In this document: positions 1 to 64,000 of the stretch, in pieces
Layout: each line of letters starts with the position of its first letter
Position numbering within the stretch: the stretch's first letter is position 1
Assembly: GCF_016792905.1 (NCBI RefSeq)
Contig: NZ_JAEULP010000037.1
Span: 1 to 64,000, forward strand
Reading direction: 5' to 3'
From: Tabrizicola sp.
GTDB taxonomy: Bacteria > Pseudomonadota > Alphaproteobacteria > Rhodobacterales > Rhodobacteraceae
DNA: 64,000 nucleotides
Program-made: the position numbers and the translations under genes
Notes under the pieces: generated by a model
What the model was told of the DNA's origin: nothing
Seen by the model: the letters and a program-made list of their open reading frames with translations, nothing else
The model's database searches: none

Positions 1-401
1 AGCACCTTGCCGGTCAGCATCAACGCCCAGGTGGAGGCGTTCACCAAAGACGACGCCGATTTCCCCAGATGGCGGCCCCAGTCCGAGGGCGCGATCTTGT
101 CCTCGATCAGCGCATCCATCGTCTCGGCGTCCGGCACGCGCAGAAGCGCTTCGGCCAGGCACATCAGCGCGATGCCCTCGTCGGTCGACAGCCCGTATTC
201 CGCCAGGAAGACCTCCATCAGGCCGGGGCGGGAACTTGCCCGGATACGCTTCACCAGGTCGGCGCCCTCAGCCACGATGGCGGCCCGCGCGGGGGCGTCC
301 AGCGCGGCTTCGGCCGCAAGGCGCTGCACCAGCGCGGTCTCGTCGGTCAGGCTTCCGGTCTGGATCACGGACCAGGCGGACAGGGCGGATTGGGCAGTCA
401 T
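1..401 (-). CDS. putA: Bifunctional proline dehydrogenase / P5C dehydrogenase PutA, N-terminal part (runs off the window)
   Basis: The reading frame starts at the ATG at 399–401 and runs leftward off the window, giving the first 133 residues. The N-terminus (MTAQSALSAW) is followed by a helical region with GLMEVFLAEYGLSTDEG and ALLRVPDAETMDALIEDKI, typical of the start of the PutA proline dehydrogenase module. PutA oxidises proline to glutamate by way of P5C, feeding electrons to quinone and NAD. An Lrp-family gene lies divergently 104 bp away, the usual putA–putR arrangement. The long C-terminal part is not visible, so catalytic residues cannot be checked. Confidence 0.9.
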   Translation of the reverse strand, partial: MTAQSALSAWSVIQTGSLTDETALVQRLAAEAALDAPARAAIVAEGADLVKRIRASSRPGLMEVFLAEYGLSTDEGIALMCLAEALLRVPDAETMDALIEDKIAPSDWGRHLGKSASSLVNASTWALMLTGKV

Positions 402-454
402 TCGGGCACCTCGCTTTCCGCCCAGCATATACCCAAATCGAAAGGCTGTTTTCC

Positions 455-465
455 CGAAACTTTCG
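455..465. promoter_or_regulatory. Candidate operator in the putA–putR intergenic region
   Basis: A perfect short palindrome, CGAAA-C-TTTCG, lies in the 104-bp divergent gap, 41 bp before the Lrp-type start; a further CGAAA half-site is just upstream. Position and symmetry suit binding by the adjacent Lrp-family regulator. This is inference only; Lrp-family sites are degenerate. Confidence 0.3.
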
Positions 466-505
466 TGTTACTCAGGCGAATGACGGAATATTCGGGGAAA
501 GACCA

Positions 506-967
506 ATGCCTTCCGACCGCGCCGATCTGGACCGTTTCGACCTTGCCATCCTGCGGGTCCTGCAAACCGAGGGCCGTATTGCCGCCGTCGAACTGGCCCG
601 CCGCATCGGCCTGTCGAAATCGCCCACCCAGGCACGGATGAAGCGGCTGGAGGAAGCGGGGATCATCACCGGCTACCGCGCGATCCTCGACCCGATCCGC
701 ATGGGCCAGGCACATGTCGCCTTCGTCGAAGTCCGCCTCTCCGATACCCGCGAGGCTGCCCTGACCGCGTTCAACAAGGCCGTGCTGATCGTGCCCGAGG
801 TGGAACAGTGCCACATGATGGCGTCCTCCTTCGACTACCTCCTGAAGGTGCGGACGGCCGACATCCAGTCCTACCGCCGCGTGCTGGGCGAGGTGATCAG
901 CGCCTTGCCGCATGTCGCCAGTACCTCGACCTATGTGGCGATGGAGGCGGTGAAGGAAGTGTTCTGA
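506..967 (+). CDS. putR: Lrp/AsnC-family transcriptional regulator, probable proline-responsive activator of putA
   Basis: A 153-residue protein with an N-terminal winged HTH (about residues 6–60, including ILRVLQTEGRIAAVELARRIGLSKSPTQARMKRLEEAG written here only to show the usual Lrp pattern in parts: DLAILRVLQ, VELARRIGLS, RMKRLEEAGII) and a C-terminal RAM ligand-binding domain (AFVEVRLSD … VEQCHMMASSFDYLLKV … LPHVASTSTYVAM). The start at 506 gives the standard Lrp length; upstream in-frame ATGs would add an unrelated extension. Divergent placement beside putA strongly suggests it controls proline use. Confidence 0.88.
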   Translation: MPSDRADLDRFDLAILRVLQTEGRIAAVELARRIGLSKSPTQARMKRLEEAGIITGYRAILDPIRMGQAHVAFVEVRLSDTREAALTAFNKAVLIVPEVEQCHMMASSFDYLLKVRTADIQSYRRVLGEVISALPHVASTSTYVAMEAVKEVF

Positions 968-973
968 AGGGCC

Positions 974-995
974 GGTGGGTTGGCACCCACCCTAC
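974..995 (-). repeat. REP-like element (family c): GTAG foot plus hairpin
   Basis: On the minus strand GTAG is followed by the hairpin GGTGGGT / ACCCACC with loop GCCA. It sits between two convergent genes, 7 bp after the Lrp stop, and may act as a bidirectional terminator. Its GTAG foot supplies the TAG stop codon of the small gene at 992–1117. The GTAG-plus-palindrome structure is the recognised signature of REP sequences mobilised by RAYT transposases; a RAYT gene lies at 54031–54594. Confidence 0.6.
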
Positions 996-1117
996 TCTTT
1001 CGGCTTGGCCGTGCTGATCGTGACCTTCGCATTGGTCGACGACACCGCCACCGGGGCCTTCGCGGCCTCTTTCTTCGGCTTCTTGGTTTCCTTGCGCTTG
1101 TTCATGCCCTTGGCCAT
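992..1117 (-). CDS. Small highly basic protein, 41 residues, unknown function
   Basis: ATG at 1115–1117 is preceded by a good Shine–Dalgarno (GGGGAGG) 5 bp upstream. The product begins MAKGMNKRKETKKPKKEAAK and ends STAKPKE; nearly a third of residues are lysine, the N-half is K/R-rich and the C-half is serine/threonine/valine. No domain is recognised. The stop TAG falls inside the GTAG foot of a REP-like hairpin. A small nucleic-acid or ribosome-associated protein is possible but is inference. The RBS and convergent context favour a real gene. Confidence 0.6.
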   Translation of the reverse strand: MAKGMNKRKETKKPKKEAAKAPVAVSSTNAKVTISTAKPKE

Positions 1118-1257
1118 GGTCGCCTCCCCTGTCGGCCCTGATGGCCGTACCGAATCCTAGGCTCACTGCCCCGAGATTGCACGGGCCAAATGTGCCCGGA
1201 CTTGCCAGCCCGGAGCCGTCGCCGCAAACTGCTTGCCGGGAATCCGGAGCCGAGCCG

Positions 1258-2376
1258 ATGAGCCTTGAACGTGCCGACCTGACTGCCGCCACGCAACCCT
1301 TGAACCGGGCGCGGTCGATGCCCGCCGGGTTCTATACCGACCCCGCGATCTTCAGGAAGGAACGCGAGCGGGTGTTCCTGAAGCACTGGTTCTTCCTGAC
1401 CCGGGCCGAGGAACTGCCTGAAGCAGGCGACTACCGCGCCTTCGACAGCCCCGGCGGGCCCATCGTGCTGATCCGGGGCAATGACGGCAAGCTTCGCTGC
1501 TTCGCCAACTACTGCCGCCACCGCGGCTCGATCCTGCTGGAGGGCAAGGGCAACGCGGGGGGCCGCATCACCTGCCCCTACCACGCCTGGAGCTACCTGA
1601 ACGACGGTCGCCTGTACGGCTGCCCGGACATGAAGGACGCCGAGGGCTTCGACAAGGTGGAAAACGGGCTGGTCGCATTGGACCTCGACGACTGGGAGGG
1701 CTTCGTCTTCGCCCGCTTCACCCGCGAGGGCCCCTCTTTGCGCGAGCATCTGGGCGACTTCCCCGACCGGATGGCCAGCCACAAGCTTGGGGCCATGCGC
1801 TGCACCTGGTCGGTGACGCTGGACGCGGCCTGCAACTGGAAGCTCATCCTGGAAAACGCGGTCGAGACCTATCACACCGGCATCGTCCACCGTGACACCG
1901 TGGGGGCGCAGCAGTCCCGTTCACCCGCAACGAAGGGCGACTGGATTGCCATCCAGGTCATCTCGGGCCGGTCGATCGCCACGCTCGGCACCGAACAGCC
2001 GCCCTTTCCGCCGATCGACGGGCTGGACGAGGAGGCAAAGCTGGGGACCTGGTTCACCGTCGTCTTCCCCACCGTGCAATTCGCCGTGGCGCAGGATTGC
2101 CTGTGGTGGCTCAACACGCGCCCGGTCAGCGAAAGCCGCACCGTGCTGGAGGTCGGCGGCTGCTTCCCCGAGGACCGGCTGGCCCTGCCCGATTTCGAGG
2201 CCCGCGCCCTGCCCTATTATGACCGCTGGGAGAGGGTCGCGAAGGAAGACGTGGGCATCCTGGAGAAGCAGCAGCGCGCGCTCGGCTCGGCGCTCTACCG
2301 GCCCGGCCCGCTGTCCTGGCGCGACGACATGGTGCAGGCGATGGGTGTCTGGGTTCTGGACCGGCTGGAGCTTTGA
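1258..2376 (+). CDS. Rieske non-haem iron oxygenase, alpha-subunit type
   Basis: A 372-residue ring-hydroxylating-type oxygenase. The Rieske [2Fe-2S] ligands are visible as C86-x-H88 (YCRHRGS) and C106-xx-H109 (CPYHAW). The mononuclear iron site is the E-xx-Y-H206-xxxx-H211 motif (ENAVETYHTGIVH). It needs reductase/ferredoxin partners, which are not nearby. The start at 1258 (MSLERADL) is chosen because it gives the family's normal N-terminus; an in-frame ATG at 1141 would add 39 residues of low-complexity sequence. Substrate unknown: family members act on aromatic acids, choline/betaine-type amines or carnitine. The gene stands alone, tail-to-tail with an EamA exporter. Confidence 0.85.
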   Translation: MSLERADLTAATQPLNRARSMPAGFYTDPAIFRKERERVFLKHWFFLTRAEELPEAGDYRAFDSPGGPIVLIRGNDGKLRCFANYCRHRGSILLEGKGNAGGRITCPYHAWSYLNDGRLYGCPDMKDAEGFDKVENGLVALDLDDWEGFVFARFTREGPSLREHLGDFPDRMASHKLGAMRCTWSVTLDAACNWKLILENAVETYHTGIVHRDTVGAQQSRSPATKGDWIAIQVISGRSIATLGTEQPPFPPIDGLDEEAKLGTWFTVVFPTVQFAVAQDCLWWLNTRPVSESRTVLEVGGCFPEDRLALPDFEARALPYYDRWERVAKEDVGILEKQQRALGSALYRPGPLSWRDDMVQAMGVWVLDRLEL

Positions 2377-2391
2377 CGGAGAGGTCAAGGG

Positions 2392-3315
2392 CTACCCCTG
2401 CGGCGTCATCGCCTTCCTTTGCCGCGCGCGTTCCAGCCCCAACTGCCGTTCGCGCCAGATGATCAGGATGCCTGCCGTCACGATCAGCGCAGCCCCGCCA
2501 AGCATGGGCATGGTCGGGACCTCGGCAAAGACGAAATAGCCGATCCCCAGCGCAAAGATCATCGAGGCATAGTCGAAGGGCGCGACCAGCGAGGCATCTG
2601 CCTCGCGATAGCTGGAGGTGAGGAGGATCTGCCCGACGCCGCCCAGAAGCCCGGCCCCAACCAGGATCGCGGTTTCGCCCGGCGTGGGCCAGACCCAGCC
2701 AAAAGGAATGGTCACAAGCGACAGCGCGGTGGCGGTCAGCGAGAAGTAGAAGACGATGGCGGCAGTTTCTTCGGTGTTCACCAGCCGACGCACGAAGACC
2801 TGCGCCAGCGCGGCAAAGACCGCGCCGCCGAGGACGACCATCGCGCCGAAGGCTTCCAGATAGCCAGCCGCGTCGCCCGACAGCACGGTCAGGCGCGGGT
2901 AGACGACGATCAGCACCCCCACCAGCCCCATCGCCACCGCGCTGATCCGGAAAAGCCGCACCTCCTCGCCCAGGAACATGGCTGCGAAGACCACGGTCAG
3001 GATCGGCGCGGCATAGCCGATGGCGGTGACTTCCGGCAGCGGCAGGTAGCCGAGGCCCGCGAAGCCGAGGCCCATCGCCAGCGTGCCCATCAGCCCGCGC
3101 CAGAAATGGCCGAAGGGGTTGCGGGTCCTGAGCCCGCCCGGAAGTTCGCGCCGAAAGGCCAGCCAGGCGAAGATCACCGGGATCGCGAAGAATGACCGGA
3201 AGAACACTGTCTGGCCCGCGGGAACGTGGTCGGCCGTCGACTTGATCAGCGAGGCCATGACGATGAAGACCATGACCGAGGCAAGCTTGAAGGCGATGCC
3301 GCGCAACGGACGCAT
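2392..3315 (-). CDS. EamA/DMT-superfamily permease (RhaT-like)
   Basis: A 307-residue integral membrane protein with about ten hydrophobic helices in two EamA repeats (first repeat near FKLASVMVFIVMASLIKST … GFAGLGYLPLPEVTAIGYAAPILTVVFAAMFLGEE, second ending PMLGGAALIVTAGILIIW). Family members export metabolites such as amino acids across the inner membrane. The start at 3313–3315 has an ideal SD (GGAGGAG, 8 bp). Convergent with the oxygenase upstream and divergent from adenine deaminase. Substrate cannot be told from sequence. Confidence 0.85.
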   Translation of the reverse strand: MRPLRGIAFKLASVMVFIVMASLIKSTADHVPAGQTVFFRSFFAIPVIFAWLAFRRELPGGLRTRNPFGHFWRGLMGTLAMGLGFAGLGYLPLPEVTAIGYAAPILTVVFAAMFLGEEVRLFRISAVAMGLVGVLIVVYPRLTVLSGDAAGYLEAFGAMVVLGGAVFAALAQVFVRRLVNTEETAAIVFYFSLTATALSLVTIPFGWVWPTPGETAILVGAGLLGGVGQILLTSSYREADASLVAPFDYASMIFALGIGYFVFAEVPTMPMLGGAALIVTAGILIIWRERQLGLERARQRKAMTPQG

Positions 3316-3409
3316 GGGCCACTCCTCCGGTTTCCGGATGGCTGTTTCAGGCGGAACGCTCTGGACGCCGCGCCCGGGTTGAGTTTCCCTGTTCGGAAAG
3401 GAGAAGACC

Positions 3410-5110
3410 ATGCCCAAAGCGCCGCTCGCCGACAGAATTGACCAGGGCCGCGGGTTGATGCCCGCCGATCTGGTGCTGAAAGGAGGACGGGTTTTCGACC
3501 TGATCACCGGCGACCTGGTGGAAACCGACGTGGCGATCTGTGGCGACACCATCGTCGGCGTGTTCGGCAGCTACCGGGGCAAGCGCGAGATCGACGTCTC
3601 GGGCCGGGTGCTGGTGCCGGGATTCATCGATACGCACCTGCATGTGGAAAGCTCCTTGGTGACGCCGCACGAGTTCGACCGTTGCGTGACGCCGCGCGGG
3701 GTGACGACGGCGATCTGCGACCCGCACGAGATCGCGAATGTCTGCGGGATCAAGGGCATCCGGTTCTTTCTTGAGTCGGCGTCGCAACTGGTGATGGACC
3801 TCAGGGTGCAGCTTTCCTCCTGCGTGCCCTCGACCCATATGGAGACGACAGGCGCGCGGCTTTCGGCGGCTGATCTGGTGCCGTTCATGGACCACCCAAA
3901 GGTGATCGGACTGGCGGAGTTCATGAACTATCCCGGCGTCCTGATGAAGGATCCCGGGTGCCTGGAGAAGCTGGAGGCCTTCGCAGGCCGCCACATCGAC
4001 GGGCATGCGCCGCTGCTGCGCGGGAATGACCTGAACGGCTATATCTCGGCGGGGATCCGCACCGAACATGAGGCGACCACCTACGAGGAAGGGCTGGAGA
4101 AGCTGCGCAAGGGGATGCGTGTGCTGATCCGGGAAGGGTCGGTGTCGAAGGACCTGCACGCGCTGGCGGGGCTGCTGACCGAGAGGTTTGCACCCTACCT
4201 CTGCCTCTGCACCGATGACCGGAACCCGCTGGACATCGGCGAACACGGGCATCTCGATTACATGATCCGCACGGCAATTGCGCTTGGGGCGCCGCCACTG
4301 GCGGTCTATCGGGCGGCCTCGCTGTCGGCGGCGGAGGCGTTCGGTCTGAAGGATCGCGGGCTGATCGCGCCGGGGAAACGGGCGGATATTGCGGTGATCG
4401 ACTCGCTCGACGGGTGCCATGCCTCGCTGGTGCTGGCGGGTGGGGTGGTGGCGGACGACGCGGCCTTCGCGGCGCGGGCGGGGACGGTGCCGGTGGCGCG
4501 GGGGTCGGTGAAGGCTCCGCGGGTGGAGGCGGGGCATTTCCGCACCGGCGGCAACCGGGTGGAGACGCCGGTGATCGGCATCCTGCCGGGCAAGATCATC
4601 ACCGAACACCTGACCTTCGACATCGCGCCGCAGGATGGCGACAAGAAACCTGACCTGACCCGTGACCTGGTGAAGATCGCGGTGATCGAGCGGCACGGGG
4701 TGAACGGGAACCGGGCGACGGGGTTCGTCAAGGGCTTCGGATTGCAGCGCGGGGCCATCGGGTCGACGGTCTGCCACGACCACCACAACATCGCGGTGGT
4801 GGGGGCGGATTACGGGGACATGGCGCTGGCGGCGAACCGGCTGATGGAGATCGAGGGGGGCTTCGTCGTGGTGGAGAGCGGCCGGGTGCTGGCCGAGCTG
4901 GCGCTGCCGGTGGCGGGGCTGATGAGCCTGGCGAGCTTCGAGGAGGTGCGGGAGGAACTGGTGAAGCTGCGGGCGGCGGCGGCGTCGCTGGGGGTGGTGC
5001 TGGAGGAGCCGTTCCTGCAACTGGCCTTCCTGGCGTTGCCGGTGATCCCTCATCTGAAGATCACCGATTTCGGCATGGTGGATGTGGACAGGTTCGAGGT
5101 GATGCCCTGA
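3410..5110 (+). CDS. ade: Adenine deaminase (adenine to hypoxanthine)
   Basis: A 566-residue amidohydrolase-superfamily enzyme of the Ade type. It shows the metal-binding DTHLHVESS motif (about residues 72–80), [17 protein letters not shown], the HAPLL histidine strand and the [11 protein letters not shown] aspartate motif, followed by the Ade C-terminal domain ([12 protein letters not shown] … [23 protein letters not shown]). It converts adenine to hypoxanthine and ammonia in purine salvage. SD GGAAAGGAGAAG lies just upstream of the ATG. Transcribed divergently from the EamA permease, which might export a purine; that link is inference. Confidence 0.93.
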
Positions 5111-5439
5111 ACCCGTCCACAGTGGACATTTTTGCTATTTTCGTTTAGTGTCTGCGGCTTGCGCGTTGTCGTTGGGAATTTCTTAACCCGCGATCGCCCG
5201 CTCGCCAGGGCCCGTTCCCACTGTGGGGAGAGGGGGCGCGTGGTGCAGGGCCTTGCCCGGTTCTGAAGCCTCGCGCGGGTTGGGGCGGTTTTCAGATTGA
5301 GCGCTGACGCGCAAGCCTTCCATCTCGCCTCTGCGCGTGAAGAACGCGCAACCGGCTCGGACGCTTGGGGGTTTTCCACCCCCAAACCCCCGGAGGATAT
5401 TTGGGCAAATGTGAAAGGCATACGGTGGAAGTGACCGGC
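5111..5439. other. Intergenic stretch between ade and the EEP gene
   Basis: 329 bp between convergent genes. Apart from the palindrome at 5115–5127 and a GC-rich tract at 5370–5412 (ccccggaggatatttggg) no gene is seen. A similar GGATATTTG-centred tract recurs on the other strand near 51880–51900, after ribD. Both may belong to an intergenic repeat of this lineage. Confidence 0.4.
5115..5127. repeat. Palindrome GTCCAC-A-GTGGAC, copy 1 of 3
   Basis: Perfect 6+1+6 inverted repeat 4 bp after the ade stop codon, followed by ATTTTTGCTATTTT. Closely related palindromes occur at 8208–8222 and 54723–54737. The T-rich tract could make this copy part of a terminator, but a 1-nt loop needs partial melting (GTCC/GGAC stem). 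A protein-binding site is equally possible. Confidence 0.5.
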
Positions 5440-6144
5440 CTAGAGCCAGCGCAGCTCGGCCATGAGCGGCAGGTGGTCCGAGGCCTGCGGGCCCCTTGTC
5501 CGTACCTGCGTCAGCGGCATGAGTTCGAGGTCGGGGGAATGCACGATCCGGTCCAAGGGCAGGAAAGGGCGGCGCGAGGGGAAGGTCGGCGCGGTGGGCA
5601 GGATCATGAAGGGCGTGGCGATCCGGCCGAGGCCGACGCGGCGCGAATGTTCGTTGAAATCGCCGAGGATCACGGTCGGCCGCGCCGGGTGACGCTGGAG
5701 CGCGATGCGGATCGCATCGAGCTGGCGGCGGCGGGCGGCGCGCAGGAGGCCGAGATGCACCGCCACCACCCGCAGGGGCGCGGGCGTGTCGAGATCGACG
5801 ATCACCGCGCCCCGGGGCTCGTGCCCGGGCAGGTCGAGCCGTTCCAGCCCGCAGACGTGGATGCCGGGACGCGCGAGGAGCGCATTGCCGTGCCAGCCGA
5901 GGCTGACGGCGTTCGGCCCGATGGGCAGCGGCTCCAGCCCGGTCGAGGCGGCGATCCGGTCGCGCGGCAGGGCCGAGGGCCGGTCGCCCAGCCGGAAGTC
6001 GGCCTCTTGCAGGGCGAGGATGTCGGCCCTGAGCGCGGCGATCCCGGCCAGAACCCGTTCGGCATCGCGGCGCAGGTCGGTGCCGAGCCCTGCGCGGATG
6101 TTCCACGAACCGAGGCGCAGGCTGGGCTGTGAATCACTGTCCAT
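5440..6144 (-). CDS. Endonuclease/exonuclease/phosphatase (EEP) family protein
   Basis: A 234-residue single-domain EEP fold. Signature motifs are in order: GSWNIRAGLG (metal site N), ILALQEADF (catalytic Glu), VVAVHLGLL (His), ILGDFNEHS (GDFN) and ASDHLPLMAEL (terminal SDH). Members hydrolyse phosphodiesters (nucleic acids, phospholipid headgroups). No signal peptide, so cytoplasmic. The start at 6142–6144 places the WNI motif close to the N-terminus as usual. Substrate unknown. Confidence 0.85.
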   Translation of the reverse strand: MDSDSQPSLRLGSWNIRAGLGTDLRRDAERVLAGIAALRADILALQEADFRLGDRPSALPRDRIAASTGLEPLPIGPNAVSLGWHGNALLARPGIHVCGLERLDLPGHEPRGAVIVDLDTPAPLRVVAVHLGLLRAARRRQLDAIRIALQRHPARPTVILGDFNEHSRRVGLGRIATPFMILPTAPTFPSRRPFLPLDRIVHSPDLELMPLTQVRTRGPQASDHLPLMAELRWL

Positions 6145-6184
6145 TGCGGCAATATAGGGCAGAGCGGCAAGGAACGGAGGGGGC

Positions 6185-6829
6185 GTGTTTCCAGCATCGG
6201 CCATCGTGCTGCGGGCGATCCGGCTGCTTCTGGCGATCGAAGCCGGGGTGGCCATGATCCGCGGCGTGGGTCCGGCGGTCTTTGTCACGCTGGCGGCGCT
6301 GGTCCTGACCTTCCTTCCGGCCCTGTTCGCCAGCCGCGTCGGGCTGCGCCTGCCGCAGAGCTTTCTGGCCGCCATCGCGCTTTTCGTGCTGGCGACGCTG
6401 TACCTGGGCGAGGTTCATGCCTTTTACGACCGCTTCTGGTGGTGGGACCTGGCGCTGCATTTCGGCTCGGCCATGGGCTTCGGTATCCTGGGGTTCCTGC
6501 TGGTCTTCATGCTGTTCCAGGGCGACCGCTATGCCGCGCCGCCCTGGGCGGTGGGGGCGTTGTCCTTCTGCCTGGCGATCACGGTGGGCACGCTGTGGGA
6601 AATCTTCGAATATGGCATGGACCGGCTCTTCGGCTTCAACATGATGAAATCCGGGCTGGCCGACACGATGGGCGACCTGGTGGTGGACGCGGTGGGGGCA
6701 GCGTTGGCCGCGCTGGCGGGGGTGATCTACCTTTACGATCGCGCCGGGCGCGGCCTAAGGGCGCCGTTCGACCTGTTCATCGAGACGAACCGAAGCCGCT
6801 TTCGCAAGGTGCTGAAACGGAAGCGCTAG
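6185..6829 (+). CDS. DUF2238/YjdF-like integral membrane protein
   Basis: A 214-residue protein with about five to six membrane helices and conserved WWWDLALHFGSAMGFGILGF, GTLWEIFEYGMDRLFG and DTMGDLVVDAVGA segments typical of the DUF2238 family. The start is GTG at 6185, supported by the SD AACGGAGG just upstream and by the absence of a nearby in-frame ATG. Divergent from the EEP gene with only 40 bp between. Function unknown; conserved His/Asp/Glu inside membrane segments hint at a transport or metal role. Confidence 0.75.
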   Translation: MFPASAIVLRAIRLLLAIEAGVAMIRGVGPAVFVTLAALVLTFLPALFASRVGLRLPQSFLAAIALFVLATLYLGEVHAFYDRFWWWDLALHFGSAMGFGILGFLLVFMLFQGDRYAAPPWAVGALSFCLAITVGTLWEIFEYGMDRLFGFNMMKSGLADTMGDLVVDAVGAALAALAGVIYLYDRAGRGLRAPFDLFIETNRSRFRKVLKRKR

Positions 6830-6863
6830 GCAGGGAGCGCAGTGGCGCCCCCTGCCCTTCCGG

Positions 6864-7694
6864 TCAGAGTGCCGCCTTGATGGTCTCGGCGATGGGCGTC
6901 GTCGGACGACCGATCAGGCGGCTGAGCGTATGGCTGTCATCGGCCAGCGCGCCGTTGCCCGCCTGGGCATCGCTGTCGGCCAACACCTGCGCAAAGCCTT
7001 CCGGCAGGCCGAAGCCCTGCAGCGCCTTGGCATAGTCTGCCTGCGACATCGGCACATAGGCCACCGGCTTGCCCGCAGCCTTGGCGACGGCGGCGGCAAG
7101 GTCGGCGCCGGTATGGGCGGTATCGCCCGCGAGCTCATAGGTCTTGCCGACATGGGCGGCGTCGAGCGCCGTCACGGCGATGGCCTCGGCATAGTCCTTG
7201 CGGGCGGCGGAGTTCACCCGGCCATTGCCCGCAGCCCCGATGATGGCGCCATGCTGGACGGCAGCGCCGAGCGCGCCGGTGTAGTTCTCGGTGTACCAGC
7301 CGTTGCGCAGGATGGTGGCGGGAATGCCACTGTCCCGGATCGCGGCTTCGGTGGCGACATGATCCTGCGCCAGGATCATCGGCGAGGCGTCGCCCTTCAG
7401 GATCGAGGTGTAGACCAGGCGCTTGACCCCGGCGGCCTTGGCGGCGGCGATCACCTTCTTGTGCTGGCCCGCGCGGTCGGTGAAGTCGTTCGAGGAGATG
7501 AGGACCAGCGTGTCCACCCCCTTCAGCGCGGCGGCATCGGGACGGGTATAGTCGAAGGCGCGGGTTTCGACCCCGAGGTCGGCCGCCTTGGCCGGGTCGC
7601 GGGCGAGGGCGACGGGTTTGCCCCCGCGCGCCGTTAGGGCGGCGATGGCATGGCGGCCAAGCTGGCCGGTGGCTCCGGTGATGGCGATGGTCAT
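6864..7694 (-). CDS. NmrA/QorB-type NAD(P)H-dependent atypical SDR (quinone oxidoreductase 2-like)
   Basis: A 276-residue protein opening with the NAD(P)-binding ITGATGQLGRHAI motif, with TLVLISSNDFTDRAGQHKKVIAAAKAAG typical of the QorB/YtfG group shown in its parts (LVLISSN, AGQHKKVI, RLVYTSIL, ILRNGWYTENY). QorB-like enzymes reduce quinones with NADPH. The start at 7692–7694 has an SD (AGGGAG). It lies head-to-head with an HxlR regulator, a common qorB–hxlR pairing that implies redox- or electrophile-responsive control. Confidence 0.85.
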   Translation of the reverse strand: MTIAITGATGQLGRHAIAALTARGGKPVALARDPAKAADLGVETRAFDYTRPDAAALKGVDTLVLISSNDFTDRAGQHKKVIAAAKAAGVKRLVYTSILKGDASPMILAQDHVATEAAIRDSGIPATILRNGWYTENYTGALGAAVQHGAIIGAAGNGRVNSAARKDYAEAIAVTALDAAHVGKTYELAGDTAHTGADLAAAVAKAAGKPVAYVPMSQADYAKALQGFGLPEGFAQVLADSDAQAGNGALADDSHTLSRLIGRPTTPIAETIKAAL

Positions 7695-7748
7695 GGTGAT
7701 CTCCCTTGTCGGATCGGTGGTGCGGTTGACGAGGCAGAGATAGACCAT

Positions 7749-7767
7749 TACTTACGAAATGGAAGTA
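7749..7767. promoter_or_regulatory. Candidate HxlR operator in the qorB-like/hxlR divergent promoter
   Basis: An imperfect inverted repeat TACTTA-N7-GAAGTA lies in the 110-bp gap between the divergent genes. ACTTAC/GTAAGT-like half-sites are typical of QorR/HxlR-type regulators. The assignment rests on position and resemblance only. Confidence 0.4.
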
Positions 7768-7804
7768 CGCACAAATTTGTTAGTATTCCGAAGGGACGCA
7801 CAGC

Positions 7805-8197
7805 ATGACGGGCAGAAAGGCACAGGCACTGCTGGATGGGTGGCAGTTGGGCAACGTTCTGGCGGCGGATTGTCCGTCGCGGATCATCCTGAACCATCTG
7901 ACGAACCGCTGGGGTGCCCTGGTGATGGTGGCGCTCGCGACCGGGCCGCACCGGTTTGCCGAGTTGCGGCGGAAGGTGGGCGGCGTCAGCGAGCGGATGC
8001 TGAGCCAGACGCTGAAGGATCTGGAGGGCGACGGATTCGTGCTTCGGACGGCGCATGCCGTGGTGCCGCCGCATGTGGACTACGAGCTGACCGCGCTCGG
8101 GCAGCAGGCGGCCGTGCATGTGGTGGCGCTGGCGGGCTGGATCGAAGGGGCGCTGCCGGGGATATTGGCCGGGAAGGCGGCGCTGGCGGCGGAATAG
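7805..8197 (+). CDS. HxlR-family transcriptional regulator
   Basis: A 130-residue winged-HTH protein. The HxlR signature is clear: CPSRIILNHLTNRWGALVMVAL in the first helices (seen as CPSR…ILNHLTNRWG), then RFAELRRKVGGVSERMLSQTLKDLE and the wing YELTALGQQ. A single Cys (residue 23) at the family's conserved redox-sensing position suggests thiol-based sensing of quinones or aldehydes. Divergent from the QorB-like gene that it probably represses. Confidence 0.88.
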   Translation: MTGRKAQALLDGWQLGNVLAADCPSRIILNHLTNRWGALVMVALATGPHRFAELRRKVGGVSERMLSQTLKDLEGDGFVLRTAHAVVPPHVDYELTALGQQAAVHVVALAGWIEGALPGILAGKAALAAE

Positions 8198-8207
8198 AGG
8201 CGGCGAG

Positions 8208-8222
8208 TGCCCACGGTGGACA
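8208..8222. repeat. Palindrome TGCCCAC-G-GTGGACA, copy 2 of 3
   Basis: A 15-bp inverted repeat with one mismatch to the form TGTCCAC-N-GTGGACA, 10 bp after the hxlR stop, between convergent genes. No T-tract follows, so it does not look like an intrinsic terminator. See also 5115–5127 and 54723–54737. Confidence 0.45.
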
Positions 8223-8309
8223 GAAAATCGTACCGTTTTGAATCAATAAGTTACGCGCGGACGTTAGGGGTCTGGAAAGGTTTGCGCAGGCCCGGGCACA
8301 GCCTGTCTG

Positions 8310-10631
8310 TCACGCGGCGAGAAGCCAGTCGAAGGGCGACGGGCCGGGGTCGTCGGGGAGAGTGCCCGAGAGATCGTCATTGGCGGAAAGGACAGTGCCA
8401 GCGAACTCACCTCCTACGACATAGAATGGACCCGTAGGAATGTCCGAACGGGCCTGAACGGTCCAGTACTCGCTTGTTATGTCACCGTAGTCATACTCGT
8501 CCCACTGGGCAAACAGCCGTTCAGCAGACCTCAATGCATCTTCAATGACCTCGGACCGGGTGTCGATCATGGAGTCGGTTTCGAGGTTGTAACGGATGAG
8601 ATATTCTTCATAGGTTTCGGTGTCCACAACGTCATACCCACCGTCTGACCGGACTGTGACGTCATAGTAGTTGTACTGAAGGGTGATTTCGTGAAGGGCG
8701 CGCACTTCGTTGCGGAAAACGCCTTGAATCGCGTAGGTCCCACCCGGAACGTCGGACGTGCGAACATCCAGTGATACGGGCGCCGACCCTGGGAGAAGCA
8801 GGTCCAACAATTCAGGATCGTCGCCGAAGTCCCACCAGTCCCGCAGGTTTACCGACGATGTCCCGAGAACTCCGTCATCGGAATAGAACCGGTCGGTTGC
8901 GTCCGGGTTGATGAAGATGGCACTCAGCCACGAAACATTGATCTCTCCCAGCCCAAGGTCTTCGAGCGTCAGGCGCGAGAAGGCTTCTTCGGTCAGGCCG
9001 TCGATGTTGACAACGGCAAGGCTGACGCAACCGCCGTTCTGGAACTCGAACACGTCCGCTCCGGACCCGCCCCAGAGGATTCTCGGGCCATACGCCTCCA
9101 GATTGTCGAGGATGAAGTGGTCTGAGCCACCACCGCCCGCCGCGAAGACTGGGTCGTTCTCATTGGAAACCGTGATCGTATCATCGCCGTCGCAGCCGAT
9201 GACGCATTCCAGGCCCTGCGCGGCCATGTCGACCGTCACGCCATCCGACCCGAGCGCCACCGCCACATCCCGGCCCGCGCCGCCGTGGACGTTCCCGCCA
9301 TCCGCAGCGTCGAAGAAGATGAAGTCGTCGGCACCACCGCCGAAGAGGGAGTCGGCGCCATCTGCGCCATAGAGAATATTTGCGCCGTCGTTGCCGATGA
9401 TGACGTCGTTGTGGCTTGACCCTTCAATGCGCTCGAAGCCTGCCACCTCGACTTGGACCTCTCCGATCACCAAAGTGCCGACCTGCAAGTTGAGGGCCAC
9501 GCCTTGCACTACATCGGCAAACGACAGAAGATCACCCTCCGCACCGTTTTCACCACCGTCGATCCGCTCAAGAGCATCTGCAAGACTGCTTACCCGGAAC
9601 TCGTCGCTCTGGCTGCCACCGCGTATCTCTTCGATACCGAAGAGGCTTGCCTGAAGTATGTCGAGTAGTCCGGTGCCGGTGACATAGCCAACATAATCTG
9701 CCGTGCTTTGGGCAGTGCCGATCAGATTGAACTGTCGTGCCGAGTCCAGATGGGAATAGTCTACAACATCCCGGCCCTCGGCACCGTCAATGACATCACG
9801 TCCGAGACTGCCGAAAATCGTGTCGTTTCCCCCGCCGCCATGAATGAAGTCGGAGCTATCCGTACCGGAAAGGGAGTCGCTTTCAGCCGTCCGCCCAAGC
9901 GTGATGTTGGAGAAGGAGCGGATAAAGTTCCTGTCGCCATTCATATAGCTTGTTTGAGGGACGCAAGCGTATGCCGCCGACAGGAATGTATCCAGCGCGG
10001 ACATTCCCGCAAGATAGGTCAGCGCACCTGACGGATAAGCCAGGGTTTGCACGATACCATCGAACCAGTTGGCCGCCCCGAAAGCTTCGTCGGTGAACTT
10101 GATCATGGCAACGGCGTCATAGGTGCTGCTGCCGGGTTCGACGACGTTGCTGTAGAAGGCATCGCTATAGCCGAGCAGCAGGAACAGGTGGTTCCCGGCC
10201 CAACCGCCCGTGTTTTCTTCGAATATTGTTTCCGCCGCGGGCGCAGCATCGTCGCTCGCCAACGCATCAATCGTTGGAAACTCGGCCGTCGGCCCGCTCA
10301 TAAGCTTGTCGTAGACCTCTTGCGCAACAGCGTTGGACACCGCATCCATTTCTGCGTCGCTTAGAGTCTGGCCAGTGCGCGCCTCAACCTGCGCCTTATT
10401 GTACGCGCGGATGAAATCACTCTGGCTGCCTGCATTGGCATTCACCTCGGCTGCACCTCGCAGCCAAAGGATTGCGGCGCGATATTCGGCTGGAGGGGCA
10501 TCAGGATAAGGATAGGCGTCATCCATGAATTGCGCGAGACGCAGATAGAAATCTGCCCTTGGATGTTCAGAAAACGCATTATGAAAATCGTCGATGAGGG
10601 TTTGACGCTGGGCTGAGGTAAGAGCTGGCAA
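8310..10631 (-). CDS. RTX-type calcium-binding protein, probable type I secretion substrate
   Basis: A 773-residue acidic protein. The N-terminal ~250 residues (LIDDFHNAFSEHPRADFYLRLAQFMDDAY…, a helical region with Asp/Ala-rich loops) resemble no domain I can name. Glycine–aspartate nonapeptide repeats appear near residues 260–295 (IHGGGGNDTIFG, RDVIDGAEGRDVVDYS) and 405–460 (IIGNDGANILYGADGADSLFGGGADDF, written here in part: DGADSLFGGGADDF, VHGGAGRDV). The C-terminus ends FDWLLAA, typical of uncleaved T1SS signals; there is no N-terminal signal peptide. RTX repeats fold on Ca2+ outside the cell. No ABC/MFP secretion genes adjoin it. Role (adhesin, S-layer, enzyme) unknown. Confidence 0.78.
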   Translation of the reverse strand: MPALTSAQRQTLIDDFHNAFSEHPRADFYLRLAQFMDDAYPYPDAPPAEYRAAILWLRGAAEVNANAGSQSDFIRAYNKAQVEARTGQTLSDAEMDAVSNAVAQEVYDKLMSGPTAEFPTIDALASDDAAPAAETIFEENTGGWAGNHLFLLLGYSDAFYSNVVEPGSSTYDAVAMIKFTDEAFGAANWFDGIVQTLAYPSGALTYLAGMSALDTFLSAAYACVPQTSYMNGDRNFIRSFSNITLGRTAESDSLSGTDSSDFIHGGGGNDTIFGSLGRDVIDGAEGRDVVDYSHLDSARQFNLIGTAQSTADYVGYVTGTGLLDILQASLFGIEEIRGGSQSDEFRVSSLADALERIDGGENGAEGDLLSFADVVQGVALNLQVGTLVIGEVQVEVAGFERIEGSSHNDVIIGNDGANILYGADGADSLFGGGADDFIFFDAADGGNVHGGAGRDVAVALGSDGVTVDMAAQGLECVIGCDGDDTITVSNENDPVFAAGGGGSDHFILDNLEAYGPRILWGGSGADVFEFQNGGCVSLAVVNIDGLTEEAFSRLTLEDLGLGEINVSWLSAIFINPDATDRFYSDDGVLGTSSVNLRDWWDFGDDPELLDLLLPGSAPVSLDVRTSDVPGGTYAIQGVFRNEVRALHEITLQYNYYDVTVRSDGGYDVVDTETYEEYLIRYNLETDSMIDTRSEVIEDALRSAERLFAQWDEYDYGDITSEYWTVQARSDIPTGPFYVVGGEFAGTVLSANDDLSGTLPDDPGPSPFDWLLAA

Positions 10632-10640
10632 GATAAACCC

Positions 10641-11285
10641 CTATTGCTGGGTCGAGAGGAGATTGTTGATGCCTGAGCCGAGGTCATCCAAATAAGGAGG
10701 CCAGCTTTTCACCCAGGTTTCGTCAAGGCGCGGCCAAGCTGGACCATTGGCCCAATCGACGGTGCCTAAGTGAACTTCAACCCAGATTCCAGGCGCCATC
10801 TGAGAAATTAATTGGCAGTCATGGGCGCCTTGAAGCCGTCTCCGTTCGAGTATCGCGTCTCGGCACTCCAACACAAACGGTTGGCCACTAAGTCGCGCCT
10901 TCACAGGGCGGAACCACCTTCTGGGGTCATTGGGAAAATTTCCTAACTTGGCAGAAGGCTCACGCATCTCGGGCAGAGCGGATGGTACGGTCTCCCCTGC
11001 CGAGGCAGAAAGGACTACCCCAGGAAAGCCCGGCGGCAAGCCTACGATGAGATAGAACGTACCTGGCGGCAACTGTACTTCTGGCGGGAACCGTTCGGGG
11101 TGGCTCCAAGTCAGGGAGCGAATTGAGCCATCCTCCCTTCGACTTATTTTCGGCATCGCCGCGTTGAGCAGGCAAAGCGTATGGCCAGCCATTTCGAGCG
11201 GCGTGTGATCCGCTTCGCAGGCGTCGGCTTCGGCAGTCGTGACGCTTGCAAGAACAAACAAGGCAACTGAAAGCCGGGTTTTCAC
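10641..11285 (-). CDS. Exported protein of unknown function
   Basis: A 214-residue protein with a Sec signal peptide (KTRLSVALFVLASVTTAEA|DACEAD, cleavage about residue 21). The mature part has four Cys, possibly two disulfides, and is rich in Pro and Trp. No family recognised. It lies 9 bp upstream of the RTX gene on the same strand, so the two are probably co-transcribed and may act together at the cell surface. Less GC-biased than the housekeeping neighbours. Confidence 0.6.
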   Translation of the reverse strand: MKTRLSVALFVLASVTTAEADACEADHTPLEMAGHTLCLLNAAMPKISRREDGSIRSLTWSHPERFPPEVQLPPGTFYLIVGLPPGFPGVVLSASAGETVPSALPEMREPSAKLGNFPNDPRRWFRPVKARLSGQPFVLECRDAILERRRLQGAHDCQLISQMAPGIWVEVHLGTVDWANGPAWPRLDETWVKSWPPYLDDLGSGINNLLSTQQ

Positions 11286-11402
11286 TGAGCGCCTGCGACC
11301 GTTAAAGAAACGTTACCGCCAGAATGATGCAACCATCGAGGGTAAGTCAAGATCACATTACAGTCTTGGGCTGTAGAAAGCGGAGCGATGGTCAACGCCG
11401 CC

Positions 11403-11858
11403 CTACCCCTCCGTTGGCGGCCCAAACCTTGCCAGCATCCGCTCCCGGATCTGGTCCCGCGCCTGCCTATAGGCGGCCAATTTCGCCTCTCGCGTTTCAC
11501 CCAATCCGGTGGGGTCGAGGATCGGCCAATATTCGATATCCAGGTGATGAAACCGGGTCAATTCCAGCGCCATCCTTTGCGAGGCGGGGCTCAATGCGAT
11601 GATCAGGTCGAATTGCGAAAGATCGTCGCCCCAATCCTGCATCTCCTCGAAAGACCGCGAGCGGTGTCGCGACAATTCGATGCCCAGTTCCTGACAGACC
11701 GCGACGGTAAAGCCGTCGATCTCCATATCGTTCTTCACGCCGGCCGATTGCACATAGGCGCGCTGGCCGTAAAGCTGTTTCATCAGCCCCTCGGCCATCG
11801 GCGAGCGGACGGCGTTGTGGTCGCAGCAGAAGAGGACGGATTGGGGGAAGTCGCCCAA
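11403..11858 (-). CDS. Low-molecular-weight protein-tyrosine-phosphatase family protein
   Basis: A 151-residue LMW-PTP/arsenate-reductase fold. The P-loop is C12-DHNAV-R18-S (CX5R) and the general-acid loop is ILDPTG near residue 115. These proteins dephosphorylate tyrosine or reduce arsenate; the presence of an adjacent C11 but no second redox pair favours phosphatase. It is the last gene of a leftward cluster, 4 bp after UPF0262. The same neighbourhood (hisD, UPF0262, phosphatase) is conserved in Rhodobacterales. Confidence 0.85.
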   Translation of the reverse strand: MGDFPQSVLFCCDHNAVRSPMAEGLMKQLYGQRAYVQSAGVKNDMEIDGFTVAVCQELGIELSRHRSRSFEEMQDWGDDLSQFDLIIALSPASQRMALELTRFHHLDIEYWPILDPTGLGETREAKLAAYRQARDQIRERMLARFGPPTEG

Positions 11859-11862
11859 AGCC

Positions 11863-12339
11863 TCAGCCCCAGTGCAGGACGCAGATCAGGGTGAACAGCC
11901 GCCGCGCGGTGTCGGTGTCGACCTCGGCCTTGCCCTCCAGCCTTTCGCGCAGGATCGCGGCGCCCTCGTTGTGGATGCCGCGGCGCGCCATGTCGATGGC
12001 CTCGATCTGGCTGGGCGGCAGGCGCTTCACCGCATCGAAGTAGCTTTCGCAGATCTGGAAATAGTCCTTCACCACCTGCCGGAAGGGGCCGAGCGAGAGG
12101 TGGAATTCGGCGGCCTTGTCGCCCGCCTCGGTGGCGATGTCGAAGACGAGGCGGCCTTCGCGGATGGCGAGGAGTACGCGCCAGGGGCCGTCGGGCAGCT
12201 CCCGGTCGGGGCGGCGGGCGGGGATGAAGGAGTTCTCCTCCAGAAGGTCGAAGATCGCGACGCGGCGTTCCTGTTCGATCTCGGGCGTCGGGCGGGCGAG
12301 GCCCTTCTCGTCGATCTCGATCTGGCAGATACGGTTCAT
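11863..12339 (-). CDS. UPF0262 family protein
   Basis: A 158-residue cytosolic protein of the UPF0262 family (NRICQIEIDE start; FDIATEAGDKAAEFHLSLGPFRQVVKDYFQICESYF core, seen as FHLSLGPFR and IVKDYF-like segments; EAIDMARRGIHNEGA near the C-terminus). Function unknown. The start at 12337–12339 gives the family length; an upstream in-frame GTG/ATG would add 18 unrelated residues. It sits between hisD and a phosphatase, as in other Rhodobacterales, likely one transcript. Confidence 0.85.
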   Translation of the reverse strand: MNRICQIEIDEKGLARPTPEIEQERRVAIFDLLEENSFIPARRPDRELPDGPWRVLLAIREGRLVFDIATEAGDKAAEFHLSLGPFRQVVKDYFQICESYFDAVKRLPPSQIEAIDMARRGIHNEGAAILRERLEGKAEVDTDTARRLFTLICVLHWG

Positions 12340-12396
12340 GGGCGGGGTCCCTGCGGTTCGGACCGTGATGCCCGAGCCCGCGACGCCGCGCAAGAG

Positions 12397-13698
12397 TCAG
12401 TCGTTCAGCCGGTCAAGACGGACACGGACGGAAAGGCCATGGGCCTGGAGGCCTTCCGACTGCGCAAGCCGTTCGGCGGCGGGGCCGATGGCTTTCAGCG
12501 CTTCCGGGGTCATCTTCGCGAGCGTGGTGCGCTTCATGAAGTCGAGGACGGAGAGGCCGGAGGAGAAGCGGGCGGAGCGGGCGGTGGGCAGCACATGGTT
12601 CGGGCCGCCGACATAGTCGCCGATGGCTTCGGGCGTGTAAGCGCCAAGGAAGATCGCGCCGGCATGGGTGATCTGGCGGCTGAGGGCCTCGGGGTCGGCG
12701 GTGCAGAGTTCGAGATGTTCCGGGGCGACGCGGTTGGAGAGCACTGCCGCCTCGCCGAGGTCGCGGGTGATGATGATCGCGCCGTGGTTCTCCCAGCTGG
12801 CCCCGGCGATGGCGCGGCGGTCGAGCGTTTCCAGCCGCTTCGCGACGGCTTTCGCCACGGCCTGACCAAAGGCCGGGCTGTCGGTGATCAGGATGCCTTG
12901 GGCGCTTTCGTCGTGTTCGGCCTGGGAGAGGAGGTCGAGGGCGATCCAGTCGGGGTCGTTGTCAGCATCGGCGATGACGAGGATTTCGGACGGACCGGCG
13001 ATCATGTCGATCCCGACGCGGCCGAAGACCCGGCGCTTGGCCGCGGCGACAAAGGCATTGCCGGGGCCGGCGATCTTGTCAACCGGGGCGATGGTTTCCG
13101 TGCCATAGGCCAGCGCCGCAATCGCCTGCGCGCCGCCGATGCGGTAGACCGTGTCGACCCCGGCGATCCGGGCGGCGAGGAGGACGAGGGGGTTCACCTT
13201 CCCGCCGGGGGTCGGGCAGGCGATCACCAGCCGATCCACCCCGGCGACCTTGGCGGGAATGGCATTCATCAGGACGGAGGACGGGTAGGAGGCGAGGCCG
13301 CCGGGGACGTAGAGGCCTGCCGCCGAAACCGGCGTCCAGCGCCAGCCGAGCATGGCGCCGGTCGCGTCGGTCCAAGCCTCGTCCTGCGGTTTCTGGCGGT
13401 TGTGATAGGCACGGATGCGGTCGGCGGCCAGTTCCAGCGCGGCGCGGTCCTCGGGCGAGACGCGGGCGATTTCCGCGTCGATTTCGGTCGGCGTGAAGGC
13501 GAGGGTTTCCGGCGACAGGGTCAGGCGGTCGAAGCGCGCCGTCAGTTCGATCACGGCCCGGTCGCCGCGCGCGCGGACATCGGCGATGATCTGTGCCACC
13601 GCCTGATCGACGTCTTCCGCCTCTTCCCGCTTCTGGCCAAGGAGCGTCCGGAAGGCGGCCTCGAAGCCCGCGTCGGTGGTGTTCAGGAAGACGGGCAT
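12397..13698 (-). CDS. hisD: Histidinol dehydrogenase
   Basis: A 433-residue enzyme catalysing the last two oxidations of histidine synthesis (L-histidinol to histidine with 2 NAD+). Family motifs are intact: YVPGGLASYPSSVLM, YRIGGAQAIAALAYGT, KIAGPGNAFVAAAKR, DMIAGPSEILVIAD, the Zn-ligand region LLSQAEHDE, APEHLEL and GPNHVLPT. The start at 13696–13698 has an SD (CCGGAGG, 7 bp); longer in-frame starts add unrelated sequence. Unlinked to other his genes, as is usual in alphaproteobacteria. Confidence 0.95.
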   Translation of the reverse strand: MPVFLNTTDAGFEAAFRTLLGQKREEAEDVDQAVAQIIADVRARGDRAVIELTARFDRLTLSPETLAFTPTEIDAEIARVSPEDRAALELAADRIRAYHNRQKPQDEAWTDATGAMLGWRWTPVSAAGLYVPGGLASYPSSVLMNAIPAKVAGVDRLVIACPTPGGKVNPLVLLAARIAGVDTVYRIGGAQAIAALAYGTETIAPVDKIAGPGNAFVAAAKRRVFGRVGIDMIAGPSEILVIADADNDPDWIALDLLSQAEHDESAQGILITDSPAFGQAVAKAVAKRLETLDRRAIAGASWENHGAIIITRDLGEAAVLSNRVAPEHLELCTADPEALSRQITHAGAIFLGAYTPEAIGDYVGGPNHVLPTARSARFSSGLSVLDFMKRTTLAKMTPEALKAIGPAAERLAQSEGLQAHGLSVRVRLDRLND

Positions 13699-13859
13699 CG
13701 GGACCTCCGGCTGGTCGCGGTCCAGATAGCGCGGGCCGACGGGCGGCTCAAGCCGGGATGCGGCGTTGTGCGGCGGCAAGGGGACGATTTCTTCGAAGAA
13801 ATCGGCGCGGAGCCTTTGAAGGCTCCGGTCCGGAGTGTTCGAAAACTCCGGCTTTTGCG

Positions 13860-14333
13860 TCAATCGTGGCGCGGAACCTTGCCCGAGGGCGCGCGGTAGG
13901 GGCGGGTCACATCGTCCAGGCGCAGGTCCAGCGCCTCGACGTCCAGCGCGATACCGCCGTCACCCGCCAAAGTCAGGGTCAGGCGGCCGGTGCCATCCTC
14001 CCCCGCCGCAAAGCCGATGTCGAGAAGCGACAGCACCAGATCCTTGTCGGCGCGGTCGAAGCCGAAGCTCTGCACCTTGAGCACATCCTCGACGACCAGC
14101 ATCGCGCGCACGCGTTCATAGGCCCGGCCCACGCGCTCGGCCTCGGCCCGGTCTTCCCAGCGGAAGCGGTTCAGGAGGAGGGCAAAGCGGCGGCGGCGCG
14201 GGTCGAAGGACATCTCGGTGACGGGCAGGACGGCATCCTGCACCAGGGTCGAGATGACCTTCAGGTCCTCGGCATCCTGCGCAACGAGCCGCAGCTGGGC
14301 TTCGCCGCCGTCTTCGAACTTCGCGTCCGTCAT
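13860..14333 (-). CDS. DUF2948 family protein
   Basis: A 157-residue protein with the DUF2948 pattern ([22 protein letters not shown], seen as [65 protein letters not shown]). Function unknown. Its ATG overlaps the murA stop (ATGA, 14330–14333), implying translational coupling to murA. About 160 bp separates it from hisD. Confidence 0.85.
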
Positions 14334-15598
14334 GCCTGGATGCGCTCGATATGCGCCCCGCAGGCGCGCAGCTTCTCTTCCACCCGCTCATAACCGCGGT
14401 CGAGGTGGTAGACGCGGGAGACGACGGTTTCCCCTTCCGCCGCGAGCCCCGCCAGGATCAGCGAGACCGAGGCGCGCAGGTCGGTCGCCATCACCGGCGC
14501 CCCCTTCAGCTTCTCGACCCCGGTCACGGTCGCCGTGCCGCCGTGGACGTCGATCCGGGCGCCCATGCGGATCAGTTCCGGGGCATGCATGAAGCGGTTC
14601 TCGAAGATCTTCTCTTCGAGGACGCTGGTGCCCTCGGCGGTGCAAAGGAGCGCCATCATCTGCGCCTGAAGATCGGTCGGGAAGCCGGGGAACGGCTCGG
14701 TCGTGACATTGACCGCCTGCACCCGGCCGTTCTTGCGGCTGACCTTGAGGCCGCGATTGGTCTGCGTCACGCTGACACCCGCGGCGTCCAGCTTTTCGGC
14801 GAAGGCGCCGACAAGGTCCAGCGTCCCGCCGATGCATTCCACCTCGCCGCCGCAGATCGCGGGGACCAGCATGTAGGTGCCCAGTTCGATCCGGTCGGTG
14901 ACGACCTGGTGCGTGGCGCCGCCCAGCCGGTCGGTGCCCTCGATGGTGATGGTGCCGGTGCCCTCGCCCTCGATCTTGGCGCCCATCTTCTTCAGGCAGC
15001 GGGCAAGGTCGACGATCTCGGGCTCGCGCGCGGCATTCTTCAGGACTGTGGTGCCCTTGGCGAGCGTCGCCGCCATCAGCGCGTTCTCGGTGGCCCCGAC
15101 CGAGACGAAGGGGAAGTCGACGACAGCGCCTTTGAGCCTGCCGCCGGGGGCTTTTGCGTGGACATAGCCGTCGCGCAGGTCCAGGTCCGCCCCCATCGCC
15201 TCCAGCGCCTTCAGGTGCAGGTCGACCGGTCGCGCGCCGATGGCGCAGCCTCCGGGCAGCGAGACCTCGGCATGGCCGTAGCGGGCGAGCATCGGCCCGA
15301 GGACGAGGATCGAGGCGCGCATCTTGCGGACGATGTCGTAGTCGGCCTTGAAATTGGTGATCGAATGGCTGGAGAGCGCCAACACCAGCCCGTCCTGCAG
15401 GCTGGCGACCTCGGCCCCAAGCGATTGCAGCAGCTGGGTCATGGTGCGGATGTCGGACAGCCGCGGCGCATTGGTCAGCGTGAGCGGTTCGTCGCTAAGG
15501 AGCGTCGCGGGCATCAGCGTCAGGCAGGCGTTCTTCGCCCCCGCGATCGGGATCGCCCCCGACAAAGCCCCGTTGCCGCGCACCAGTATCGAATCCAT
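14330..15598 (-). CDS. murA: UDP-N-acetylglucosamine 1-carboxyvinyltransferase MurA
   Basis: A 422-residue EPSP-synthase-fold enzyme that transfers enolpyruvate from PEP to UDP-GlcNAc, the first committed step of peptidoglycan synthesis in the cytoplasm. The N-terminus has [13 protein letters not shown]; the catalytic cysteine is C118 in [16 protein letters not shown], so fosfomycin sensitivity is expected; the C-terminal [20 protein letters not shown] and [12 protein letters not shown] motifs are intact. The start at 15596–15598 gives the standard length. It begins 5 bp after a 56-residue gene. Confidence 0.95.
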
Positions 15599-15603
15599 CT
15601 GCC

Positions 15604-15774
15604 CTAGTCCTTTTCGCTGTCCCGGGCCGCGTCGTCGGCGTTGCGGGCCTTTGCCTGTGCCTTCCGGCGCGCCATGTTGGCCTTGAGCGCCGCCTTCAGC
15701 CGGTCTTCCCGGCGGACGGGGCGCTCGGGCTTCCGGGCCTTTTCGCTTGCAGGCGGGTCCGAAGGGCTGCGCAT
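15604..15774 (-). CDS. Small basic protein upstream of murA, 56 residues
   Basis: The frame reads [20 protein letters not shown] then [20 protein letters not shown] then [16 protein letters not shown] and stops 5 bp before murA. The central [20 protein letters not shown] segment is a strongly basic amphipathic helix. It lies tightly upstream of murA on the same strand, so co-transcription is likely. I recognise the pattern as a recurrent small protein at this locus in related bacteria but know no function. The N-terminal start lacks a strong SD. Confidence 0.6.
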
Positions 15775-15886
15775 GGGGAAGGCTTCTACCCCAAGGGGGA
15801 GCAGGGGTCCAGAGAGCGCCGGGATTCCCGCCCATACCCCCTTGCGCCCCGTTTCGATTGCGTCTAATCACCCGCCCACCAACGGC

Positions 15887-15961
<75 letters not shown>

Positions 15962-15986
15962 TCCATCCCCTTGATTGCAAATAAAA

Positions 15987-16002
15987 CCCTTGATCTCAAG
16001 GG
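15987..16002. terminator. Hairpin downstream of tRNA-Thr, possible terminator
   Basis: Perfect inverted repeat CCCTTGA-TC-TCAAGGG, 25 bp past the tRNA 3' end and followed by ctttgtg. The stem is 7 bp with a very short loop and a weak T-tract, so terminator function is uncertain; it could also be a recombination-site arm. Confidence 0.3.
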
Positions 16003-16094
16003 CTTTGTGCCATTTCTGGTGCCTGAAATGATCCCAGAACGAGGGTGAGATGGCCGGGCGGCTGCACTGCTTCAAGGTACAGAACGGGCTCTTC

Positions 16095-16795
16095 GTGGCG
16101 CATCCGTCATAGCGGGTGGCGAGACGCGGCCGGTCCTTGAGCTTTCGGAATGTGTCTCGATCCGATGCCTCTTTCGATAGAGCGCACGGTCGTGGTGTAT
16201 CTGGATATTTCTGTTGAATTTTGATGGGATGCAAGCTTCGATCCGGCGCTTGGCCAGGGCTTTGCGGAGCAAGTCGGCCTCACGGCCCCGGTCGGCCAGA
16301 AGCACTTTGGCAGGCGGCATCGTCGCCAGCAGGTCCGCCGCCCCCCTATGGTTTCGGACGTGGCCAGCGGTGCGGAACAGGCTGCGGGGGCGCCCTTGGC
16401 TGTCGCGAACGGCATGCAGCCTCGGGTTCAGCCCGCCTTTGGTGCGTCCGACATGCCGGGAAGAGCCCCCGCTGAGCAGACTGGCCGCCGTTTGGTGCGC
16501 CTTCAGATGGGTCGCGTCGATCATGAGTTCCGCCGTCTCGGCGCCGCCCTTTGCAGGCTCGACGAAGATGCGCCCGAACACGCCCAGCCCGCTCCAGCGG
16601 ATGAAGCGCTTGCAGATCGTCTTGTGCGGCCCGTAGCCTGGCGGAACGTCGCACCACCGCAGGCCATTGCGGATGATGAAGACGATGCCGCTGATGACCC
16701 GCCGGTCAATCCACCCGAGGCATACTATGAGACAACGGAAGGAACGGAGAAATCCGCGCCAAACGGGCGTCGGGAAGCAGGATCAGATCGGTCAT
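16095..16795 (-). pseudogene. IS5-family transposase, frameshifted remnant
   Basis: The start MTDLILLPDARLARISPFLP is IS5/IS427-like. A 1-nt insertion near 16707–16712 creates an in-frame TGA; the next frame continues VDDRRVISGIVFIIRNGLRW and the DDE core (ELMIDATHLKAHQTAASL with [19 protein letters not shown] with D, and [12 protein letters not shown]). A second frameshift near 16152–16158 moves the end ([18 protein letters not shown]) to another frame, after which similarity stops. A likely terminal sequence (tgggtcctgagcc) is at 16858–16870; the opposite end is missing. The element cannot make transposase. Confidence 0.8.
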
Positions 16796-16870
16796 GGCGG
16801 CACCCCCTACACTGCCGCCGGTGAATCGATGCCTCGCTGCAACCGCAAGCGATTTAGTGGGTCCTGAGCC

Positions 16871-17290
16871 TGGGTCGGCCTTAACATCTGCGTCGGGTCA
16901 TGTTCGAGAATCTGAATTTCTCCAACATGACCCGTCGAGCGTGATGTCGAAAGCGCCACTTGGTTAACATGAAACTATGTCGAAGCCGCGCGCTTGAGCC
17001 ACATCGGTTGATGCGGCTGGTCGTGGAGATCCCCGAGCTTCGGGCAGACGATTTGACTACCGGTGCCAGCGGAGTGTTCCAAGGTTAGGCCCCGGAGGAT
17101 CGAGTAAGGTCAACCACACCACGAACAGCCACGCGCCAAAATCGAAACGCGGACCGCAGCCCGCGCTTCGATTTGGTGCTCTGTCGAGCTTGTTGGCCGC
17201 TCAGCAACCGCGTTGCCCGACGGGCTGGAGCGGCTGCGAGTGTACACGCGCAGGTTCGTCTCTCATTTGACCAAGCACAGGAGAGACTAA
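16871..17290. other. Gene-poor stretch in the decayed island
   Basis: 420 bp with no supportable gene. Frames here are short and lack SD sequences. Base composition is more even than in the flanking housekeeping genes, consistent with decaying acquired DNA. Confidence 0.5.
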
Positions 17291-17447
17291 ATGACCCGAC
17301 CCCTACCAGAACACTGCGACCGCGCGACTTGTCGCCGACCGCATTCGTGGCCTCGTGCACAAGAAGATCCAGATCGAGATTTCTTGCGGTGCACGCCTCG
17401 GGCGGCACCGAAAACGATTCTTGTGGCGTGAATCCTGTTTGCCTTAG
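17291..17447 (+). pseudogene. Broken XRE/HTH-type regulator fragment
   Basis: An ATG at 17291 with a good SD (CAGGAGAG) opens MT, but a single extra C throws it out of frame. The frame starting at 17295 reads PDPYQNTATARLVADRIRGL then VHKKIQIEIS, which looks like the N-terminal helix and HTH entry of small XRE-type regulators, before drifting into unrelated sequence and a stop at 17445–17447. Removing one C near 17297 would join ATG-ACC to GAC-CCC-TAC as MTDPYQN. Fragment assignment is inference from pattern. Confidence 0.35.
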
Positions 17448-17472
17448 CCTGACCATCCCATAGCATTTCCGG

Positions 17473-18261
17473 ATGGAAGCAGCCGGCATTGGCAGAGTGT
17501 TGTTCTGGGAAGGCGGCAGCCTCTGGCTGGCGCTGATCACCGGAGCCATGGGCTGGCATTCGCATCACGCGATCCAGCTTTGCCTGCCGATCCAGGGGAC
17601 TGCGCAGTTCAGGACCGACCCGGGCAGTGACTGGATTACCTGCGATGGCGCGCTCATTGCGCCAGACGTGCCGCATGTGTTTCACGCACCCGGAAGCGTG
17701 GTAGCGAACATCCTGTTCGAGCCGGAGTCAGTGGTCGGGCGAGGCGTGCTGGCGAAACATGGCTCGGTTGGGCTTCAGCTACTGCCAGGGGCAGAAGCCA
17801 GGCAACTCGCGCAGCCGATTGCCACCGCCTACTTCGAGGGTGCCGATGACGAGACGCTGGCCTTGCTGGCGCGGCATGTGGTTGCAAGATTCTCCGGCGT
17901 GGACACACTGCCGGTGATCGCCGACCCGCGTGTCCTGCGCGCCATCACCGAGATCCGCCAGCATCTGGACGAACCGATCACGCTGCCTGCTCTCGCGCGC
18001 AAGGTCGGCCTGTCCCCTGGGCGCCTTCGACATCTTTTCGTCGCGGAGACCGGCGTTTCCTTCCGGCACTACCTGCTTTGGGAACGGCTCAACAGGGCCC
18101 TGTCCCTTGGCTTTGCCGGGGCATCCTGGACCGACGCGGCCTATGCGGCGAACTTCGCCGATTCCGCACATCTTTCGCGGACATGCCAGCGCATGTTCGG
18201 CCTTGCCCCGACCCGGGCCCGGATCGAGCCGCCAAATGCCCAGCATTCCCTGACCGCCTGA
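17473..18261 (+). CDS. AraC-family transcriptional regulator
   Basis: A 262-residue protein with an N-terminal cupin-like sensor (MGWHSHHAIQLCLPIQGTA … PDVPHVFHAPG, His-rich, about residues 28–75) and a C-terminal double HTH (ITEIRQHLDEPITLPALARKVGLSPGRLRHLF … FADSAHLSRTCQRMFGLAPT, seen as LARKVGLSPGRLRHLF and SAHLSRTCQRMFG). It probably controls the FixH-like/peroxidase operon that starts 81 bp downstream on the same strand. The effector is unknown. Confidence 0.85.
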   Translation: MEAAGIGRVLFWEGGSLWLALITGAMGWHSHHAIQLCLPIQGTAQFRTDPGSDWITCDGALIAPDVPHVFHAPGSVVANILFEPESVVGRGVLAKHGSVGLQLLPGAEARQLAQPIATAYFEGADDETLALLARHVVARFSGVDTLPVIADPRVLRAITEIRQHLDEPITLPALARKVGLSPGRLRHLFVAETGVSFRHYLLWERLNRALSLGFAGASWTDAAYAANFADSAHLSRTCQRMFGLAPTRARIEPPNAQHSLTA

Positions 18262-18342
18262 ATTTTCGGAATAGCCCCTTCGTTCAAGCCTGCCTTCGGC
18301 CATTGGCGTAAATCCTGGGCATCGCAAACGAAGGAGCCTCCC

Positions 18343-18789
18343 ATGTCAAACCCGATCACCCGCCGCCGCCTGCTCTGGTCGGTGCCGGTCATCCTGATCG
18401 CCGTTGCCGGAGTCGGCGTCGCCAAGATGATGCAGCCCCCACCTGCCGACCTTGACCTGTCGCTTGCCAAGCCGACCGACCAGGGCCTTTACACCGCCGC
18501 GGTCGAGCCCGGCCTCTCACCCATCGCCGTCGGCACCATGCACGGCTGGGTGGTCAGCATCACCACGCCGGACGGCACCCCCGTCGAAACGGCCGAGATC
18601 ACCGTTGATGGCGGCATGCCGCAGCACGGGCACGGGCTGCCGACCGAGCCCGAGGTCAGCGCCAATCTGGGCGGCGGGCGCTACCAGATCGAGGGCATGA
18701 AGTTCAACATGCCGGGCTGGTGGGTGGTCAACCTTGCCGTTGACGGCCCCGCCGGTCCGGACACCGTGACTTTCAACATCGTCCTTTAG
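18343..18789 (+). CDS. FixH/YtkA-like membrane-anchored periplasmic protein
   Basis: A 148-residue protein with an N-terminal signal-anchor (RRRLLWSVPVILIAVAGVGV) and a beta-rich domain with AVGTMHGWVVSITTPDGTPV, DGGMPQHGHGLPTEPEVS and NMPGWWVVNLAVDG. The M-P-Q-H-G-H-G motif and H/M residues are typical of YtkA/FixH-like domains, some of which handle copper or assist cytochrome assembly. SD AAGGAGCC upstream. First gene of a three-gene operon with a dihaem peroxidase (5–11 bp gap). Confidence 0.7.
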   Translation: MSNPITRRRLLWSVPVILIAVAGVGVAKMMQPPPADLDLSLAKPTDQGLYTAAVEPGLSPIAVGTMHGWVVSITTPDGTPVETAEITVDGGMPQHGHGLPTEPEVSANLGGGRYQIEGMKFNMPGWWVVNLAVDGPAGPDTVTFNIVL

Positions 18790-18800
18790 GAGGGATGGCG

Positions 18801-20030
18801 ATGCGCGCTTCGACCCTTCTCCTCGCAGCCCTGATCGCCGGATCGGCGACGGCCACATACCGGGCCATTTCACCGAAGACGAACTGGACGGACGAGGAAG
18901 CCAGGCTTGTGCTGTCGCTGGGATTGTCGAAGCTGCCACCCCTTCCGGCCGATCCGTCCAATGCCGTCGCGGACGACCCGCGTGCTGCGGAACTGGGAAA
19001 GGCTCTGTTCTTCGACACCCGTTTCAGCGCGAACGGAAAGGTCGCCTGCGGCACCTGCCATCTGCCGGACCGCCAGTTCCAGGACGATCTGGCGCGGGCC
19101 AAGGGGGTGGGGGTGACCGCCCGCCGGACCATGCCCATCGCAGGCACTGCCTACAGCCCCTGGCTCTTCTGGGACGGGCGCAAGGACAGCCAGTGGGCCC
19201 AGGCCTTGGGCCCGCTGGAAAGCGCGGTCGAACATGGCACCGACCGGGCCTTCATCGCGCATCTGATCGAGACGCATTATGCAGATCAATACGCCGCCCT
19301 GTTCGGGCCTCTGCCGTCACTTGCCGACGTGCCGAACCACGCGAGCCCGACCGGACTTGGTCCCGTGCTGGACGACTGGATGGCGCTCGACGACACCCGG
19401 CGCGACGCCGTGAACCGCGTCTTTGCCAATGTCGGCAAGGCAATCGCCGCCTTCGAACGCACGATCACCCCGCGGCCTTCGCGCTTCGACGCCTATGTCG
19501 ATGCCCTTGCAGCGGGCAAGGACACTGTGGGTCTCCTGAGCCTGCAGGAAGAGGAAGGTCTTCGGATCTTCGTCGGCAAGGGTGAATGCACCAAGTGCCA
19601 CAATGGTCCGCTCCTGACCGACAACTTCTTTCACAACACGGGCGTGGCCGCCGTCCCCGGCCTGCCTGAGGACCAGGGTCGAAGTCTCGGAACGGACCAG
19701 GTTCTGGCCGACCCGTTCAACTGCCTCGGGCCCTACAGCGACGCCGATCCCGGCGATTGCGCCGAGCTGAAGTATCTGGCCAAGGCCGGGCACGAGATGA
19801 CCCGGGCCTACAAGCCGCCGTCCCTGCGCGGCGTCGCCGGTCGTCCGCCCTACATGCATGCAGGCCAGATCGCGACGCTGGGCGACGTCCTGGTCCACTA
19901 CAACACCGCGCCTGCCGCCCCTGACGGCCACAGCGAACTGGAGCCGTTGAACCTGACCTCGACGGAACTCGCCTCTCTTGAGGCGTTCCTCGTATCTCTT
20001 GACCCCATCTCGACGGAAGCTCAGCCATGA
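18801..20030 (+). CDS. Dihaem cytochrome c peroxidase / MauG-family protein
   Basis: A 409-residue exported protein: signal peptide MRASTLLLAALIAGSATATY, then two haem-binding motifs CGTCH (83–87) and CTKCH (263–267). GKALFFDTRFSANGKVACGTCH, the RRTMPIAGTAY segment and a late Met/Tyr-containing axial region (PPYMHAGQIATLGDVLVHY, seen as YMHAGQ) match bacterial CcpA/MauG enzymes that reduce H2O2 or oxidise protein substrates in the periplasm. The ATG at 18795 abuts the SD (AGGAGGG) directly, so the ATG at 18801 is preferred. Confidence 0.85.
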   Translation: MRASTLLLAALIAGSATATYRAISPKTNWTDEEARLVLSLGLSKLPPLPADPSNAVADDPRAAELGKALFFDTRFSANGKVACGTCHLPDRQFQDDLARAKGVGVTARRTMPIAGTAYSPWLFWDGRKDSQWAQALGPLESAVEHGTDRAFIAHLIETHYADQYAALFGPLPSLADVPNHASPTGLGPVLDDWMALDDTRRDAVNRVFANVGKAIAAFERTITPRPSRFDAYVDALAAGKDTVGLLSLQEEEGLRIFVGKGECTKCHNGPLLTDNFFHNTGVAAVPGLPEDQGRSLGTDQVLADPFNCLGPYSDADPGDCAELKYLAKAGHEMTRAYKPPSLRGVAGRPPYMHAGQIATLGDVLVHYNTAPAAPDGHSELEPLNLTSTELASLEAFLVSLDPISTEAQP

Positions 20031-20782
20031 TCAGCCGATCCGCCATCAAAGAACATCTCGCCCTTGACCGCCGGTCCTTCACCGAACTGGCCACCGGCTT
20101 CACCGCCATCGCCGTCGCGGGGGCAACGCTTTACAATCTCGGTTACTTCTCACCGATCGAGTGGAGCCTGATTTCCCTGCTCACGGTGCAGGACCTTCTG
20201 ATCGGGTCGGCCATCGGCGCAATTCCCATGGCGGTCTCGGCAGGGCTGGCCCTGGTGTTCGGCCGCCTGATCATCCTGGCACCGTTGCACAAGGCACGCG
20301 CGCTTGTGGTGGCCGGCCTGGCACTTTCCGTCACCGGCTTCGGGTTCATCCATTTCTATTCGGGTCCCGGACAATCAACCCTTGGCCACATGGCCTGCGG
20401 TTATCTTGCCCTTGGCGTGATCGCCGCAGCGATGAATGTCGTGGTCAACTGGCGCCACATGGCCAACCTGTGGCTGGTGTTCTCACTGCTATACATCCCG
20501 ACGGTCCTTGGCATGACCGACAGCGCAGCCGCGACCGACACGACCCGCGCCCTGTCCGAGATCGAGACTGACAGGGGCGTGATGCAGGGGCGGATCGTGC
20601 GCGTGACCTCGGCCTATGTGCTGATAGCCAAAGACCATGCCATCATCACGATGCCGATGAACAAGGTCCGGGAGATCCGGTGGTTCTTCGTCGACTCGCC
20701 TGCCGCCGACTTCCTGGACGGAAGGCCGGAGACCGCCGAGGGGGGAGCCGATCCGGTCCTGGCCGAGAAACCTCAATCCTGA
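20027..20782 (+). CDS. Integral membrane protein of unknown function, peroxidase-operon partner
   Basis: A 251-residue protein with about four membrane helices in residues 20–165 (LATGFTAIAVAGATLYNLGYF, LLIGSAIGAIPMAVSAGLALVFG in part, ALVVAGLALSVTGFGFIHFY, CGYLALGVIAAAMNVVVNW in part) and a C-terminal soluble domain. Its ATG overlaps the peroxidase stop (ATGA), so translation is coupled. No family recognised; it may anchor or supply electrons to the peroxidase, which is inference. Confidence 0.6.
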   Translation: MISRSAIKEHLALDRRSFTELATGFTAIAVAGATLYNLGYFSPIEWSLISLLTVQDLLIGSAIGAIPMAVSAGLALVFGRLIILAPLHKARALVVAGLALSVTGFGFIHFYSGPGQSTLGHMACGYLALGVIAAAMNVVVNWRHMANLWLVFSLLYIPTVLGMTDSAAATDTTRALSEIETDRGVMQGRIVRVTSAYVLIAKDHAIITMPMNKVREIRWFFVDSPAADFLDGRPETAEGGADPVLAEKPQS

Positions 20783-21487
20783 TGGCGCAGCCCGTTGGAT
20801 TGCGCCGGGCGCGGGACCTGCACGATGTGCGAACTGCCCGCGTCCGCGAGCAGCGGAGTGCCCCCAGCGACTGACCCGTGAGTGCCATGTCGTCGAACGA
20901 TCGCGCAAGCCCTTCCTGTTCCGCCGCTCGCAGCGAGTGCGGTTGCGTCCGGAGCAGCGCCAGTTCGGCAGCGAGGTCCGCTGGCAGAGCTGGGGCGTCC
21001 GTGGCGACAGATCCGGAAAGGCGACCTTCCTCACCGGCGGCACCAGCGGGATCGGGCTGGCGACCATGGCAGCAGCCCTGGCGGGCTCACCGCGACACGG
21101 GGGGGGTGAGCCATGAGTCAGCTTGTTGCCAGGGCTACCGGCTTGCTTGGTGGCGTGATGCAAACCCCAAGTGCTGGCGAGATCAAGGCCCGAACCAGAC
21201 CGCGCATGCCGACCTTGTTCCAGGCGAGGCGGGCGAAACGAAGAGCGGGAAGAAGATCGACAGAGATGGGGCCACCTCCTGTCCACCGGGCCACCCGTCG
21301 TCGGCCTTGCCAACACCGGCCGAACATCACTTCCAGGGCGCAATGGTCTCGGGTCGGGCGAAAAACTCCTTTCGTCCCAAAGGGCCAGGCAGACTACCGT
21401 CCTTGGGCAAATGCCGTTCAAGCCCTGAGCTTCAGGTCCTTCGCATGGCGCGGCCACCCCGCGCCCCGGTTGCGAAAGAGACTGCCG
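20783..21487. other. Gene debris between the peroxidase operon and the ABC-transporter block
   Basis: 705 bp with no intact gene. It contains a short in-frame SDR-like nucleotide-binding segment (21015–21084, listed separately) and scattered short frames without SD. The stretch separates two accessory-looking blocks and probably records deletions. Confidence 0.5.
21015..21084 (+). pseudogene. Short-chain dehydrogenase N-terminal fragment
   Basis: The frame reads GKATFLTGGTSGIGLATMAA, a classical SDR Rossmann motif (TGGTSGIG), then drifts into AALAGSPRHGG and stops at 21115–21117. No upstream start or downstream SDR catalytic YxxxK exists. It is a remnant of a lost SDR gene. Confidence 0.4.
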
Positions 21488-21799
21488 TCAAGCCAGTCCG
21501 GCCATGTCCGAAAGCATCGTCAGGTGCCGGATCTCGACCGGCCGCGCCAGCAGCCGGTCCAGCTGGGAAAATAGCGGCGCAAGATGGGGCATGGCCAGGT
21601 GCGCATCCAGATCACCCTGCGTGCGCCAGTTTTCATAAAAGACGAAGCAGCATGGATCACCCGCATCGACGTGAAAGTCGTAGTTGAGGCAGCCCGGCTC
21701 GGCCCGTGTGGGGGCGACCTGCGCGTCCAGCAAGGCCAGAAGCTCGTCGCGCGTGCCGGGCCGGGCGGTGACGGTTCCGATGATGGTCACATGCGCCAT
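21488..21799 (-). CDS. Antibiotic biosynthesis monooxygenase (ABM/YgiN-like) domain protein
   Basis: A 103-residue single ABM domain: HVTIIGTVTARPGTRDELLALL, TRAEPGCLNYDFHVDAGDP, FVFYENWRTQGDLDAHLAMPHL, seen in these segments. Such small dimeric ferredoxin-fold proteins act as cofactor-free monooxygenases or as isomerase/mutarotase-like partners in sugar catabolism. Its ATG at 21797–21799 follows the permease stop by 4 bp, so it is the last gene of the ABC-transporter operon. Confidence 0.82.
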   Translation of the reverse strand: MAHVTIIGTVTARPGTRDELLALLDAQVAPTRAEPGCLNYDFHVDAGDPCCFVFYENWRTQGDLDAHLAMPHLAPLFSQLDRLLARPVEIRHLTMLSDMAGLA

Positions 21800-21803
21800 G
21801 GTT

Positions 21804-22757
21804 TCACCGCTTCTGGCTGAGAGCGACTGCAAGGATGATGATCCCACCCCGCGCGATCAGTTGCTGGCTGAACTCCAGCCCGAACAGGATCAGCCCGTTG
21901 TTGATCAGGCCGATCATCATCGCGCCCACGATGGTGCCGATGACGGTGCCCTTGCCGCCGAAGAGGCTCGTGCCGCCCAGAACCGCCGCGGCGATGACCG
22001 ACAGCTCGTCGCCTTCGCCAAGCTGGAAGCGGCCGGATTGCAGGCGTCCCGCGTAGAGCATCCCGGCCAGCGCCGCCGCACAGGACGACAGGACCAGCAC
22101 CTTCATCTTGATGTTGGCGGTCTCGATGCCGGAATATCGCGCGGCAGTCTCGCCCCCACCCGTCGCCAGAACCCGGCGGCCAAAGCCCGATCGGCGCAGC
22201 ACGACATGCCCGACCCCGCCCAGCACCGCGATCCAGACCAGCAGCAACGGGACCGGGCCGATGGACCCGCCACCAAACACCCAGGAATAGCCCGGCGACA
22301 GGATCGGCACGGCGGCTGTGTCCGAGATCCACATCGCCACTCCCTTGGCGATGCCCATCATCGCGAGGGTGGTCAGAAACGAGGGGATGCCGATGCGCGT
22401 CGTCAGCCAGCCGTTGAACATGCCCACCGCAAGCCCGGTGCCGATTCCGGCCGCGACCCCTCCCAGAGGGCCGGCCACGGCGATCGCCATGGCGACGGTT
22501 ACGGTCGTCAACCCGGCGACCGCCCCGACCGACAGGTCGATCTCGCCGGCCGAAAGTACAAAGGTCATGGCAATGGCCATCACCGCGATCATTGCTGTCT
22601 GCCGGACGATGTTCAGCAGGTTGTTGGGGTTCAGGAACCCCTTGTCGTTCAGCGTCAGCGCGAAGATCAGGAAGATCGCGACAAAGCCGATGTAGATGAT
22701 GTTCTGCCTCCAGTTGGAGAACAGGGCCCCGCCGGGGGCTGCAATCGCCTTAGCCAT
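21804..22757 (-). CDS. Sugar-type ABC transporter permease (RbsC family)
   Basis: A 317-residue membrane protein with 8–10 helices. RbsC/BPD_transp_2 features are GFLNPNNLLNIVRQTAMIAVM, TFVLSAGEIDLSVGAVAGL, GIPSFLTTLAMMGIAKGV, NGWLTTRIG and VIAAAVLGGTSLFGGKGTVIG, each visible in order. It forms the membrane channel with the ATPase at 22750–24339 (8-bp overlap). A single permease gene implies a homodimer, as for ribose and inositol importers. Confidence 0.92.
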   Translation of the reverse strand: MAKAIAAPGGALFSNWRQNIIYIGFVAIFLIFALTLNDKGFLNPNNLLNIVRQTAMIAVMAIAMTFVLSAGEIDLSVGAVAGLTTVTVAMAIAVAGPLGGVAAGIGTGLAVGMFNGWLTTRIGIPSFLTTLAMMGIAKGVAMWISDTAAVPILSPGYSWVFGGGSIGPVPLLLVWIAVLGGVGHVVLRRSGFGRRVLATGGGETAARYSGIETANIKMKVLVLSSCAAALAGMLYAGRLQSGRFQLGEGDELSVIAAAVLGGTSLFGGKGTVIGTIVGAMMIGLINNGLILFGLEFSQQLIARGGIIILAVALSQKR

Positions 22758-24339
22758 CTGTGGCCTCCTTTGCGGTCAGGGCTTTCTGAATCTCGATCTG
22801 CAGGCGGCGCTCGGCGGCTTGCAGGGCATGCTCGGGGATGGTTTCAGCCGGATCGTCCAGCTCTGAGCGGTCCAGCATCTGATGCGCGCGACCATCGGCC
22901 ATGACCAGGATGCGGTCGCAGGCGGTCAAGAGTTCCGAAAGTTCGGACGAGATGACGAGCACTCCCTTGCCCGCCATCGCCAGGTCGCGCACCAGGCGGA
23001 TGATCTCGGATTTCGATCCGATGTCGATGCCCGCGGTGGGTTCATCAAGGATCAGGATGTCCGGATCGGTGGCCAGCCATTTTCCGATGACGACCTTCTG
23101 CTGGTTGCCGCCCGACAGGGTCGAGACTGCATGATCGCGACTGGCGGTCTTGACCGACAGGCGCTGGATCATCTGATCGGTGACCTCGCGGGCGCGCGAG
23201 CGGTCCACGAGACCGGCTTTGGTGATCCGGCCCAGGATTGCCATCACCATGTTTTCGGCAACGCTGTGGGCCGGGATGATGCCTTGCGTAGCGCGGGCCT
23301 CGGGCACCAGTGCTATGCCTTCGGCAATTGCATCCGCCGGGCGCCGGATCTGCACCGGGCGACCCTTGATCCGGATTTCCCCGCCAGCGGCAGGCTCGAT
23401 CCCCGCGATCACCCGTGCGAGTGCCGACCGGCCGGAGCCGAGTAGTCCGGCCAGGCCCAGCACTTCGCCCCGGTGCAGGGTGAAGCTGACGTTGTCGGGC
23501 TTGTGGGGGCCGGTGACATTCTTCAATTCCAGGAGCGCCTCGCCCCGGGTCGCGCCGCTGCGCTCCACATCGGCAAGGCCCTTGGATCGTTTGCCGACGA
23601 TGTGTTCGATCATCGTGTCTATCGGCAGGTCCGCCATCGGCGCGGTGATGACGTGCCGCCCGTCGCGCAAGATCGTGGCGCGGTCGGCGATACGGGCGAT
23701 TTCGTCCATCCGGTGACTGACATAGATGATCGCCACGCCCTGCGCCTTCAGCTTGCGCAGAAAGACGAAGAGCCGCTCCACATCCGATACGGCCAGCGCG
23801 GTCGAGGGTTCGTCCAGGATCAGCACGCGGGCGTCCTGGCTGATCGCCTTGGCAATCTCTGTCAGCTGCTTTTGCCCCGCCCCCAGGTCACCCACCAAGG
23901 CGCGCGGATTCACCTCGACCTCCAGCATCCGGAAGATTGCCTCGGCGCGCCGGATGGAGTCCTCGTCGTCGATCAGTCCGCGCGCATCACGGACCTCGCG
24001 CGTCAGGAACACGTTCTGCGCCACGGTCAGGGTGGGGATCAGCGACATTTCCTGAAAGTTCATTGCCACGCCGGCGGCACGCGCCGCTTCCGGGGTGGCG
24101 GCGGCAAGCTTGTGGCCTGCCACTTCGACCGTGCCGTCGTCGGGGACGTGCACCCCGTTCAGCACCTTGAGAATGGTCGATTTCCCGGCCCCGTTTCCGC
24201 CCAGCAGGGCATGAACCTCGCCCGGAAGAACCTCCAGATCGACAGTATCCAGCGCGCGGACGCCGCCGAAGGATTTGGAGATCCCCGTCATGCGCACGGC
24301 CGGAACAGTGGCATCGGGTGTCGGGGCCGGGGCGATCAT
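22750..24339 (-). CDS. Sugar-type ABC transporter ATP-binding protein (RbsA family, two NBDs)
   Basis: A 529-residue tandem ATPase. NBD1 has Walker A GGNGAGKST, a signature-like LGAGQKQL and Walker B LILDEPSTAL. NBD2 has a degenerate Walker A (GLLGSGRSAL, Arg in place of the catalytic Lys, usual for RbsA/MglA), signature LSGGNQQKV and Walker B LILDEPTAGID. It energises import of a monosaccharide or cyclitol. The start at 24337–24339 overlaps the stop of the upstream oxidoreductase (ATGA). Confidence 0.93.
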   Translation of the reverse strand: MIAPAPTPDATVPAVRMTGISKSFGGVRALDTVDLEVLPGEVHALLGGNGAGKSTILKVLNGVHVPDDGTVEVAGHKLAAATPEAARAAGVAMNFQEMSLIPTLTVAQNVFLTREVRDARGLIDDEDSIRRAEAIFRMLEVEVNPRALVGDLGAGQKQLTEIAKAISQDARVLILDEPSTALAVSDVERLFVFLRKLKAQGVAIIYVSHRMDEIARIADRATILRDGRHVITAPMADLPIDTMIEHIVGKRSKGLADVERSGATRGEALLELKNVTGPHKPDNVSFTLHRGEVLGLAGLLGSGRSALARVIAGIEPAAGGEIRIKGRPVQIRRPADAIAEGIALVPEARATQGIIPAHSVAENMVMAILGRITKAGLVDRSRAREVTDQMIQRLSVKTASRDHAVSTLSGGNQQKVVIGKWLATDPDILILDEPTAGIDIGSKSEIIRLVRDLAMAGKGVLVISSELSELLTACDRILVMADGRAHQMLDRSELDDPAETIPEHALQAAERRLQIEIQKALTAKEATDG

Positions 24340-25502
24340 CCGACCGTTTCCCACTTGCCGGTTTCACCCGAGCGCAGCATCGCATCCGCCACCAGTTCGG
24401 TCAGCAACCCGTCCTCGAAGTTCGGGCTGGGCTGTTTTCCCGACGCGATGGCGCTGAAGAAGTCGAAGCATTCGACAATCTTCGTTTCCGAGTAGCCGAT
24501 GCCGAGGCCCGGGATCGGCCACAGCCCGCCGCCGTAGGGATGCGCCGGACCCGTATAGATCGTGCGGAACCCGCGCGCCTCCGCCGGATCGTCGGCGAAC
24601 ATCACCTGCAACTCGTCGCGGCGTTCGTAGTTGAAGTGGATCGATCCCTTGGTGCCATGGACTTCCAGGGTGATGAAGTTGTTGCGGCCCCAGGCATTGC
24701 GCGTGGCCTCAAGGCTTCCCACAGCCCCGTCGGCGAAGCGCAGCATCGAGATCACCTCATCATCGACATCCACCGGCGCGCGGTCGGCACCGGCGGACTT
24801 TTCCGAGGCCCCCAGCTTGTCGACACCACCCTGCTGCATCGGTCGGGTCTTCACATAGGTATGGGTCATCGCGATCACCTCGGCGATGGGGCCGACAAGG
24901 TAATGCGCCAGATCGACGACATGCGTGCCGATATCACCCACCGTGCCCGACCCGGCGATCTTCTTCTGGAAGCGCCACGACAGCGGGCCGTTCTCGTCGG
25001 CCGACCAATCCTGCAGATAGGTGCCCCGAAAGTTCAGGATGCGGCCGATGCGGCCCTCGTCGATGATTTTCTTCGCCAGAGCCACGGCGGGGGTGCGGCG
25101 GTAGTTGAAGGCGACCATGTGGATGATGCCCGCAGCCTTCGCCGCCTCGGTCATCGCACGGGCTTCTTCGACCGTGCGCGCCAGGGGCTTTTCGCAGATG
25201 ATGTGCTTGCCGGCCCTTGCCGCCGCGATGGCGATTTCGGCATGGACGTTGTTGGGGGTGCAGATATCCACCACGTCGATATCAGGGCGCGCCACGACGG
25301 CACGCCAGTCGCTGCTGGCCTCGTCAAAACCGAAACGGCGGCGGGCCTCCTCGGCGGCCCCGTCGGTGATGTCGACGATCACCTTGCGATGCGGAATGGC
25401 CGGGGCGGGCCAGAAGAACATCGGCATCGACGCATAGGCCATGGCATGCGCCTTGCCCATGAACCCGCCGCCGATCATGGCGACATTCATCACTTTGGTC
25501 AT
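24336..25502 (-). CDS. Gfo/Idh/MocA-family oxidoreductase (ABC-operon member)
   Basis: A 388-residue NAD(P)-dependent dehydrogenase: Rossmann VAMIGGGFMGKAHAMAY, catalytic-lysine motif ICEKPLAR, GSGTVGDIGTHVVDLAHYL containing the conserved DxGxHxxD-like histidine, and a C-terminal beta-sheet domain (EVHGTKGSIHFNYE). The protein resembles enzymes oxidising sugars or inositols at one hydroxyl. The start at 25500–25502 has SD GGAG. It lies between the binding protein and the ATPase genes, so it probably acts on the imported compound. Confidence 0.88.
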   Translation of the reverse strand: MTKVMNVAMIGGGFMGKAHAMAYASMPMFFWPAPAIPHRKVIVDITDGAAEEARRRFGFDEASSDWRAVVARPDIDVVDICTPNNVHAEIAIAAARAGKHIICEKPLARTVEEARAMTEAAKAAGIIHMVAFNYRRTPAVALAKKIIDEGRIGRILNFRGTYLQDWSADENGPLSWRFQKKIAGSGTVGDIGTHVVDLAHYLVGPIAEVIAMTHTYVKTRPMQQGGVDKLGASEKSAGADRAPVDVDDEVISMLRFADGAVGSLEATRNAWGRNNFITLEVHGTKGSIHFNYERRDELQVMFADDPAEARGFRTIYTGPAHPYGGGLWPIPGLGIGYSETKIVECFDFFSAIASGKQPSPNFEDGLLTELVADAMLRSGETGKWETVG

Positions 25503-25573
25503 TTTCGGTCTCCGCGAATTGAGGGGAGCGCCTTCGGTCACGCCAGGGGCAAGCTGCCGGGCCGAAGGCTCTG

Positions 25574-25605
25574 CTTTCGCGCGGGAATGATCCCCGCGCC
25601 GAAAG
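25574..25605 (-). promoter_or_regulatory. Intra-operon hairpin after the binding-protein gene
   Basis: Arms CTTTCGCGCGGG and CCCCGCGCCGAAAG around AATGAT form a long GC-rich stem 3 bp after the binding-protein stop, with no T-tract. Such hairpins behind binding-protein genes protect the 5' message and lower expression of the downstream transporter genes, giving excess binding protein. The role here is inferred from position. Confidence 0.5.
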
Positions 25606-25607
25606 GA

Positions 25608-26729
25608 TCACTGCATCATCGACTTGATGTTGTCGGTCGCCTCGGTGGAATAGACCTGTTTCCAGGCGTCCAAGAGATTGTCCTTGCTGACGGGAAGCGC
25701 CGGCAGGGCAACAAAGGCCGGGGCCTCCTTGCCCAGAAGCGCGTAGCCGGCCAGCTTGGCCTCGACCACGCCCGCATCATAAGGGCGCTGCGCACCAAGG
25801 CCCTTGATGAAACCACCCTGCGCCATGCTGATCGCCACGTTTTCCCCGAGGTCCACGGTGGTGATGATCAGATCATCCCGGCCCGCAGCCCGCGCGGCCG
25901 AAATCACGCCCTCGGCCGGCACATCCCAGACTGCCCAGATGCCCTTGATCGACGGGTTCGCGGTCAGCATCGCCCCCGCCGCCTTTTCCGCGTCGCCCGA
26001 AAAGTCCGGCCCGCCGATGCCCTGTTCGTCCACGATCTTGATGTTCGGGTAATCGCTGGCGATGGTCGCCTTGAAGGCGTCATAGCGCTGCTTGGTCACG
26101 AAGAAGTCGGCGGCATGGAACACGAGGCCGATATCCCCGCCATCCGGCCCCAGCGCCTTGGCCATCAGATGCGCCGCAGCCACGCCGTTGCCGTAGTTGT
26201 CGGCCGAGACAACCGAGACGAAATCCGTGCCCGCCACGAAGCCCGTCGGCACGTTGTCCATGAACACAAGCTTCGCCCCAGCAGCAGAGGCCGCGCGGTA
26301 GGCTGCGGCGGTGGCGGTCGGATCGGTCGGGATCGACACGATGATGTCAGGCGACTGCGCCATGATGGTTTCCAGGTCGCTGACCTGCTTTTCCGGCTTG
26401 AAGCCGGCGTCGGTGATGGCAATCACCTCGATACCCATCGCGGCGAACTGCGTCTGGAGCCCGTTGATTTGCGCGCGCGCCCAGTCGTTGCCGCCGTAGT
26501 GCATGACGATGGCGGCAGAGGCCCCCATCTCCTTGATCTTGGCAATCTCCTCGTCGCTCAGCACAACGGTCGAAGGCGCCGTCGGTTCTTCACCGTTCGG
26601 TCCCTTGGAGAGCACGGTTTCCTGCAAGGCGGCCAGTGCGGAGTCAGGATCGGCGAAGGCCGGGGCGTTCAGGCCAAGGGCCAGCGCAAAGGCGGTGGCC
26701 GAGCCCAAGAGAGCACGTCTGTTCAGCAT
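25608..26729 (-). CDS. Periplasmic substrate-binding protein of the sugar-type ABC transporter
   Basis: A 373-residue protein: signal peptide LNRRALLGSATAFALALGLNAPAFA with double Arg (Tat- or Sec-type), then a periplasmic-binding fold of the RbsB/XylF class (AAIVMHYGGNDWARAQINGL, SPDIIVSIPTDPTATAAAYR, VFMDNVPTGFVAGTDFVSVVSAD, GIWAVWDVPAEGV, TTVDLGENVAISMAQGG, in parts). It captures the substrate for the permease downstream. ATG at 26727–26729 is preferred to the GTG one codon earlier (SD GGAGGAAG). The cytoplasmic protein at 29196–30200 is a clear paralogue. Confidence 0.9.
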   Translation of the reverse strand: MLNRRALLGSATAFALALGLNAPAFADPDSALAALQETVLSKGPNGEEPTAPSTVVLSDEEIAKIKEMGASAAIVMHYGGNDWARAQINGLQTQFAAMGIEVIAITDAGFKPEKQVSDLETIMAQSPDIIVSIPTDPTATAAAYRAASAAGAKLVFMDNVPTGFVAGTDFVSVVSADNYGNGVAAAHLMAKALGPDGGDIGLVFHAADFFVTKQRYDAFKATIASDYPNIKIVDEQGIGGPDFSGDAEKAAGAMLTANPSIKGIWAVWDVPAEGVISAARAAGRDDLIITTVDLGENVAISMAQGGFIKGLGAQRPYDAGVVEAKLAGYALLGKEAPAFVALPALPVSKDNLLDAWKQVYSTEATDNIKSMMQ

Positions 26730-26783
26730 CACGTCTTCCTCCCATGGAAGAGATGGGGTCGCCCCCGGTAAAGGGCTTGGCAG

Positions 26784-27605
26784 TCAGTCCGCCATCGCCC
26801 GGTTCAGGTAGTCCTTGCTGATCCGCGCCCCTTCGGCGGGATCGTCCCAGCCGTCGAGTTCGGTGCAAACCCAACCCGCAAAGCCCACGTCCCGCATGGC
26901 CTGAAGAATGGGGCCGGTCGGAACATCACCCCGGTCAATCGGCGTGAAGGCAAAGGGCTCTCTTTGGAACCCCTTGAGGTGCACATAGGAAATGCGCGCC
27001 GCATGATCACGGATCAGTTGCGCAGGGTCGCCCCCGGCGGCGGCCAGGTGGGCGGTGTCGGGGCAGAAATCGATGGCGGTCAGGTCGAAGATCTTGGCAA
27101 CTTCGTCCGGGCCTTCCACGATGGTGGACAGGTGCGGGTGGTAATGCGCGCGCAGGCCCCGGGCATCTGCCAGTGCCTTCACCCGGTCCAGCGCCCCGCC
27201 CAGCTTGTGGTAATCGGTCTCGCGCACGCCGTCGAAACGCTTTGCTCCACCACCCACCACCAGATGCGGCGCGCCAAGTTCTGCGGCACGGTCGGCGGCC
27301 CGGATCACCCGGGCCAGTTCCTCGGGCAGGATGTCGTCGAAGATGAAGTTTCCACCGGCATAGGTCGCGACCAGCGCAAGCCCGTTGTCGGCGAGAAGCC
27401 GACGCATTTCCGCAGCCGTCGCGCCCAGCAGGTTGCCGTCGAACAGTTCAACCCCCTGATACCCCGCGGCGGCGATGTCGGCGAGGGCACGGTCCATCGC
27501 GCCAAAGGTGAGGTAGCTGAGTTGGGTGATCGAGGTCACGCCCACGGCATTGCCGCCAAGCGCACCCCAGCAATTGGCGTGATACGCCAGCTTCCACTCA
27601 TCCAT
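26784..27605 (-). CDS. Xylose-isomerase-like TIM-barrel protein (sugar phosphate isomerase/epimerase)
   Basis: A 273-residue AP-endonuclease-2/xylose-isomerase-like barrel: GYQGVELFDGNLLG, YHPHLSTIVEGPDEV, IDFCPDTAHLAAAGGD and YVHLKGFQ carry the Glu, His, Asp and His residues that bind the divalent metal in this fold. Relatives isomerise, epimerise or dehydrate ketoses and inososes. It is the first gene of the leftward ABC operon (54 bp before the binding protein) and lies head-to-head with the ROK gene. Confidence 0.85.
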   Translation of the reverse strand: MDEWKLAYHANCWGALGGNAVGVTSITQLSYLTFGAMDRALADIAAAGYQGVELFDGNLLGATAAEMRRLLADNGLALVATYAGGNFIFDDILPEELARVIRAADRAAELGAPHLVVGGGAKRFDGVRETDYHKLGGALDRVKALADARGLRAHYHPHLSTIVEGPDEVAKIFDLTAIDFCPDTAHLAAAGGDPAQLIRDHAARISYVHLKGFQREPFAFTPIDRGDVPTGPILQAMRDVGFAGWVCTELDGWDDPAEGARISKDYLNRAMAD

Positions 27606-27739
27606 CTGTGATCCCCCGTTCGTGGCTCGGAGCGGCCCTGCCCGCTCGACCGATCCGCATGCGGCCTCCTCAGGCCGTGAAAGGCTGCTTACGCTCCGAA
27701 TCTGCTCTGGTCAACTATTTTCAGTCATATCTACGCTAT

Positions 27740-27762
27740 CTTTTGCTGATTTTCTGCAAAAG
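27740..27762. promoter_or_regulatory. Candidate ROK operator in the isomerase/ROK divergent promoter
   Basis: A perfect inverted repeat CTTTTGC-N9-GCAAAAG sits in the AT-rich centre of the divergent gap (27606–27825), about 65 bp before the ROK start. It is the only strong dyad there. Binding by the adjacent ROK repressor is inferred. Confidence 0.5.
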
Positions 27763-27825
27763 TATTTACTTGAACGGCCGAAGGTAGCCAATTATCTCTG
27801 TGAGGACTGGCCAAAGGAGCTGTTC

Positions 27826-29199
27826 TTGCCGCCGTCCTCTGCCGCCCTCGCCGAATCGACGCGCCCGCGCGGCAAGGGACGTCCGCGCACCAGCGAGACG
27901 GCAGCGCCGTCACTTGTGGAAATCCTGAACCTCATCAGGAGTGAACGCGCGACCACGCGGCAGGCGCTGGAACGGGAAAGCGAACTCGGCCGGGCTGTGG
28001 TGGCGGATCGGTTGCAGCTCTTGTCGGACCTCGGCCTTGTCGATGAAAGCGAGCTTGGGCTGGCCACCGGCGGGCGCGCCCCGCGCCTCGTACGATTTTC
28101 GGCCCGGCGCGGGCTGGTGCTCGTGGCAACTCTGGACCAGACGGCGATCGGGGTCGGCGTATCGGACCTTTCGGGCAACCTTCTGACCGAGCATCACGAG
28201 GCCGCCGACCTGACTGCCCCCGCCTCTCACCTTGCAGGTAGCCTGTCGGCCCTGTTCACCTGGTGTCTGGAACGGCATGCCACGCCGACCGCGCCTTGGG
28301 GCATCTCGCTTTCAGTCCCGGGAACGGTGCCTACTGGGCGCGACGCTCCCTTCTTGACCGCCACCCCCCCTGTCCTGCCCGCGTGGGAGGGATTTCCGCT
28401 TGTCGAGACCCTGACCCGTCAGTTCGGGGTGCCAGTCTGGATCCGCTCCAGCGTGGAGACCATGACGATGGGTGAACTGCACGCCGGTGCGGGCCTCGGC
28501 CTGCGTTCGATGCTGTTCATCAAGGTCGGGCGCCGGATCGGGGCGGGGATTGTCTGCGACGGGCAGCTTTACAGAGGCGCGCAGGGGGCGGCGGGGCTGA
28601 TCGGCGCGTTGCCGGTCGTGTCGGACGGCGTGACCGGCACCCTGGACATGATGGCGGGGTCCGACATGATCCAGCGCGAAGGGCGCGCGGCGGCCGAAGA
28701 CGGCCGCAGTCCGGTTCTGGCCGATCTGTTGCGGCGCGGGGCCGAGATCACGCCGATCGAGGTTTCGCAGGCTGCTCAGGTCGGCGATGCGGCAGCGGCA
28801 GTCATTTTCTCGAAATCGGGGCATCTGATCGGGCAGGTGGTGGCCACGCTTGCCAACGCGCTGAACCCCGAGATGATCGTGCTGTCTGGCACCCTTGTTC
28901 AGACCAACGACAACCTGCTGGCGGGCATCCGCGAAGCCGTCTACGGCGCGTCCCACCCGCTTGTGACACGCGACCTGCGGATCATCAGGTCGCAGATGGG
29001 CAGTTCGGCCGGGCTGGTAGGCGCTTCGCGCGTGGCATCCGAGGCACTGTTCGCGCCGGGTTTCCTCAAGGACTGGATCCTTCAGGGCAAGCCGACAATG
29101 CACCCCGATTTCGTTGCCTTCCGCGCTCAGGCCGACAAGCTCGGCGGCCCGCCATCGACCACTGCACCTCCATCCCGGCCGGAGAGGGGCACACAATGA
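27826..29199 (+). CDS. ROK-family transcriptional regulator (NagC/XylR type), TTG start
   Basis: A 457-residue protein with an N-terminal winged HTH (LVEILNLIRSERATTRQALE, LLSDLGLVDESELGLATGGRAPR, in parts) and a C-terminal ROK domain (VLVATLDQTAIGVGVSDLSG, WGISLSVPGTV, SMLFIKVGRRIGAGIV, GAQGAAGLIGALPV). The Cys-rich zinc motif usual after the GHxxV-like region is replaced by VSDGVTGTLDMMAG, so a zinc-free variant. No ATG fits; TTG at 27826 has SD AAGGAG 6 bp upstream. It probably represses the divergent transporter operon. Confidence 0.82.
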   Translation: MPPSSAALAESTRPRGKGRPRTSETAAPSLVEILNLIRSERATTRQALERESELGRAVVADRLQLLSDLGLVDESELGLATGGRAPRLVRFSARRGLVLVATLDQTAIGVGVSDLSGNLLTEHHEAADLTAPASHLAGSLSALFTWCLERHATPTAPWGISLSVPGTVPTGRDAPFLTATPPVLPAWEGFPLVETLTRQFGVPVWIRSSVETMTMGELHAGAGLGLRSMLFIKVGRRIGAGIVCDGQLYRGAQGAAGLIGALPVVSDGVTGTLDMMAGSDMIQREGRAAAEDGRSPVLADLLRRGAEITPIEVSQAAQVGDAAAAVIFSKSGHLIGQVVATLANALNPEMIVLSGTLVQTNDNLLAGIREAVYGASHPLVTRDLRIIRSQMGSSAGLVGASRVASEALFAPGFLKDWILQGKPTMHPDFVAFRAQADKLGGPPSTTAPPSRPERGTQ

Positions 29200-30200
29200 C
29201 GATTGCCGGACTTGGCCCGCACGGAGAACGCGCCGCCCCGCCGGAACGGGTCAACCTGCTGCCCGAGGATATCGCCGCCGCCAGGATGGTCGCCCGAAGG
29301 GTTGCCGTCGCCCTGCACACGCTGGACAGCGACTGGACGCGACTGCAGATTTCCGGAATGCTGGGCATCTTCGGCGATTGCGGGGTGGTCGTGACCGAGG
29401 TCGCCGATTGCGGCTTCTCGGCGCAACGGCAGGTGGACGAACTTGATCGCCTGATCGCAGCGGCACCCGACGCCATCGTCGCCCTGCCGGTGGCCAACGA
29501 ACAGGTCGTGGCGGCCTTCCGGCGGGTGTCTGCCGCGGGAATCCGACTGGTACTGCTGGAAAACGTGCCGACCGGCCTTCTGCCCGGTTCGCACTACACC
29601 TCGCTGGTGTCATCGGACAGTTTTGGGCTTGGCATGATGGCCGCCGCTGGTCTTGCACCTCATCTCGCCCCGGGTGCCGTGGTGGGGGTTCTTGGCTTTG
29701 CCGCCGACTTCTTTGCCACCAACGAACGCGAGATCGCCTTCACCAACTGGATGCAAGCGAACCGGCGGGACGTGCGAACCCATGTGAGACGGTTCGGCTC
29801 GATGGACGAAGCCGCCGATCTGGCCCAGCGGATGATCGAGGATCATCCGGATATCTCGGGCTTCTTCGTGGTGTGGGACACACCGGCGCATGCGGTGGCG
29901 AACCGTCTCGATGTCGCAGGCAAAGCCCCCGCAATGGCCACGGTCGATCTGGGAGAGGATGTCGCCATTGCACTTGCGGCAGGTCGGCCATTTGTCAGCG
30001 TGGCAGCCCAGCAGCCTCTCCAGCAAGGTGTGGCCGCTGCTCGCACGACGATCCTCGCGCTTCTGGGCCGCACGGTCCCGGCATGGATTGCCGTCCCCGG
30101 GGTATCCGTGACCCGAAACAACGTGGCCGACAGCTTTCAGATCATCTGGAGAAAGCCCGCCCCGCGAGAGGTCCTGCGCTTGCTTGGCTTGACAACCTGA
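29196..30200 (+). CDS. Signal-peptide-less periplasmic-binding-protein paralogue, probable cytoplasmic ligand sensor
   Basis: A 334-residue protein with the sugar-binding fold of the ABC binding protein at 25608–26729: shared landmarks are the DW-R-QI-G start, LVLLENVPTG (FMDNVPTG in the other), SLVSSD (SVVSAD), VLGFAADFFATN (VFHAADFFVTK), FFVVWDTPAHAV (IWAVWDVPAEGV) and ATVDLGEDVAIALA. The N-terminus (TIAGLGPHGERAAPPERVNL) has no signal peptide. Its ATG overlaps the ROK stop (ATGA), so it is translated with the regulator. A role in intracellular sensing of the same ligand is inferred. Confidence 0.72.
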   Translation: MTIAGLGPHGERAAPPERVNLLPEDIAAARMVARRVAVALHTLDSDWTRLQISGMLGIFGDCGVVVTEVADCGFSAQRQVDELDRLIAAAPDAIVALPVANEQVVAAFRRVSAAGIRLVLLENVPTGLLPGSHYTSLVSSDSFGLGMMAAAGLAPHLAPGAVVGVLGFAADFFATNEREIAFTNWMQANRRDVRTHVRRFGSMDEAADLAQRMIEDHPDISGFFVVWDTPAHAVANRLDVAGKAPAMATVDLGEDVAIALAAGRPFVSVAAQQPLQQGVAAARTTILALLGRTVPAWIAVPGVSVTRNNVADSFQIIWRKPAPREVLRLLGLTT

Positions 30201-30739
30201 AGTCAAAAGGGAACGCACCGGTCCGGAATTGAGCGGTGGGTTCGCACCAGAGGTTGCCGCGGTCGTGATGAAAGGCCGGCCTGCCGGGATGAATTTACGC
30301 GAAAGCGCCGCCGGTCACTTACCGCTATGGACCGAAGTCGCCCCCGAATCGCCGGAGCGGAGGATTCAGCCCGCCCCGACCGGCTGTGACAGAAAGCACC
30401 CCCCATCAGGGGAAGCAGGTTTCCCCGGCACCTTAAGTTCACGGAATATCCAAAGCCCAGCACCTGGTCCCTACCTTACCACTGCGACGCATGAAGGTAA
30501 GTAACGCACGTGACCAACCACATGAGAGACGCCAGGACCAACCCCTATCCGCGTCGGCCCTGTCGCAACTTGCGCCGCCCGATCTGGCCGCTTGATGCGG
30601 ATGCCAGCTCCTGACCGGGCCTGCGGTATCCGGTCTTCCGCAACGGCAGCGAACCATGCGTTGCTTCGGAATTGACAAAGTTTGATGCTGCGTGCTCGAT
30701 GGTCCCGCCGCCAGAATGCGCGATCCGGAGAGGTCCCAG
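30201..30739. other. Intergenic stretch before the RpiR gene
   Basis: 539 bp without a supportable gene. It separates the ROK/ABC block from the inositol-like block. A TTGACA at 30672–30677 could be a –35 box for the RpiR gene, but the –10 (ctcgat) is poor. Short frames on both strands lack SD and recognisable motifs. Confidence 0.5.
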
Positions 30740-31606
30740 ATGTCGTTTCGCCCGCCGGAAAGCTATGAAGAGCTGATCAAGCTGATCCACGACCGCTATG
30801 ACTCGATGTCGAAGTCATACCAGAAGATCGCGCTCTACCTCACTCAGAACCCGAACGACGTGGCGGTGCTGTCGGTCAATGCCATCGGCCAGAAATGCGG
30901 CATCCACGCCTCAAGCTTCGTGCGCTATGCGCAGTCGCTGGGCTATCGCGGATTCAAGGAGTTGCAGGCCGTGTTCCAGCGGCGGCTGTCGACGGCGGCG
31001 CCCGGCTTCGACGCAAGGGTGCGGGCGCTGGAGGTCGAACTTGGCGGCGCGCGCGAAGGCGACATGGGGTTCCTGGCCGATCTCGTCGCGCGGGACCTCG
31101 CCTCGCTGCAGGAGCTTCTGGCCAGCATGGAGCCTGCCGCGCTGGGCCAGGCCGCCGACCTGATCGAGGCGGCGGACACGATCTATCTCCTTGGACAGTT
31201 GCGGTCGGCGCCGGTGGTCGATCTGTTGCGCTATGTGCTGACCATGCTCGGCAAGCGCACCGTGCTTCTGGATGCCAGCGGCGGCCTTGCGACGCACATG
31301 GCCAGAGCGGCCCGACCGACAGATGTGCTGTTCGTGGTGTCCTTCCGCTTCTACGCGACCGAGGTGGTGAACGTGGCCGAGGAAACCGCCGCGCGGGGCG
31401 TGCCAATCCTGGCGATCACCGACAGTACGCTTTCACCCTACGCGAAGCTGGCCAAGGTTCTGTTCGCGGTGCCCGAGCACGAGTACACCTTTTCACGCAG
31501 CCTGGCCGCACCGATGTGCCTGGCGCAGGCCCTGTGCGTGGCCGTGGCGGCGCGCTTGCAGAAGGACGGCGGCGAGCCGCGGATTCCAGTGGTTACAGGG
31601 CCCTAA
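30740..31606 (+). CDS. MurR/RpiR-family transcriptional regulator (HTH + SIS)
   Basis: A 288-residue protein: N-terminal HTH_6 domain (SKSYQKIALYLTQNPNDVAVLSVNAIGQKCGI, in parts, residues 20–75) and C-terminal SIS domain that binds phosphosugars or cyclitols (ADTIYLLGQLRSAPVVDLLRYVL, VLFVVSFRFYATEVVNVAEE, ILAITDSTLSPYAKLA). SD GGAGAGG 6 bp before the ATG. IolR-type RpiR proteins control inositol genes in rhizobia; position at the edge of the iol-like locus supports the same role. Its stop overlaps that of the convergent SDR gene. Confidence 0.87.
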   Translation: MSFRPPESYEELIKLIHDRYDSMSKSYQKIALYLTQNPNDVAVLSVNAIGQKCGIHASSFVRYAQSLGYRGFKELQAVFQRRLSTAAPGFDARVRALEVELGGAREGDMGFLADLVARDLASLQELLASMEPAALGQAADLIEAADTIYLLGQLRSAPVVDLLRYVLTMLGKRTVLLDASGGLATHMARAARPTDVLFVVSFRFYATEVVNVAEETAARGVPILAITDSTLSPYAKLAKVLFAVPEHEYTFSRSLAAPMCLAQALCVAVAARLQKDGGEPRIPVVTGP

Positions 31607-32415
31607 AGCCGCATCGGCCCGTCCGGAACCGGCATTCCGCCCGCCACCGCGCCCCAGACCGACTGGTCGAAGTTGACGATGGCGCCGGTCATCAGCCCAG
31701 CATCGTCCGACACAAGGAAGTTCACCGCCCGCGCCGCCTCGTTCGGGTCGACCAGCCGCCCGAAGGGCAGCGCGGCGGCGGCCTTGGCCTCCCAGTCGGG
31801 ATCGCCGCCTTCGGCCTGGATCTCGCGTTCGTGGTCCGAGGCCATCCAGCCGACGTTCAGCTGGTTCACCCGGATGCGGTTGGCCATCACCGAAAACGCC
31901 GTGTTGGCGGTCAGCGTGGTCAGGGCCCCCTTGCTGGCGCAATAGGCGTTGATGAAAGGTTGCCCGGCAAGCGCGGAGATCGAGCCGATGTTGCAGATCG
32001 CCCCTTCGATCCCCTTGGCGATCATCAGCCGGATCGCCTCCTGCATCAGGAAATAGGGGCCACGGACGTTGGTGGCGAAGAGGGCGTCGAAGGTTTCGGG
32101 CGTGGTGTCGAGGATCGTGCCCCGGGCGGTGGAGGCCCCGGCGTTCACCAGCACATCGAGACGGCCGAACAGCCGGTCGGTTTCCGCCACGACCATCCGG
32201 CAGTCTTCGACGCGGGAGAAGTCGGCTTGCAGGAAATGCGCCCAGATGCCATGCGCCTCGGCGATCTCGCGGGCGACATGCGCGCCGCGCTCGGCATTCC
32301 TGCCGGTGATGACCACGCCCTTCGCGCCCGCCGCCGCCAGCCTGCGCGCGATGGCAGCGCCCAAACCTTGCGTTGCCCCGGTGACGACGCAGACCTTGCC
32401 GTCCATCCGGTTCAT
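31603..32415 (-). CDS. Short-chain dehydrogenase/reductase, iol-locus member
   Basis: A 270-residue classical SDR: TGATQGLGAAIARRL nucleotide motif, NAGAS, catalytic Ser in IGSISALAG and Y-xxx-K in AYCASKGA. It probably oxidises or reduces a polyol or keto intermediate of the pathway with NAD(P). The start (32413–32415) overlaps the iolE stop (4 bp), so it is the third gene of the leftward iolD–iolE–SDR operon. Confidence 0.87.
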   Translation of the reverse strand: MNRMDGKVCVVTGATQGLGAAIARRLAAAGAKGVVITGRNAERGAHVAREIAEAHGIWAHFLQADFSRVEDCRMVVAETDRLFGRLDVLVNAGASTARGTILDTTPETFDALFATNVRGPYFLMQEAIRLMIAKGIEGAICNIGSISALAGQPFINAYCASKGALTTLTANTAFSVMANRIRVNQLNVGWMASDHEREIQAEGGDPDWEAKAAAALPFGRLVDPNEAARAVNFLVSDDAGLMTGAIVNFDQSVWGAVAGGMPVPDGPMRL

Positions 32416-33314
32416 GCGACGACCTCGTAACCCGCCGCCGTCATCACCCGCATCAGTTCCTTGTGGCCGACCTGCGCCATTTTCAGCGGCGAGTTGGCCT
32501 TGGGGTCCTGTTCCGCCTCGACCACGAACCAGCCCTCATAGCCATGATCGGCCAGCCGCTGCACGATGGCCTTGAAGTCCAGCGAGCCATCGCCGGGCAC
32601 GGTGAAGGCGCCCTTGATCACCGCATCAAGGAAGCTGTCCTTCGACCAGTCGAGGCTGTCCAGCACCGACTGCCGGATGTCCTTGGTGTGGACATGGCGG
32701 ATCCGGGCGTGGTGGTTGTCGATGGCGCGCAGGACGTTGCCGCGCGCGAAATGCAGGTGGCCCGCGTCCAGAAGCAGTGGAATTCCCTCGCCGGAGTTCG
32801 CCATGAAGGCGTCAAGCTCGGGTTCGAACATCACCACCGCGCCCATGTGGTGATGGTAGACGAGGGGCATGCCCTGATCGGCGCAGAATTCGCCCAGCGC
32901 CGTGACCTTGCGGGCATAGGCGGCCATGTCGACATCGGACAGCACGGGCTTGGTCGCCAGTGGGGCGTTGCGGAGGCCCTGCACCGACCGCCCGACCTCG
33001 CCATAGACGATGCAGGGGGCGTCGACCGCCTTGAAGAGGTCGATCATCGGCTGGATGCGGTCCTTGTTGGCCGCAAGGCTTTCCTCGACCAGCGTGCCCG
33101 AAAACCAGCCGCCGCAAAGGGTGACATCGGCCATCTTCAGATAGGGCAGCATCTCGGCAGCGGTTTCGGGGAAGCGACGGCCCTTCTCCATTCCGGTGAA
33201 CCCGGCAGAGCGGGACTGGCGCAGGCATTCTTCCAGGCTCACGTCGTCGCTGAGGTCGGGCAGGTCGTCGTTCCACCAGGCGATTGGCGACATCCCGAGT
33301 TTGGCTTTCAGCAT
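32412..33314 (-). CDS. iolE: Myo-inosose-2 dehydratase IolE
   Basis: A 300-residue TIM barrel of the IolE type: KLGMSPIAWWNDDLPDL N-terminus, GFTGMEKGRRFPETA, VYHHHMGAVV, LLLDAGHLHFARG and HVHTKDIR carry the metal-binding Glu, His and Asp. It dehydrates scyllo-inosose (2-keto-myo-inositol) to 3D-trihydroxycyclohexane-1,2-dione in the cytosol, feeding IolD. It starts 2 bp after the iolD stop; SD is weak, consistent with coupled translation. Confidence 0.85.
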   Translation of the reverse strand: MLKAKLGMSPIAWWNDDLPDLSDDVSLEECLRQSRSAGFTGMEKGRRFPETAAEMLPYLKMADVTLCGGWFSGTLVEESLAANKDRIQPMIDLFKAVDAPCIVYGEVGRSVQGLRNAPLATKPVLSDVDMAAYARKVTALGEFCADQGMPLVYHHHMGAVVMFEPELDAFMANSGEGIPLLLDAGHLHFARGNVLRAIDNHHARIRHVHTKDIRQSVLDSLDWSKDSFLDAVIKGAFTVPGDGSLDFKAIVQRLADHGYEGWFVVEAEQDPKANSPLKMAQVGHKELMRVMTAAGYEVVA

Positions 33315-33315
33315 C

Positions 33316-35187
33316 TTACACTCCCACACGCTGCTTGGCGCGAATCGCGATCTGGCTTTCGCGCGCCTTGTTGACGGTATCCCGGTCGGACACTTCCGGC
33401 ACCCCCACGTCCCAGTCGGCATCCCCCGGCACCCAGGCATAGGCGTCGGTGGTGATGCTGATCACGGTGGTGCGGTCATTGCCTTGCGCCCATTTGAGCG
33501 CAGCCTCAAGGTCGGCAAGGCTTTCCACCTTGCGGGAGGCGGCGCCCATCGCGGCGGCATGGGCGGCGAAGTCGACGTGCAGCGGGTTGGCCTTGTCGGT
33601 GATCCGGCAGTCCTTCAGCAGGTTGTTGAAGCCCGGCACGCCCTTGAACTGTTGCAGGCGCGAAATCACCGCATAGCCGCCGTTGTCACAGACGATCACG
33701 ATCATCTTGTGGCCCGACAGCACCGTCGAATAGATGTCGGAGTTCATCATCATGTAGGTGCCGTCACCCAGCATGACGATGGGCGTGCCACCCAGCCCTC
33801 CCGGCCCGGATTGCGCCATGGCGCAGCCCCAGCCCGCAGCGATTTCGTAGCCCATGCAGGAAAAGCCGAATTCCAGGTCGAAGGTATTCGGCGCCTTGAC
33901 CCGCCAGCCCTTCGCGACCTCTCCGGGGATTCCCCCTGCGGCGGAGATCAGCGTGTCGTTTTCGGCGGCCGACTTGTTCACGACGTTGACCACTTGGGCG
34001 TAGGTCGGGATCGGCGCGTTGGTCGGGGTCTGGTGGTCGTCCAACAGCGCGTCCCATTCCTTGAACAGCGCCTTCGCGTGGGGCAGGTGGCCCGCCGACG
34101 CCTTCCACGCGCCAAGCGCCGCGTCAAGTTCCGCCACGCTTTCCAGCGCGTCGCCGACCACGGCCAGCGCCCGGTGTTTCAAGGCGTCGAAGCGGGCGGC
34201 GTTGATCGAGATGAACAGGGCGTCACGCGAGAAGGCGGTCCATGAGCCGGTGGTGAAATCCTGCAACCGGGTGCCGATGGCGAGGATCACGTCGGCTTCG
34301 GCGGCCAGCGCGTTGGCCGAGGTCGAGCCGACGATGCCGATGGGACCGGCATGGACGGGGTGGTAATGCGTCAGCCCGCCCTTGCCCGCGATGGTTTCCA
34401 CCACCGGGATACCGCGCTCGGCCGCGAACTTCGCCACGGCCTCCTCGGCGCCGGAATAGCGCACGCCGCCGCCTGCGATGATCAGCGGCTTTTTCGCGGT
34501 CTTGAGGAGCGCGGCCGCATCCGACACGGCTTTCCGATCCGGGCGCGGGCGCGGGATGGTCCACAGGCGCTCCTCGAAGAACTCGACCGGATAGTCGAAA
34601 GCCAGTTCCTGCGTGTCCTGCGGCAGGGCGAGGAAGGCGGGGCCGCAGTCGGCGGGGTCGAGCATCGCGCCAACGGCCTGCGGCAGGGACTGGAGGATCT
34701 GGGCGGGGTGGGTGATCCGGTCCCAGTAGCGAGTCACCGCCTTGAAAGCATCGTTCACGGTGATCGAGGGGTTATTGTAGTGTTCAACCTGTTGCAGCAC
34801 CGGGTCGGGCAGGCGGTTGGTGAAGGTGTCCCCCGCGATCAGGAGGACCGGAAGGCGATTGGCATGGGCCGTCCCCGCCGCCGTCACCATGTTCAACGCG
34901 CCCGGCCCGATGGAGGAGGTGGCGACCATGATCTGCCGCCGCCGTTTCGCCTTGGCAAAGCCCACCGCCGCCAGCGCCATCGACTGTTCGTTCTGCCCGC
35001 GCCAGGTCGGAAGCCTGTCCTGCACCGCCTCCAGCGCCTCTGACAGGCAGGTCACGTTGCCGTGGCCGAAGATGCCGAACACGCCCGCGAACAGGGGGAT
35101 GCGCTGGCCGTCGATTTCGGTGAATTGCGTGGTCAGCCAGCGCACAACGGCTTGCGCCATGGTCAGGCGAATCGTTCCGTGGTCCAT
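33316..35187 (-). CDS. iolD: 3D-(3,5/4)-trihydroxycyclohexane-1,2-dione acylhydrolase IolD
   Basis: A 623-residue ThDP-dependent enzyme. Visible parts: ThDP-pyrimidine domain with LPTWRGQNEQSMALAAVG (catalytic Glu), ATSSIGPGALNMVTAAG and PDPVLQQVEHYNN typical of IolD; central domain PLIIAGGGVRYSGAEEAV; ThDP-binding GDGTYMMMNSDIYST (GDG…N). It hydrolyses the diketone ring of the inositol pathway to 5-deoxy-glucuronate. The start at 35185–35187 has SD GGGAGGAG. First gene of the leftward operon. Confidence 0.92.
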   Translation of the reverse strand: MDHGTIRLTMAQAVVRWLTTQFTEIDGQRIPLFAGVFGIFGHGNVTCLSEALEAVQDRLPTWRGQNEQSMALAAVGFAKAKRRRQIMVATSSIGPGALNMVTAAGTAHANRLPVLLIAGDTFTNRLPDPVLQQVEHYNNPSITVNDAFKAVTRYWDRITHPAQILQSLPQAVGAMLDPADCGPAFLALPQDTQELAFDYPVEFFEERLWTIPRPRPDRKAVSDAAALLKTAKKPLIIAGGGVRYSGAEEAVAKFAAERGIPVVETIAGKGGLTHYHPVHAGPIGIVGSTSANALAAEADVILAIGTRLQDFTTGSWTAFSRDALFISINAARFDALKHRALAVVGDALESVAELDAALGAWKASAGHLPHAKALFKEWDALLDDHQTPTNAPIPTYAQVVNVVNKSAAENDTLISAAGGIPGEVAKGWRVKAPNTFDLEFGFSCMGYEIAAGWGCAMAQSGPGGLGGTPIVMLGDGTYMMMNSDIYSTVLSGHKMIVIVCDNGGYAVISRLQQFKGVPGFNNLLKDCRITDKANPLHVDFAAHAAAMGAASRKVESLADLEAALKWAQGNDRTTVISITTDAYAWVPGDADWDVGVPEVSDRDTVNKARESQIAIRAKQRVGV

Positions 35188-35238
35188 GATCTCTCCTCCC
35201 CTCGGGCTCGGGCGGACCATACACGCTTGCATTGGGTG

Positions 35239-35271
35239 TTGACAATAGATGTCACAAGCAATGATTATTGC
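35239..35271. promoter_or_regulatory. Divergent iolD/ALDH promoter with two operator-like dyads
   Basis: A –35 TTGACA (35239–35244) and –10 TGATTA (35262–35267) with 17-bp spacing face the rightward operon. Two perfect dyads overlap it: TGACA-N5-TGTCA (35240–35254) and GCAAT-N4-ATTGC (35258–35271). Repressor binding at either would block both directions. The RpiR protein at 30740–31606 is the obvious candidate; this is inference. Confidence 0.6.
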
Positions 35272-35299
35272 AAAAGTGACTCGGGGGAGGTGGCGGCGC

Positions 35300-36739
35300 A
35301 TGTATCGGCAGTTCGGATTGTTCATCGGCGGCCAGTGGCAGGCCAGCGTCAGCGGTGCCACGGCGCCGGTGTTCAGCCCGGTGACGGAACAGTCGCTGGG
35401 CAATTGCCCGGTGGCTTCGGTTGCCGACACCGAGGCGGCGTTGGCGTCGGCAGACGGGGGGTTCAGGGCCTGGGCGGCGACGCCCGCCTTCGACCGGGCC
35501 GAAGCCCTGCACCGGATCGCCGACGAGATGATCCGGCGGGCGGACGAAGCGGCGCGGATGATCTCGCTGGAAACCGGCAAGCCCATTGCCCAGGCCGGGC
35601 GGGAATGGGGTCTGAGCATCGACCAGTTCCGCTGGTACGCCGAGGAAGCCCGCCGCATCTATGGGCGCATCGTCGAAAGCCGCGTTCCCGGCGGGCGGTT
35701 CGAGATCCACCACGAGCCGGTGGGCGTGGTCGCCGCCTTCACCGCCTGGAATTTTCCTGCAGCCCTGATCGCGCGCAAGGTCGCTCCCGCCCTTGCCGCA
35801 GGCTGCGCCGTCATCGTCCGGCCCTCGTCGCAGACGCCGGGCGTGGCGATGGTGATGGTCGACTGCATCCGTGCGGGTGCCTTGCCTGCGGGCACGGTGA
35901 ACCTGGTTGTCGGGCCGACGGCGGCAACCTACGCGCCGCTGATGGCCTCCAAGGCCGTGCGCAAGGTGTCGCTGACCGGCTCCACGCGGGTGGGCCAGCA
36001 GATGATCCGCGATGCCGCCGCCACGCTGAAAAAGGTTTCCATGGAGCTGGGCGGCAATGCCCCGGTGATCGTCTATGACGACGCGGACCTTGAAGCCTGC
36101 CTGAACGTCGCGGTGCCCACCAAGTTCGCCAATGCGGGTCAGGTCTGCGTGACCGGCGACCGTTTCTATGTCCATGACCGCCTTCACGATGCCTTCGTCG
36201 ATGGCTTCGTGAAGCGGGCGCAGGCGATCAGGCTGGGCGACGGGCTGGACCCGAGCGTGGGCATGGGGCCGCTGATCAATGCGGGTCGCCTGGCCGAGAT
36301 GGAGAGGATTGTCTCTGGGGCGGTGGCTGCAGGGGCGAAACTCGCTACCGGCGGTGCGCGAGCCACGGGTTTCAACGCGGGGCATTTCTTCGAACCCACG
36401 GTCCTGACCCAGTGCACCGACGACATGGCTGTCATGGCCGAGGAAAACTTCGGCCCGATCGCCGCCATTACCCGCTTTGAGACCGAGGACGAGGTTCTGG
36501 CCCGCGCCAACGCCAGCGACATGGGCCTGTCAGCCTATGCTTTCACCACGAACCCCGCCCGGGCCCGGCGCACGGTCAGCGCGCTGAAGGCGGGGATGGT
36601 CGGCATCAACTCCTTCGCGATGGCGGCCTCCGAGGCGCCCTTCGGCGGCACCAACCACTCTGGCATGGGCCGCGAGGGCGGGACCGAGGGCATCCGCGAC
36701 TATCTTGACGTGAAATCCAGCCAGATGGTGTGGGCATGA
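35300..36739 (+). CDS. Aldehyde dehydrogenase (succinate-semialdehyde-dehydrogenase-like)
   Basis: A 479-residue NAD(P)-dependent ALDH. Motifs: TAWNFPAALIARKVAPALAAGC cofactor region (in part), SLTGSTRVGQQM, catalytic Glu in MELGGNAPVIV, and catalytic Cys in FANAGQVCVTGDRFYV. Substrate is probably a small semialdehyde such as that released by the adjacent aldolase. ATG at 35300 has SD GGGGGAGG 9 bp upstream. First gene of the rightward operon; its stop overlaps the aldolase start. Confidence 0.9.
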   Translation: MYRQFGLFIGGQWQASVSGATAPVFSPVTEQSLGNCPVASVADTEAALASADGGFRAWAATPAFDRAEALHRIADEMIRRADEAARMISLETGKPIAQAGREWGLSIDQFRWYAEEARRIYGRIVESRVPGGRFEIHHEPVGVVAAFTAWNFPAALIARKVAPALAAGCAVIVRPSSQTPGVAMVMVDCIRAGALPAGTVNLVVGPTAATYAPLMASKAVRKVSLTGSTRVGQQMIRDAAATLKKVSMELGGNAPVIVYDDADLEACLNVAVPTKFANAGQVCVTGDRFYVHDRLHDAFVDGFVKRAQAIRLGDGLDPSVGMGPLINAGRLAEMERIVSGAVAAGAKLATGGARATGFNAGHFFEPTVLTQCTDDMAVMAEENFGPIAAITRFETEDEVLARANASDMGLSAYAFTTNPARARRTVSALKAGMVGINSFAMAASEAPFGGTNHSGMGREGGTEGIRDYLDVKSSQMVWA

Positions 36740-37545
36740 TCCCGAACAAGCTGAAAGCGCTCTGGGCCGAGGGGAAGCCGACAATCAACGGCTGGTGTTC
36801 CATCGGCAACCCCTTCACCGCCGAGATCATGGCGGCGCAGGGCTTCGACTCTGTGACCATCGACATGCAGCACGGGGCGCTGGACTATTCGCACCTGCTG
36901 CCGATGTTCCAGGCAATGCGCGCCAGCGGGGCGACCCTGATGGCGCGGGTGCCGTGGCTGGAGCCGGGCATCATCATGAAGGCGCTGGATGCCGGGGCCT
37001 ACGGGATCATCTGCCCGATGGTCAATTCTGCCGAGGAAGCCGCGCGCTTCGTCAGCTACTTGCGTTATCCTCCCCTCGGCCAGCGCAGCTTCGGCCCCAC
37101 CCGCGTCTCTTTCGCTGCGGGGGCGAACTACGCGGGCGAAGCGAATGACAACATCCTCGCCTTCGCGATGATCGAGACGGCGGAGGGCATGGCGAACCTT
37201 GACGCCATCGCCGCGACGCCTGGCCTCGACGGGATCTACGTCGGCCCCGCCGACCTCACACTGTCGCTGACCCAAGGCCGCCTCCCCCCCGGCTTCGACC
37301 GGGAAGAACCGGAGATGATCGCGGCGCTCCAAACCATCGTGGCCGCCTGCAAGAAAAACGGCCTGCGCGCCGCGCTGCATTGCGGGACGCCGGACTATGC
37401 CGCCCGCGCCATCGGCTGGGGGTTCGACATGACCACGGTCGGGGGCGACTCGCGCTTCCTTGCGGCGGCGGCCGGGGCGGCGGTCGCAGGCTTCCGCAAG
37501 TTGACCGACGGGGCGGCGTCGAAGACCGAGAAGGGGGCCTACTGA
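36736..37545 (+). CDS. HpcH/HpaI-family class II aldolase
   Basis: A 269-residue PEP-mutase-like barrel: GFDSVTIDMQHGALDYS (catalytic His region), LDAGAYGIICPMVNSAEEA, AMIETAEGMANLDAIAATPG with the metal-binding Glu and DGIYVGPADLTLSL with the metal-binding Asp. Such aldolases cleave 4-hydroxy-2-oxo acids to pyruvate and an aldehyde. The ATG overlaps the ALDH stop (ATGA). Co-translation with an ALDH suggests the released aldehyde is oxidised directly. Confidence 0.88.
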   Translation: MIPNKLKALWAEGKPTINGWCSIGNPFTAEIMAAQGFDSVTIDMQHGALDYSHLLPMFQAMRASGATLMARVPWLEPGIIMKALDAGAYGIICPMVNSAEEAARFVSYLRYPPLGQRSFGPTRVSFAAGANYAGEANDNILAFAMIETAEGMANLDAIAATPGLDGIYVGPADLTLSLTQGRLPPGFDREEPEMIAALQTIVAACKKNGLRAALHCGTPDYAARAIGWGFDMTTVGGDSRFLAAAAGAAVAGFRKLTDGAASKTEKGAY

Positions 37546-38522
37546 TGCCGCATCTTCTGGTCGCCGGGAAGCTGCATCCCTCGGGGCTGGACCTGCTGCA
37601 GCAGGCGCAGGACGTGACCTTCGACTATGTCGAGGAAATCTCGGAGTCCTCCTATCAGGCGCATCTGCCGAAGGCGGACGGGATGGTGATCCGCACCCAG
37701 CCGCTCGGCGCCGCCTCCATCGCCAAGGCCCCCGGCCTGCGGATCGTCTCGCGCCACGGCGTCGGCTATGACGCGGTGGATGTCCCGGCGCTGAACGCCC
37801 GGGGCATCCCGCTCTGCATCGTCGGCGACGTCAATTCCTCGGGCGTGGCGGAACATGCGATGATGCTGATCCTGGCCGCGACCCACCGGCTGATCGCCGC
37901 GGACAAGGCCACCCGCAGCGGCGACTGGGGCTGGCGCAACGGGCTGCAAACGCATGAGGTCGCGGGCAAGCGGCTTCTGATCGTCGGCTTCGGGCGGATC
38001 GGCCAGAAGCTCGCCGGCATGGCGAAGGCCTTCGGGATGGAGGTCCATGCCCATGACCCCTACATTCCCGCCGACCGCTGGCCCGATCTTGCCCTCCGCG
38101 AGCCCGACCTTGCTGTCGCACTGGTCAGGGCCGACGCCGTCTCGCTGCACCTGCCGCGTGCCGAACGGGCGGTCATCGGCCCGGCGGAACTGGCGCTGAT
38201 GAAGCCCACAGCCGTCGTGGTCAACACCGCGCGCGGCGGGCTGGTGGACGAGACGGCGCTGGCCGATGCCCTCCGTGCGGGCCGCCTTGGCGGCGCCGGG
38301 ATCGAGGTCTTCGCGGCGGAGCCCCCCGGCGCCGATCACCCGCTCTTCGCGCTGGACCGCGCCGTCCTCACCCCGCACAACGCCGCCCTGACCGTGGAAT
38401 GCGCCGAACGGATGGCCATCGCCTCGGTGCAGAACGTGCTGGACTTCTTCGCCGGAAAGCTCGACCCGGCCCTTGTCGTCAACGCGGCTGCCATCGGCGG
38501 CCTGAAGGAACCTGCAAAATGA
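37545..38522 (+). CDS. D-isomer-specific 2-hydroxyacid dehydrogenase
   Basis: A 325-residue dehydrogenase of the SerA/GhrA superfamily: RIVSRHGVGYDAVDV, Rossmann LIVGFGRIGQKLAGMAK, catalytic Arg in NTARGGLVDE, Glu in AGIEVFAAEPP and His in LTPHNAALTVEC. It interconverts 2-oxo and D-2-hydroxy acids with NAD(P). Start overlaps the aldolase stop by one base. It may process a 2-oxo acid made or used by the aldolase. Confidence 0.88.
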   Translation: MPHLLVAGKLHPSGLDLLQQAQDVTFDYVEEISESSYQAHLPKADGMVIRTQPLGAASIAKAPGLRIVSRHGVGYDAVDVPALNARGIPLCIVGDVNSSGVAEHAMMLILAATHRLIAADKATRSGDWGWRNGLQTHEVAGKRLLIVGFGRIGQKLAGMAKAFGMEVHAHDPYIPADRWPDLALREPDLAVALVRADAVSLHLPRAERAVIGPAELALMKPTAVVVNTARGGLVDETALADALRAGRLGGAGIEVFAAEPPGADHPLFALDRAVLTPHNAALTVECAERMAIASVQNVLDFFAGKLDPALVVNAAAIGGLKEPAK

Positions 38523-39634
38523 CCAAACCCCGCCTTCGCATCGGCCTGATCGGCACCGGCTTCATGGGCAAGGCCCATGTCTTCGGCTTCACCTCCGCGC
38601 CCCGCGTGTTCGAGCTACCCTATGATCTGGAGCTGCACACCGTCGCCGACATCACCCCGGAAGCCGCCGAACGCGCCCGCGTGACGCTGGGCTTCGCGCA
38701 TGGCACCGCGCGCTGGCAGGACATCGTGGAAAACCCCGAGATCGACCTCGTCTCGATCACCGCCCCCAATGCGCTCCACAAGGAAATGTCGCTGGCCGCC
38801 ATCGCCGCCGGAAAGCATGTCTATTGCGAGAAGCCGCTGGCCCCTCTGGCGCAGGACGCGCTTGAGATGACCCTTGCCGCCGAGGCGAAGGGAGTGAAGA
38901 CGCAGGTCGGCTTCAACTACCTCTGCAACCCGATGCTCCAGACCGCACGCGAGATGATCGTGGCGGGCGAACTGGGCGAGATCCGCGGTTATCGCGGCCT
39001 CCATGCCGAGGATTACATGGCCGATCCCGCCGGCCCCTGGGGCTTTCGCCACGACCCGGCGGGCGGCGGCGCGCTGGCCGACATCGGGTCGCACGCGCTG
39101 GCCACGGCCGAATTCCTCTGCGGACCGATCACCCGCGTCATGGGCGACTGCGTGACCATGATCGCCGAGCGTCCCGACGGCAAGGGCGGCCGCAAGAAGG
39201 TAGAGGTCGACGACCTCGGCCGGGCCTTCCTGCGCTTTGCAAGCGGCGCCACCGGCAGCATCGAGGGCAACTGGATCGCGACGGGCCGCAAGATGCAGCA
39301 TGACTTCGAGGTCTACGGCACCAAGGGCGCGCTCGCCTTCAGCCAGGAGCATTTCAACGTGCTCCACTATTTCAACGCCGCCGATGCGAAGGGCCGCCAG
39401 GGCTTCCGCCGGATCGAGGCCGGGCCGGACCATGCGCCCTATGGCCTCTTCTGCGTCGCCGCCGGGCACCAGATCGGCTTCAACGACCTGAAGGCCATCG
39501 AGGTGGCGGGCTATGTCAACGCCATCGCCGGGGCGCCCGAGCCCTTCAACTTCCGCAAGGGCCTGCGCATCCAGACCCTGGTCGAGACGATCCAGACCTC
39601 CAGCCGCGAGGGCCGCTGGCTGGAGGTGAAATGA
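38519..39634 (+). CDS. Gfo/Idh/MocA-family oxidoreductase, iol-locus copy 1
   Basis: A 371-residue dehydrogenase: Rossmann IGLIGTGFMGKAHVFGF, catalytic-lysine motif YCEKPLAP, DPAGGGALADIGSHALATAEFL with the conserved His, and EVYGTKGALAFSQE in the C-terminal domain. It most resembles the ABC-operon enzyme at 24336–25502 in layout (both carry the G-G-x-M-G-K-A-H start). NAD(P)-dependent oxidation of a cyclitol or sugar is likely. ATGA overlap with the preceding gene. Confidence 0.87.
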   Translation: MTKPRLRIGLIGTGFMGKAHVFGFTSAPRVFELPYDLELHTVADITPEAAERARVTLGFAHGTARWQDIVENPEIDLVSITAPNALHKEMSLAAIAAGKHVYCEKPLAPLAQDALEMTLAAEAKGVKTQVGFNYLCNPMLQTAREMIVAGELGEIRGYRGLHAEDYMADPAGPWGFRHDPAGGGALADIGSHALATAEFLCGPITRVMGDCVTMIAERPDGKGGRKKVEVDDLGRAFLRFASGATGSIEGNWIATGRKMQHDFEVYGTKGALAFSQEHFNVLHYFNAADAKGRQGFRRIEAGPDHAPYGLFCVAAGHQIGFNDLKAIEVAGYVNAIAGAPEPFNFRKGLRIQTLVETIQTSSREGRWLEVK

Positions 39635-40605
39635 CCCTCGGCGTCGGGGTCATCGGCACCGGCGTAATGGGGGCGGAGCATGTCCGCCTCCTGCGCGAGG
39701 AAACCGCCGGGGCGGCGCTGGTGGCCGTCTGCGACGCCGATGCAGCGCGGGCCACGGCTGTTGCCGGGGACGCGGCGGCTTTCACCGACCCGCTGGCGCT
39801 GATCGCGGATGACGGGGTGCAGGCGGTCGTCATCGCCTCGCCCGACGCGACCCATGCCGGGCTGACGCTGGCCTGCATCGCTGCGGGCAAACCCGTGCTC
39901 TGCGAAAAGCCGCTGGCGCCCTCGGCAGACGAAGCGCTGCGCGTGGTGGAAGCCGAGGTCGCCGCAGGCCGACGACTTGTCACGGTGGGCTACATGCGGC
40001 GTTTCGACCCGGCCTATGCGGCAATGAAGCAGGCGCTCGACGGCGGAGCCATCGGCGCGGCGGTCCTTCTGCACAACATCCACCGCAACGCCGCCGCCCC
40101 CGACTGGTTCACCGGGGCGATGGCCGTGACCAACTCCTTCGTGCACGAGATCGACATCAGCCGCTGGCTCCTTTCCGCCGAGATGACGACCGTGCAGGTC
40201 CACGCCGCCCCGGGCGGGGATCCCTTGCTCATCACCATGGAAACCGATGCGGGCCAGATCGTCTCGACCGAGGTCTTCATGAACGCGGCTTACGGCTACC
40301 ACGTCCATGCCCAGCTCGTCGGGCGCGACGGCACCGTGGAAATGGCCCCGCCGACCACCACGCTGACCAACCGCGCGCTGCACCACGGGCACCAATGGCC
40401 GGAAAACTGGGTGCCGCGCTTCCGCGATGCCTACCGCATCCAGATGAACGCCTGGGTGCGCTCCTGCACCGTTGGCCCGCCGGTCGGCGCCTCGGCCTGG
40501 GACGGCTACCTCGCCACCGCCATCGCCGAACAGGTTGTCGCGGCACTGGCCACCGGAGCCAGGACCGCCTTGTCCCTCGCAACACCGCCCGATCTCTACC
40601 GCTGA
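39631..40605 (+). CDS. iolG: Inositol 2-dehydrogenase-like protein (Gfo/Idh/MocA), iol-locus copy 2
   Basis: A 324-residue enzyme: VGVIGTGVMGAEHVRLL, LCEKPLAPS with catalytic Lys, VGYMRRFDPAYAAMK, LHNIHRNAAAP and NSFVHEIDISRWLL with the catalytic Asp/His pair, as in IolG/IdhA proteins. It would oxidise myo-inositol (or an isomer) to the inosose used by IolE. ATGA overlap with copy 1. Sequence alone cannot exclude a different cyclitol or sugar substrate. Confidence 0.75.
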   Translation: MTLGVGVIGTGVMGAEHVRLLREETAGAALVAVCDADAARATAVAGDAAAFTDPLALIADDGVQAVVIASPDATHAGLTLACIAAGKPVLCEKPLAPSADEALRVVEAEVAAGRRLVTVGYMRRFDPAYAAMKQALDGGAIGAAVLLHNIHRNAAAPDWFTGAMAVTNSFVHEIDISRWLLSAEMTTVQVHAAPGGDPLLITMETDAGQIVSTEVFMNAAYGYHVHAQLVGRDGTVEMAPPTTTLTNRALHHGHQWPENWVPRFRDAYRIQMNAWVRSCTVGPPVGASAWDGYLATAIAEQVVAALATGARTALSLATPPDLYR

Positions 40606-40622
40606 CCCCGAAGGACGCACAG

Positions 40623-41456
40623 ATGCCGATCCGCTTCGCCCTGAACCGCACCTGCGCGCCGCAGCTTGCCCTGCCCGAGTTCATCGCGCTGGCAACGACC
40701 GTCGGCGTGCAAGCGGTGGAAATCCGCAACGACATAGAAGGGCGCGAATTCGCCGACGGGACGCCCGCCGCCGAGGTCAAGGCACGTCTCGACGATGCCG
40801 GGTTGCAGATCGCGTCGGTCAACGCGCTGCAACGCTGCAACGACTGGACCCCCGACCGTGCAACCGAGGCCAGGACGCTCGTCGCCTATGCCGCCGCCCT
40901 GGGCGCGCCCGGCTTGGTCCTCTGCCCGGTCCATACCGAGGATCACGGCTGGACCGAGGCCGAGGCGGAGAAGAACCTGCGCGACGGGCTGCGCGCCTTG
41001 CGCCCGATCCTGCGCGACCATGGCGTGACCGGCTATGTCGAACCGCTGGGCATGCGGGGTTCGACGATGAAGCGACAGGCAATGGCCGTGGCCGCCGTCT
41101 CCGACATCGACGGCTGGGATGACTTCCGGCTGTGTTACGACACGTTCCAGTTCTACCGCTGCGGCGACACGCAGCTTTTCCCCGACCGGATCGGGCTGGC
41201 CCACATGTCCGGCATCACCCGCACCGATCTGGCTCCCGGCGACCTGACCGAACCCGACCGCGAGCTGATCTTCGTCGGCGACCGGGTCGGCAACATCGCG
41301 CAGCTGCGTGCCTTGCAGGCGGCGGGCTATGACGGCTTCGTCTCGATGGAACCCTTCAGCCCGTCGGTGCAGAACGACCCGCAGCTTGTCGCCCATCTGC
41401 GCGCGAGCCTAGACTATGTTGCGACGCTGCTCGCCGACACCCCGCCGAACGCTTGA
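40623..41456 (+). CDS. TIM-barrel isomerase/epimerase (hydroxypyruvate-isomerase/IolI-like)
   Basis: A 277-residue xylose-isomerase-like barrel: VGVQAVEIRNDIEGREF, VLCPVHTEDHG, GYVEPLGMRGSTMK (metal-binding Glu), LCYDTFQFYRCGD and LAHMSGITR, and SMEPFSPSV near the end. IolI/IolH-type proteins isomerise inososes or related keto-cyclitols. The YDTFQFYRCGD segment in the metal region is characteristic of this subgroup. It follows iolG by 17 bp in the same operon. Confidence 0.82.
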   Translation: MPIRFALNRTCAPQLALPEFIALATTVGVQAVEIRNDIEGREFADGTPAAEVKARLDDAGLQIASVNALQRCNDWTPDRATEARTLVAYAAALGAPGLVLCPVHTEDHGWTEAEAEKNLRDGLRALRPILRDHGVTGYVEPLGMRGSTMKRQAMAVAAVSDIDGWDDFRLCYDTFQFYRCGDTQLFPDRIGLAHMSGITRTDLAPGDLTEPDRELIFVGDRVGNIAQLRALQAAGYDGFVSMEPFSPSVQNDPQLVAHLRASLDYVATLLADTPPNA

Positions 41457-41481
41457 GCGGCAGGACAGAAGGACGGACCCA

Positions 41482-42555
41482 ATGATCAGATACGCAGTCG
41501 TCGGCGCAGGCTGGATCTCGCAAGAGGCGTTCCTGCCCGCCGTGGCCACGACCGGGAACTCCCGGCTTCAGGCCATCGTCTCTGGCAGCCCGGAGACCGC
41601 GAAGCGCCTCGCCGCGTTTCACGACGTGCCCGAGGTGCTGCCCTACGCCGACTATGACAGGCTCCTGGCCAGCGACCGGATCGACGCGGTCTATGTCGCC
41701 CTGCCGAACGACCTACATGCCGATTTCGCCATCCGCGCCCTGAGGGCGGGCAAGCATGTGATGGTCGAAAAGCCGCTCGCCACCACCCTTGCCGAAAGCA
41801 AGGCGATGACCGCCGCCGCGCGCGACAGCGGCGCCTTCCTGATGACCGCCTACCGCCTGCATTGCGAACCCGGCACCCATGCCATGCTGGGTGCCCTCCG
41901 CAGTGGCCGGATCGGCGACCCGGTCTACGTCGCCGCGACCTTCGGCTTCCAGACGCAAGCTGGCAATCACCGCCTGAAAGCCGGGCACTGGGGCGGCGCC
42001 CTGCCCGATGTCGGCGTCTACTGCCTGAACGCCACCCGCCATGTCTTCGCCGCCGAGCCGCTTGCCGTGCAGGCCATGGCCAGCCGCCCGGCGGGTGACG
42101 CCCGCTTCGCCGAGATCGACGCCAGCCTGGCAGTCACCCTGCGCTTTCCGGGCGACCGGCTGGCGCAGTTCTTCTGCTCCTTCGGATCGGCGCTGTCCGA
42201 AACCCTGCGCGTGATCGGTACCACGGGCGAGATGATCCTCGACCCCGCCTTCCGCTTCGAATCCACGATGCGCCTGACGATCCGGCAGGACGGCGGGGAG
42301 ACGGTGGAGACCTTCCCGCAGGTCGACCATTTCGCCGGACAGATCGCCTATTTCTCGGACTGCATCGCAGAAGGCCGCCCCCCGGCGCCGGATGGCGAGG
42401 AAGGGCTCGCCGACATGCGGGCGCTTCTCGCCATCGACCAGGCGGCGCGGACCGGCGAGACCGTCACCCTCGCGCCCCGGCCCTTCGGGCGCGGGATTTC
42501 GCCCGACATGCTGCGTCACTTCCCCACGACCAGCCGGCGGCTCCTGCTCCCATAG
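41482..42555 (+). CDS. Gfo/Idh/MocA-family oxidoreductase, iol-locus copy 3 (glucose–fructose-oxidoreductase-like)
   Basis: A 357-residue enzyme: YAVVGAGWISQEAFLPA Rossmann start, DAVYVALPNDLHADFAIRAL, MVEKPLATT with catalytic Lys, AYRLHCEPGTHAM and GGALPDVGVYCLNATRHV. These match the glucose–fructose oxidoreductase/XDH-like branch, which oxidises aldoses. SD AAGGACGG upstream; last gene of the rightward operon, 46 bp before dnaG. There is no signal peptide, so cytoplasmic. Confidence 0.83.
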   Translation: MIRYAVVGAGWISQEAFLPAVATTGNSRLQAIVSGSPETAKRLAAFHDVPEVLPYADYDRLLASDRIDAVYVALPNDLHADFAIRALRAGKHVMVEKPLATTLAESKAMTAAARDSGAFLMTAYRLHCEPGTHAMLGALRSGRIGDPVYVAATFGFQTQAGNHRLKAGHWGGALPDVGVYCLNATRHVFAAEPLAVQAMASRPAGDARFAEIDASLAVTLRFPGDRLAQFFCSFGSALSETLRVIGTTGEMILDPAFRFESTMRLTIRQDGGETVETFPQVDHFAGQIAYFSDCIAEGRPPAPDGEEGLADMRALLAIDQAARTGETVTLAPRPFGRGISPDMLRHFPTTSRRLLLP

Positions 42556-42601
42556 CCCCCTGCCCCTCGACTCGACCCGCGGCAGGCGGCATACCTGTCC
42601 C

Positions 42602-44530
42602 ATGTCGCTTCCACCCGGATTCCTCGACGAACTGCGCACTCGCGTCACGCTTTCTTCCATCGTGGGCAAGAAAGTCACCTGGGACATGCGCAAGTCGAAC
42701 CTGGCAAAGGGCGACTTCTGGGCGCCTTGCCCGTTCCATCAGGAAAAATCCGCCAGCTTCCACGTCGACGACCGCAAGGGCTATTACTACTGCTTCGGCT
42801 GCCACGCGAAGGGCGATGCCGTCACCTTCGTCAAGGAATCGGAAAACCTCAGCTTCATCGAGGCGGTGACCGTTCTCGCCGGTGAGGCCGGGATGCAGAT
42901 GCCCGCCCGCGACCCCCGCGCCGCGGAAAAGGCCGACCGGCGGACCGAGGTGCAGCAGGTTCTGGACGAGGCGGTCAAATTCTACCGCCTGCAACTGAAG
43001 ACCGCCGCCGGGTCCGCCGCCCGCACCTACCTTGCCCAGAAACGCCGCCTTGATGAAAAGGCCTGGGATCGCTGGGACATCGGCTGGTCGCCCGACAATG
43101 CGCAAGCAGTGGTGGACCACCTGAAGGCCAAGGGCATCCCCGAAGACCTGATGACCGCCTCGGGCGTCGTCGCGAAATCCGACAGTGGCCGCCTCTACGA
43201 CCGCTTCCACGCCCGCATCATCTTCCCGATCCGCGACGGGCGCGGCCGGGTGATCAGCCTTGGTGGCCGCAGCCTCGACCCCAACGCCCGGGCGAAATAC
43301 CTGAACGGGCCGGAAACGGAACTTTTCGACAAGGGCCGCAACCTCTTCAACCACGCCCCCGCGCGCGAGGCCGCAGGCAAGGGCAAGCCGCTGATCGTCG
43401 CCGAAGGCTACATGGACGTGATCGCCCTCAGCGAAGCCGGGTTCACCGCCGCCGTCGCCCCCCTCGGCACCGCCGTCACCGAAGAGCAGTTGCGGATGAT
43501 CTGGCGCATCGCGGACGAACCCGTCATCGCGCTGGACGGCGACGCGGCGGGCCTCAAGGCCGCCCAGCGGGTCATCGACCTCGCGCTCCCGATGCTGGAG
43601 GCCGGCAAGGCGCTGCGCTTCGCCGTGCTCCCCGGCGGCATGGACCCCGACGACCTGATCAAGGCGCAAGGCGCCCCCGCCATGCAGGCCGTTCTCGACG
43701 GCGCACGGCCCATGGTCCAGCTCCTCTGGCAGCGCGAGACGGAAGGCCGCGTCTTCGACAGCCCCGAACGCCGCGCCGCTCTCGACAAGACCCTCCGCGC
43801 CCATCTCGCCCGCATCACCGACCCCTCGATCAAGACCCACTACGCCGAGGAGATGAAGCGCCTGCGGCTCGACCTTTTCGGCACCGCACAGGTCCGCCCG
43901 TTCCAGCCCGGCCCCTTCCGCCCCGGTCGCCGCAACGCCCCCCCCGGCGGCGCACTCGCCACCACCCGCTCCTCCCTCCTCGCCCAAGCCCAGGGCCCCG
44001 TCGAGGAAACCCTGCGCGAGGCCGTCATCCTTGCGACCCTCATCCTCCACCCCGCGCTGATCCACCGCTTCGAAGCCGCCCTCGAACGGCTGGACCTGAC
44101 CGGCGACGACCACGACACGCTCCGCCAGATGATCCTGGCCGGCGCCGATATGCCCGACCTTCACGCAAAGATCGCCCAGTCCGCGCCCACCGCCCTTGAC
44201 GCCGTGCTGAAGCGCCCCCATGTCGCCATCGCACCCCCGGTCCGCAACCGGGAAGACGACGGCCTTGCCGCGCTCTGCCTGGCCGAGGAACTCGCCAAAC
44301 TCGAAGCCCGCCGGGGCGCGCGCCGTGAAATCGAAGACGCGATGGAGGATATGGACGGCCTTCCCGACGAGGGCCTGACCTGGCGTCTCAGCCAGGCCGC
44401 CGAAGCCCGCCACCGCTCGGAAAAAAGCGGCACAAGCGACAGCACCGACCTCGGCGAAGACCGGGCCGCCCTGTCAAGACAATTGCAACGGCTGATCGAC
44501 GATCAGGTCTGGGTCAAGAAGAACCGCTGA
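42602..44530 (+). CDS. dnaG: DNA primase DnaG
   Basis: A 642-residue primase. The N-terminal CHC2 zinc ribbon has C43, H46, C64 and C67 (APCPFHQEKS … YYYCFGCHAKGD). The TOPRIM core includes LIVAEGYMDVIAL and VIALDGDAAGLKAA with acidic residues. The C-terminal third is the helicase-binding region. It makes RNA primers at the replication fork. The start gives the canonical SLPPGFLDELR N-terminus. Followed 77 bp later by rpoD, the usual macromolecular-synthesis pairing. Confidence 0.95.
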   Translation: MSLPPGFLDELRTRVTLSSIVGKKVTWDMRKSNLAKGDFWAPCPFHQEKSASFHVDDRKGYYYCFGCHAKGDAVTFVKESENLSFIEAVTVLAGEAGMQMPARDPRAAEKADRRTEVQQVLDEAVKFYRLQLKTAAGSAARTYLAQKRRLDEKAWDRWDIGWSPDNAQAVVDHLKAKGIPEDLMTASGVVAKSDSGRLYDRFHARIIFPIRDGRGRVISLGGRSLDPNARAKYLNGPETELFDKGRNLFNHAPAREAAGKGKPLIVAEGYMDVIALSEAGFTAAVAPLGTAVTEEQLRMIWRIADEPVIALDGDAAGLKAAQRVIDLALPMLEAGKALRFAVLPGGMDPDDLIKAQGAPAMQAVLDGARPMVQLLWQRETEGRVFDSPERRAALDKTLRAHLARITDPSIKTHYAEEMKRLRLDLFGTAQVRPFQPGPFRPGRRNAPPGGALATTRSSLLAQAQGPVEETLREAVILATLILHPALIHRFEAALERLDLTGDDHDTLRQMILAGADMPDLHAKIAQSAPTALDAVLKRPHVAIAPPVRNREDDGLAALCLAEELAKLEARRGARREIEDAMEDMDGLPDEGLTWRLSQAAEARHRSEKSGTSDSTDLGEDRAALSRQLQRLIDDQVWVKKNR

Positions 44531-44607
44531 TTCGGCCTTTCCCCCGGCCTGATTCGCGCTATTGATTCGACCAGCCCCCGCACCGATTCGCGCCGATAGG
44601 AGACTCC

Positions 44608-46605
<1,998 letters not shown>

Positions 46606-46618
46606 GTGATCGGCCAAA

Positions 46619-47122
46619 ATGGATCAGAACTTCGAGACTGTCCCCTTTCACTATCTGCGCGCAGATCGTCGCCTGTTTGTGAACTCAGAGTATCTGCTTC
46701 AGCTTGATGACGTTGAAAACCCGGACACACAGCCCGGTCGTCACTGGTTTGTGGATGCCCTTGTATTCGAGCCTGGGCGAAACAGACTCTTCCTATGTGA
46801 GTTTAGCTTCTCTAAATCACTCGGTGGTTTGAAGAAGCGACTTGAAGCTTGGGCGGCGCATTGGGATGCCGTCAAGGCCGCTGTGGTCAGAGATAGTGCT
46901 TTGGATGCCGACGTGTCCCTGCGACCTTGGGCCTTCGTTCCGGAAGAGTGCATCCCAGCTTTGCTGAGGATTGCAGAGGCGTCCGGATTCGATGGAAGCA
47001 TCCCAGATCGGCCTCCAATCAAGATCACGAATTTAGAAATGACACTTCCTTGGAAATACCGGTTCTGGAAACGCACGGATGAGGCGAGAAAACCGGACTC
47101 AATTCCCGCGACGATGCGTTGA
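46619..47122 (+). CDS. Hypothetical cytosolic protein after rpoD
   Basis: A 167-residue protein starting MDQNFETVPFHYLRADRRLF, 13 bp after rpoD. It has HWFVDALVFEPGRNRLFLCE followed by FSFSKSLGGLKKRLEAW, a strand–strand–helix pattern with spaced acidic residues (D…E-x-S-x-S-K) faintly like PD-(D/E)XK nucleases, but the match is speculative. Codon use is less GC-rich than rpoD, suggesting a separate origin. No family recognised. Confidence 0.6.
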   Translation: MDQNFETVPFHYLRADRRLFVNSEYLLQLDDVENPDTQPGRHWFVDALVFEPGRNRLFLCEFSFSKSLGGLKKRLEAWAAHWDAVKAAVVRDSALDADVSLRPWAFVPEECIPALLRIAEASGFDGSIPDRPPIKITNLEMTLPWKYRFWKRTDEARKPDSIPATMR

Positions 47123-47168
47123 TTTCCCCGAGCAAGGCTCCCCCGCCAAAGGAGCGCTCTAGTGCACC

Positions 47169-47290
47169 CTACACCTCCACCCACTCCACCACCGTCCCCG
47201 GCAGCGCATCGCCTCCAGCCTGCAGCCCCTCCAAATGGAACGGGATCACCTCCACCAGCGCGGCCTTGATCACCAAACGATGGCCCGGCC
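47169..47290 (-). pseudogene. C-terminal fragment of an unknown gene
   Basis: The minus frame reads GHRLVIKAALVEVIPFHLEG then LQAGGDALPGTVVEWVEV and stops at 47169–47171. It has protein-like composition but no start: the frame enters from a REP-like element at 47296–47317. Likely the end of a gene cut away by rearrangement. The TAG stop again falls in a GTAG tetranucleotide. Confidence 0.3.
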
Positions 47291-47295
47291 AAGAT

Positions 47296-47317
47296 GTAGG
47301 TCGGGGTTCACCCCGAC
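47296..47317 (+). repeat. REP element (family a), solo copy
   Basis: GTAG followed by the perfect stem GTCGGGG / CCCCGAC with loop TTCA. The same 22 bp occur twice, inverted, inside the RAYT gene (54216–54237 and 54308–54329). This single copy lies in the gap between the rpoD-side genes and the ABM gene. Confidence 0.75.
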
Positions 47318-47390
47318 TCGCACACCAGCCCCCGACTCACCCCCATCCATGCTATCCTCCCGCCGCTTGCACCACCGGGGAGGGGATGCC

Positions 47391-47693
47391 ATGACCGTCA
47401 TGAACGTTGTGCACATGCGAGTGAAGCCGGGTATGGAAGAGGAATACGTCCGCCTGCACCAGGACCTCGACGTCACGTCCTGGTCGGGGGGCCGCAACTT
47501 CTGGCTGGTAAAGTCGGGCGAACGCAGCTTCATCGTCGTCGGCGAATGGGACGACATGGCGTCGATGGTGGCCGCCCGGCCGATGATGATCGCCAGCCTC
47601 GACAAGCTCCGGCCGATCCTCGAAGACCTCGGCGGCGGGCGCGGCGTGACCGAGCCCTGGTCGGGCGAGGTTGCCCTGCATCTCGGCCGGTAG
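47391..47693 (+). CDS. ABM/NIPSNAP-like dimeric alpha/beta-barrel protein
   Basis: A 100-residue protein with a ferredoxin-like fold pattern: VMNVVHMRVKPGMEEEYVRL, SGGRNFWLVKSGERSFIVVG, EWDDMASMVAARPMMIASLD. Similar to antibiotic-biosynthesis-monooxygenase/NIPSNAP-like proteins; enzymatic role unproven. SD GGGGAGGGG precedes the ATG at 47391. Confidence 0.65.
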   Translation: MTVMNVVHMRVKPGMEEEYVRLHQDLDVTSWSGGRNFWLVKSGERSFIVVGEWDDMASMVAARPMMIASLDKLRPILEDLGGGRGVTEPWSGEVALHLGR

Positions 47694-47785
47694 CATCAAC
47701 CGCAGCAAGGCCGGGCGCCCGTCCGGATGCCCGGCCTTGCGCCCCAGAGACGTCCGCCCCACACTGCCCGCAAACGGAGCCCCCC

Positions 47786-48256
47786 ATGCGCGCAGCCCTG
47801 ATCCTTGCCCTCCTCGCCGCCACCTCCGCCAGCGCCGCCTGTCAGGGCGACGAGGCCTTTTCCTGCAAGATCGGCCAGAAAACCCTCGAGGTCTGCTACT
47901 GGAAGGGCATGCTGACCTACAGCTACGGCCGCGACGGCAAGCCCGAACTGATCCTGACCGAGCCCCTTGAAACTGTCGCCTACACCCCCTGGCCCGGTAT
48001 CGGCCACGCGATCTGGGATACGGTCGCCTTCCGGAACGCGGGCGTGACCTACGAAGTCTGGACCAGCTTCGACAAGATGGACGAAAACGCCGTCCTCGAA
48101 GGCGGGGTCTATGTGATGGAGGGCGAGACAATGCTCGCCAGCCCCACTTGCGACCGGGGCAGCGTCGCGCATGGCCTCGACACGATCTCGTTCATGAAGG
48201 CCGGGATCGGCCAGTGCTGGGAGCCCGAAACGCAGAGCTGGGGCAACTGCAACTAG
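47786..48256 (+). CDS. Exported protein of unknown function
   Basis: A 156-residue protein with a Sec signal peptide (MRAALILALLAATSASA|ACQGD). The mature part has six Cys, starting CQGDEAFSCKIGQKTLEVCYW, so probably disulfide-bonded in the periplasm. No domain recognised. Its stop overlaps the convergent glycosyltransferase stop (48253–48256). Confidence 0.7.
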   Translation: MRAALILALLAATSASAACQGDEAFSCKIGQKTLEVCYWKGMLTYSYGRDGKPELILTEPLETVAYTPWPGIGHAIWDTVAFRNAGVTYEVWTSFDKMDENAVLEGGVYVMEGETMLASPTCDRGSVAHGLDTISFMKAGIGQCWEPETQSWGNCN

Positions 48257-49125
48257 CCCGCCTCGACGAAGGGCCAGACCGGATACTCCAGCCCCGCCGC
48301 CCGCAACAGCCCGCAAAGCCGCATCGCCTCGGCCCGCATCGGGGCGGACCGCCGGGCAAGGTCGGGGTTCAACACACCGCCCGCATCAAATTCGGCGAAG
48401 CGCGCGTCCAGCCGCGCCCGCTTCACCTCGGGATGCTGCGAATTCGCATGGCCCCGGGCCCGCTTCTCCGCGAATTCCTCCAGCGATTTCACCGCGTAAT
48501 GGTGCAGCGCCGCAACCGCCACGTCCGGCTCCACCACCGCTGTCAGCCCGTCGAACACGGCCTCCCGGCCCGAAGGCATGACATATCTTCCCTCGGCCAC
48601 CGTAACCCGGTGAATGCCGGTCCCCGCCAGGCAAGACCTTCGCCCGATCGCCTTGATCGTCCGGCTTTCGCGAGCCTCAGGCGGCAACGCATCGGTAAAC
48701 CGCTCCGTCACCGGCTGCGCGCGATAGACCGCCTGCCCGCCACTCCCGAACACGATCCAGTTGACGGCAATCGCCGAGACGTCCCGCTCGAACCGCGCAA
48801 GGAAGGCGCCGATGTCGGCATCATCATGCAGCAGCAGGAACTCGTCGGCATCGAAGAAGGCCAGCCAGTCGACGTCGGCATGTTTTCTTGCATGATCATA
48901 GGCCCGCCGCTGCGGCCGCGGGCCCATTTCGTGCGGCCAGTCCAGATGGACAAGCTCACCGGCCTCGTCCAGCGCCCGCAAGACCTCGGTGGTGCCGTCG
49001 GTGCTGGCATTGTCGTAGATCAGGAAGTCGGTGAACCCCAGCGCCTTGTAATGCGCCAGCCATTCCACCACCCCCCGGATTTCGTTCCGGACGATGCCGC
49101 ACAGCGCAATGCGTTCCCCTGCCAT
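48253..49125 (-). CDS. Family 2-type glycosyltransferase (Glyco_tranf_2_4)
   Basis: A 290-residue protein opening ERIALCGIVRNEIRGVVEWL, with FLIYDNASTDGTTEVL and the nucleotide-sugar metal motif FFDADEFLLL. The domain matches the Glyco_tranf_2_4 group. Start taken at MAGERIAL (49123–49125); a GTG at 49155 is possible, neither has a clear SD. Acceptor and sugar unknown. Confidence 0.8.
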   Translation of the reverse strand: MAGERIALCGIVRNEIRGVVEWLAHYKALGFTDFLIYDNASTDGTTEVLRALDEAGELVHLDWPHEMGPRPQRRAYDHARKHADVDWLAFFDADEFLLLHDDADIGAFLARFERDVSAIAVNWIVFGSGGQAVYRAQPVTERFTDALPPEARESRTIKAIGRRSCLAGTGIHRVTVAEGRYVMPSGREAVFDGLTAVVEPDVAVAALHHYAVKSLEEFAEKRARGHANSQHPEVKRARLDARFAEFDAGGVLNPDLARRSAPMRAEAMRLCGLLRAAGLEYPVWPFVEAG

Positions 49126-49172
49126 GGGCAGGGTTCTATCCGGCCAATCCGGCACCGATCAAGCTGCAACGG

Positions 49173-50072
49173 TCAGGCGAGGTTCGCCCTGAAGAAGTCC
49201 AGCGTCCGACCCCAGGCCAGCTCCGCCGCCGCAGCGTCATAGCGGGGCGTCGTGTCGTTGTGGAAGCCGTGGTTCACGCCGGGATAGATGAAGGCCTCGT
49301 ACCTGATCCCCGCCGCCTTCAGGGCCGCCTCGTACTCCGGCCAGCCCGCGTTGATCCGCTCGTCCAGTTCCGCATAGTGGATCAGCAGCGGGCATTTGAT
49401 CTTCGCCACATCCGCCGCCGCCGGTTGCCGCCCGTAGAACGGCACCGCGCCCGAAAGCTCCGGGTAGGCCACCGCGCAGGCATTGGCGACACCGCCGCCA
49501 TAGCAGAACCCCGTCACCCCGACCTTCCCGGTCGATCCCTCATGCGCCAGCAGCCATTCCACCCCGGCGAAGAAATCGTTCATCAGCTTCGCCGGATCGA
49601 CCGTCGCCTGCAACTCCCGCCCCTTCTCGTCGTCGCCCGGATAGCCGCCGACCGAGGTCAGCCCGTCCGGCGCCAGCGCCAGAAACCCGGCCTGCCCGAG
49701 CCTGCGCGCCACGTCCTCGATGTAGGGGTTCAAGCCCCGGTTCTCATGCACAACCAGCACGGCGGGCAGCTTGCCCTCGGGCCCCGCAGGCCGCACCAGA
49801 TAGCCGTTCACCGTGCCATGCCCGTTCGGCGAGGGGTAAGTGACCCGCTCGGCCACGATCCCCGCATCATCGACCGCCACCTGTTGGGCCAGGGCATAAT
49901 TCGGCGACAGCATGTTCAAGAGCATCGCCGCCGTGACACCCCCCACGGCCCATTTCCCGGCTCGGTCCAGAAACTCGCGCTTCGAAATCTTCCCGTGCGC
50001 GTAGAAATCGTACAGTTCCAGCAGTTCCTGATCGAAGTCCTTCGCCGTCATCCGTTCCATCGGTCGGTTCAT
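49173..50072 (-). CDS. Dienelactone-hydrolase-family protein
   Basis: A 299-residue alpha/beta hydrolase. E110 (VVHENRGLN), nucleophile C190 in [12 protein letters not shown], Asp in [11 protein letters not shown] and His in [13 protein letters not shown] give the DLH catalytic set. Residues 38–63 ([20 protein letters not shown]…ALA) form a hydrophobic signal-anchor-like segment inside an N-terminal extension, so it may be exported. SD CAGGAGG at good spacing. Substrate unknown. Confidence 0.85.
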
Positions 50073-50294
50073 CGGTGCCTCCTGTCGGTGGGAAAGCCCA
50101 AAGGTAGCCCGGACGGCACCCGGGTCCTGCACACGAAGGCGTGAGTCCCCGCCGCCACAGTCCCGCCCCCATATCCGGTGGGCCGAATATTGCCCTTCCC
50201 GAAATCATCGGCCTGCCCCTATAGTCAGTGGCAAGGAACCGGGGGAACACCCGGCCTTGAGGCAGGAAGACCAACAACAGCAAGGAGGGGGCCG

Positions 50295-50762
50295 ATGCGC
50301 TGCCCATTCTGCGGCAACATCGACACGCAGGTGAAGGATTCCAGACCGGCCGAGGATCACGTCTCGATCCGCCGCCGCCGGTTCTGTCCGGCCTGCGGTG
50401 GCCGCTTCACCACTTACGAACGTGTCCAGCTGCGCGATCTCGTCGTCATCAAGTCCTCCGGCAAGCGCGAGGACTTCGACCGCTCGAAACTGGAACGCTC
50501 GATCCGCATCGCGATGCAGAAGCGCCCGATCGACCCGGAACGCATCGACCAGATGATCAGCGGCATCGTCCGGCGGCTGGAGTCCCTGGGCGACACCGAC
50601 ATTTCGTCGAAGGTGATCGGCGAGATCGTGATGGAAAGCCTCGCCCGGATCGACACCGTCGCCTATGTCCGCTTCGCCAGCGTCTACAAGAACTTCCAGA
50701 CGGCGGACGATTTCGACGGCTTCGTCTCCGAGCTTCGGCCCGGAGCCGCCGGGGAAGAGTGA
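50295..50762 (+). CDS. nrdR: Transcriptional repressor NrdR
   Basis: A 155-residue regulator with an N-terminal zinc ribbon (C3, C6, C31, C34: MRCPFCG … [17 protein letters not shown]) and a C-terminal ATP-cone ([21 protein letters not shown], seen in part). It represses ribonucleotide-reductase genes when dATP is high. SD AAGGAGGGG. Followed by ribD with a GTGA overlap, the conserved nrdR–rib order. Confidence 0.95.
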
Positions 50763-51856
50763 TCCCCCGGCCGGAAGACGCTCCCCACATGGCCCATGCC
50801 CTGCGCCTTGCCGCGCGGGGCCTGGGCAATGTCTGGCCCAACCCTGCCGTCGGCTGCGTTCTCGTCAAGGACGGCCTGATCGTCGGCCGCGGCTGGACCC
50901 AACCCGGCGGACGCCCCCACGCCGAGGTGCGCGCGCTGGAACAGGCCGGTGACGCGGCGCAGGGCGCCACCGCCTATGTCACGCTGGAGCCTTGCGCCCA
51001 CCACGGCCACACCCCGCCCTGCGCCGAAGCCCTGATCGCCGCCAAAGTCGCCCGCGTGGTGTCCGCCCTCACCGACCCCGACCCCCGCGTTTCAGGCAAG
51101 GGCCACGTCCTGCTCCGCGCCGCCGGGATCGCCGTCACCGAAGGCGTCCTCACCGCCGAGGCCACGCGCCTCAACGCCGGTTTCCTGAAGCGCGTCACGC
51201 AAGGCCTGCCCTTCGTCACCCTGAAACTCGCCGCATCGCTCGACGGCCGCACCGCCACCGCCACCGGCGAATCCCGCTGGATCACGGGACCGGAAGCCCG
51301 CCGCAAGGTCCACGCCCTCCGCCTCTCCCACGACGCCGTCATGGTCGGCTCGGGCACCGCCCTCGCCGACGACCCCGACCTCACCGTCCGCGACCTCGGC
51401 GCCACCCGCCAACCCGTCCGCATCCTCCTCGACCGGATGCTCAAGCACTCGCCCGAAAGCCGCCTCGGCCGCACCGCCAGCGATCACCCCGTCTGGCTCC
51501 TGCACGGTCCCAACGCATCGGAAGCCGCCCGCAAGGCATGGGCCACCACCGGCGCCACCCTGATCGAGACGCCCGAAACCCAAGGCCGCCTCGACTTGAA
51601 GACCGCCCTGCAAACCCTCGCCGTCAAGGGCCTCACCCGCATCCTCAGCGAAGGCGGCGCCACGCTCGCCGCCGCGCTGATCAAGGCGCGCCTCGTCGAC
51701 GACCTCGCCCTCTTCACCGGCGGCCTCCTGATCGGAGCCGAAGGCCACCCCGCCCTCGGTCCCCTCGCCCTCGCCGCCCTCGCCGACGCCCCCCGCCCAA
51801 GCCTCAGGGAAACCCAGACCCTCGGCCCCGACACCTTCAGCCTCTGGTCCCTCTGA
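50759..51856 (+). CDS. ribD: Bifunctional diaminohydroxyphosphoribosylaminopyrimidine deaminase / reductase RibD
   Basis: A 365-residue two-domain enzyme of riboflavin synthesis. The deaminase domain has the zinc motif H54-A-E and P-C79-…-C88 ([12 protein letters not shown]); the reductase domain starts [18 protein letters not shown] with the [10 protein letters not shown] and [15 protein letters not shown] motifs. The start is GTG at 50759, overlapping the nrdR stop; starting at the ATG 30 bp later would cut the first helix. Confidence 0.9.
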
Positions 51857-51901
51857 CCCGCCAGCCTTTCATACTGGCGCAAATATCCCCGCCGGAGGCG
51901 C

Positions 51902-52330
51902 CTACCAGCTCCCCGACGACGCCATGCTCGCCCAGGGCTCCGCCGGAGCCTTCGCCGCCCCGCGCTGCAACAGCTCCACCGACACATTGTCGGGCGACCG
52001 GACAAAGGCCATCCGCCCATCCCGCGGCGGCCGGTTGATCAGCACCCCGTTCTTCGCCAGATGCGCGCAGGTCGCGTAGATATCGTCCACCTCATAGGCC
52101 AGATGCCCGAAATGCCGGCTGTCCGACGGCAGCCCCGTATCCCCGTCCCAGTTGTAGGTCAGCTCCACCGGGCAGTCCTCCTGCCCCGGCGGCGCCATGA
52201 ACACCAGCGTGAAGCGGCCCCCCTCGTTGTCATAGCGCCGCGTCTCTTTCAGGCCCAACAGCCGATAGAACGCCATCGACTTCTCCAGATCCTTCACGCG
52301 CACCATCGTGTGCAGATACCTGATCGCCAT
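51902..52330 (-). CDS. Glyoxalase/VOC-family protein (lactoylglutathione-lyase-like)
   Basis: A 142-residue VOC protein: [36 protein letters not shown] and [11 protein letters not shown] with metal-ligand His/Glu positions of GloA. It probably converts the methylglyoxal–glutathione hemithioacetal to lactoylglutathione. ATG at 52328–52330 has SD GGAGGG; an in-frame ATG four codons upstream is less well placed. Tail-to-tail with ribD. Confidence 0.85.
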
Positions 52331-52419
52331 TCCACCCTCCATTCATTCATCTAGCGGTATCACACCGATCAACCGCAAGCTATAGTCAGCCCCGACTCGA
52401 ACCAACGGAGGCCCCGACC

Positions 52420-53325
52420 ATGCCGCTGACCCCCGAACAGACCGCCGAAATCGAGGCCGCAAGGGCCACCCCCCGCCCCACCCTCCGCGCCGTCTCCGAG
52501 GGGATGGAGGCCCATCTCTACCGCGCCCATCCCGTCCTTGACCACGGCTTCATCCGCGTCATCGACTACATGGGCGACGACAGCGCCATCGTCCAGGCCG
52601 CCCGCGTCAGCTATGGGGCCGGCACCAAGCACGTCCAGAACGACGAGGGCCTGATCCGCTACCTGATGCGCCACTGGCACTCCACCCCGTTCGAGATGTG
52701 CGAGGTCAAGCTGCACGTCAAGCTGCCGGTCTTCGTCGCCCGCCAGTGGATCCGCCACCGCACCGCCAACGTCAACGAATACTCCGCCCGCTACTCGATC
52801 CTCGACCGCGAGTTCTACATCCCCGCCCCCGAACAACTCGCCGCGCAAAGCACCGTCAACAACCAGGGCCGGGGCGAGGTCCTGACCGGCGAAGAAGCCG
52901 CCCGCGTCCTCGACCTCCTGAAATCCGACGCCAACCGCGCCTATGACCACTACGAGGCGATGCTGAGCCAGGACGGCCAGCAGGGCCTCGCCCGCGAGCT
53001 GGCGCGGATGAATCTCCCCGCCAACATCTACACGCAATGGTACTGGAAGGTGGACCTGCACAACCTCTTCCACTTCCTCCGCCTGAGGGCCGACGAACAC
53101 GCCCAATACGAAATCCGCGTCTACGCCGAGGCGATTGCGGCCACCGTGCGCGACTGGGTCCCGCTGGCCTACGCGGCGTTCGAGGACTACCGGATGGGCG
53201 GCGTGACGCTCTCGGCGAAGGCGATTGCGGTGTTGAAACGGCGGCTCGCGGGGGAGGTTGTGACGCAGGAGGCGTCGGGGATGAGCAAGGGCGAGTGGCG
53301 GGAGTTTGAGGGGGTCTGGGGGTAA
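52420..53325 (+). CDS. thyX: Flavin-dependent thymidylate synthase ThyX
   Basis: A 301-residue ThyX. The diagnostic motif is [14 protein letters not shown] at 112–125; the usual Ser at the sixth position is Asn, a variant seen in this group. It makes dTMP from dUMP with FAD and methylene-tetrahydrofolate. The C-terminal half ([25 protein letters not shown], seen in part) matches the dUMP-binding region. No thyA is visible in the window. Confidence 0.95.
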
Positions 53326-53541
53326 TTCTTCTGTCGTGCTTTCAATACCATAAATCGTTAGCTCGTCGCTTCAGTCGCATTGACGGCGTCGGGATTCATC
53401 TTCAGGTTGCCACGTTTGCGTCAAATTCAGCTGATTGCCAAAACGTGAATAGTTCACCGTTTAGTGATACACTGGTCGAGTTCGAGAATTGATTCGAACC
53501 TGCACTTACCGAGTGAACCTCTGGATAAACGGAGAACTGGG

Positions 53542-53922
53542 ATGACCTATTCGCCTAAATCTTTCCTACTGCCTGCACTTCTGTTTGCTTCAGTTAATGT
53601 GGCCTCAGTCAGCGCTGCCCACTCGCAAGAGTTCATGTCCCAAGAGGAGCTTCTTGCCGCAATCCCCGGTCACACCATTCGCGCAAAATCGAATGACGGT
53701 ACCTCCTGGTACCAAGTTTACAGCACCGGAAAAAAGAAAGGCACCATCGAAGGTATGTTCGGCGACCAACCGATTAAGTCGAAATGGTCGGTCAAAGGTG
53801 ACAAGTGGTGTGAAGACTGGGGCGATGGCAAGGCCTGCTGGGACGTGGAACGCGTAGACGCAAATTCGCTTCGCATCTACGAGAACGGCAAACCCAGAAA
53901 AAACCTCTGGAAGCTGGAATAA
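53542..53922 (+). CDS. Small exported protein, DUF995-like
   Basis: A 126-residue protein with a signal peptide (SFLLPALLFASVNVASVSA|AHSQE). The mature part has TIRAKSNDGTSWYQVYSTGK, IKSKWSVKGDKWCEDWGDGK and ACWDVERVD, a beta-rich pattern with a Cys pair resembling DUF995-type periplasmic proteins. SD CGGAGAACTGG. Base composition is clearly less GC-rich than its neighbours, suggesting recent acquisition. The match is by eye only. Confidence 0.55.
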   Translation: MTYSPKSFLLPALLFASVNVASVSAAHSQEFMSQEELLAAIPGHTIRAKSNDGTSWYQVYSTGKKKGTIEGMFGDQPIKSKWSVKGDKWCEDWGDGKACWDVERVDANSLRIYENGKPRKNLWKLE

Positions 53923-53942
53923 CTTCGCGGCAAAGGGCGCCC

Positions 53943-54034
53943 GTAGGGTGTGCATTCATGCGCACTACGATCTCACGACCGGCCAAACCCCGCCCGGCTG
54001 CCATCGTCTTGGTGCGCATGAATGCACACCCTAC
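53943..54034. repeat. REPIN (inverted REP pair), family b, at the 3' end of the RAYT gene
   Basis: Two inverted REPs face outward with their GTAG feet: plus copy 53943–53965 (hairpin GTGTGCAT-TC-ATGCGCAC) and minus copy 54012–54034 (same sequence). The minus copy's GTAG supplies the TAG stop of the RAYT gene. Two inverted REPs about 50 bp apart form a REPIN, the unit that RAYTs are thought to mobilise. Confidence 0.75.
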
Positions 54035-54594
54035 AATATGCCCGGATCACCATCCGCGTCGCGGTGCCACGACGAAAACGGCCACTCCCCCGGATGCCCG
54101 ACCAACCCGTGCTTCACCGGATTGATCCAGCAATACCGCACATGCGCCGCGAAATCCTCGTCCCCCCGGATGTGATGCTCCCAGAACCGCTTTTGCCAGA
54201 TGGGCGCTTCGCCGCGTAGGTCGGGGTTCACCCCGACTCTTTCTTCATACGCCCCACCCCGGCGCACACGGCCGCCGTTCGCACCATATCCGTTCTTCGG
54301 GGAAAGAGTCGGGGTGAACCCCGACCTACGAACGTCCCTTGTGAACTGCGCCTTGATCGACGCCATCCTTGTCGCATAATCCGCGTCCCCCTCCGGCAAT
54401 GACAAGACGCAGTGCATGTGGTCCGGCAACACCACCCAGGCATCAATCCCGAACGGTCGCTTCGCGCGGGTCACCGCCACCGCCTGCCGCAACACATCGA
54501 CATGTCGGACCAGCGTATCCGCCCCCCGGTCCACCAGATTGACCGTGAAGAAAACGCAAGCGCCGGGAACCCTGGGACGGATGTATCGCGACAT
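54031..54594 (-). CDS. REP-associated tyrosine transposase (RAYT, Y1/HUH superfamily) with an internal REPIN
   Basis: A 187-residue Y1-type protein: HUH motif LPDHMHCVL (H59, H61), helix with IKAQFTR, WQKRFWEHHIR, and catalytic Tyr region HVRYCWINPVKHGL (Y154). RAYTs nick single-stranded REP DNA. Residues ~90–127 (RSGFTPTLSPKNGYGANGGR … ERVGVNPDLR) do not belong to the family and are encoded by an in-frame inverted REP pair (54216–54329). Joining the flanks gives FTRDVR-GEAPIWQKRFWEHH, a normal RAYT. The stop is the REP foot GTAG. Confidence 0.82.
   Translation of the reverse strand: MSRYIRPRVPGACVFFTVNLVDRGADTLVRHVDVLRQAVAVTRAKRPFGIDAWVVLPDHMHCVLSLPEGDADYATRMASIKAQFTRDVRRSGFTPTLSPKNGYGANGGRVRRGGAYEERVGVNPDLRGEAPIWQKRFWEHHIRGDEDFAAHVRYCWINPVKHGLVGHPGEWPFSSWHRDADGDPGIL
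54216..54329. repeat. REPIN, family a, inserted in frame within the RAYT gene
   Basis: Inverted copies at 54216–54237 and 54308–54329: GTAG, stem GTCGGGG/CCCCGAC, loop TTCA; the shared arm extends to CTCTTTC. Feet face outward. The 114-bp unit is exactly 38 codons, so it preserves the RAYT frame. A third copy lies at 47296–47317. Confidence 0.8.
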
Positions 54595-54722
54595 GGCGGC
54601 AGTCTGCCCGGGCGCGGTTAACCCGGTGTTACTACGCGCCCCTTTGCGGCCCCCGCGCCATTATGTTACCACCCGGTTAACGCCCACGGGCAACCACGGG
54701 AAATCAAACGACTATCTCAATC

Positions 54723-54737
54723 TGTCCACCGTGGACA
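54723..54737. repeat. Palindrome TGTCCAC-C-GTGGACA, copy 3 of 3
   Basis: Perfect 7+1+7 inverted repeat 17 bp before the ATG of the ArsC/Spx-like gene at 54755, a position suited to a regulatory site. Related copies are at 5115–5127 and 8208–8222. Confidence 0.5.
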
Positions 54738-54754
54738 CAAGGACCGGAACCCCC

Positions 54755-55081
54755 ATGATCCTCTACGGCATCCCGACCTGCGACACCTGCAAGAAGGCCC
54801 TCAAGTCCCTGGAACGCGCCGGCAAGGACGTCACCTTCCGCGACATCCGGGCGAACCCGCTCAGCCAGCCGGAAGTCGACCGCATCGTCCAGGAATTCGG
54901 CTCGAAGGCGGTGAACCAGCAGTCCACCACCTACCGCAGCTTCAACGATTTCCTGAAAGCCTCCGACCCCGAGGCGCAGATCATGGCACAGCCGACCGTG
55001 ATGAAACGGCCGGTCATCCAGGACGGGGATCTCTGGTATCTGGGGTGGGACAGCGCGACCGAAGCCGCGCTGACCGACTAG
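54755..55081 (+). CDS. ArsC/Spx-family protein (YffB-like)
   Basis: A 108-residue thioredoxin-fold protein: YGIPTCDTCKKALKSLE with C9-xx-C12, ANPLSQPEVDRIVQEFG and PTVMKRPVIQDGD. YffB-like members resemble arsenate reductase but usually act as glutathione-dependent thiol proteins. Start at the ATG at 54755 (ILYGIPTC); an earlier start adds unrelated sequence. Confidence 0.8.
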   Translation: MILYGIPTCDTCKKALKSLERAGKDVTFRDIRANPLSQPEVDRIVQEFGSKAVNQQSTTYRSFNDFLKASDPEAQIMAQPTVMKRPVIQDGDLWYLGWDSATEAALTD

Positions 55082-55082
55082 A

Positions 55083-55289
55083 TCAAAGCAGCCGCAGGTC
55101 GCCGGCCGACTGCTTGCCGTCGCGGCCCGACTGCAGCTCGTAGCCGATCTTCTGGTTGTCGCTCAGGCCCTTCAGCCCGGCCCGTTCCACCGCCGAGATG
55201 TGGACGAACACGTCCTTGCCGCCATCATCCGGCGCGATGAACCCGTAGCCCTTGGTCGAATTGAACCATTTCACGGTGCCTGTCGGCAT
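55083..55289 (-). CDS. Cold-shock protein (CspA family)
   Basis: A 68-residue CSD: TGTVKWFNSTKGYGFIAPDD (RNP1 KGYGFI), DVFVHISAVERAG (RNP2) complete. RNA chaperone. SD GAGAGGAGAA upstream; a long 5' region follows to thrS. Confidence 0.93.
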   Translation of the reverse strand: MPTGTVKWFNSTKGYGFIAPDDGGKDVFVHISAVERAGLKGLSDNQKIGYELQSGRDGKQSAGDLRLL

Positions 55290-55546
55290 TCCGCTTCTCC
55301 TCTCAGAACCCCCCGGGGCGTCATTGCCCCGAGCCGTGCCACCAGGTCTTCCAGGGCTTCGTTCAGAGAGCCGGTCAGGAATTCTGTCGTCACTGCGGCG
55401 ATGATGCCAAGGATTCGCCGAAAATCAAGCCGCAAGGCGAACCTGTTCAACCCCAAGGTAGCGATCCGCGCAGGCGGCCTGCCGCTCCTGCCCGCCAAAA
55501 CGGCAGGCGGCAGGGCCAATCCGGTGCCCCGTGGCCCCCGGTCGCG

Positions 55547-57493
55547 TCAGGCCCCGGCGGGCGGCAGGGCCTCGAATCCGAAGGTCGCGATGGCCTGGTC
55601 CAGGCTGATCGTCTCGGTCCGGGTCTCGCCCAGGCGGCGGACGGAAACGGTGCGGCCCTCGACCTCCTGCATGCCCACGGCCAGGATCACCGGAACCTTG
55701 CCGACCGAATGCTCGCGGACCTTGTAGTTGATCTTCTCGTTCCGCACATCCGCCTCGGCCCGGACGCCCGCCTTTCTCAGCGCGGCGACCACCTCATGCA
55801 CGAACGGATCGGCGTCCGAGACGATGGAGGCCACCACCACCTGCCGCGGCGCCAGCCAGAACGGCAGTTTGCCGGCATAGTTCTCCAGCAGGATGCCGAT
55901 GAACCGCTCGAACGAGCCCAGAACGGCGCGGTGGAGCATGTAGGGCATGTGCTTCGCCCCGTCCTCGCCGACATATTCCGCACCCAGGCGGTGCGGCAGT
56001 TGCGCGTCGACCTGGAAGGTGCCGCACTGCCACTGCCGCCCGATGGCATCGGTCAGCTTGAAGTCAAGCTTCGGGCCATAGAACGCCCCGTCGCCGGGGT
56101 TGATCTCGTAGGGCAGGCCCAGGCTGTTGATCGCACCTTCCAGCGCGCCTTCAACCTTGTCCCACTGCTCGTCCGTGCCGATTCGAACTTCGGGCCGGGT
56201 GGACAGCTTGATGTCGAAGCTGTCGAAGCCGAGGTCCTTGTAGACCGATGACAGCAGCCGGATGAATCCGGCGCATTCGGACTCAATCTGGTCTTCCGTG
56301 CAGAAGATATGCGCATCGTCCTGCGTGAAGCCGCGCACCCGCATCAGCCCGTGCATCGAGCCGGACGACTCATACCGATGGCACGACCCGAACTCCGCCA
56401 GCCTGAGCGGCAGGTCGCGGTAGCTCTTCAGACCCTGGTTGAACACCTGCACATGGCAGGGGCAGTTCATCGGCTTCAGCGCGTTGATCCGCTTTTCCTT
56501 GGCGCCCTCTTCGTCCACCTCGACGATGAACATGTTCTCGCGGTAGGCCTCCCAGTGGCCCGACTTCTCCCACAGTACCCTGTCCACCACCTGCGGCGTC
56601 CTGATCTCCTTGTAGCCCGCCTGCCGCAGACGGCCGCGCATGTAGTCTTCCAGCACCCGATAGATCGTCCAGCCGTTCGGATGCCAGAACACCATGCCCG
56701 GCGCTTCTTCCTGGAGGTGGAACAGCTCCATCTCGCGCCCCAACTTGCGGTGGTCGCGCTTGGCCGCCTCCTCCAGCATCGTCAGATGCGCCTTCAGGTC
56801 GTCGCGGTTCCTGAACGCCACGCCATAGATGCGCTGCAACATCGGCCGCGAGGCATCGCCCAGCCAGTAGGCCCCTGCGACATGCGTCAGCTTGAACGCA
56901 TCCGCCGGAACCTGCCCCGTGTGCTGGAGGTGAGGTCCACGGCACAGGTCCTGCCAGTTGCCGTGCCAGTACATCCGGATGTCCTCGCCCTCCGGGATGC
57001 GGTCCAAGAGCTCCAGCTTGAACGGCTCCTGCCGCCCCCGGTAATACTCCACCGCCCGCGCCCGCTCCCACAGCTCCGTCCTGACCGGATCGCGCGCGTT
57101 GATGATCTGCTTCATCCGCGCCTCGATCGCCCCCAGGTCTTCCGGAGTGAACGGCTCTTCCCGGTCGAAATCGTAGAACCAGCCCTGGTCGCGCACCGGG
57201 CCGATGGTGACCTTCACCTCCGGCCAGATCTCCTGCACCGCCCGCGCCATGATATGCGCGAGGTCATGCCGGATCAGCTCCAGCGCCGGACCCTCGTCCT
57301 TCAGCGTGTTGAGGGAAATCGTCGCGTCCGCCGGGATCGGCCACTGCAAATCCCAGTGCTTGCCGCCCACCTGCGCCGAAATCGACGCCTTGGCCAGCGA
57401 CGGTGCGATGCTTGCCGCCACGTCGGCAGGCGTCACGCCCGCCGGATACTGGCGGATGATGCCGTCGGGAAATGTCAGGGAAATCTGGCTCAT
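55547..57493 (-). CDS. thrS: Threonyl-tRNA synthetase
   Basis: A 648-residue class II synthetase. N-terminal TGS-like and editing domains ([18 protein letters not shown] with HxxxH, and the [12 protein letters not shown] Zn/editing Cys-His region), catalytic core with [10 protein letters not shown] (Zn-binding Cys), [14 protein letters not shown] and the class II motif 3 region, and a C-terminal anticodon-binding domain ([15 protein letters not shown]). It charges tRNA-Thr. SD GAGGAGAC before ATG 57491–57493. Confidence 0.95.
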
Positions 57494-57655
57494 GGCCGTC
57501 TCCTCGTCAGTTTGGCGCCTACGAAACGCCCGGTTGCGGGTTATGTCGGGCGGTTTCTGCCAAGCCGCTGGGGTGAAGTCAAGCCATGCGCGACCTTCCG
57601 CCCGCGGGTTGCACGACCCCTGACGAATGCGCGTATCGCTTGCTATCTTCCTTGC

Positions 57656-58453
57656 ATGACAACCTTCCTCACCACCCCGCAAGGTCGCCACATCGCCTAT
57701 CACCAGACCCCCGGCAGAGGCCCCGGCGTGGTCTTTCTTGGCGGGTTCCGCTCGGACATGTCCGGCAGCAAGGCCCTTGCCCTGCAATCCTGGGCCGAGG
57801 CGACGGGCCGCGCGTTCCTGCGCTTCGATTATTCGGGTCATGGCGCCTCGCACGGCGCCTTCGTCGACGGCGCCATCACCGATTGGCGCGAGGATGCCGC
57901 CGCCGTCATCGACGTGCTGACCGAAGGGCCCCAGATCCTCGTCGGCTCCTCCATGGGTGGCTGGATTGCCCTGCTCCTGGCCCGCGACATGCCCGACCGG
58001 GTTGCCGCATTCGTCGGCATCGCCGCCGCCCCCGACTTCACCGAACGGATGTGGGAGGCCGAGCTCACCCTCGCCGAACGCACCACACTCCTGGAAGAAG
58101 GGGTCTTCCTGCGCCCCTCGGACTACTCCGACGATCCCTACCCGATCACGCTCCGGCTGATCGAGGACGGGCGACAGAACCTGGTGATGCACGGCCCCCT
58201 GCCCCTGCACATGCCGGTGCGGCTTCTGCAGGGCAGCGCCGATACCGACGTGCCGCCCACTGTCGCGATCTCGCTCTTCCACCAGATCACCAGCCCCGAC
58301 CTGCGGCTCACGCTGGTCAAGGACGCCGACCACCGTTTCTCGACCCCTCCCTGCCTTGCGATGATCACCGAGGCGATCGAGGATGTGACCCGCGCGCGTG
58401 AGGCACTCCCGCTGGACGAAAGCCCCGGCTTGAAGGTTTCGAACATCCGCTGA
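57656..58453 (+). CDS. Alpha/beta hydrolase (ABHD10/serine-peptidase-like)
   Basis: A 265-residue hydrolase: [19 protein letters not shown] oxyanion region, [11 protein letters not shown], nucleophile S99 in [13 protein letters not shown], Asp in GSADTDVPP and His in DADHRFS. Pattern matches alpha/beta hydrolases of the ABHD10/thioesterase-like type in alphaproteobacteria. Divergent from thrS; intact catalytic triad. Confidence 0.85.
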
Positions 58454-58582
58454 TGTTGCCTTTCCGCCAGCCTGGCGGGACTCGTTCCCGGGTCCGGATT
58501 TGAATCCAGCTGCTTGTGGGCTACGCTTCCCGAAAAGACCAAGACCGCCGCTTGCAGAAATCCTGCGCCGAGGGCCCTTGTT

Positions 58583-59332
58583 GTGAACGTACTCGTGCTG
58601 AGAGACCCCGACCCTGTCGAACCCCTTGTCCTGATCCCGGGGTTCATGGCGGATGCCCGCAGCTTCATGCCGCAACTGGCAAGGCTCGGCGCAGATCGTC
58701 CGGTGATCATCCTGTCCCCCGGCCTCGGCGACAGTCTGGAACGGATCACCGCCGACATCGCGCCACATCTGCCCCCGCGTTTCGCCCTTGTCGCGCACGG
58801 CCTTGGCGGCAACATCGCCATCGAAATCCTGCGCAGGCGCCCCGAGGCCGTGACCCGCGTCGCGCTGATCGCGACCGACCCGCTGCCCGAGACCCCGCAA
58901 CTCGCCGCCCAGCAGGAGGCGCTGCTTGTTGCCGCGAAGACCGGCCACCTTCAGGCCTGCATGGCCGAGATGCTGCCCCTGACCGCGCTGCATGATGCCC
59001 CCTGGCGGGATGAGGTGATGGCGCTGGTCATGGACATGGCGGAAAACCTTGGTCCGATCCAGTTCCGGCGTCACTTGCGCGTGCTGCAACGGCGTCCCGA
59101 CCAGCAGAAGACGCTGCGCAAGGTACATGTGCCGACGATGATCATCGCGGGCGAAAGCGATACGCTGGTCCCCCGCCGCCGCGCCGAATTCCTGGCGGCA
59201 ATGATGCCGCAGGGCTGCCTGGAAATCATCCGGGAGGCTGGCCACCTGCCGCAACTGGAACAGCCCGAGGCGGTGACGAAGGTGCTTCAGACCTTCCTCG
59301 CGGGCCGCCTGCCGACGCTGGTGCTGCGCTAG
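58583..59332 (+). CDS. Alpha/beta-hydrolase-fold protein lacking the nucleophile serine
   Basis: A 249-residue fold: [30 protein letters not shown], elbow [28 protein letters not shown] (Asp) and [14 protein letters not shown] (His). The nucleophile elbow is A-H-G73-L-G rather than G-H-S-M-G, so the Ser is Gly. GTG start at 58583 is a best guess without a clear SD; longer in-frame starts exist. Confidence 0.75.
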
Positions 59333-59365
59333 CGTCTGCCCCTGAAACGATGCAACGCCGCGGCC

Positions 59366-60634
59366 TTATTGCGCCGCGGCCAGCGTGATTTTCGCCTTGG
59401 GCTTGCCCGCGGCCTTGTCGATGAAGTTCAGCACCAGCGGGCGGATGTTCAGCCGCCAGCTCTTGCCCGCGAAGATGCCGTAGTGGCCGGCACCCGGTTC
59501 CAGGTGGTGTCCCTTCTTGTCCTCGGAAAGCCCGGTCAAGAGTTTCAGCGCCGCAACGCATTGGCCCGGCGCGGAAATGTCGTCGTTCGCGCCTTCGACC
59601 GTCATGACCGAAACCCTGGTGATCGCGCCCATGTCGACCTTGCGGCCGGCCACCACGAACTCGTTCCGGGCAATCTCGCGGTTCTTGAAGATGCGCTCGA
59701 CGGTCGACAGGTAGAATTCCGCCGTCATGTCCATCACGGCCAGGTATTCGTCATAGAATCGGTTGTGCGCGTCATGGTCCGAGGCCTCGCCCCGCGCGGC
59801 GCGCAGGATCTGCTCGGAAAACGCCTTGCCGTGCCGTTCGGCGTTCATCGCCATGAAGCTTTGCAGCTGCAACAGCCCCGGATAGACCAGCCGCCCCGCG
59901 CCCTTGTACTTGTAGCCGACGCGCTGGATCGCGATGTGTTCCAGCTGGCCCATGGTGATCCGGCGGCCGAAATCGGTGACTTCCGTTGCCGCGGCATCAG
60001 GATCGACCGGCCCGCCGATCAGCACCAGCGACTGCGGCTGCGCCTCGGGGTGTTCGGCGGCCAGATAGGCTGTCGCGGCCAGCGTCAGCGGCGCGGGCTG
60101 GCAGATCGCGATGACATGCGTGTCCGGCCCCAGCGCCTTCATGAATTCGGCAAGATAAAGCGTGTAGTCCTCGATGTCGAACTTGCCCGCCGAAACCGGT
60201 ATATCCCGCGCATTGTGCCAATCCGTCACGAAAACATCGGCATCGGGCAGCAGCGAGGCGACGGTGGACCGCAAAAGCGTGGCATAGTGACCCGACATTG
60301 GCGCCACCAGCAGAACCTTCCGCGCCATGGGCGAGCGACGGCGGACGAAGAATTGCACCAGGTTGCCGAACGGCTTCTCGACAATGTTCTTGATGTCGAC
60401 CAGGTGATCCTGCCCGTCCGGCCCGACGATCGAGCGGATGCCCCAGTCGGGCTTTGCGACCATCCGGCTGAAGGTGCGTTCGGTGACTTCGCCCCAGGCC
60501 GCCATCAGCGGCAGCACCGGGTTCATCGACATGGCGAAGGCAGGATAACTCGCAAAGGCCCTGGCCGAGGCGCCCAACCACTCATTCGTGTTGCGGGCGC
60601 TTTCCATCAGGTCGTAGGTGAACATATACTTCAT
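59366..60634 (-). CDS. phaZ: Intracellular polyhydroxyalkanoate depolymerase PhaZ
   Basis: A 422-residue enzyme of the PHB_depo_C class: MKYMFTYDLMESARN start, lipase-box-like HVIAICQPAPLTLA with Cys nucleophile, VLLVAPMSGHYATLL, and C-terminal EGANDDISAPGQC and EPGAGHYGIFAG with Asp/His. It mobilises stored PHA granules. SD AAGGAG; divergent from phaC. Confidence 0.9.
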   Translation of the reverse strand: MKYMFTYDLMESARNTNEWLGASARAFASYPAFAMSMNPVLPLMAAWGEVTERTFSRMVAKPDWGIRSIVGPDGQDHLVDIKNIVEKPFGNLVQFFVRRRSPMARKVLLVAPMSGHYATLLRSTVASLLPDADVFVTDWHNARDIPVSAGKFDIEDYTLYLAEFMKALGPDTHVIAICQPAPLTLAATAYLAAEHPEAQPQSLVLIGGPVDPDAAATEVTDFGRRITMGQLEHIAIQRVGYKYKGAGRLVYPGLLQLQSFMAMNAERHGKAFSEQILRAARGEASDHDAHNRFYDEYLAVMDMTAEFYLSTVERIFKNREIARNEFVVAGRKVDMGAITRVSVMTVEGANDDISAPGQCVAALKLLTGLSEDKKGHHLEPGAGHYGIFAGKSWRLNIRPLVLNFIDKAAGKPKAKITLAAAQ

Positions 60635-60687
60635 CACGTCTCCTTGCCCCCGGCGGGCCGATGTCGCATGGCGGGGTACGGGACGCA

Positions 60688-60706
60688 CCGCTATGCTGCA
60701 TAGCGG
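60688..60706. promoter_or_regulatory. Strong dyad in the phaZ–phaC divergent promoter
   Basis: A perfect 8+3+8 inverted repeat CCGCTATG-CTG-CATAGCGG, 24 bp before phaC ATG. Its core ATGCTGCAT resembles PhaR sites. It can control both genes; which protein binds it is inferred. Confidence 0.5.
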
Positions 60707-60730
60707 CAACGATAGGGGGGAATGGTTAGC

Positions 60731-62521
60731 ATGACAACAGAAGACAGGGCCCCCGATACCAAAGAACGAGTTGACCGGCTGAACGCCAACCTCGCAAAGG
60801 TCGAGGAACTGTCAAAGCGGCTGACCGCAGCCCTGACCCATCGCCGCCAGGTCGACCCCTCGCTGCATGGGCCCGCGCCCGACGTCTACATGAAGGCCGC
60901 CGCCGCCTATTTCGCCGAGATGGTCTCGAACCCCGCCCGCGTGGTCGAGCATCAGGTGAGCTACTGGGGCAAGACCCTGAAGCATTATGTCGAGGCGCAA
61001 CAGACGCTTGCCAAGGGCGAATTCAAGGCGCCCCCCGACCCGAACCCCAAGGACCGCCGCTTCCAGAACCCCCTGTGGGAAACGCATCCCTTCTTCAACT
61101 ACCTCAAGCAGCAGTACCAGATGAACTCCGACGCGATCACCACCGCGGTCGGCGACATGGAGACGCTTGCCCCCGAAGACCGCCGCCGGGTGGAGTATTT
61201 CACGAAACAGATTGTCGACATGTTCAGCCCGACCAATTTCCTGGGGACCAACCCCGAGGCGCTGGAAAAGGCGGTCGAGACCGATGGTGAGAGCCTGGTT
61301 CAGGGGCTTGAGAACCTGGTCCGCGACATCGAGAGCAATCACGGCGACCTTCTGGTCACGCTTGCCGACAAGGAAGCCTTCCACGTCGGCCAGAACATCG
61401 CCACTACCCCCGGCGAAGTGGTCTACCGCAACCGCATGCTGGAGCTGATCCAGTACACCCCCACCACCGAGACGGTCCACAAGACGCCGCTCCTGATCTT
61501 CCCGCCCTGGATCAACAAGTTCTACGTCATGGACCTCAAGCCCGCGAATTCGCTGATCAAGTGGATCGTCGACCAGGGCTTCACCCTCTTCGTCGTCTCC
61601 TGGGTCAACCCCGATGCGTCCTACGCCGGGACCAGCCTTGACGACTACATCCGCGACGGCTTCCTGCGCGCCATGGCCGAGACCCGGCGGATCACCGGCG
61701 AGAAGCAGATCAACGCCGTCGGCTACTGCATCGCGGGTACCACGCTGGGCCTGACGCTTGCGCATCTGCAGAAAGCGGGCGACGAGACGGTAAAGACCGC
61801 CACCTTCTTCACCACCCTCACCGATTTCTCCGATCCCGGCGAAGTCGGCGTCTTCCTCAACGACGATTTCGTCGACGGCATCGAACGCCAGACCGAACGC
61901 GACGGCATCCTGTCGCGCTTCTTCATGAGCCGCACCTTCAGCTTCCTGCGCTCGAACGACCTGATCTACACCCCCGCCATCAAGTCCTACATGCTGGGCG
62001 AGGCACCCCCGGCCTTCGACCTTCTTTACTGGAACGGCGACGGCACCAACCTGCCCGCGACCATGGCCGTCCAGTACCTGCGCGGCCTCTGCCAGGGCGA
62101 CGGTTTCGCCAAGGGCGAATTCAAGGTCTTCGGCCATCCCGTCCACCTCTCCGATGTGAAACTCCCCGTCTGCGCCATCGCCTGCGAGACCGACCACATC
62201 GCCCACTGGAAGGGCTCGTTCAACGGCATCAAGCAGATGGGATCGAAGGACAAGACCTTCCTCCTTTCCCAGTCCGGCCACATCGCCGGGATCATCAACC
62301 CGCCCTCCAAGGACAAGTACGGCCACTACACCAACGATGCCCCCGTCGCCGGTGAACCCGAGGCCTGGCTCAAGTCCGCAACCTTCCAGAAGGGCAGCTG
62401 GTGGCCGCGCTGGGGCGCGTGGCTGGCCGGCAATTCCGGCCCGATGATCCCCGCGCGGAAACCCGCCGATTCGCTGGCTCCGGCCCCCGGCACCTACGTC
62501 ACCGCCACGCCCGGCCCCTGA
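60731..62521 (+). CDS. phaC: Class I polyhydroxyalkanoate synthase PhaC
   Basis: A 596-residue synthase polymerising hydroxyacyl-CoA. Nucleophile C333 in GYCIAGTTLG, PPWINKFYVMDLKP, Asp in ACETDHIAHWKG and His in SQSGHIAGIINPP complete the triad. ATG at 60731 is preferred to 60722, whose SD (AGGGGGG) would abut it. Confidence 0.95.
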   Translation: MTTEDRAPDTKERVDRLNANLAKVEELSKRLTAALTHRRQVDPSLHGPAPDVYMKAAAAYFAEMVSNPARVVEHQVSYWGKTLKHYVEAQQTLAKGEFKAPPDPNPKDRRFQNPLWETHPFFNYLKQQYQMNSDAITTAVGDMETLAPEDRRRVEYFTKQIVDMFSPTNFLGTNPEALEKAVETDGESLVQGLENLVRDIESNHGDLLVTLADKEAFHVGQNIATTPGEVVYRNRMLELIQYTPTTETVHKTPLLIFPPWINKFYVMDLKPANSLIKWIVDQGFTLFVVSWVNPDASYAGTSLDDYIRDGFLRAMAETRRITGEKQINAVGYCIAGTTLGLTLAHLQKAGDETVKTATFFTTLTDFSDPGEVGVFLNDDFVDGIERQTERDGILSRFFMSRTFSFLRSNDLIYTPAIKSYMLGEAPPAFDLLYWNGDGTNLPATMAVQYLRGLCQGDGFAKGEFKVFGHPVHLSDVKLPVCAIACETDHIAHWKGSFNGIKQMGSKDKTFLLSQSGHIAGIINPPSKDKYGHYTNDAPVAGEPEAWLKSATFQKGSWWPRWGAWLAGNSGPMIPARKPADSLAPAPGTYVTATPGP

Positions 62522-62568
62522 CTTTCCCCGCCTTTCCGCAGGGTTATCCGGTGCAACTCCGGGTATTG

Positions 62569-62616
62569 CTGCAATGCAGAAAAAGACTTGAAATGCTGCA
62601 CCGCAGCACGTATATG
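62569..62616 (+). promoter_or_regulatory. phaP promoter with two PhaR-type operators
   Basis: CTGC-AAT-GCAG at 62569–62579 and CTGC-ACC-GCAG at 62596–62606 match the CTGC-N3-GCAG PhaR site reported in Rhodobacter sphaeroides. The second lies between a –35 TTGAAA (62588–62593) and –10 TATATG (62611–62616) with 17-bp spacing, so PhaR binding should block transcription. Confidence 0.75.
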
Positions 62617-62671
62617 TTGCTCATGAAAACGGGCCGCCTCCTCCCCCCTCCCCGGCCCACAGGAGAGTGAC

Positions 62672-63121
62672 ATGACCAAGACCCCGGACTTCACCAAAGT
62701 CGTGCAGGACATGATGGCTTCGTTCCCGGTCGACGCTTCGGCGTTCCAGAACGCGTTCAAGACCCAGGCTGCCTTCGCCGAGAAATTCTCGAAAGTGGCG
62801 ATCGAAGCCGCCGAGAAATCGACCGAAATCTCGGCCAAATGGACCAAGGACACCCTGGCCAAGGTCGCCGACATCGCCAAGGCGAAATCGGAGCCGGCCG
62901 ACTACTCGAAATCCGTGACCGATTTCGCGTCGGCCGCTGCCGAGATGGCTGCCGAAAACCTGGCCGCCTTCGCCGAAGTCGCCAAGAAAGTGCAGATGGA
63001 AACCGTCGAGCTGATGCTGGCCGCGGGCAAGGACATCTCGGAAGATGCCACCGCCGCCGTCAAGAAAGCCACCGCGGAAGTGACCTCGGTCGCCAAGAAA
63101 GCCGCTGCGGCTGCGAAGTAA
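62672..63121 (+). CDS. phaP: Phasin PhaP (PHA granule-associated protein)
   Basis: A 149-residue phasin: VVQDMMASFPVDASAFQNAF, SKVAIEAAEKSTEISAKWTK, a long amphipathic helix with Ala/Lys-rich tail (VKKATAEVTSVAKKAAAAAK). It coats PHA granules. SD CAGGAGAG. Terminator follows. Confidence 0.92.
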   Translation: MTKTPDFTKVVQDMMASFPVDASAFQNAFKTQAAFAEKFSKVAIEAAEKSTEISAKWTKDTLAKVADIAKAKSEPADYSKSVTDFASAAAEMAAENLAAFAEVAKKVQMETVELMLAAGKDISEDATAAVKKATAEVTSVAKKAAAAAK

Positions 63122-63156
63122 TTCGTAACGAGTTCAGCGTCCCCCAAGGCGCAAGA

Positions 63157-63191
63157 AAGGCCCGGAGGCAACTCCGGGCCTTGTTCTTTTT
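63157..63191 (+). terminator. Rho-independent terminator after phaP
   Basis: Stem AAGGCCCGGA / TCCGGGCCTT with loop GGCAAC, followed by GTTCTTTTT. Confidence 0.88.
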
Positions 63192-63238
63192 CCGGCCCTC
63201 CCGCACCCTTCCCGGGTCGCATCGACCGGAGTGGCCCA

Positions 63239-63886
63239 ATGACCGACCCCCTCACCATCTGGACCTATGACTGGGTGCCGCAGGGCCCGCGCGGCCATGT
63301 CCGTGATCTCCGCCTCCGCTGGGCCTGCGAAGAGGCGGGCCTGCCCTACTCCGTCGCTTCCATCCGCTTCGAGGACCGCACCGGCCCCGACCACCTCGCC
63401 CGCCAGCCCTTCGCGCAGGTCCCCGCATTGCAAGACGGCGAGATTCGGCTGTTCGAAAGCGGCGCCTGCCTCCTGCATCTGGCGGAAAAGTCCGAAACCC
63501 TGATGCCTCGCGACGCGAAAGGCCGGGCCGAAACCCTGGAATGGGTCATCGCAGGGCTTAACTCCATCGAGATGGTCACGGTCCCCTGGTGGTTCATCGG
63601 CCTCTCCAGCCCGTCGGAAAACCCGCTCGAAGGCTGGCTCGCCTCGCGCCTGTCCCGGCTGGACGCGGTCCTCGCCAGCCGCGACTGGCTCGCCGCCGGG
63701 CGCTTCACCGTGGCGGACCTGCTGATGGCCGACATCCTGCGGGTGAAGAAACTCCGCGCCGCCCTCGGCCCCTACCCAGCCCTTGCAGCCTACACCGAGC
63801 GCACCCTCGCCCGCCCCGCCTTCCGGAAGGCGCATCAGGACCAGCTCGACCACTTCGCCGCCGCCGATGCCGCACGGGCAAACTGA
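63239..63886 (+). CDS. Glutathione S-transferase family protein
   Basis: A 215-residue GST: thioredoxin-like N-domain (RLRWACEEAGLPYSVASIRF, FAQVPALQDGEIRLFESGAC with the cis-Pro and ESGA glutathione motifs) and helical C-domain (GRFTVADLLMADILR with the structural Asp). Substrate unknown; no conserved link to PHA genes. Confidence 0.85.
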   Translation: MTDPLTIWTYDWVPQGPRGHVRDLRLRWACEEAGLPYSVASIRFEDRTGPDHLARQPFAQVPALQDGEIRLFESGACLLHLAEKSETLMPRDAKGRAETLEWVIAGLNSIEMVTVPWWFIGLSSPSENPLEGWLASRLSRLDAVLASRDWLAAGRFTVADLLMADILRVKKLRAALGPYPALAAYTERTLARPAFRKAHQDQLDHFAAADAARAN

Positions 63887-63964
63887 CGCGCAGCCAAGGC
63901 TTTCTTTTTGCAGGCTCCTCCCCTAAGCTTCTCTGCAAGCGCGAAAGTCCCGGGGGAGGGAACC

Positions 63965-64000
63965 ATGGCCGACACCGACAAGCCGCTTCTGATCAAGCGC
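63965..64000 (+). CDS. phaR: PHA synthesis repressor PhaR, first codons (cut by window end)
   Basis: Only 12 codons are visible, MADTDKPLLIKR, with SD GGGGGAGG upstream. PLLIKR is the start of PhaR proteins. Position after phaZ-phaC-phaP and the PhaR sites upstream of phaP support it. Confidence 0.65.
   Translation, partial: MADTDKPLLIKR

Follow-up and report, generated by a model that had tools for sequence, protein, structure and literature searches.

The 64,000 nucleotides of Tabrizicola sp. DNA analysed here (the window; contig NZ_JAEULP010000037.1, positions 1 to 64,000) contain a RAYT gene whose reading frame holds an inverted pair of REPs. The question raised by this locus is what such a pair represents within the gene of the enzyme presumed to mobilise REPs, and whether it is maintained there. 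On balance, we lean towards reading this 114-bp unit as two REPs of the RAYT itself that sit inside its own gene, in a loop cassette that would carry the enzyme's substrate and be kept as such. The answer bears on how RAYTs keep pace with REPs and on what binds a REP family to one RAYT.

The RAYT gene and its embedded REP pair

The features of the locus, in positions of the window, are the following.

54031-54594, minus strand: RAYT/TnpA_REP-type tyrosine transposase gene, 187 aa; open frame (NF047646, 4.4e-48; 4er8, 2e-39)
54412-54420, minus strand: HUH motif H59-M-H61, read in frame; H59 and H61 invariant in a 69-row alignment
54133-54135, minus strand: catalytic tyrosine Y154, read in frame; nearly invariant in the 69-row alignment
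54166-54198, minus strand: W133, Q134, E139, H140 and R143, corresponding in the alignment to 4er8 to E. coli W94, Q95, E100, H101 and R104 (GTAG-contact region, strand beta4; residues named in PMC6006769)
54216-54329, no strand assigned: inverted pair of embedded REPs (114 nt), read in frame as part of RAYT codons 89-127
54308-54329, minus strand: first REP in reading order, GTAGGTCGGGGTTCACCCCGAC, encoding RSGFTPT
54216-54237, plus strand: second REP (inverted), encoding VGVNPDL
54244-54301, minus strand: spacer of 58 nt between the 29-nt arms; this inter-REP stretch diverges among species much as the remaining gene does
53943-54034, no strand assigned: downstream pair of inverted REPs, of a different type (GTAGGGTGTGCATTCATGCGCAC); the TAG stop codon of the RAYT comes from its GTAG at 54031-54034 (minus strand)
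47296-47317, plus strand: further exact copy of the embedded REP, single

The NCBIfam profile NF047646 (REP_Tyr_transpos) matches the window protein across the full profile (4.4e-48, 162.9 bits, cut-off 80), and no Pfam family was found for it at E up to 0.1. The HuH motif and the single catalytic tyrosine that mark RAYT/TnpA_REP proteins are present (H59, H61 and Y154). The sequence-only reading had proposed an in-frame REP pair within a RAYT that retains its catalytic residues, and this is borne out: in the open frame of 187 aa, the arms at 54215-54243 and 54302-54330 form a perfect inverted repeat (29 nt, 100% complementary, 58 nt between) with GTAGGTCGGGGTTCACCCCGAC in each. RAYT genes are also expected to be REP-flanked, which holds for the window gene on one side only, by the downstream pair at 53943-54034; a GTAG REP was not found within 700 bp upstream. 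The coincidence at the stop codon is common, as the stop TAG is the TAG of a GTAG in 63 of the 93 RAYTs surveyed below, and 58 of those 63 begin a typed REP. Residue 64 of the window protein (54403-54405) is L, in a position where relatives have a nearly invariant W64, and judging from this substitution the activity of the window copy may be lowered.

When 54205-54340 was folded as single-stranded DNA, the predicted energy was -49 kcal/mol (z -8.08), and none of 200 shuffles was that low. So stable a fold could point to autoregulation, in which hairpins in the RAYT mRNA or in single-stranded DNA throttle translation or let the protein nick its own gene, and down-regulation of RAYTs by REP hairpins is discussed in PMC3733652. 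The sequence-only reading had named cruciform formation and self-targeting as possible routes of regulation. However, 20 of the 93 RAYTs surveyed have a short loop without a REP at this site, and it seems quite improbable that autoregulation accounts for the pair.

The unit had also been taken for a REPIN. It resembles the REPINs and REPtrons described in PMC6006769 and PMC3733652 in that its two REPs are inverted and a RAYT adjoins REPs. That part of the claim stands, but the dispersal as inverted pairs that characterises REPINs was not found. The window genome (G000) has 22 matches to the embedded-REP pattern, two of which are the embedded copies; among the other 20 pattern copies there is no inverted pair, since neighbours up to 600 bp apart on one contig are in direct orientation and the others are single. 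The window pair differs from those systems additionally in lying inside the gene. The flanking type has seven copies within 2 mismatches in the same genome, including the two of the flanking pair itself, and 12 REPs of the related GTAGGGTGCG class are present as well. The genome also holds a short piece resembling the N-terminus of a second RAYT (G000:C65:38639-38713; 80% identical over 25 aa), and this fragment may explain the second REP type.

Two other origins were rejected. A recent single insertion in the window genome is incompatible with the presence of the REP pair at the same place in eight congeners (G008, G027, G022, G003, G002, G005, G013 and G029), and an assembly artefact with the same structure in many other assemblies.

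Insertion site and relation to known systems

The closest solved structure is that of E. coli TnpA_REP (4er8; E 2e-39), which covers residues 1-86 and 130-180 of the window protein in two aligned blocks and has only 4 residues of its own between them. This sequence alignment places the insert between helix alphaC (alpha3) and strand beta4 of the E. coli protein, between E. coli residues 86 and 91, after K82 and before W94. The earlier claim that the 114-bp unit can be removed to leave a normal RAYT was right in that the unit is in frame, but it is not a clean insert of 38 codons. Because 4er8 has 4 residues at the site and short-loop relatives have 20 other residues there, what happened was the replacement or extension of a linker and not the interruption of a gene that is the same in all other respects. 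The GTAG contacts are placed in beta1, around beta4 and at the C-terminus in PMC8266576, where a possible role in binding REP stems is also suggested for helix alpha3 'and downstream region'.

E. coli TnpA_REP belongs to subclass 2.2 (RAYT group 2), and its five GTAG-contact residues are the same in the window protein (W133 to R143, above); these residues are common to other subclasses and so not decisive. Subclass 2.2 is further marked by a C-terminal extension of about 20 residues (PMC8266576). The window protein has 8 residues after HRD and the E. coli protein about 25, and because this extension is lacking the window protein is not filed as 2.2. The two proteins differ also in the linker, which has 4 residues in E. 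coli and 43 in the window protein, and no REP was found inside the E. coli gene.

The sequence-only reading had called a REP pair inside the transposase gene unusual, but in-frame cases were already known from a different RAYT subclass. Quentin et al. (2018, PMC6006769) call REPs in frame inside the gene, generally between the HuH and Y motifs, a feature unique to tnpA_REP subclass 2.4, and the window gene shares it. However, subclass 2.4 has the motifs NH[IFV]H and YIxNNP and a variable insertion between beta3 and alphaC, a position at which insertion domains are restricted to subclasses 2.3 and 2.4 (PMC6006769), whereas the window protein has DHMH and YCWINP, and its insert is aligned after alpha3 and before beta4. 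Membership in subclass 2.4 was rejected on account of these differences in motifs and insertion site.

Palindromic repeats read in frame within proteins are also represented by the intragenic GTAG and CGTC REPs and the Rickettsia palindromic elements of PMC3733652. Those elements are spread over unrelated genes, whereas the window REPs lie at one place in a RAYT gene. In the literature searched, including the accessible parts of PMC3733652, PMC8266576, PMC2817692 and PMC3686654, REPs inside RAYT genes are described only in PMC6006769, whose sections consulted here report for subclass 2.4 neither a match of type with dispersed REPs nor cassette exchange. The locus is of a known kind; as far as this literature shows, its lineage and insertion site are additions, and so are the agreement in type with dispersed REPs, the constancy of the arms and the exchange of cassettes.

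Embedded REPs in related RAYTs

Related loci were drawn from 148 related genomes, 52 of which had a match, and from a scan of named genomes (Tabrizicola, Defluviimonas, Yoonia, Roseovarius, Paracoccus, Marivita and others; best 80 of 557 kept). The resulting 110 RAYT loci (L039-L148), from the Rhodobacteraceae in a broad sense, gave 93 rows with 92 different cores. No frame was found in four loci (L079, L103, L137 and L147), and a further 13 were set aside as duplicates or partial copies (L051, L052, L057, L061, L069-L073, L087, L115, L141 and L144).

A recognisable REP lies in this linker in 66 of the 93 RAYTs, a count that is no unbiased prevalence because the loci were chosen by likeness to the window protein (best 80 of 557 in one scan). 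Among these relatives, a REP inside the RAYT is not the unusual arrangement that it had been thought to be. The REP-bearing linkers range from 26 to 78 residues. Short linkers of 20-21 residues without a REP are found in 20 RAYTs, and the remaining 7 have a longer linker without a perfect REP; in two of these (L046 and L047) both arms are present, each with a single stem mismatch that the two arms share. A looser scan of the 93 found at least one arm in 70 and arms on both strands in 55.

Of 385 genomes of the class, seven gave a match at E up to 1e-15, namely the window's own, two of the family and four outside it. A REP with a perfect 7-bp stem was found in none of the readable genes of a small sample that comprised five genes from the four genomes outside the family (one gene being cut by an in-frame stop and read only to that stop), two of the family, and one reference each from Cyanobacteria, Chloroflexota and E. 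coli; no frame was available for L149, L157, L161 and L166. A wide spread of embedded REPs in other families is thus not supported by this small sample.

Types of embedded REPs

The embedded REPs have four stem types, for which the names T1 (GTAGGTCGGG), T2 (GTAGGGCGGG), T3 (GTAGGCCGGG) and T4 (GTAGGGTGGG) were coined in this analysis; T6 denotes the GTAGGGTGCG-type REP. A further 21 REP calls in the loops fit no type, many of them being overlapping GTGG reads. Three stem pairs covary in 52 forward 22-nt arms. Specifically, pair 6-21 is T-A in 19, C-G in 9, G-C in 22 and broken in 2; pair 11-16 is G-C in 33, C-G in 17 and A-T in 2; and pair 12-15 is T-A in 45, C-G in 5 and other in 2.

The REP sequence differs by lineage, yet both arms of a gene tend to match. 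Of 55 loci, 27 have identical arms (mean 6.7 and at most 15 over 5000 shuffles); for T1 alone, 12 of 17 do (shuffled mean 4.7, at most 10). Within classes, none of 3000 shuffles reached the observed likeness of the arms for T1 and T2, and the likeness is weak for T3 and T4 (fraction of shuffles as high, 0.095 and 0.044). Additionally, all but 2 of 62 forward arms and all but 3 of 65 reverse arms have the GTAG in the same reading phase, with a second phase stop-free in nearly all; arms off the usual phase occur in L048, L086, L089, L092 and L136.

Match with dispersed and flanking REPs

T1-T4 were counted by exact pattern in 64 genomes selected from the loci (9 loci left out), and the RAYT locus with 700 bp on either side was excluded from the dispersed counts. 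In 44 of the 56 genomes that have both, no dispersed type is more frequent than the embedded one (ties included), compared with a mean of 16.6 and a maximum of 30 in 10,000 label shuffles, which ignore kinship, and a genome may hold several RAYTs. It is not the commonest type in the other 12. Overall, the embedded type was found dispersed in 55 of 57 genomes. No dispersed copy matching the exact pattern of the embedded type was found in G150 (T1; L076, Defluviimonas aestuarii) and G159 (T2; L085), where the embedded copies are the sole ones of their type and thus no dispersed donor for repair was seen. Three or more dispersed copies of T1 are present in 17 of 21 genomes in which it is embedded and in 1 of 43 in which it is not; the corresponding counts are 13 of 16 and 18 of 48 for T2, 8 of 12 and 11 of 52 for T3, and 12 of 13 and 15 of 51 for T4.

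The flanks of short-linker RAYTs carry mostly T6 REPs. Loci with embedded REPs were flanked by T1-T4 only in 37 cases and by T6 only in 4, and short-loop loci in 1 and 15 cases, respectively (Fisher 2.6e-9, kinship ignored); this comparison leaves out loci flanked by both classes (5 embedded, 2 short), loci without a flanking REP (20 embedded, 2 short) and 7 long loops without a perfect REP. There is no T6 among the 112 typed REPs in loops, although 28 of the 93 genes have T6 in their flanks and two of its three forward phases are stop-free. In the seven short-loop genomes counted, T1-T4 sum to at most 5 copies and T6 has 1 to 56. Embedded and flanking T1-T4 types disagree in 11 of 42 loci.

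These associations could mean that the peptide written by the REP, beside a REP-binding surface, helps to read REPs, so that the REP encodes part of its own reader. In the alignment the loop directly precedes the GTAG-contact region W133-R143, and, according to PMC8266576, REP stems might be bound by helix alpha3 and what lies downstream of it. Its state goes with the class of the flanking REPs, kinship ignored, and its phase is nearly fixed. However, L110 with a short loop and L076/L077 with a REP loop, whose cores are 89% the same, all have T6 flanks only. This group speaks against a simple rule that connects loop state and flank, and many other residues differ. A self-encoding recognition loop, in which the repeat, read as protein, would lie next to the GTAG-binding site and set the REP class recognised, is put forward tentatively, as a rather unlikely explanation. 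If it were true, a swap of the cassette would alter substrate and reader at once, and the association of embedded loops with G-rich-stem REPs and of short loops with GTGCG REPs would be accounted for. Natural proteins that differ mainly in the loop (L110, L076), together with loops that differ in REP type, make the choice of REP directly testable.

Constancy of the arms at the DNA level

Changes in exact arm codons were counted in nine ortholog sets, one of which is nested in another. In all nine, the arms show less synonymous change than other parts of the gene, and variable codons are significantly fewer in five. In the five orthologues from the window's genus (L039-L043), 1 of 13 arm codons is variable (pS 0.0), compared with 14 of 24 in the spacer (pS 0.31) and 83 of 147 in the rest of the gene (pS 0.36; arms vs rest, Fisher 0.0008). 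The counts for L099/L102/L117 are 0 of 13 in the arms, 13 of 15 in the spacer and 124 of 170 in the rest (1.5e-7). L046/L047 (0.022) and L081/L082/L084 (0.007) agree on calmer arms, as does the nested set L039-L042. The difference between arms and rest has the same direction and is not significant in L076/L077, L106/L108/L114 and L101/L105/L112, and L093/L107 hardly shows it (7 arm codons, pS 0.47 vs 0.57; not significant). Over the ortholog sets, pN/pS in the rest of the gene is 0.14-0.28, and this part is under purifying selection. In the significant sets the spacer has changed to about the same extent as the remaining gene and the arms have not, so the embedded events there are not recent. 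One stretch of DNA would here be constrained as hairpin and as peptide alike.

Homologues do have a loop at this site, as would be expected of an ordinary domain loop that is palindromic in looks only. However, the arms equal REPs that are dispersed in the genome, and in the five closest orthologues the arm codons are without synonymous change and the spacer has diverged like the rest, in agreement with the initial view that this is REP DNA. An ordinary loop is hardly credible on this evidence, and a loop without REP identity was rejected on the grounds of the dispersed copies and the constancy of the arm codons.

History and exchange of the loop

The core tree (93 rows, 128 columns) has many open forks, its bootstrap is not settled and recombination confuses it; on this tree, nine labels need 36 changes, compared with 60.7 when shuffled. 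On the starred branches by themselves, the short state must have changed 4 times or more and T4 8 times or more.

Two cases are more specific. L076 resembles L110 on both sides of the loop, with identities of 84-98% in the alignment windows that end by codon 75 and of 79-96% in those from codon 131; for windows 71-85 and 81-95 the identity to L110 falls to 67-69%, and L076 is there 82-91% like the Tabrizicola-group L042. L068 (G031) is 87-100% like L066 up to codon 85 and 80-89% like L048 after codon 141, and looks like a chimera, joined at the loop, of a short-loop L066-like gene and an L048-like one. Judging from these identities, the loop region is in both cases either an exchanged segment or a chimeric joint, and the REP loop has travelled between RAYT genes as a cassette by recombination.

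Such frequent gains, losses and swaps would also be expected if the linker were a neutral shelter. REPs may often land in or near RAYT genes, the linker being one of the few harmless spots, and the arms would be alike because the events are recent. The wide range of REP-bearing linkers, compared with only 4 residues in E. coli, agrees with this, as does the statement in PMC6006769 that such extensions may have little impact on activity. However, the significant ortholog sets combine a diverged spacer with undiverged arms, T6 is absent from the loops despite its frequency in the flanks and its open phases, and one phase is used almost throughout though a second is mostly open. Neutral shelter is thus possible, if on the unlikely side.

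The comparison shows the REP-bearing linker to be an old loop cassette of Rhodobacteraceae RAYTs. Under the preferred reading, that of a cassette kept with the enzyme's substrate, this linker between the DNA-binding helix (alphaC/alpha3) and strand beta4 would tolerate a REP pair. The RAYT would still act on its embedded REPs, and both arms would be kept as current REPs by cleavage with repair or by recombination with further REPs, with selection maintaining an open frame and a working enzyme. In this way the gene would carry its substrate in cis, internally and, often, also at the stop codon. Counting against this reading are the 12 genomes in which another type is commonest, G150 and G159 with no dispersed donor seen, the different type of the REPs that flank the window gene, the four ortholog sets without significantly calmer arms, the weak arm likeness in T3 and T4, and the 11 loci in which embedded and flanking types differ.

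Several loci are irregular. In L057 (G004:C6:104001-104523) the two halves of the RAYT are in different frames and overlap in the REP loop, and contigs end inside a RAYT in G012, G016 and G030, which may mean that REP loops break easily or are difficult to assemble. Tail duplications, in which the C-terminal part of the gene is repeated just downstream of a RAYT, lie at G008:C11:371474-371629, G009:C19:212635-212727 and G011:C111:55842-55934. Finally, some loops have more than two REPs, as in L145 (Roseicyclus marinus), which combines two types, T4 and T3, and in L045, which has an extra tandem arm.
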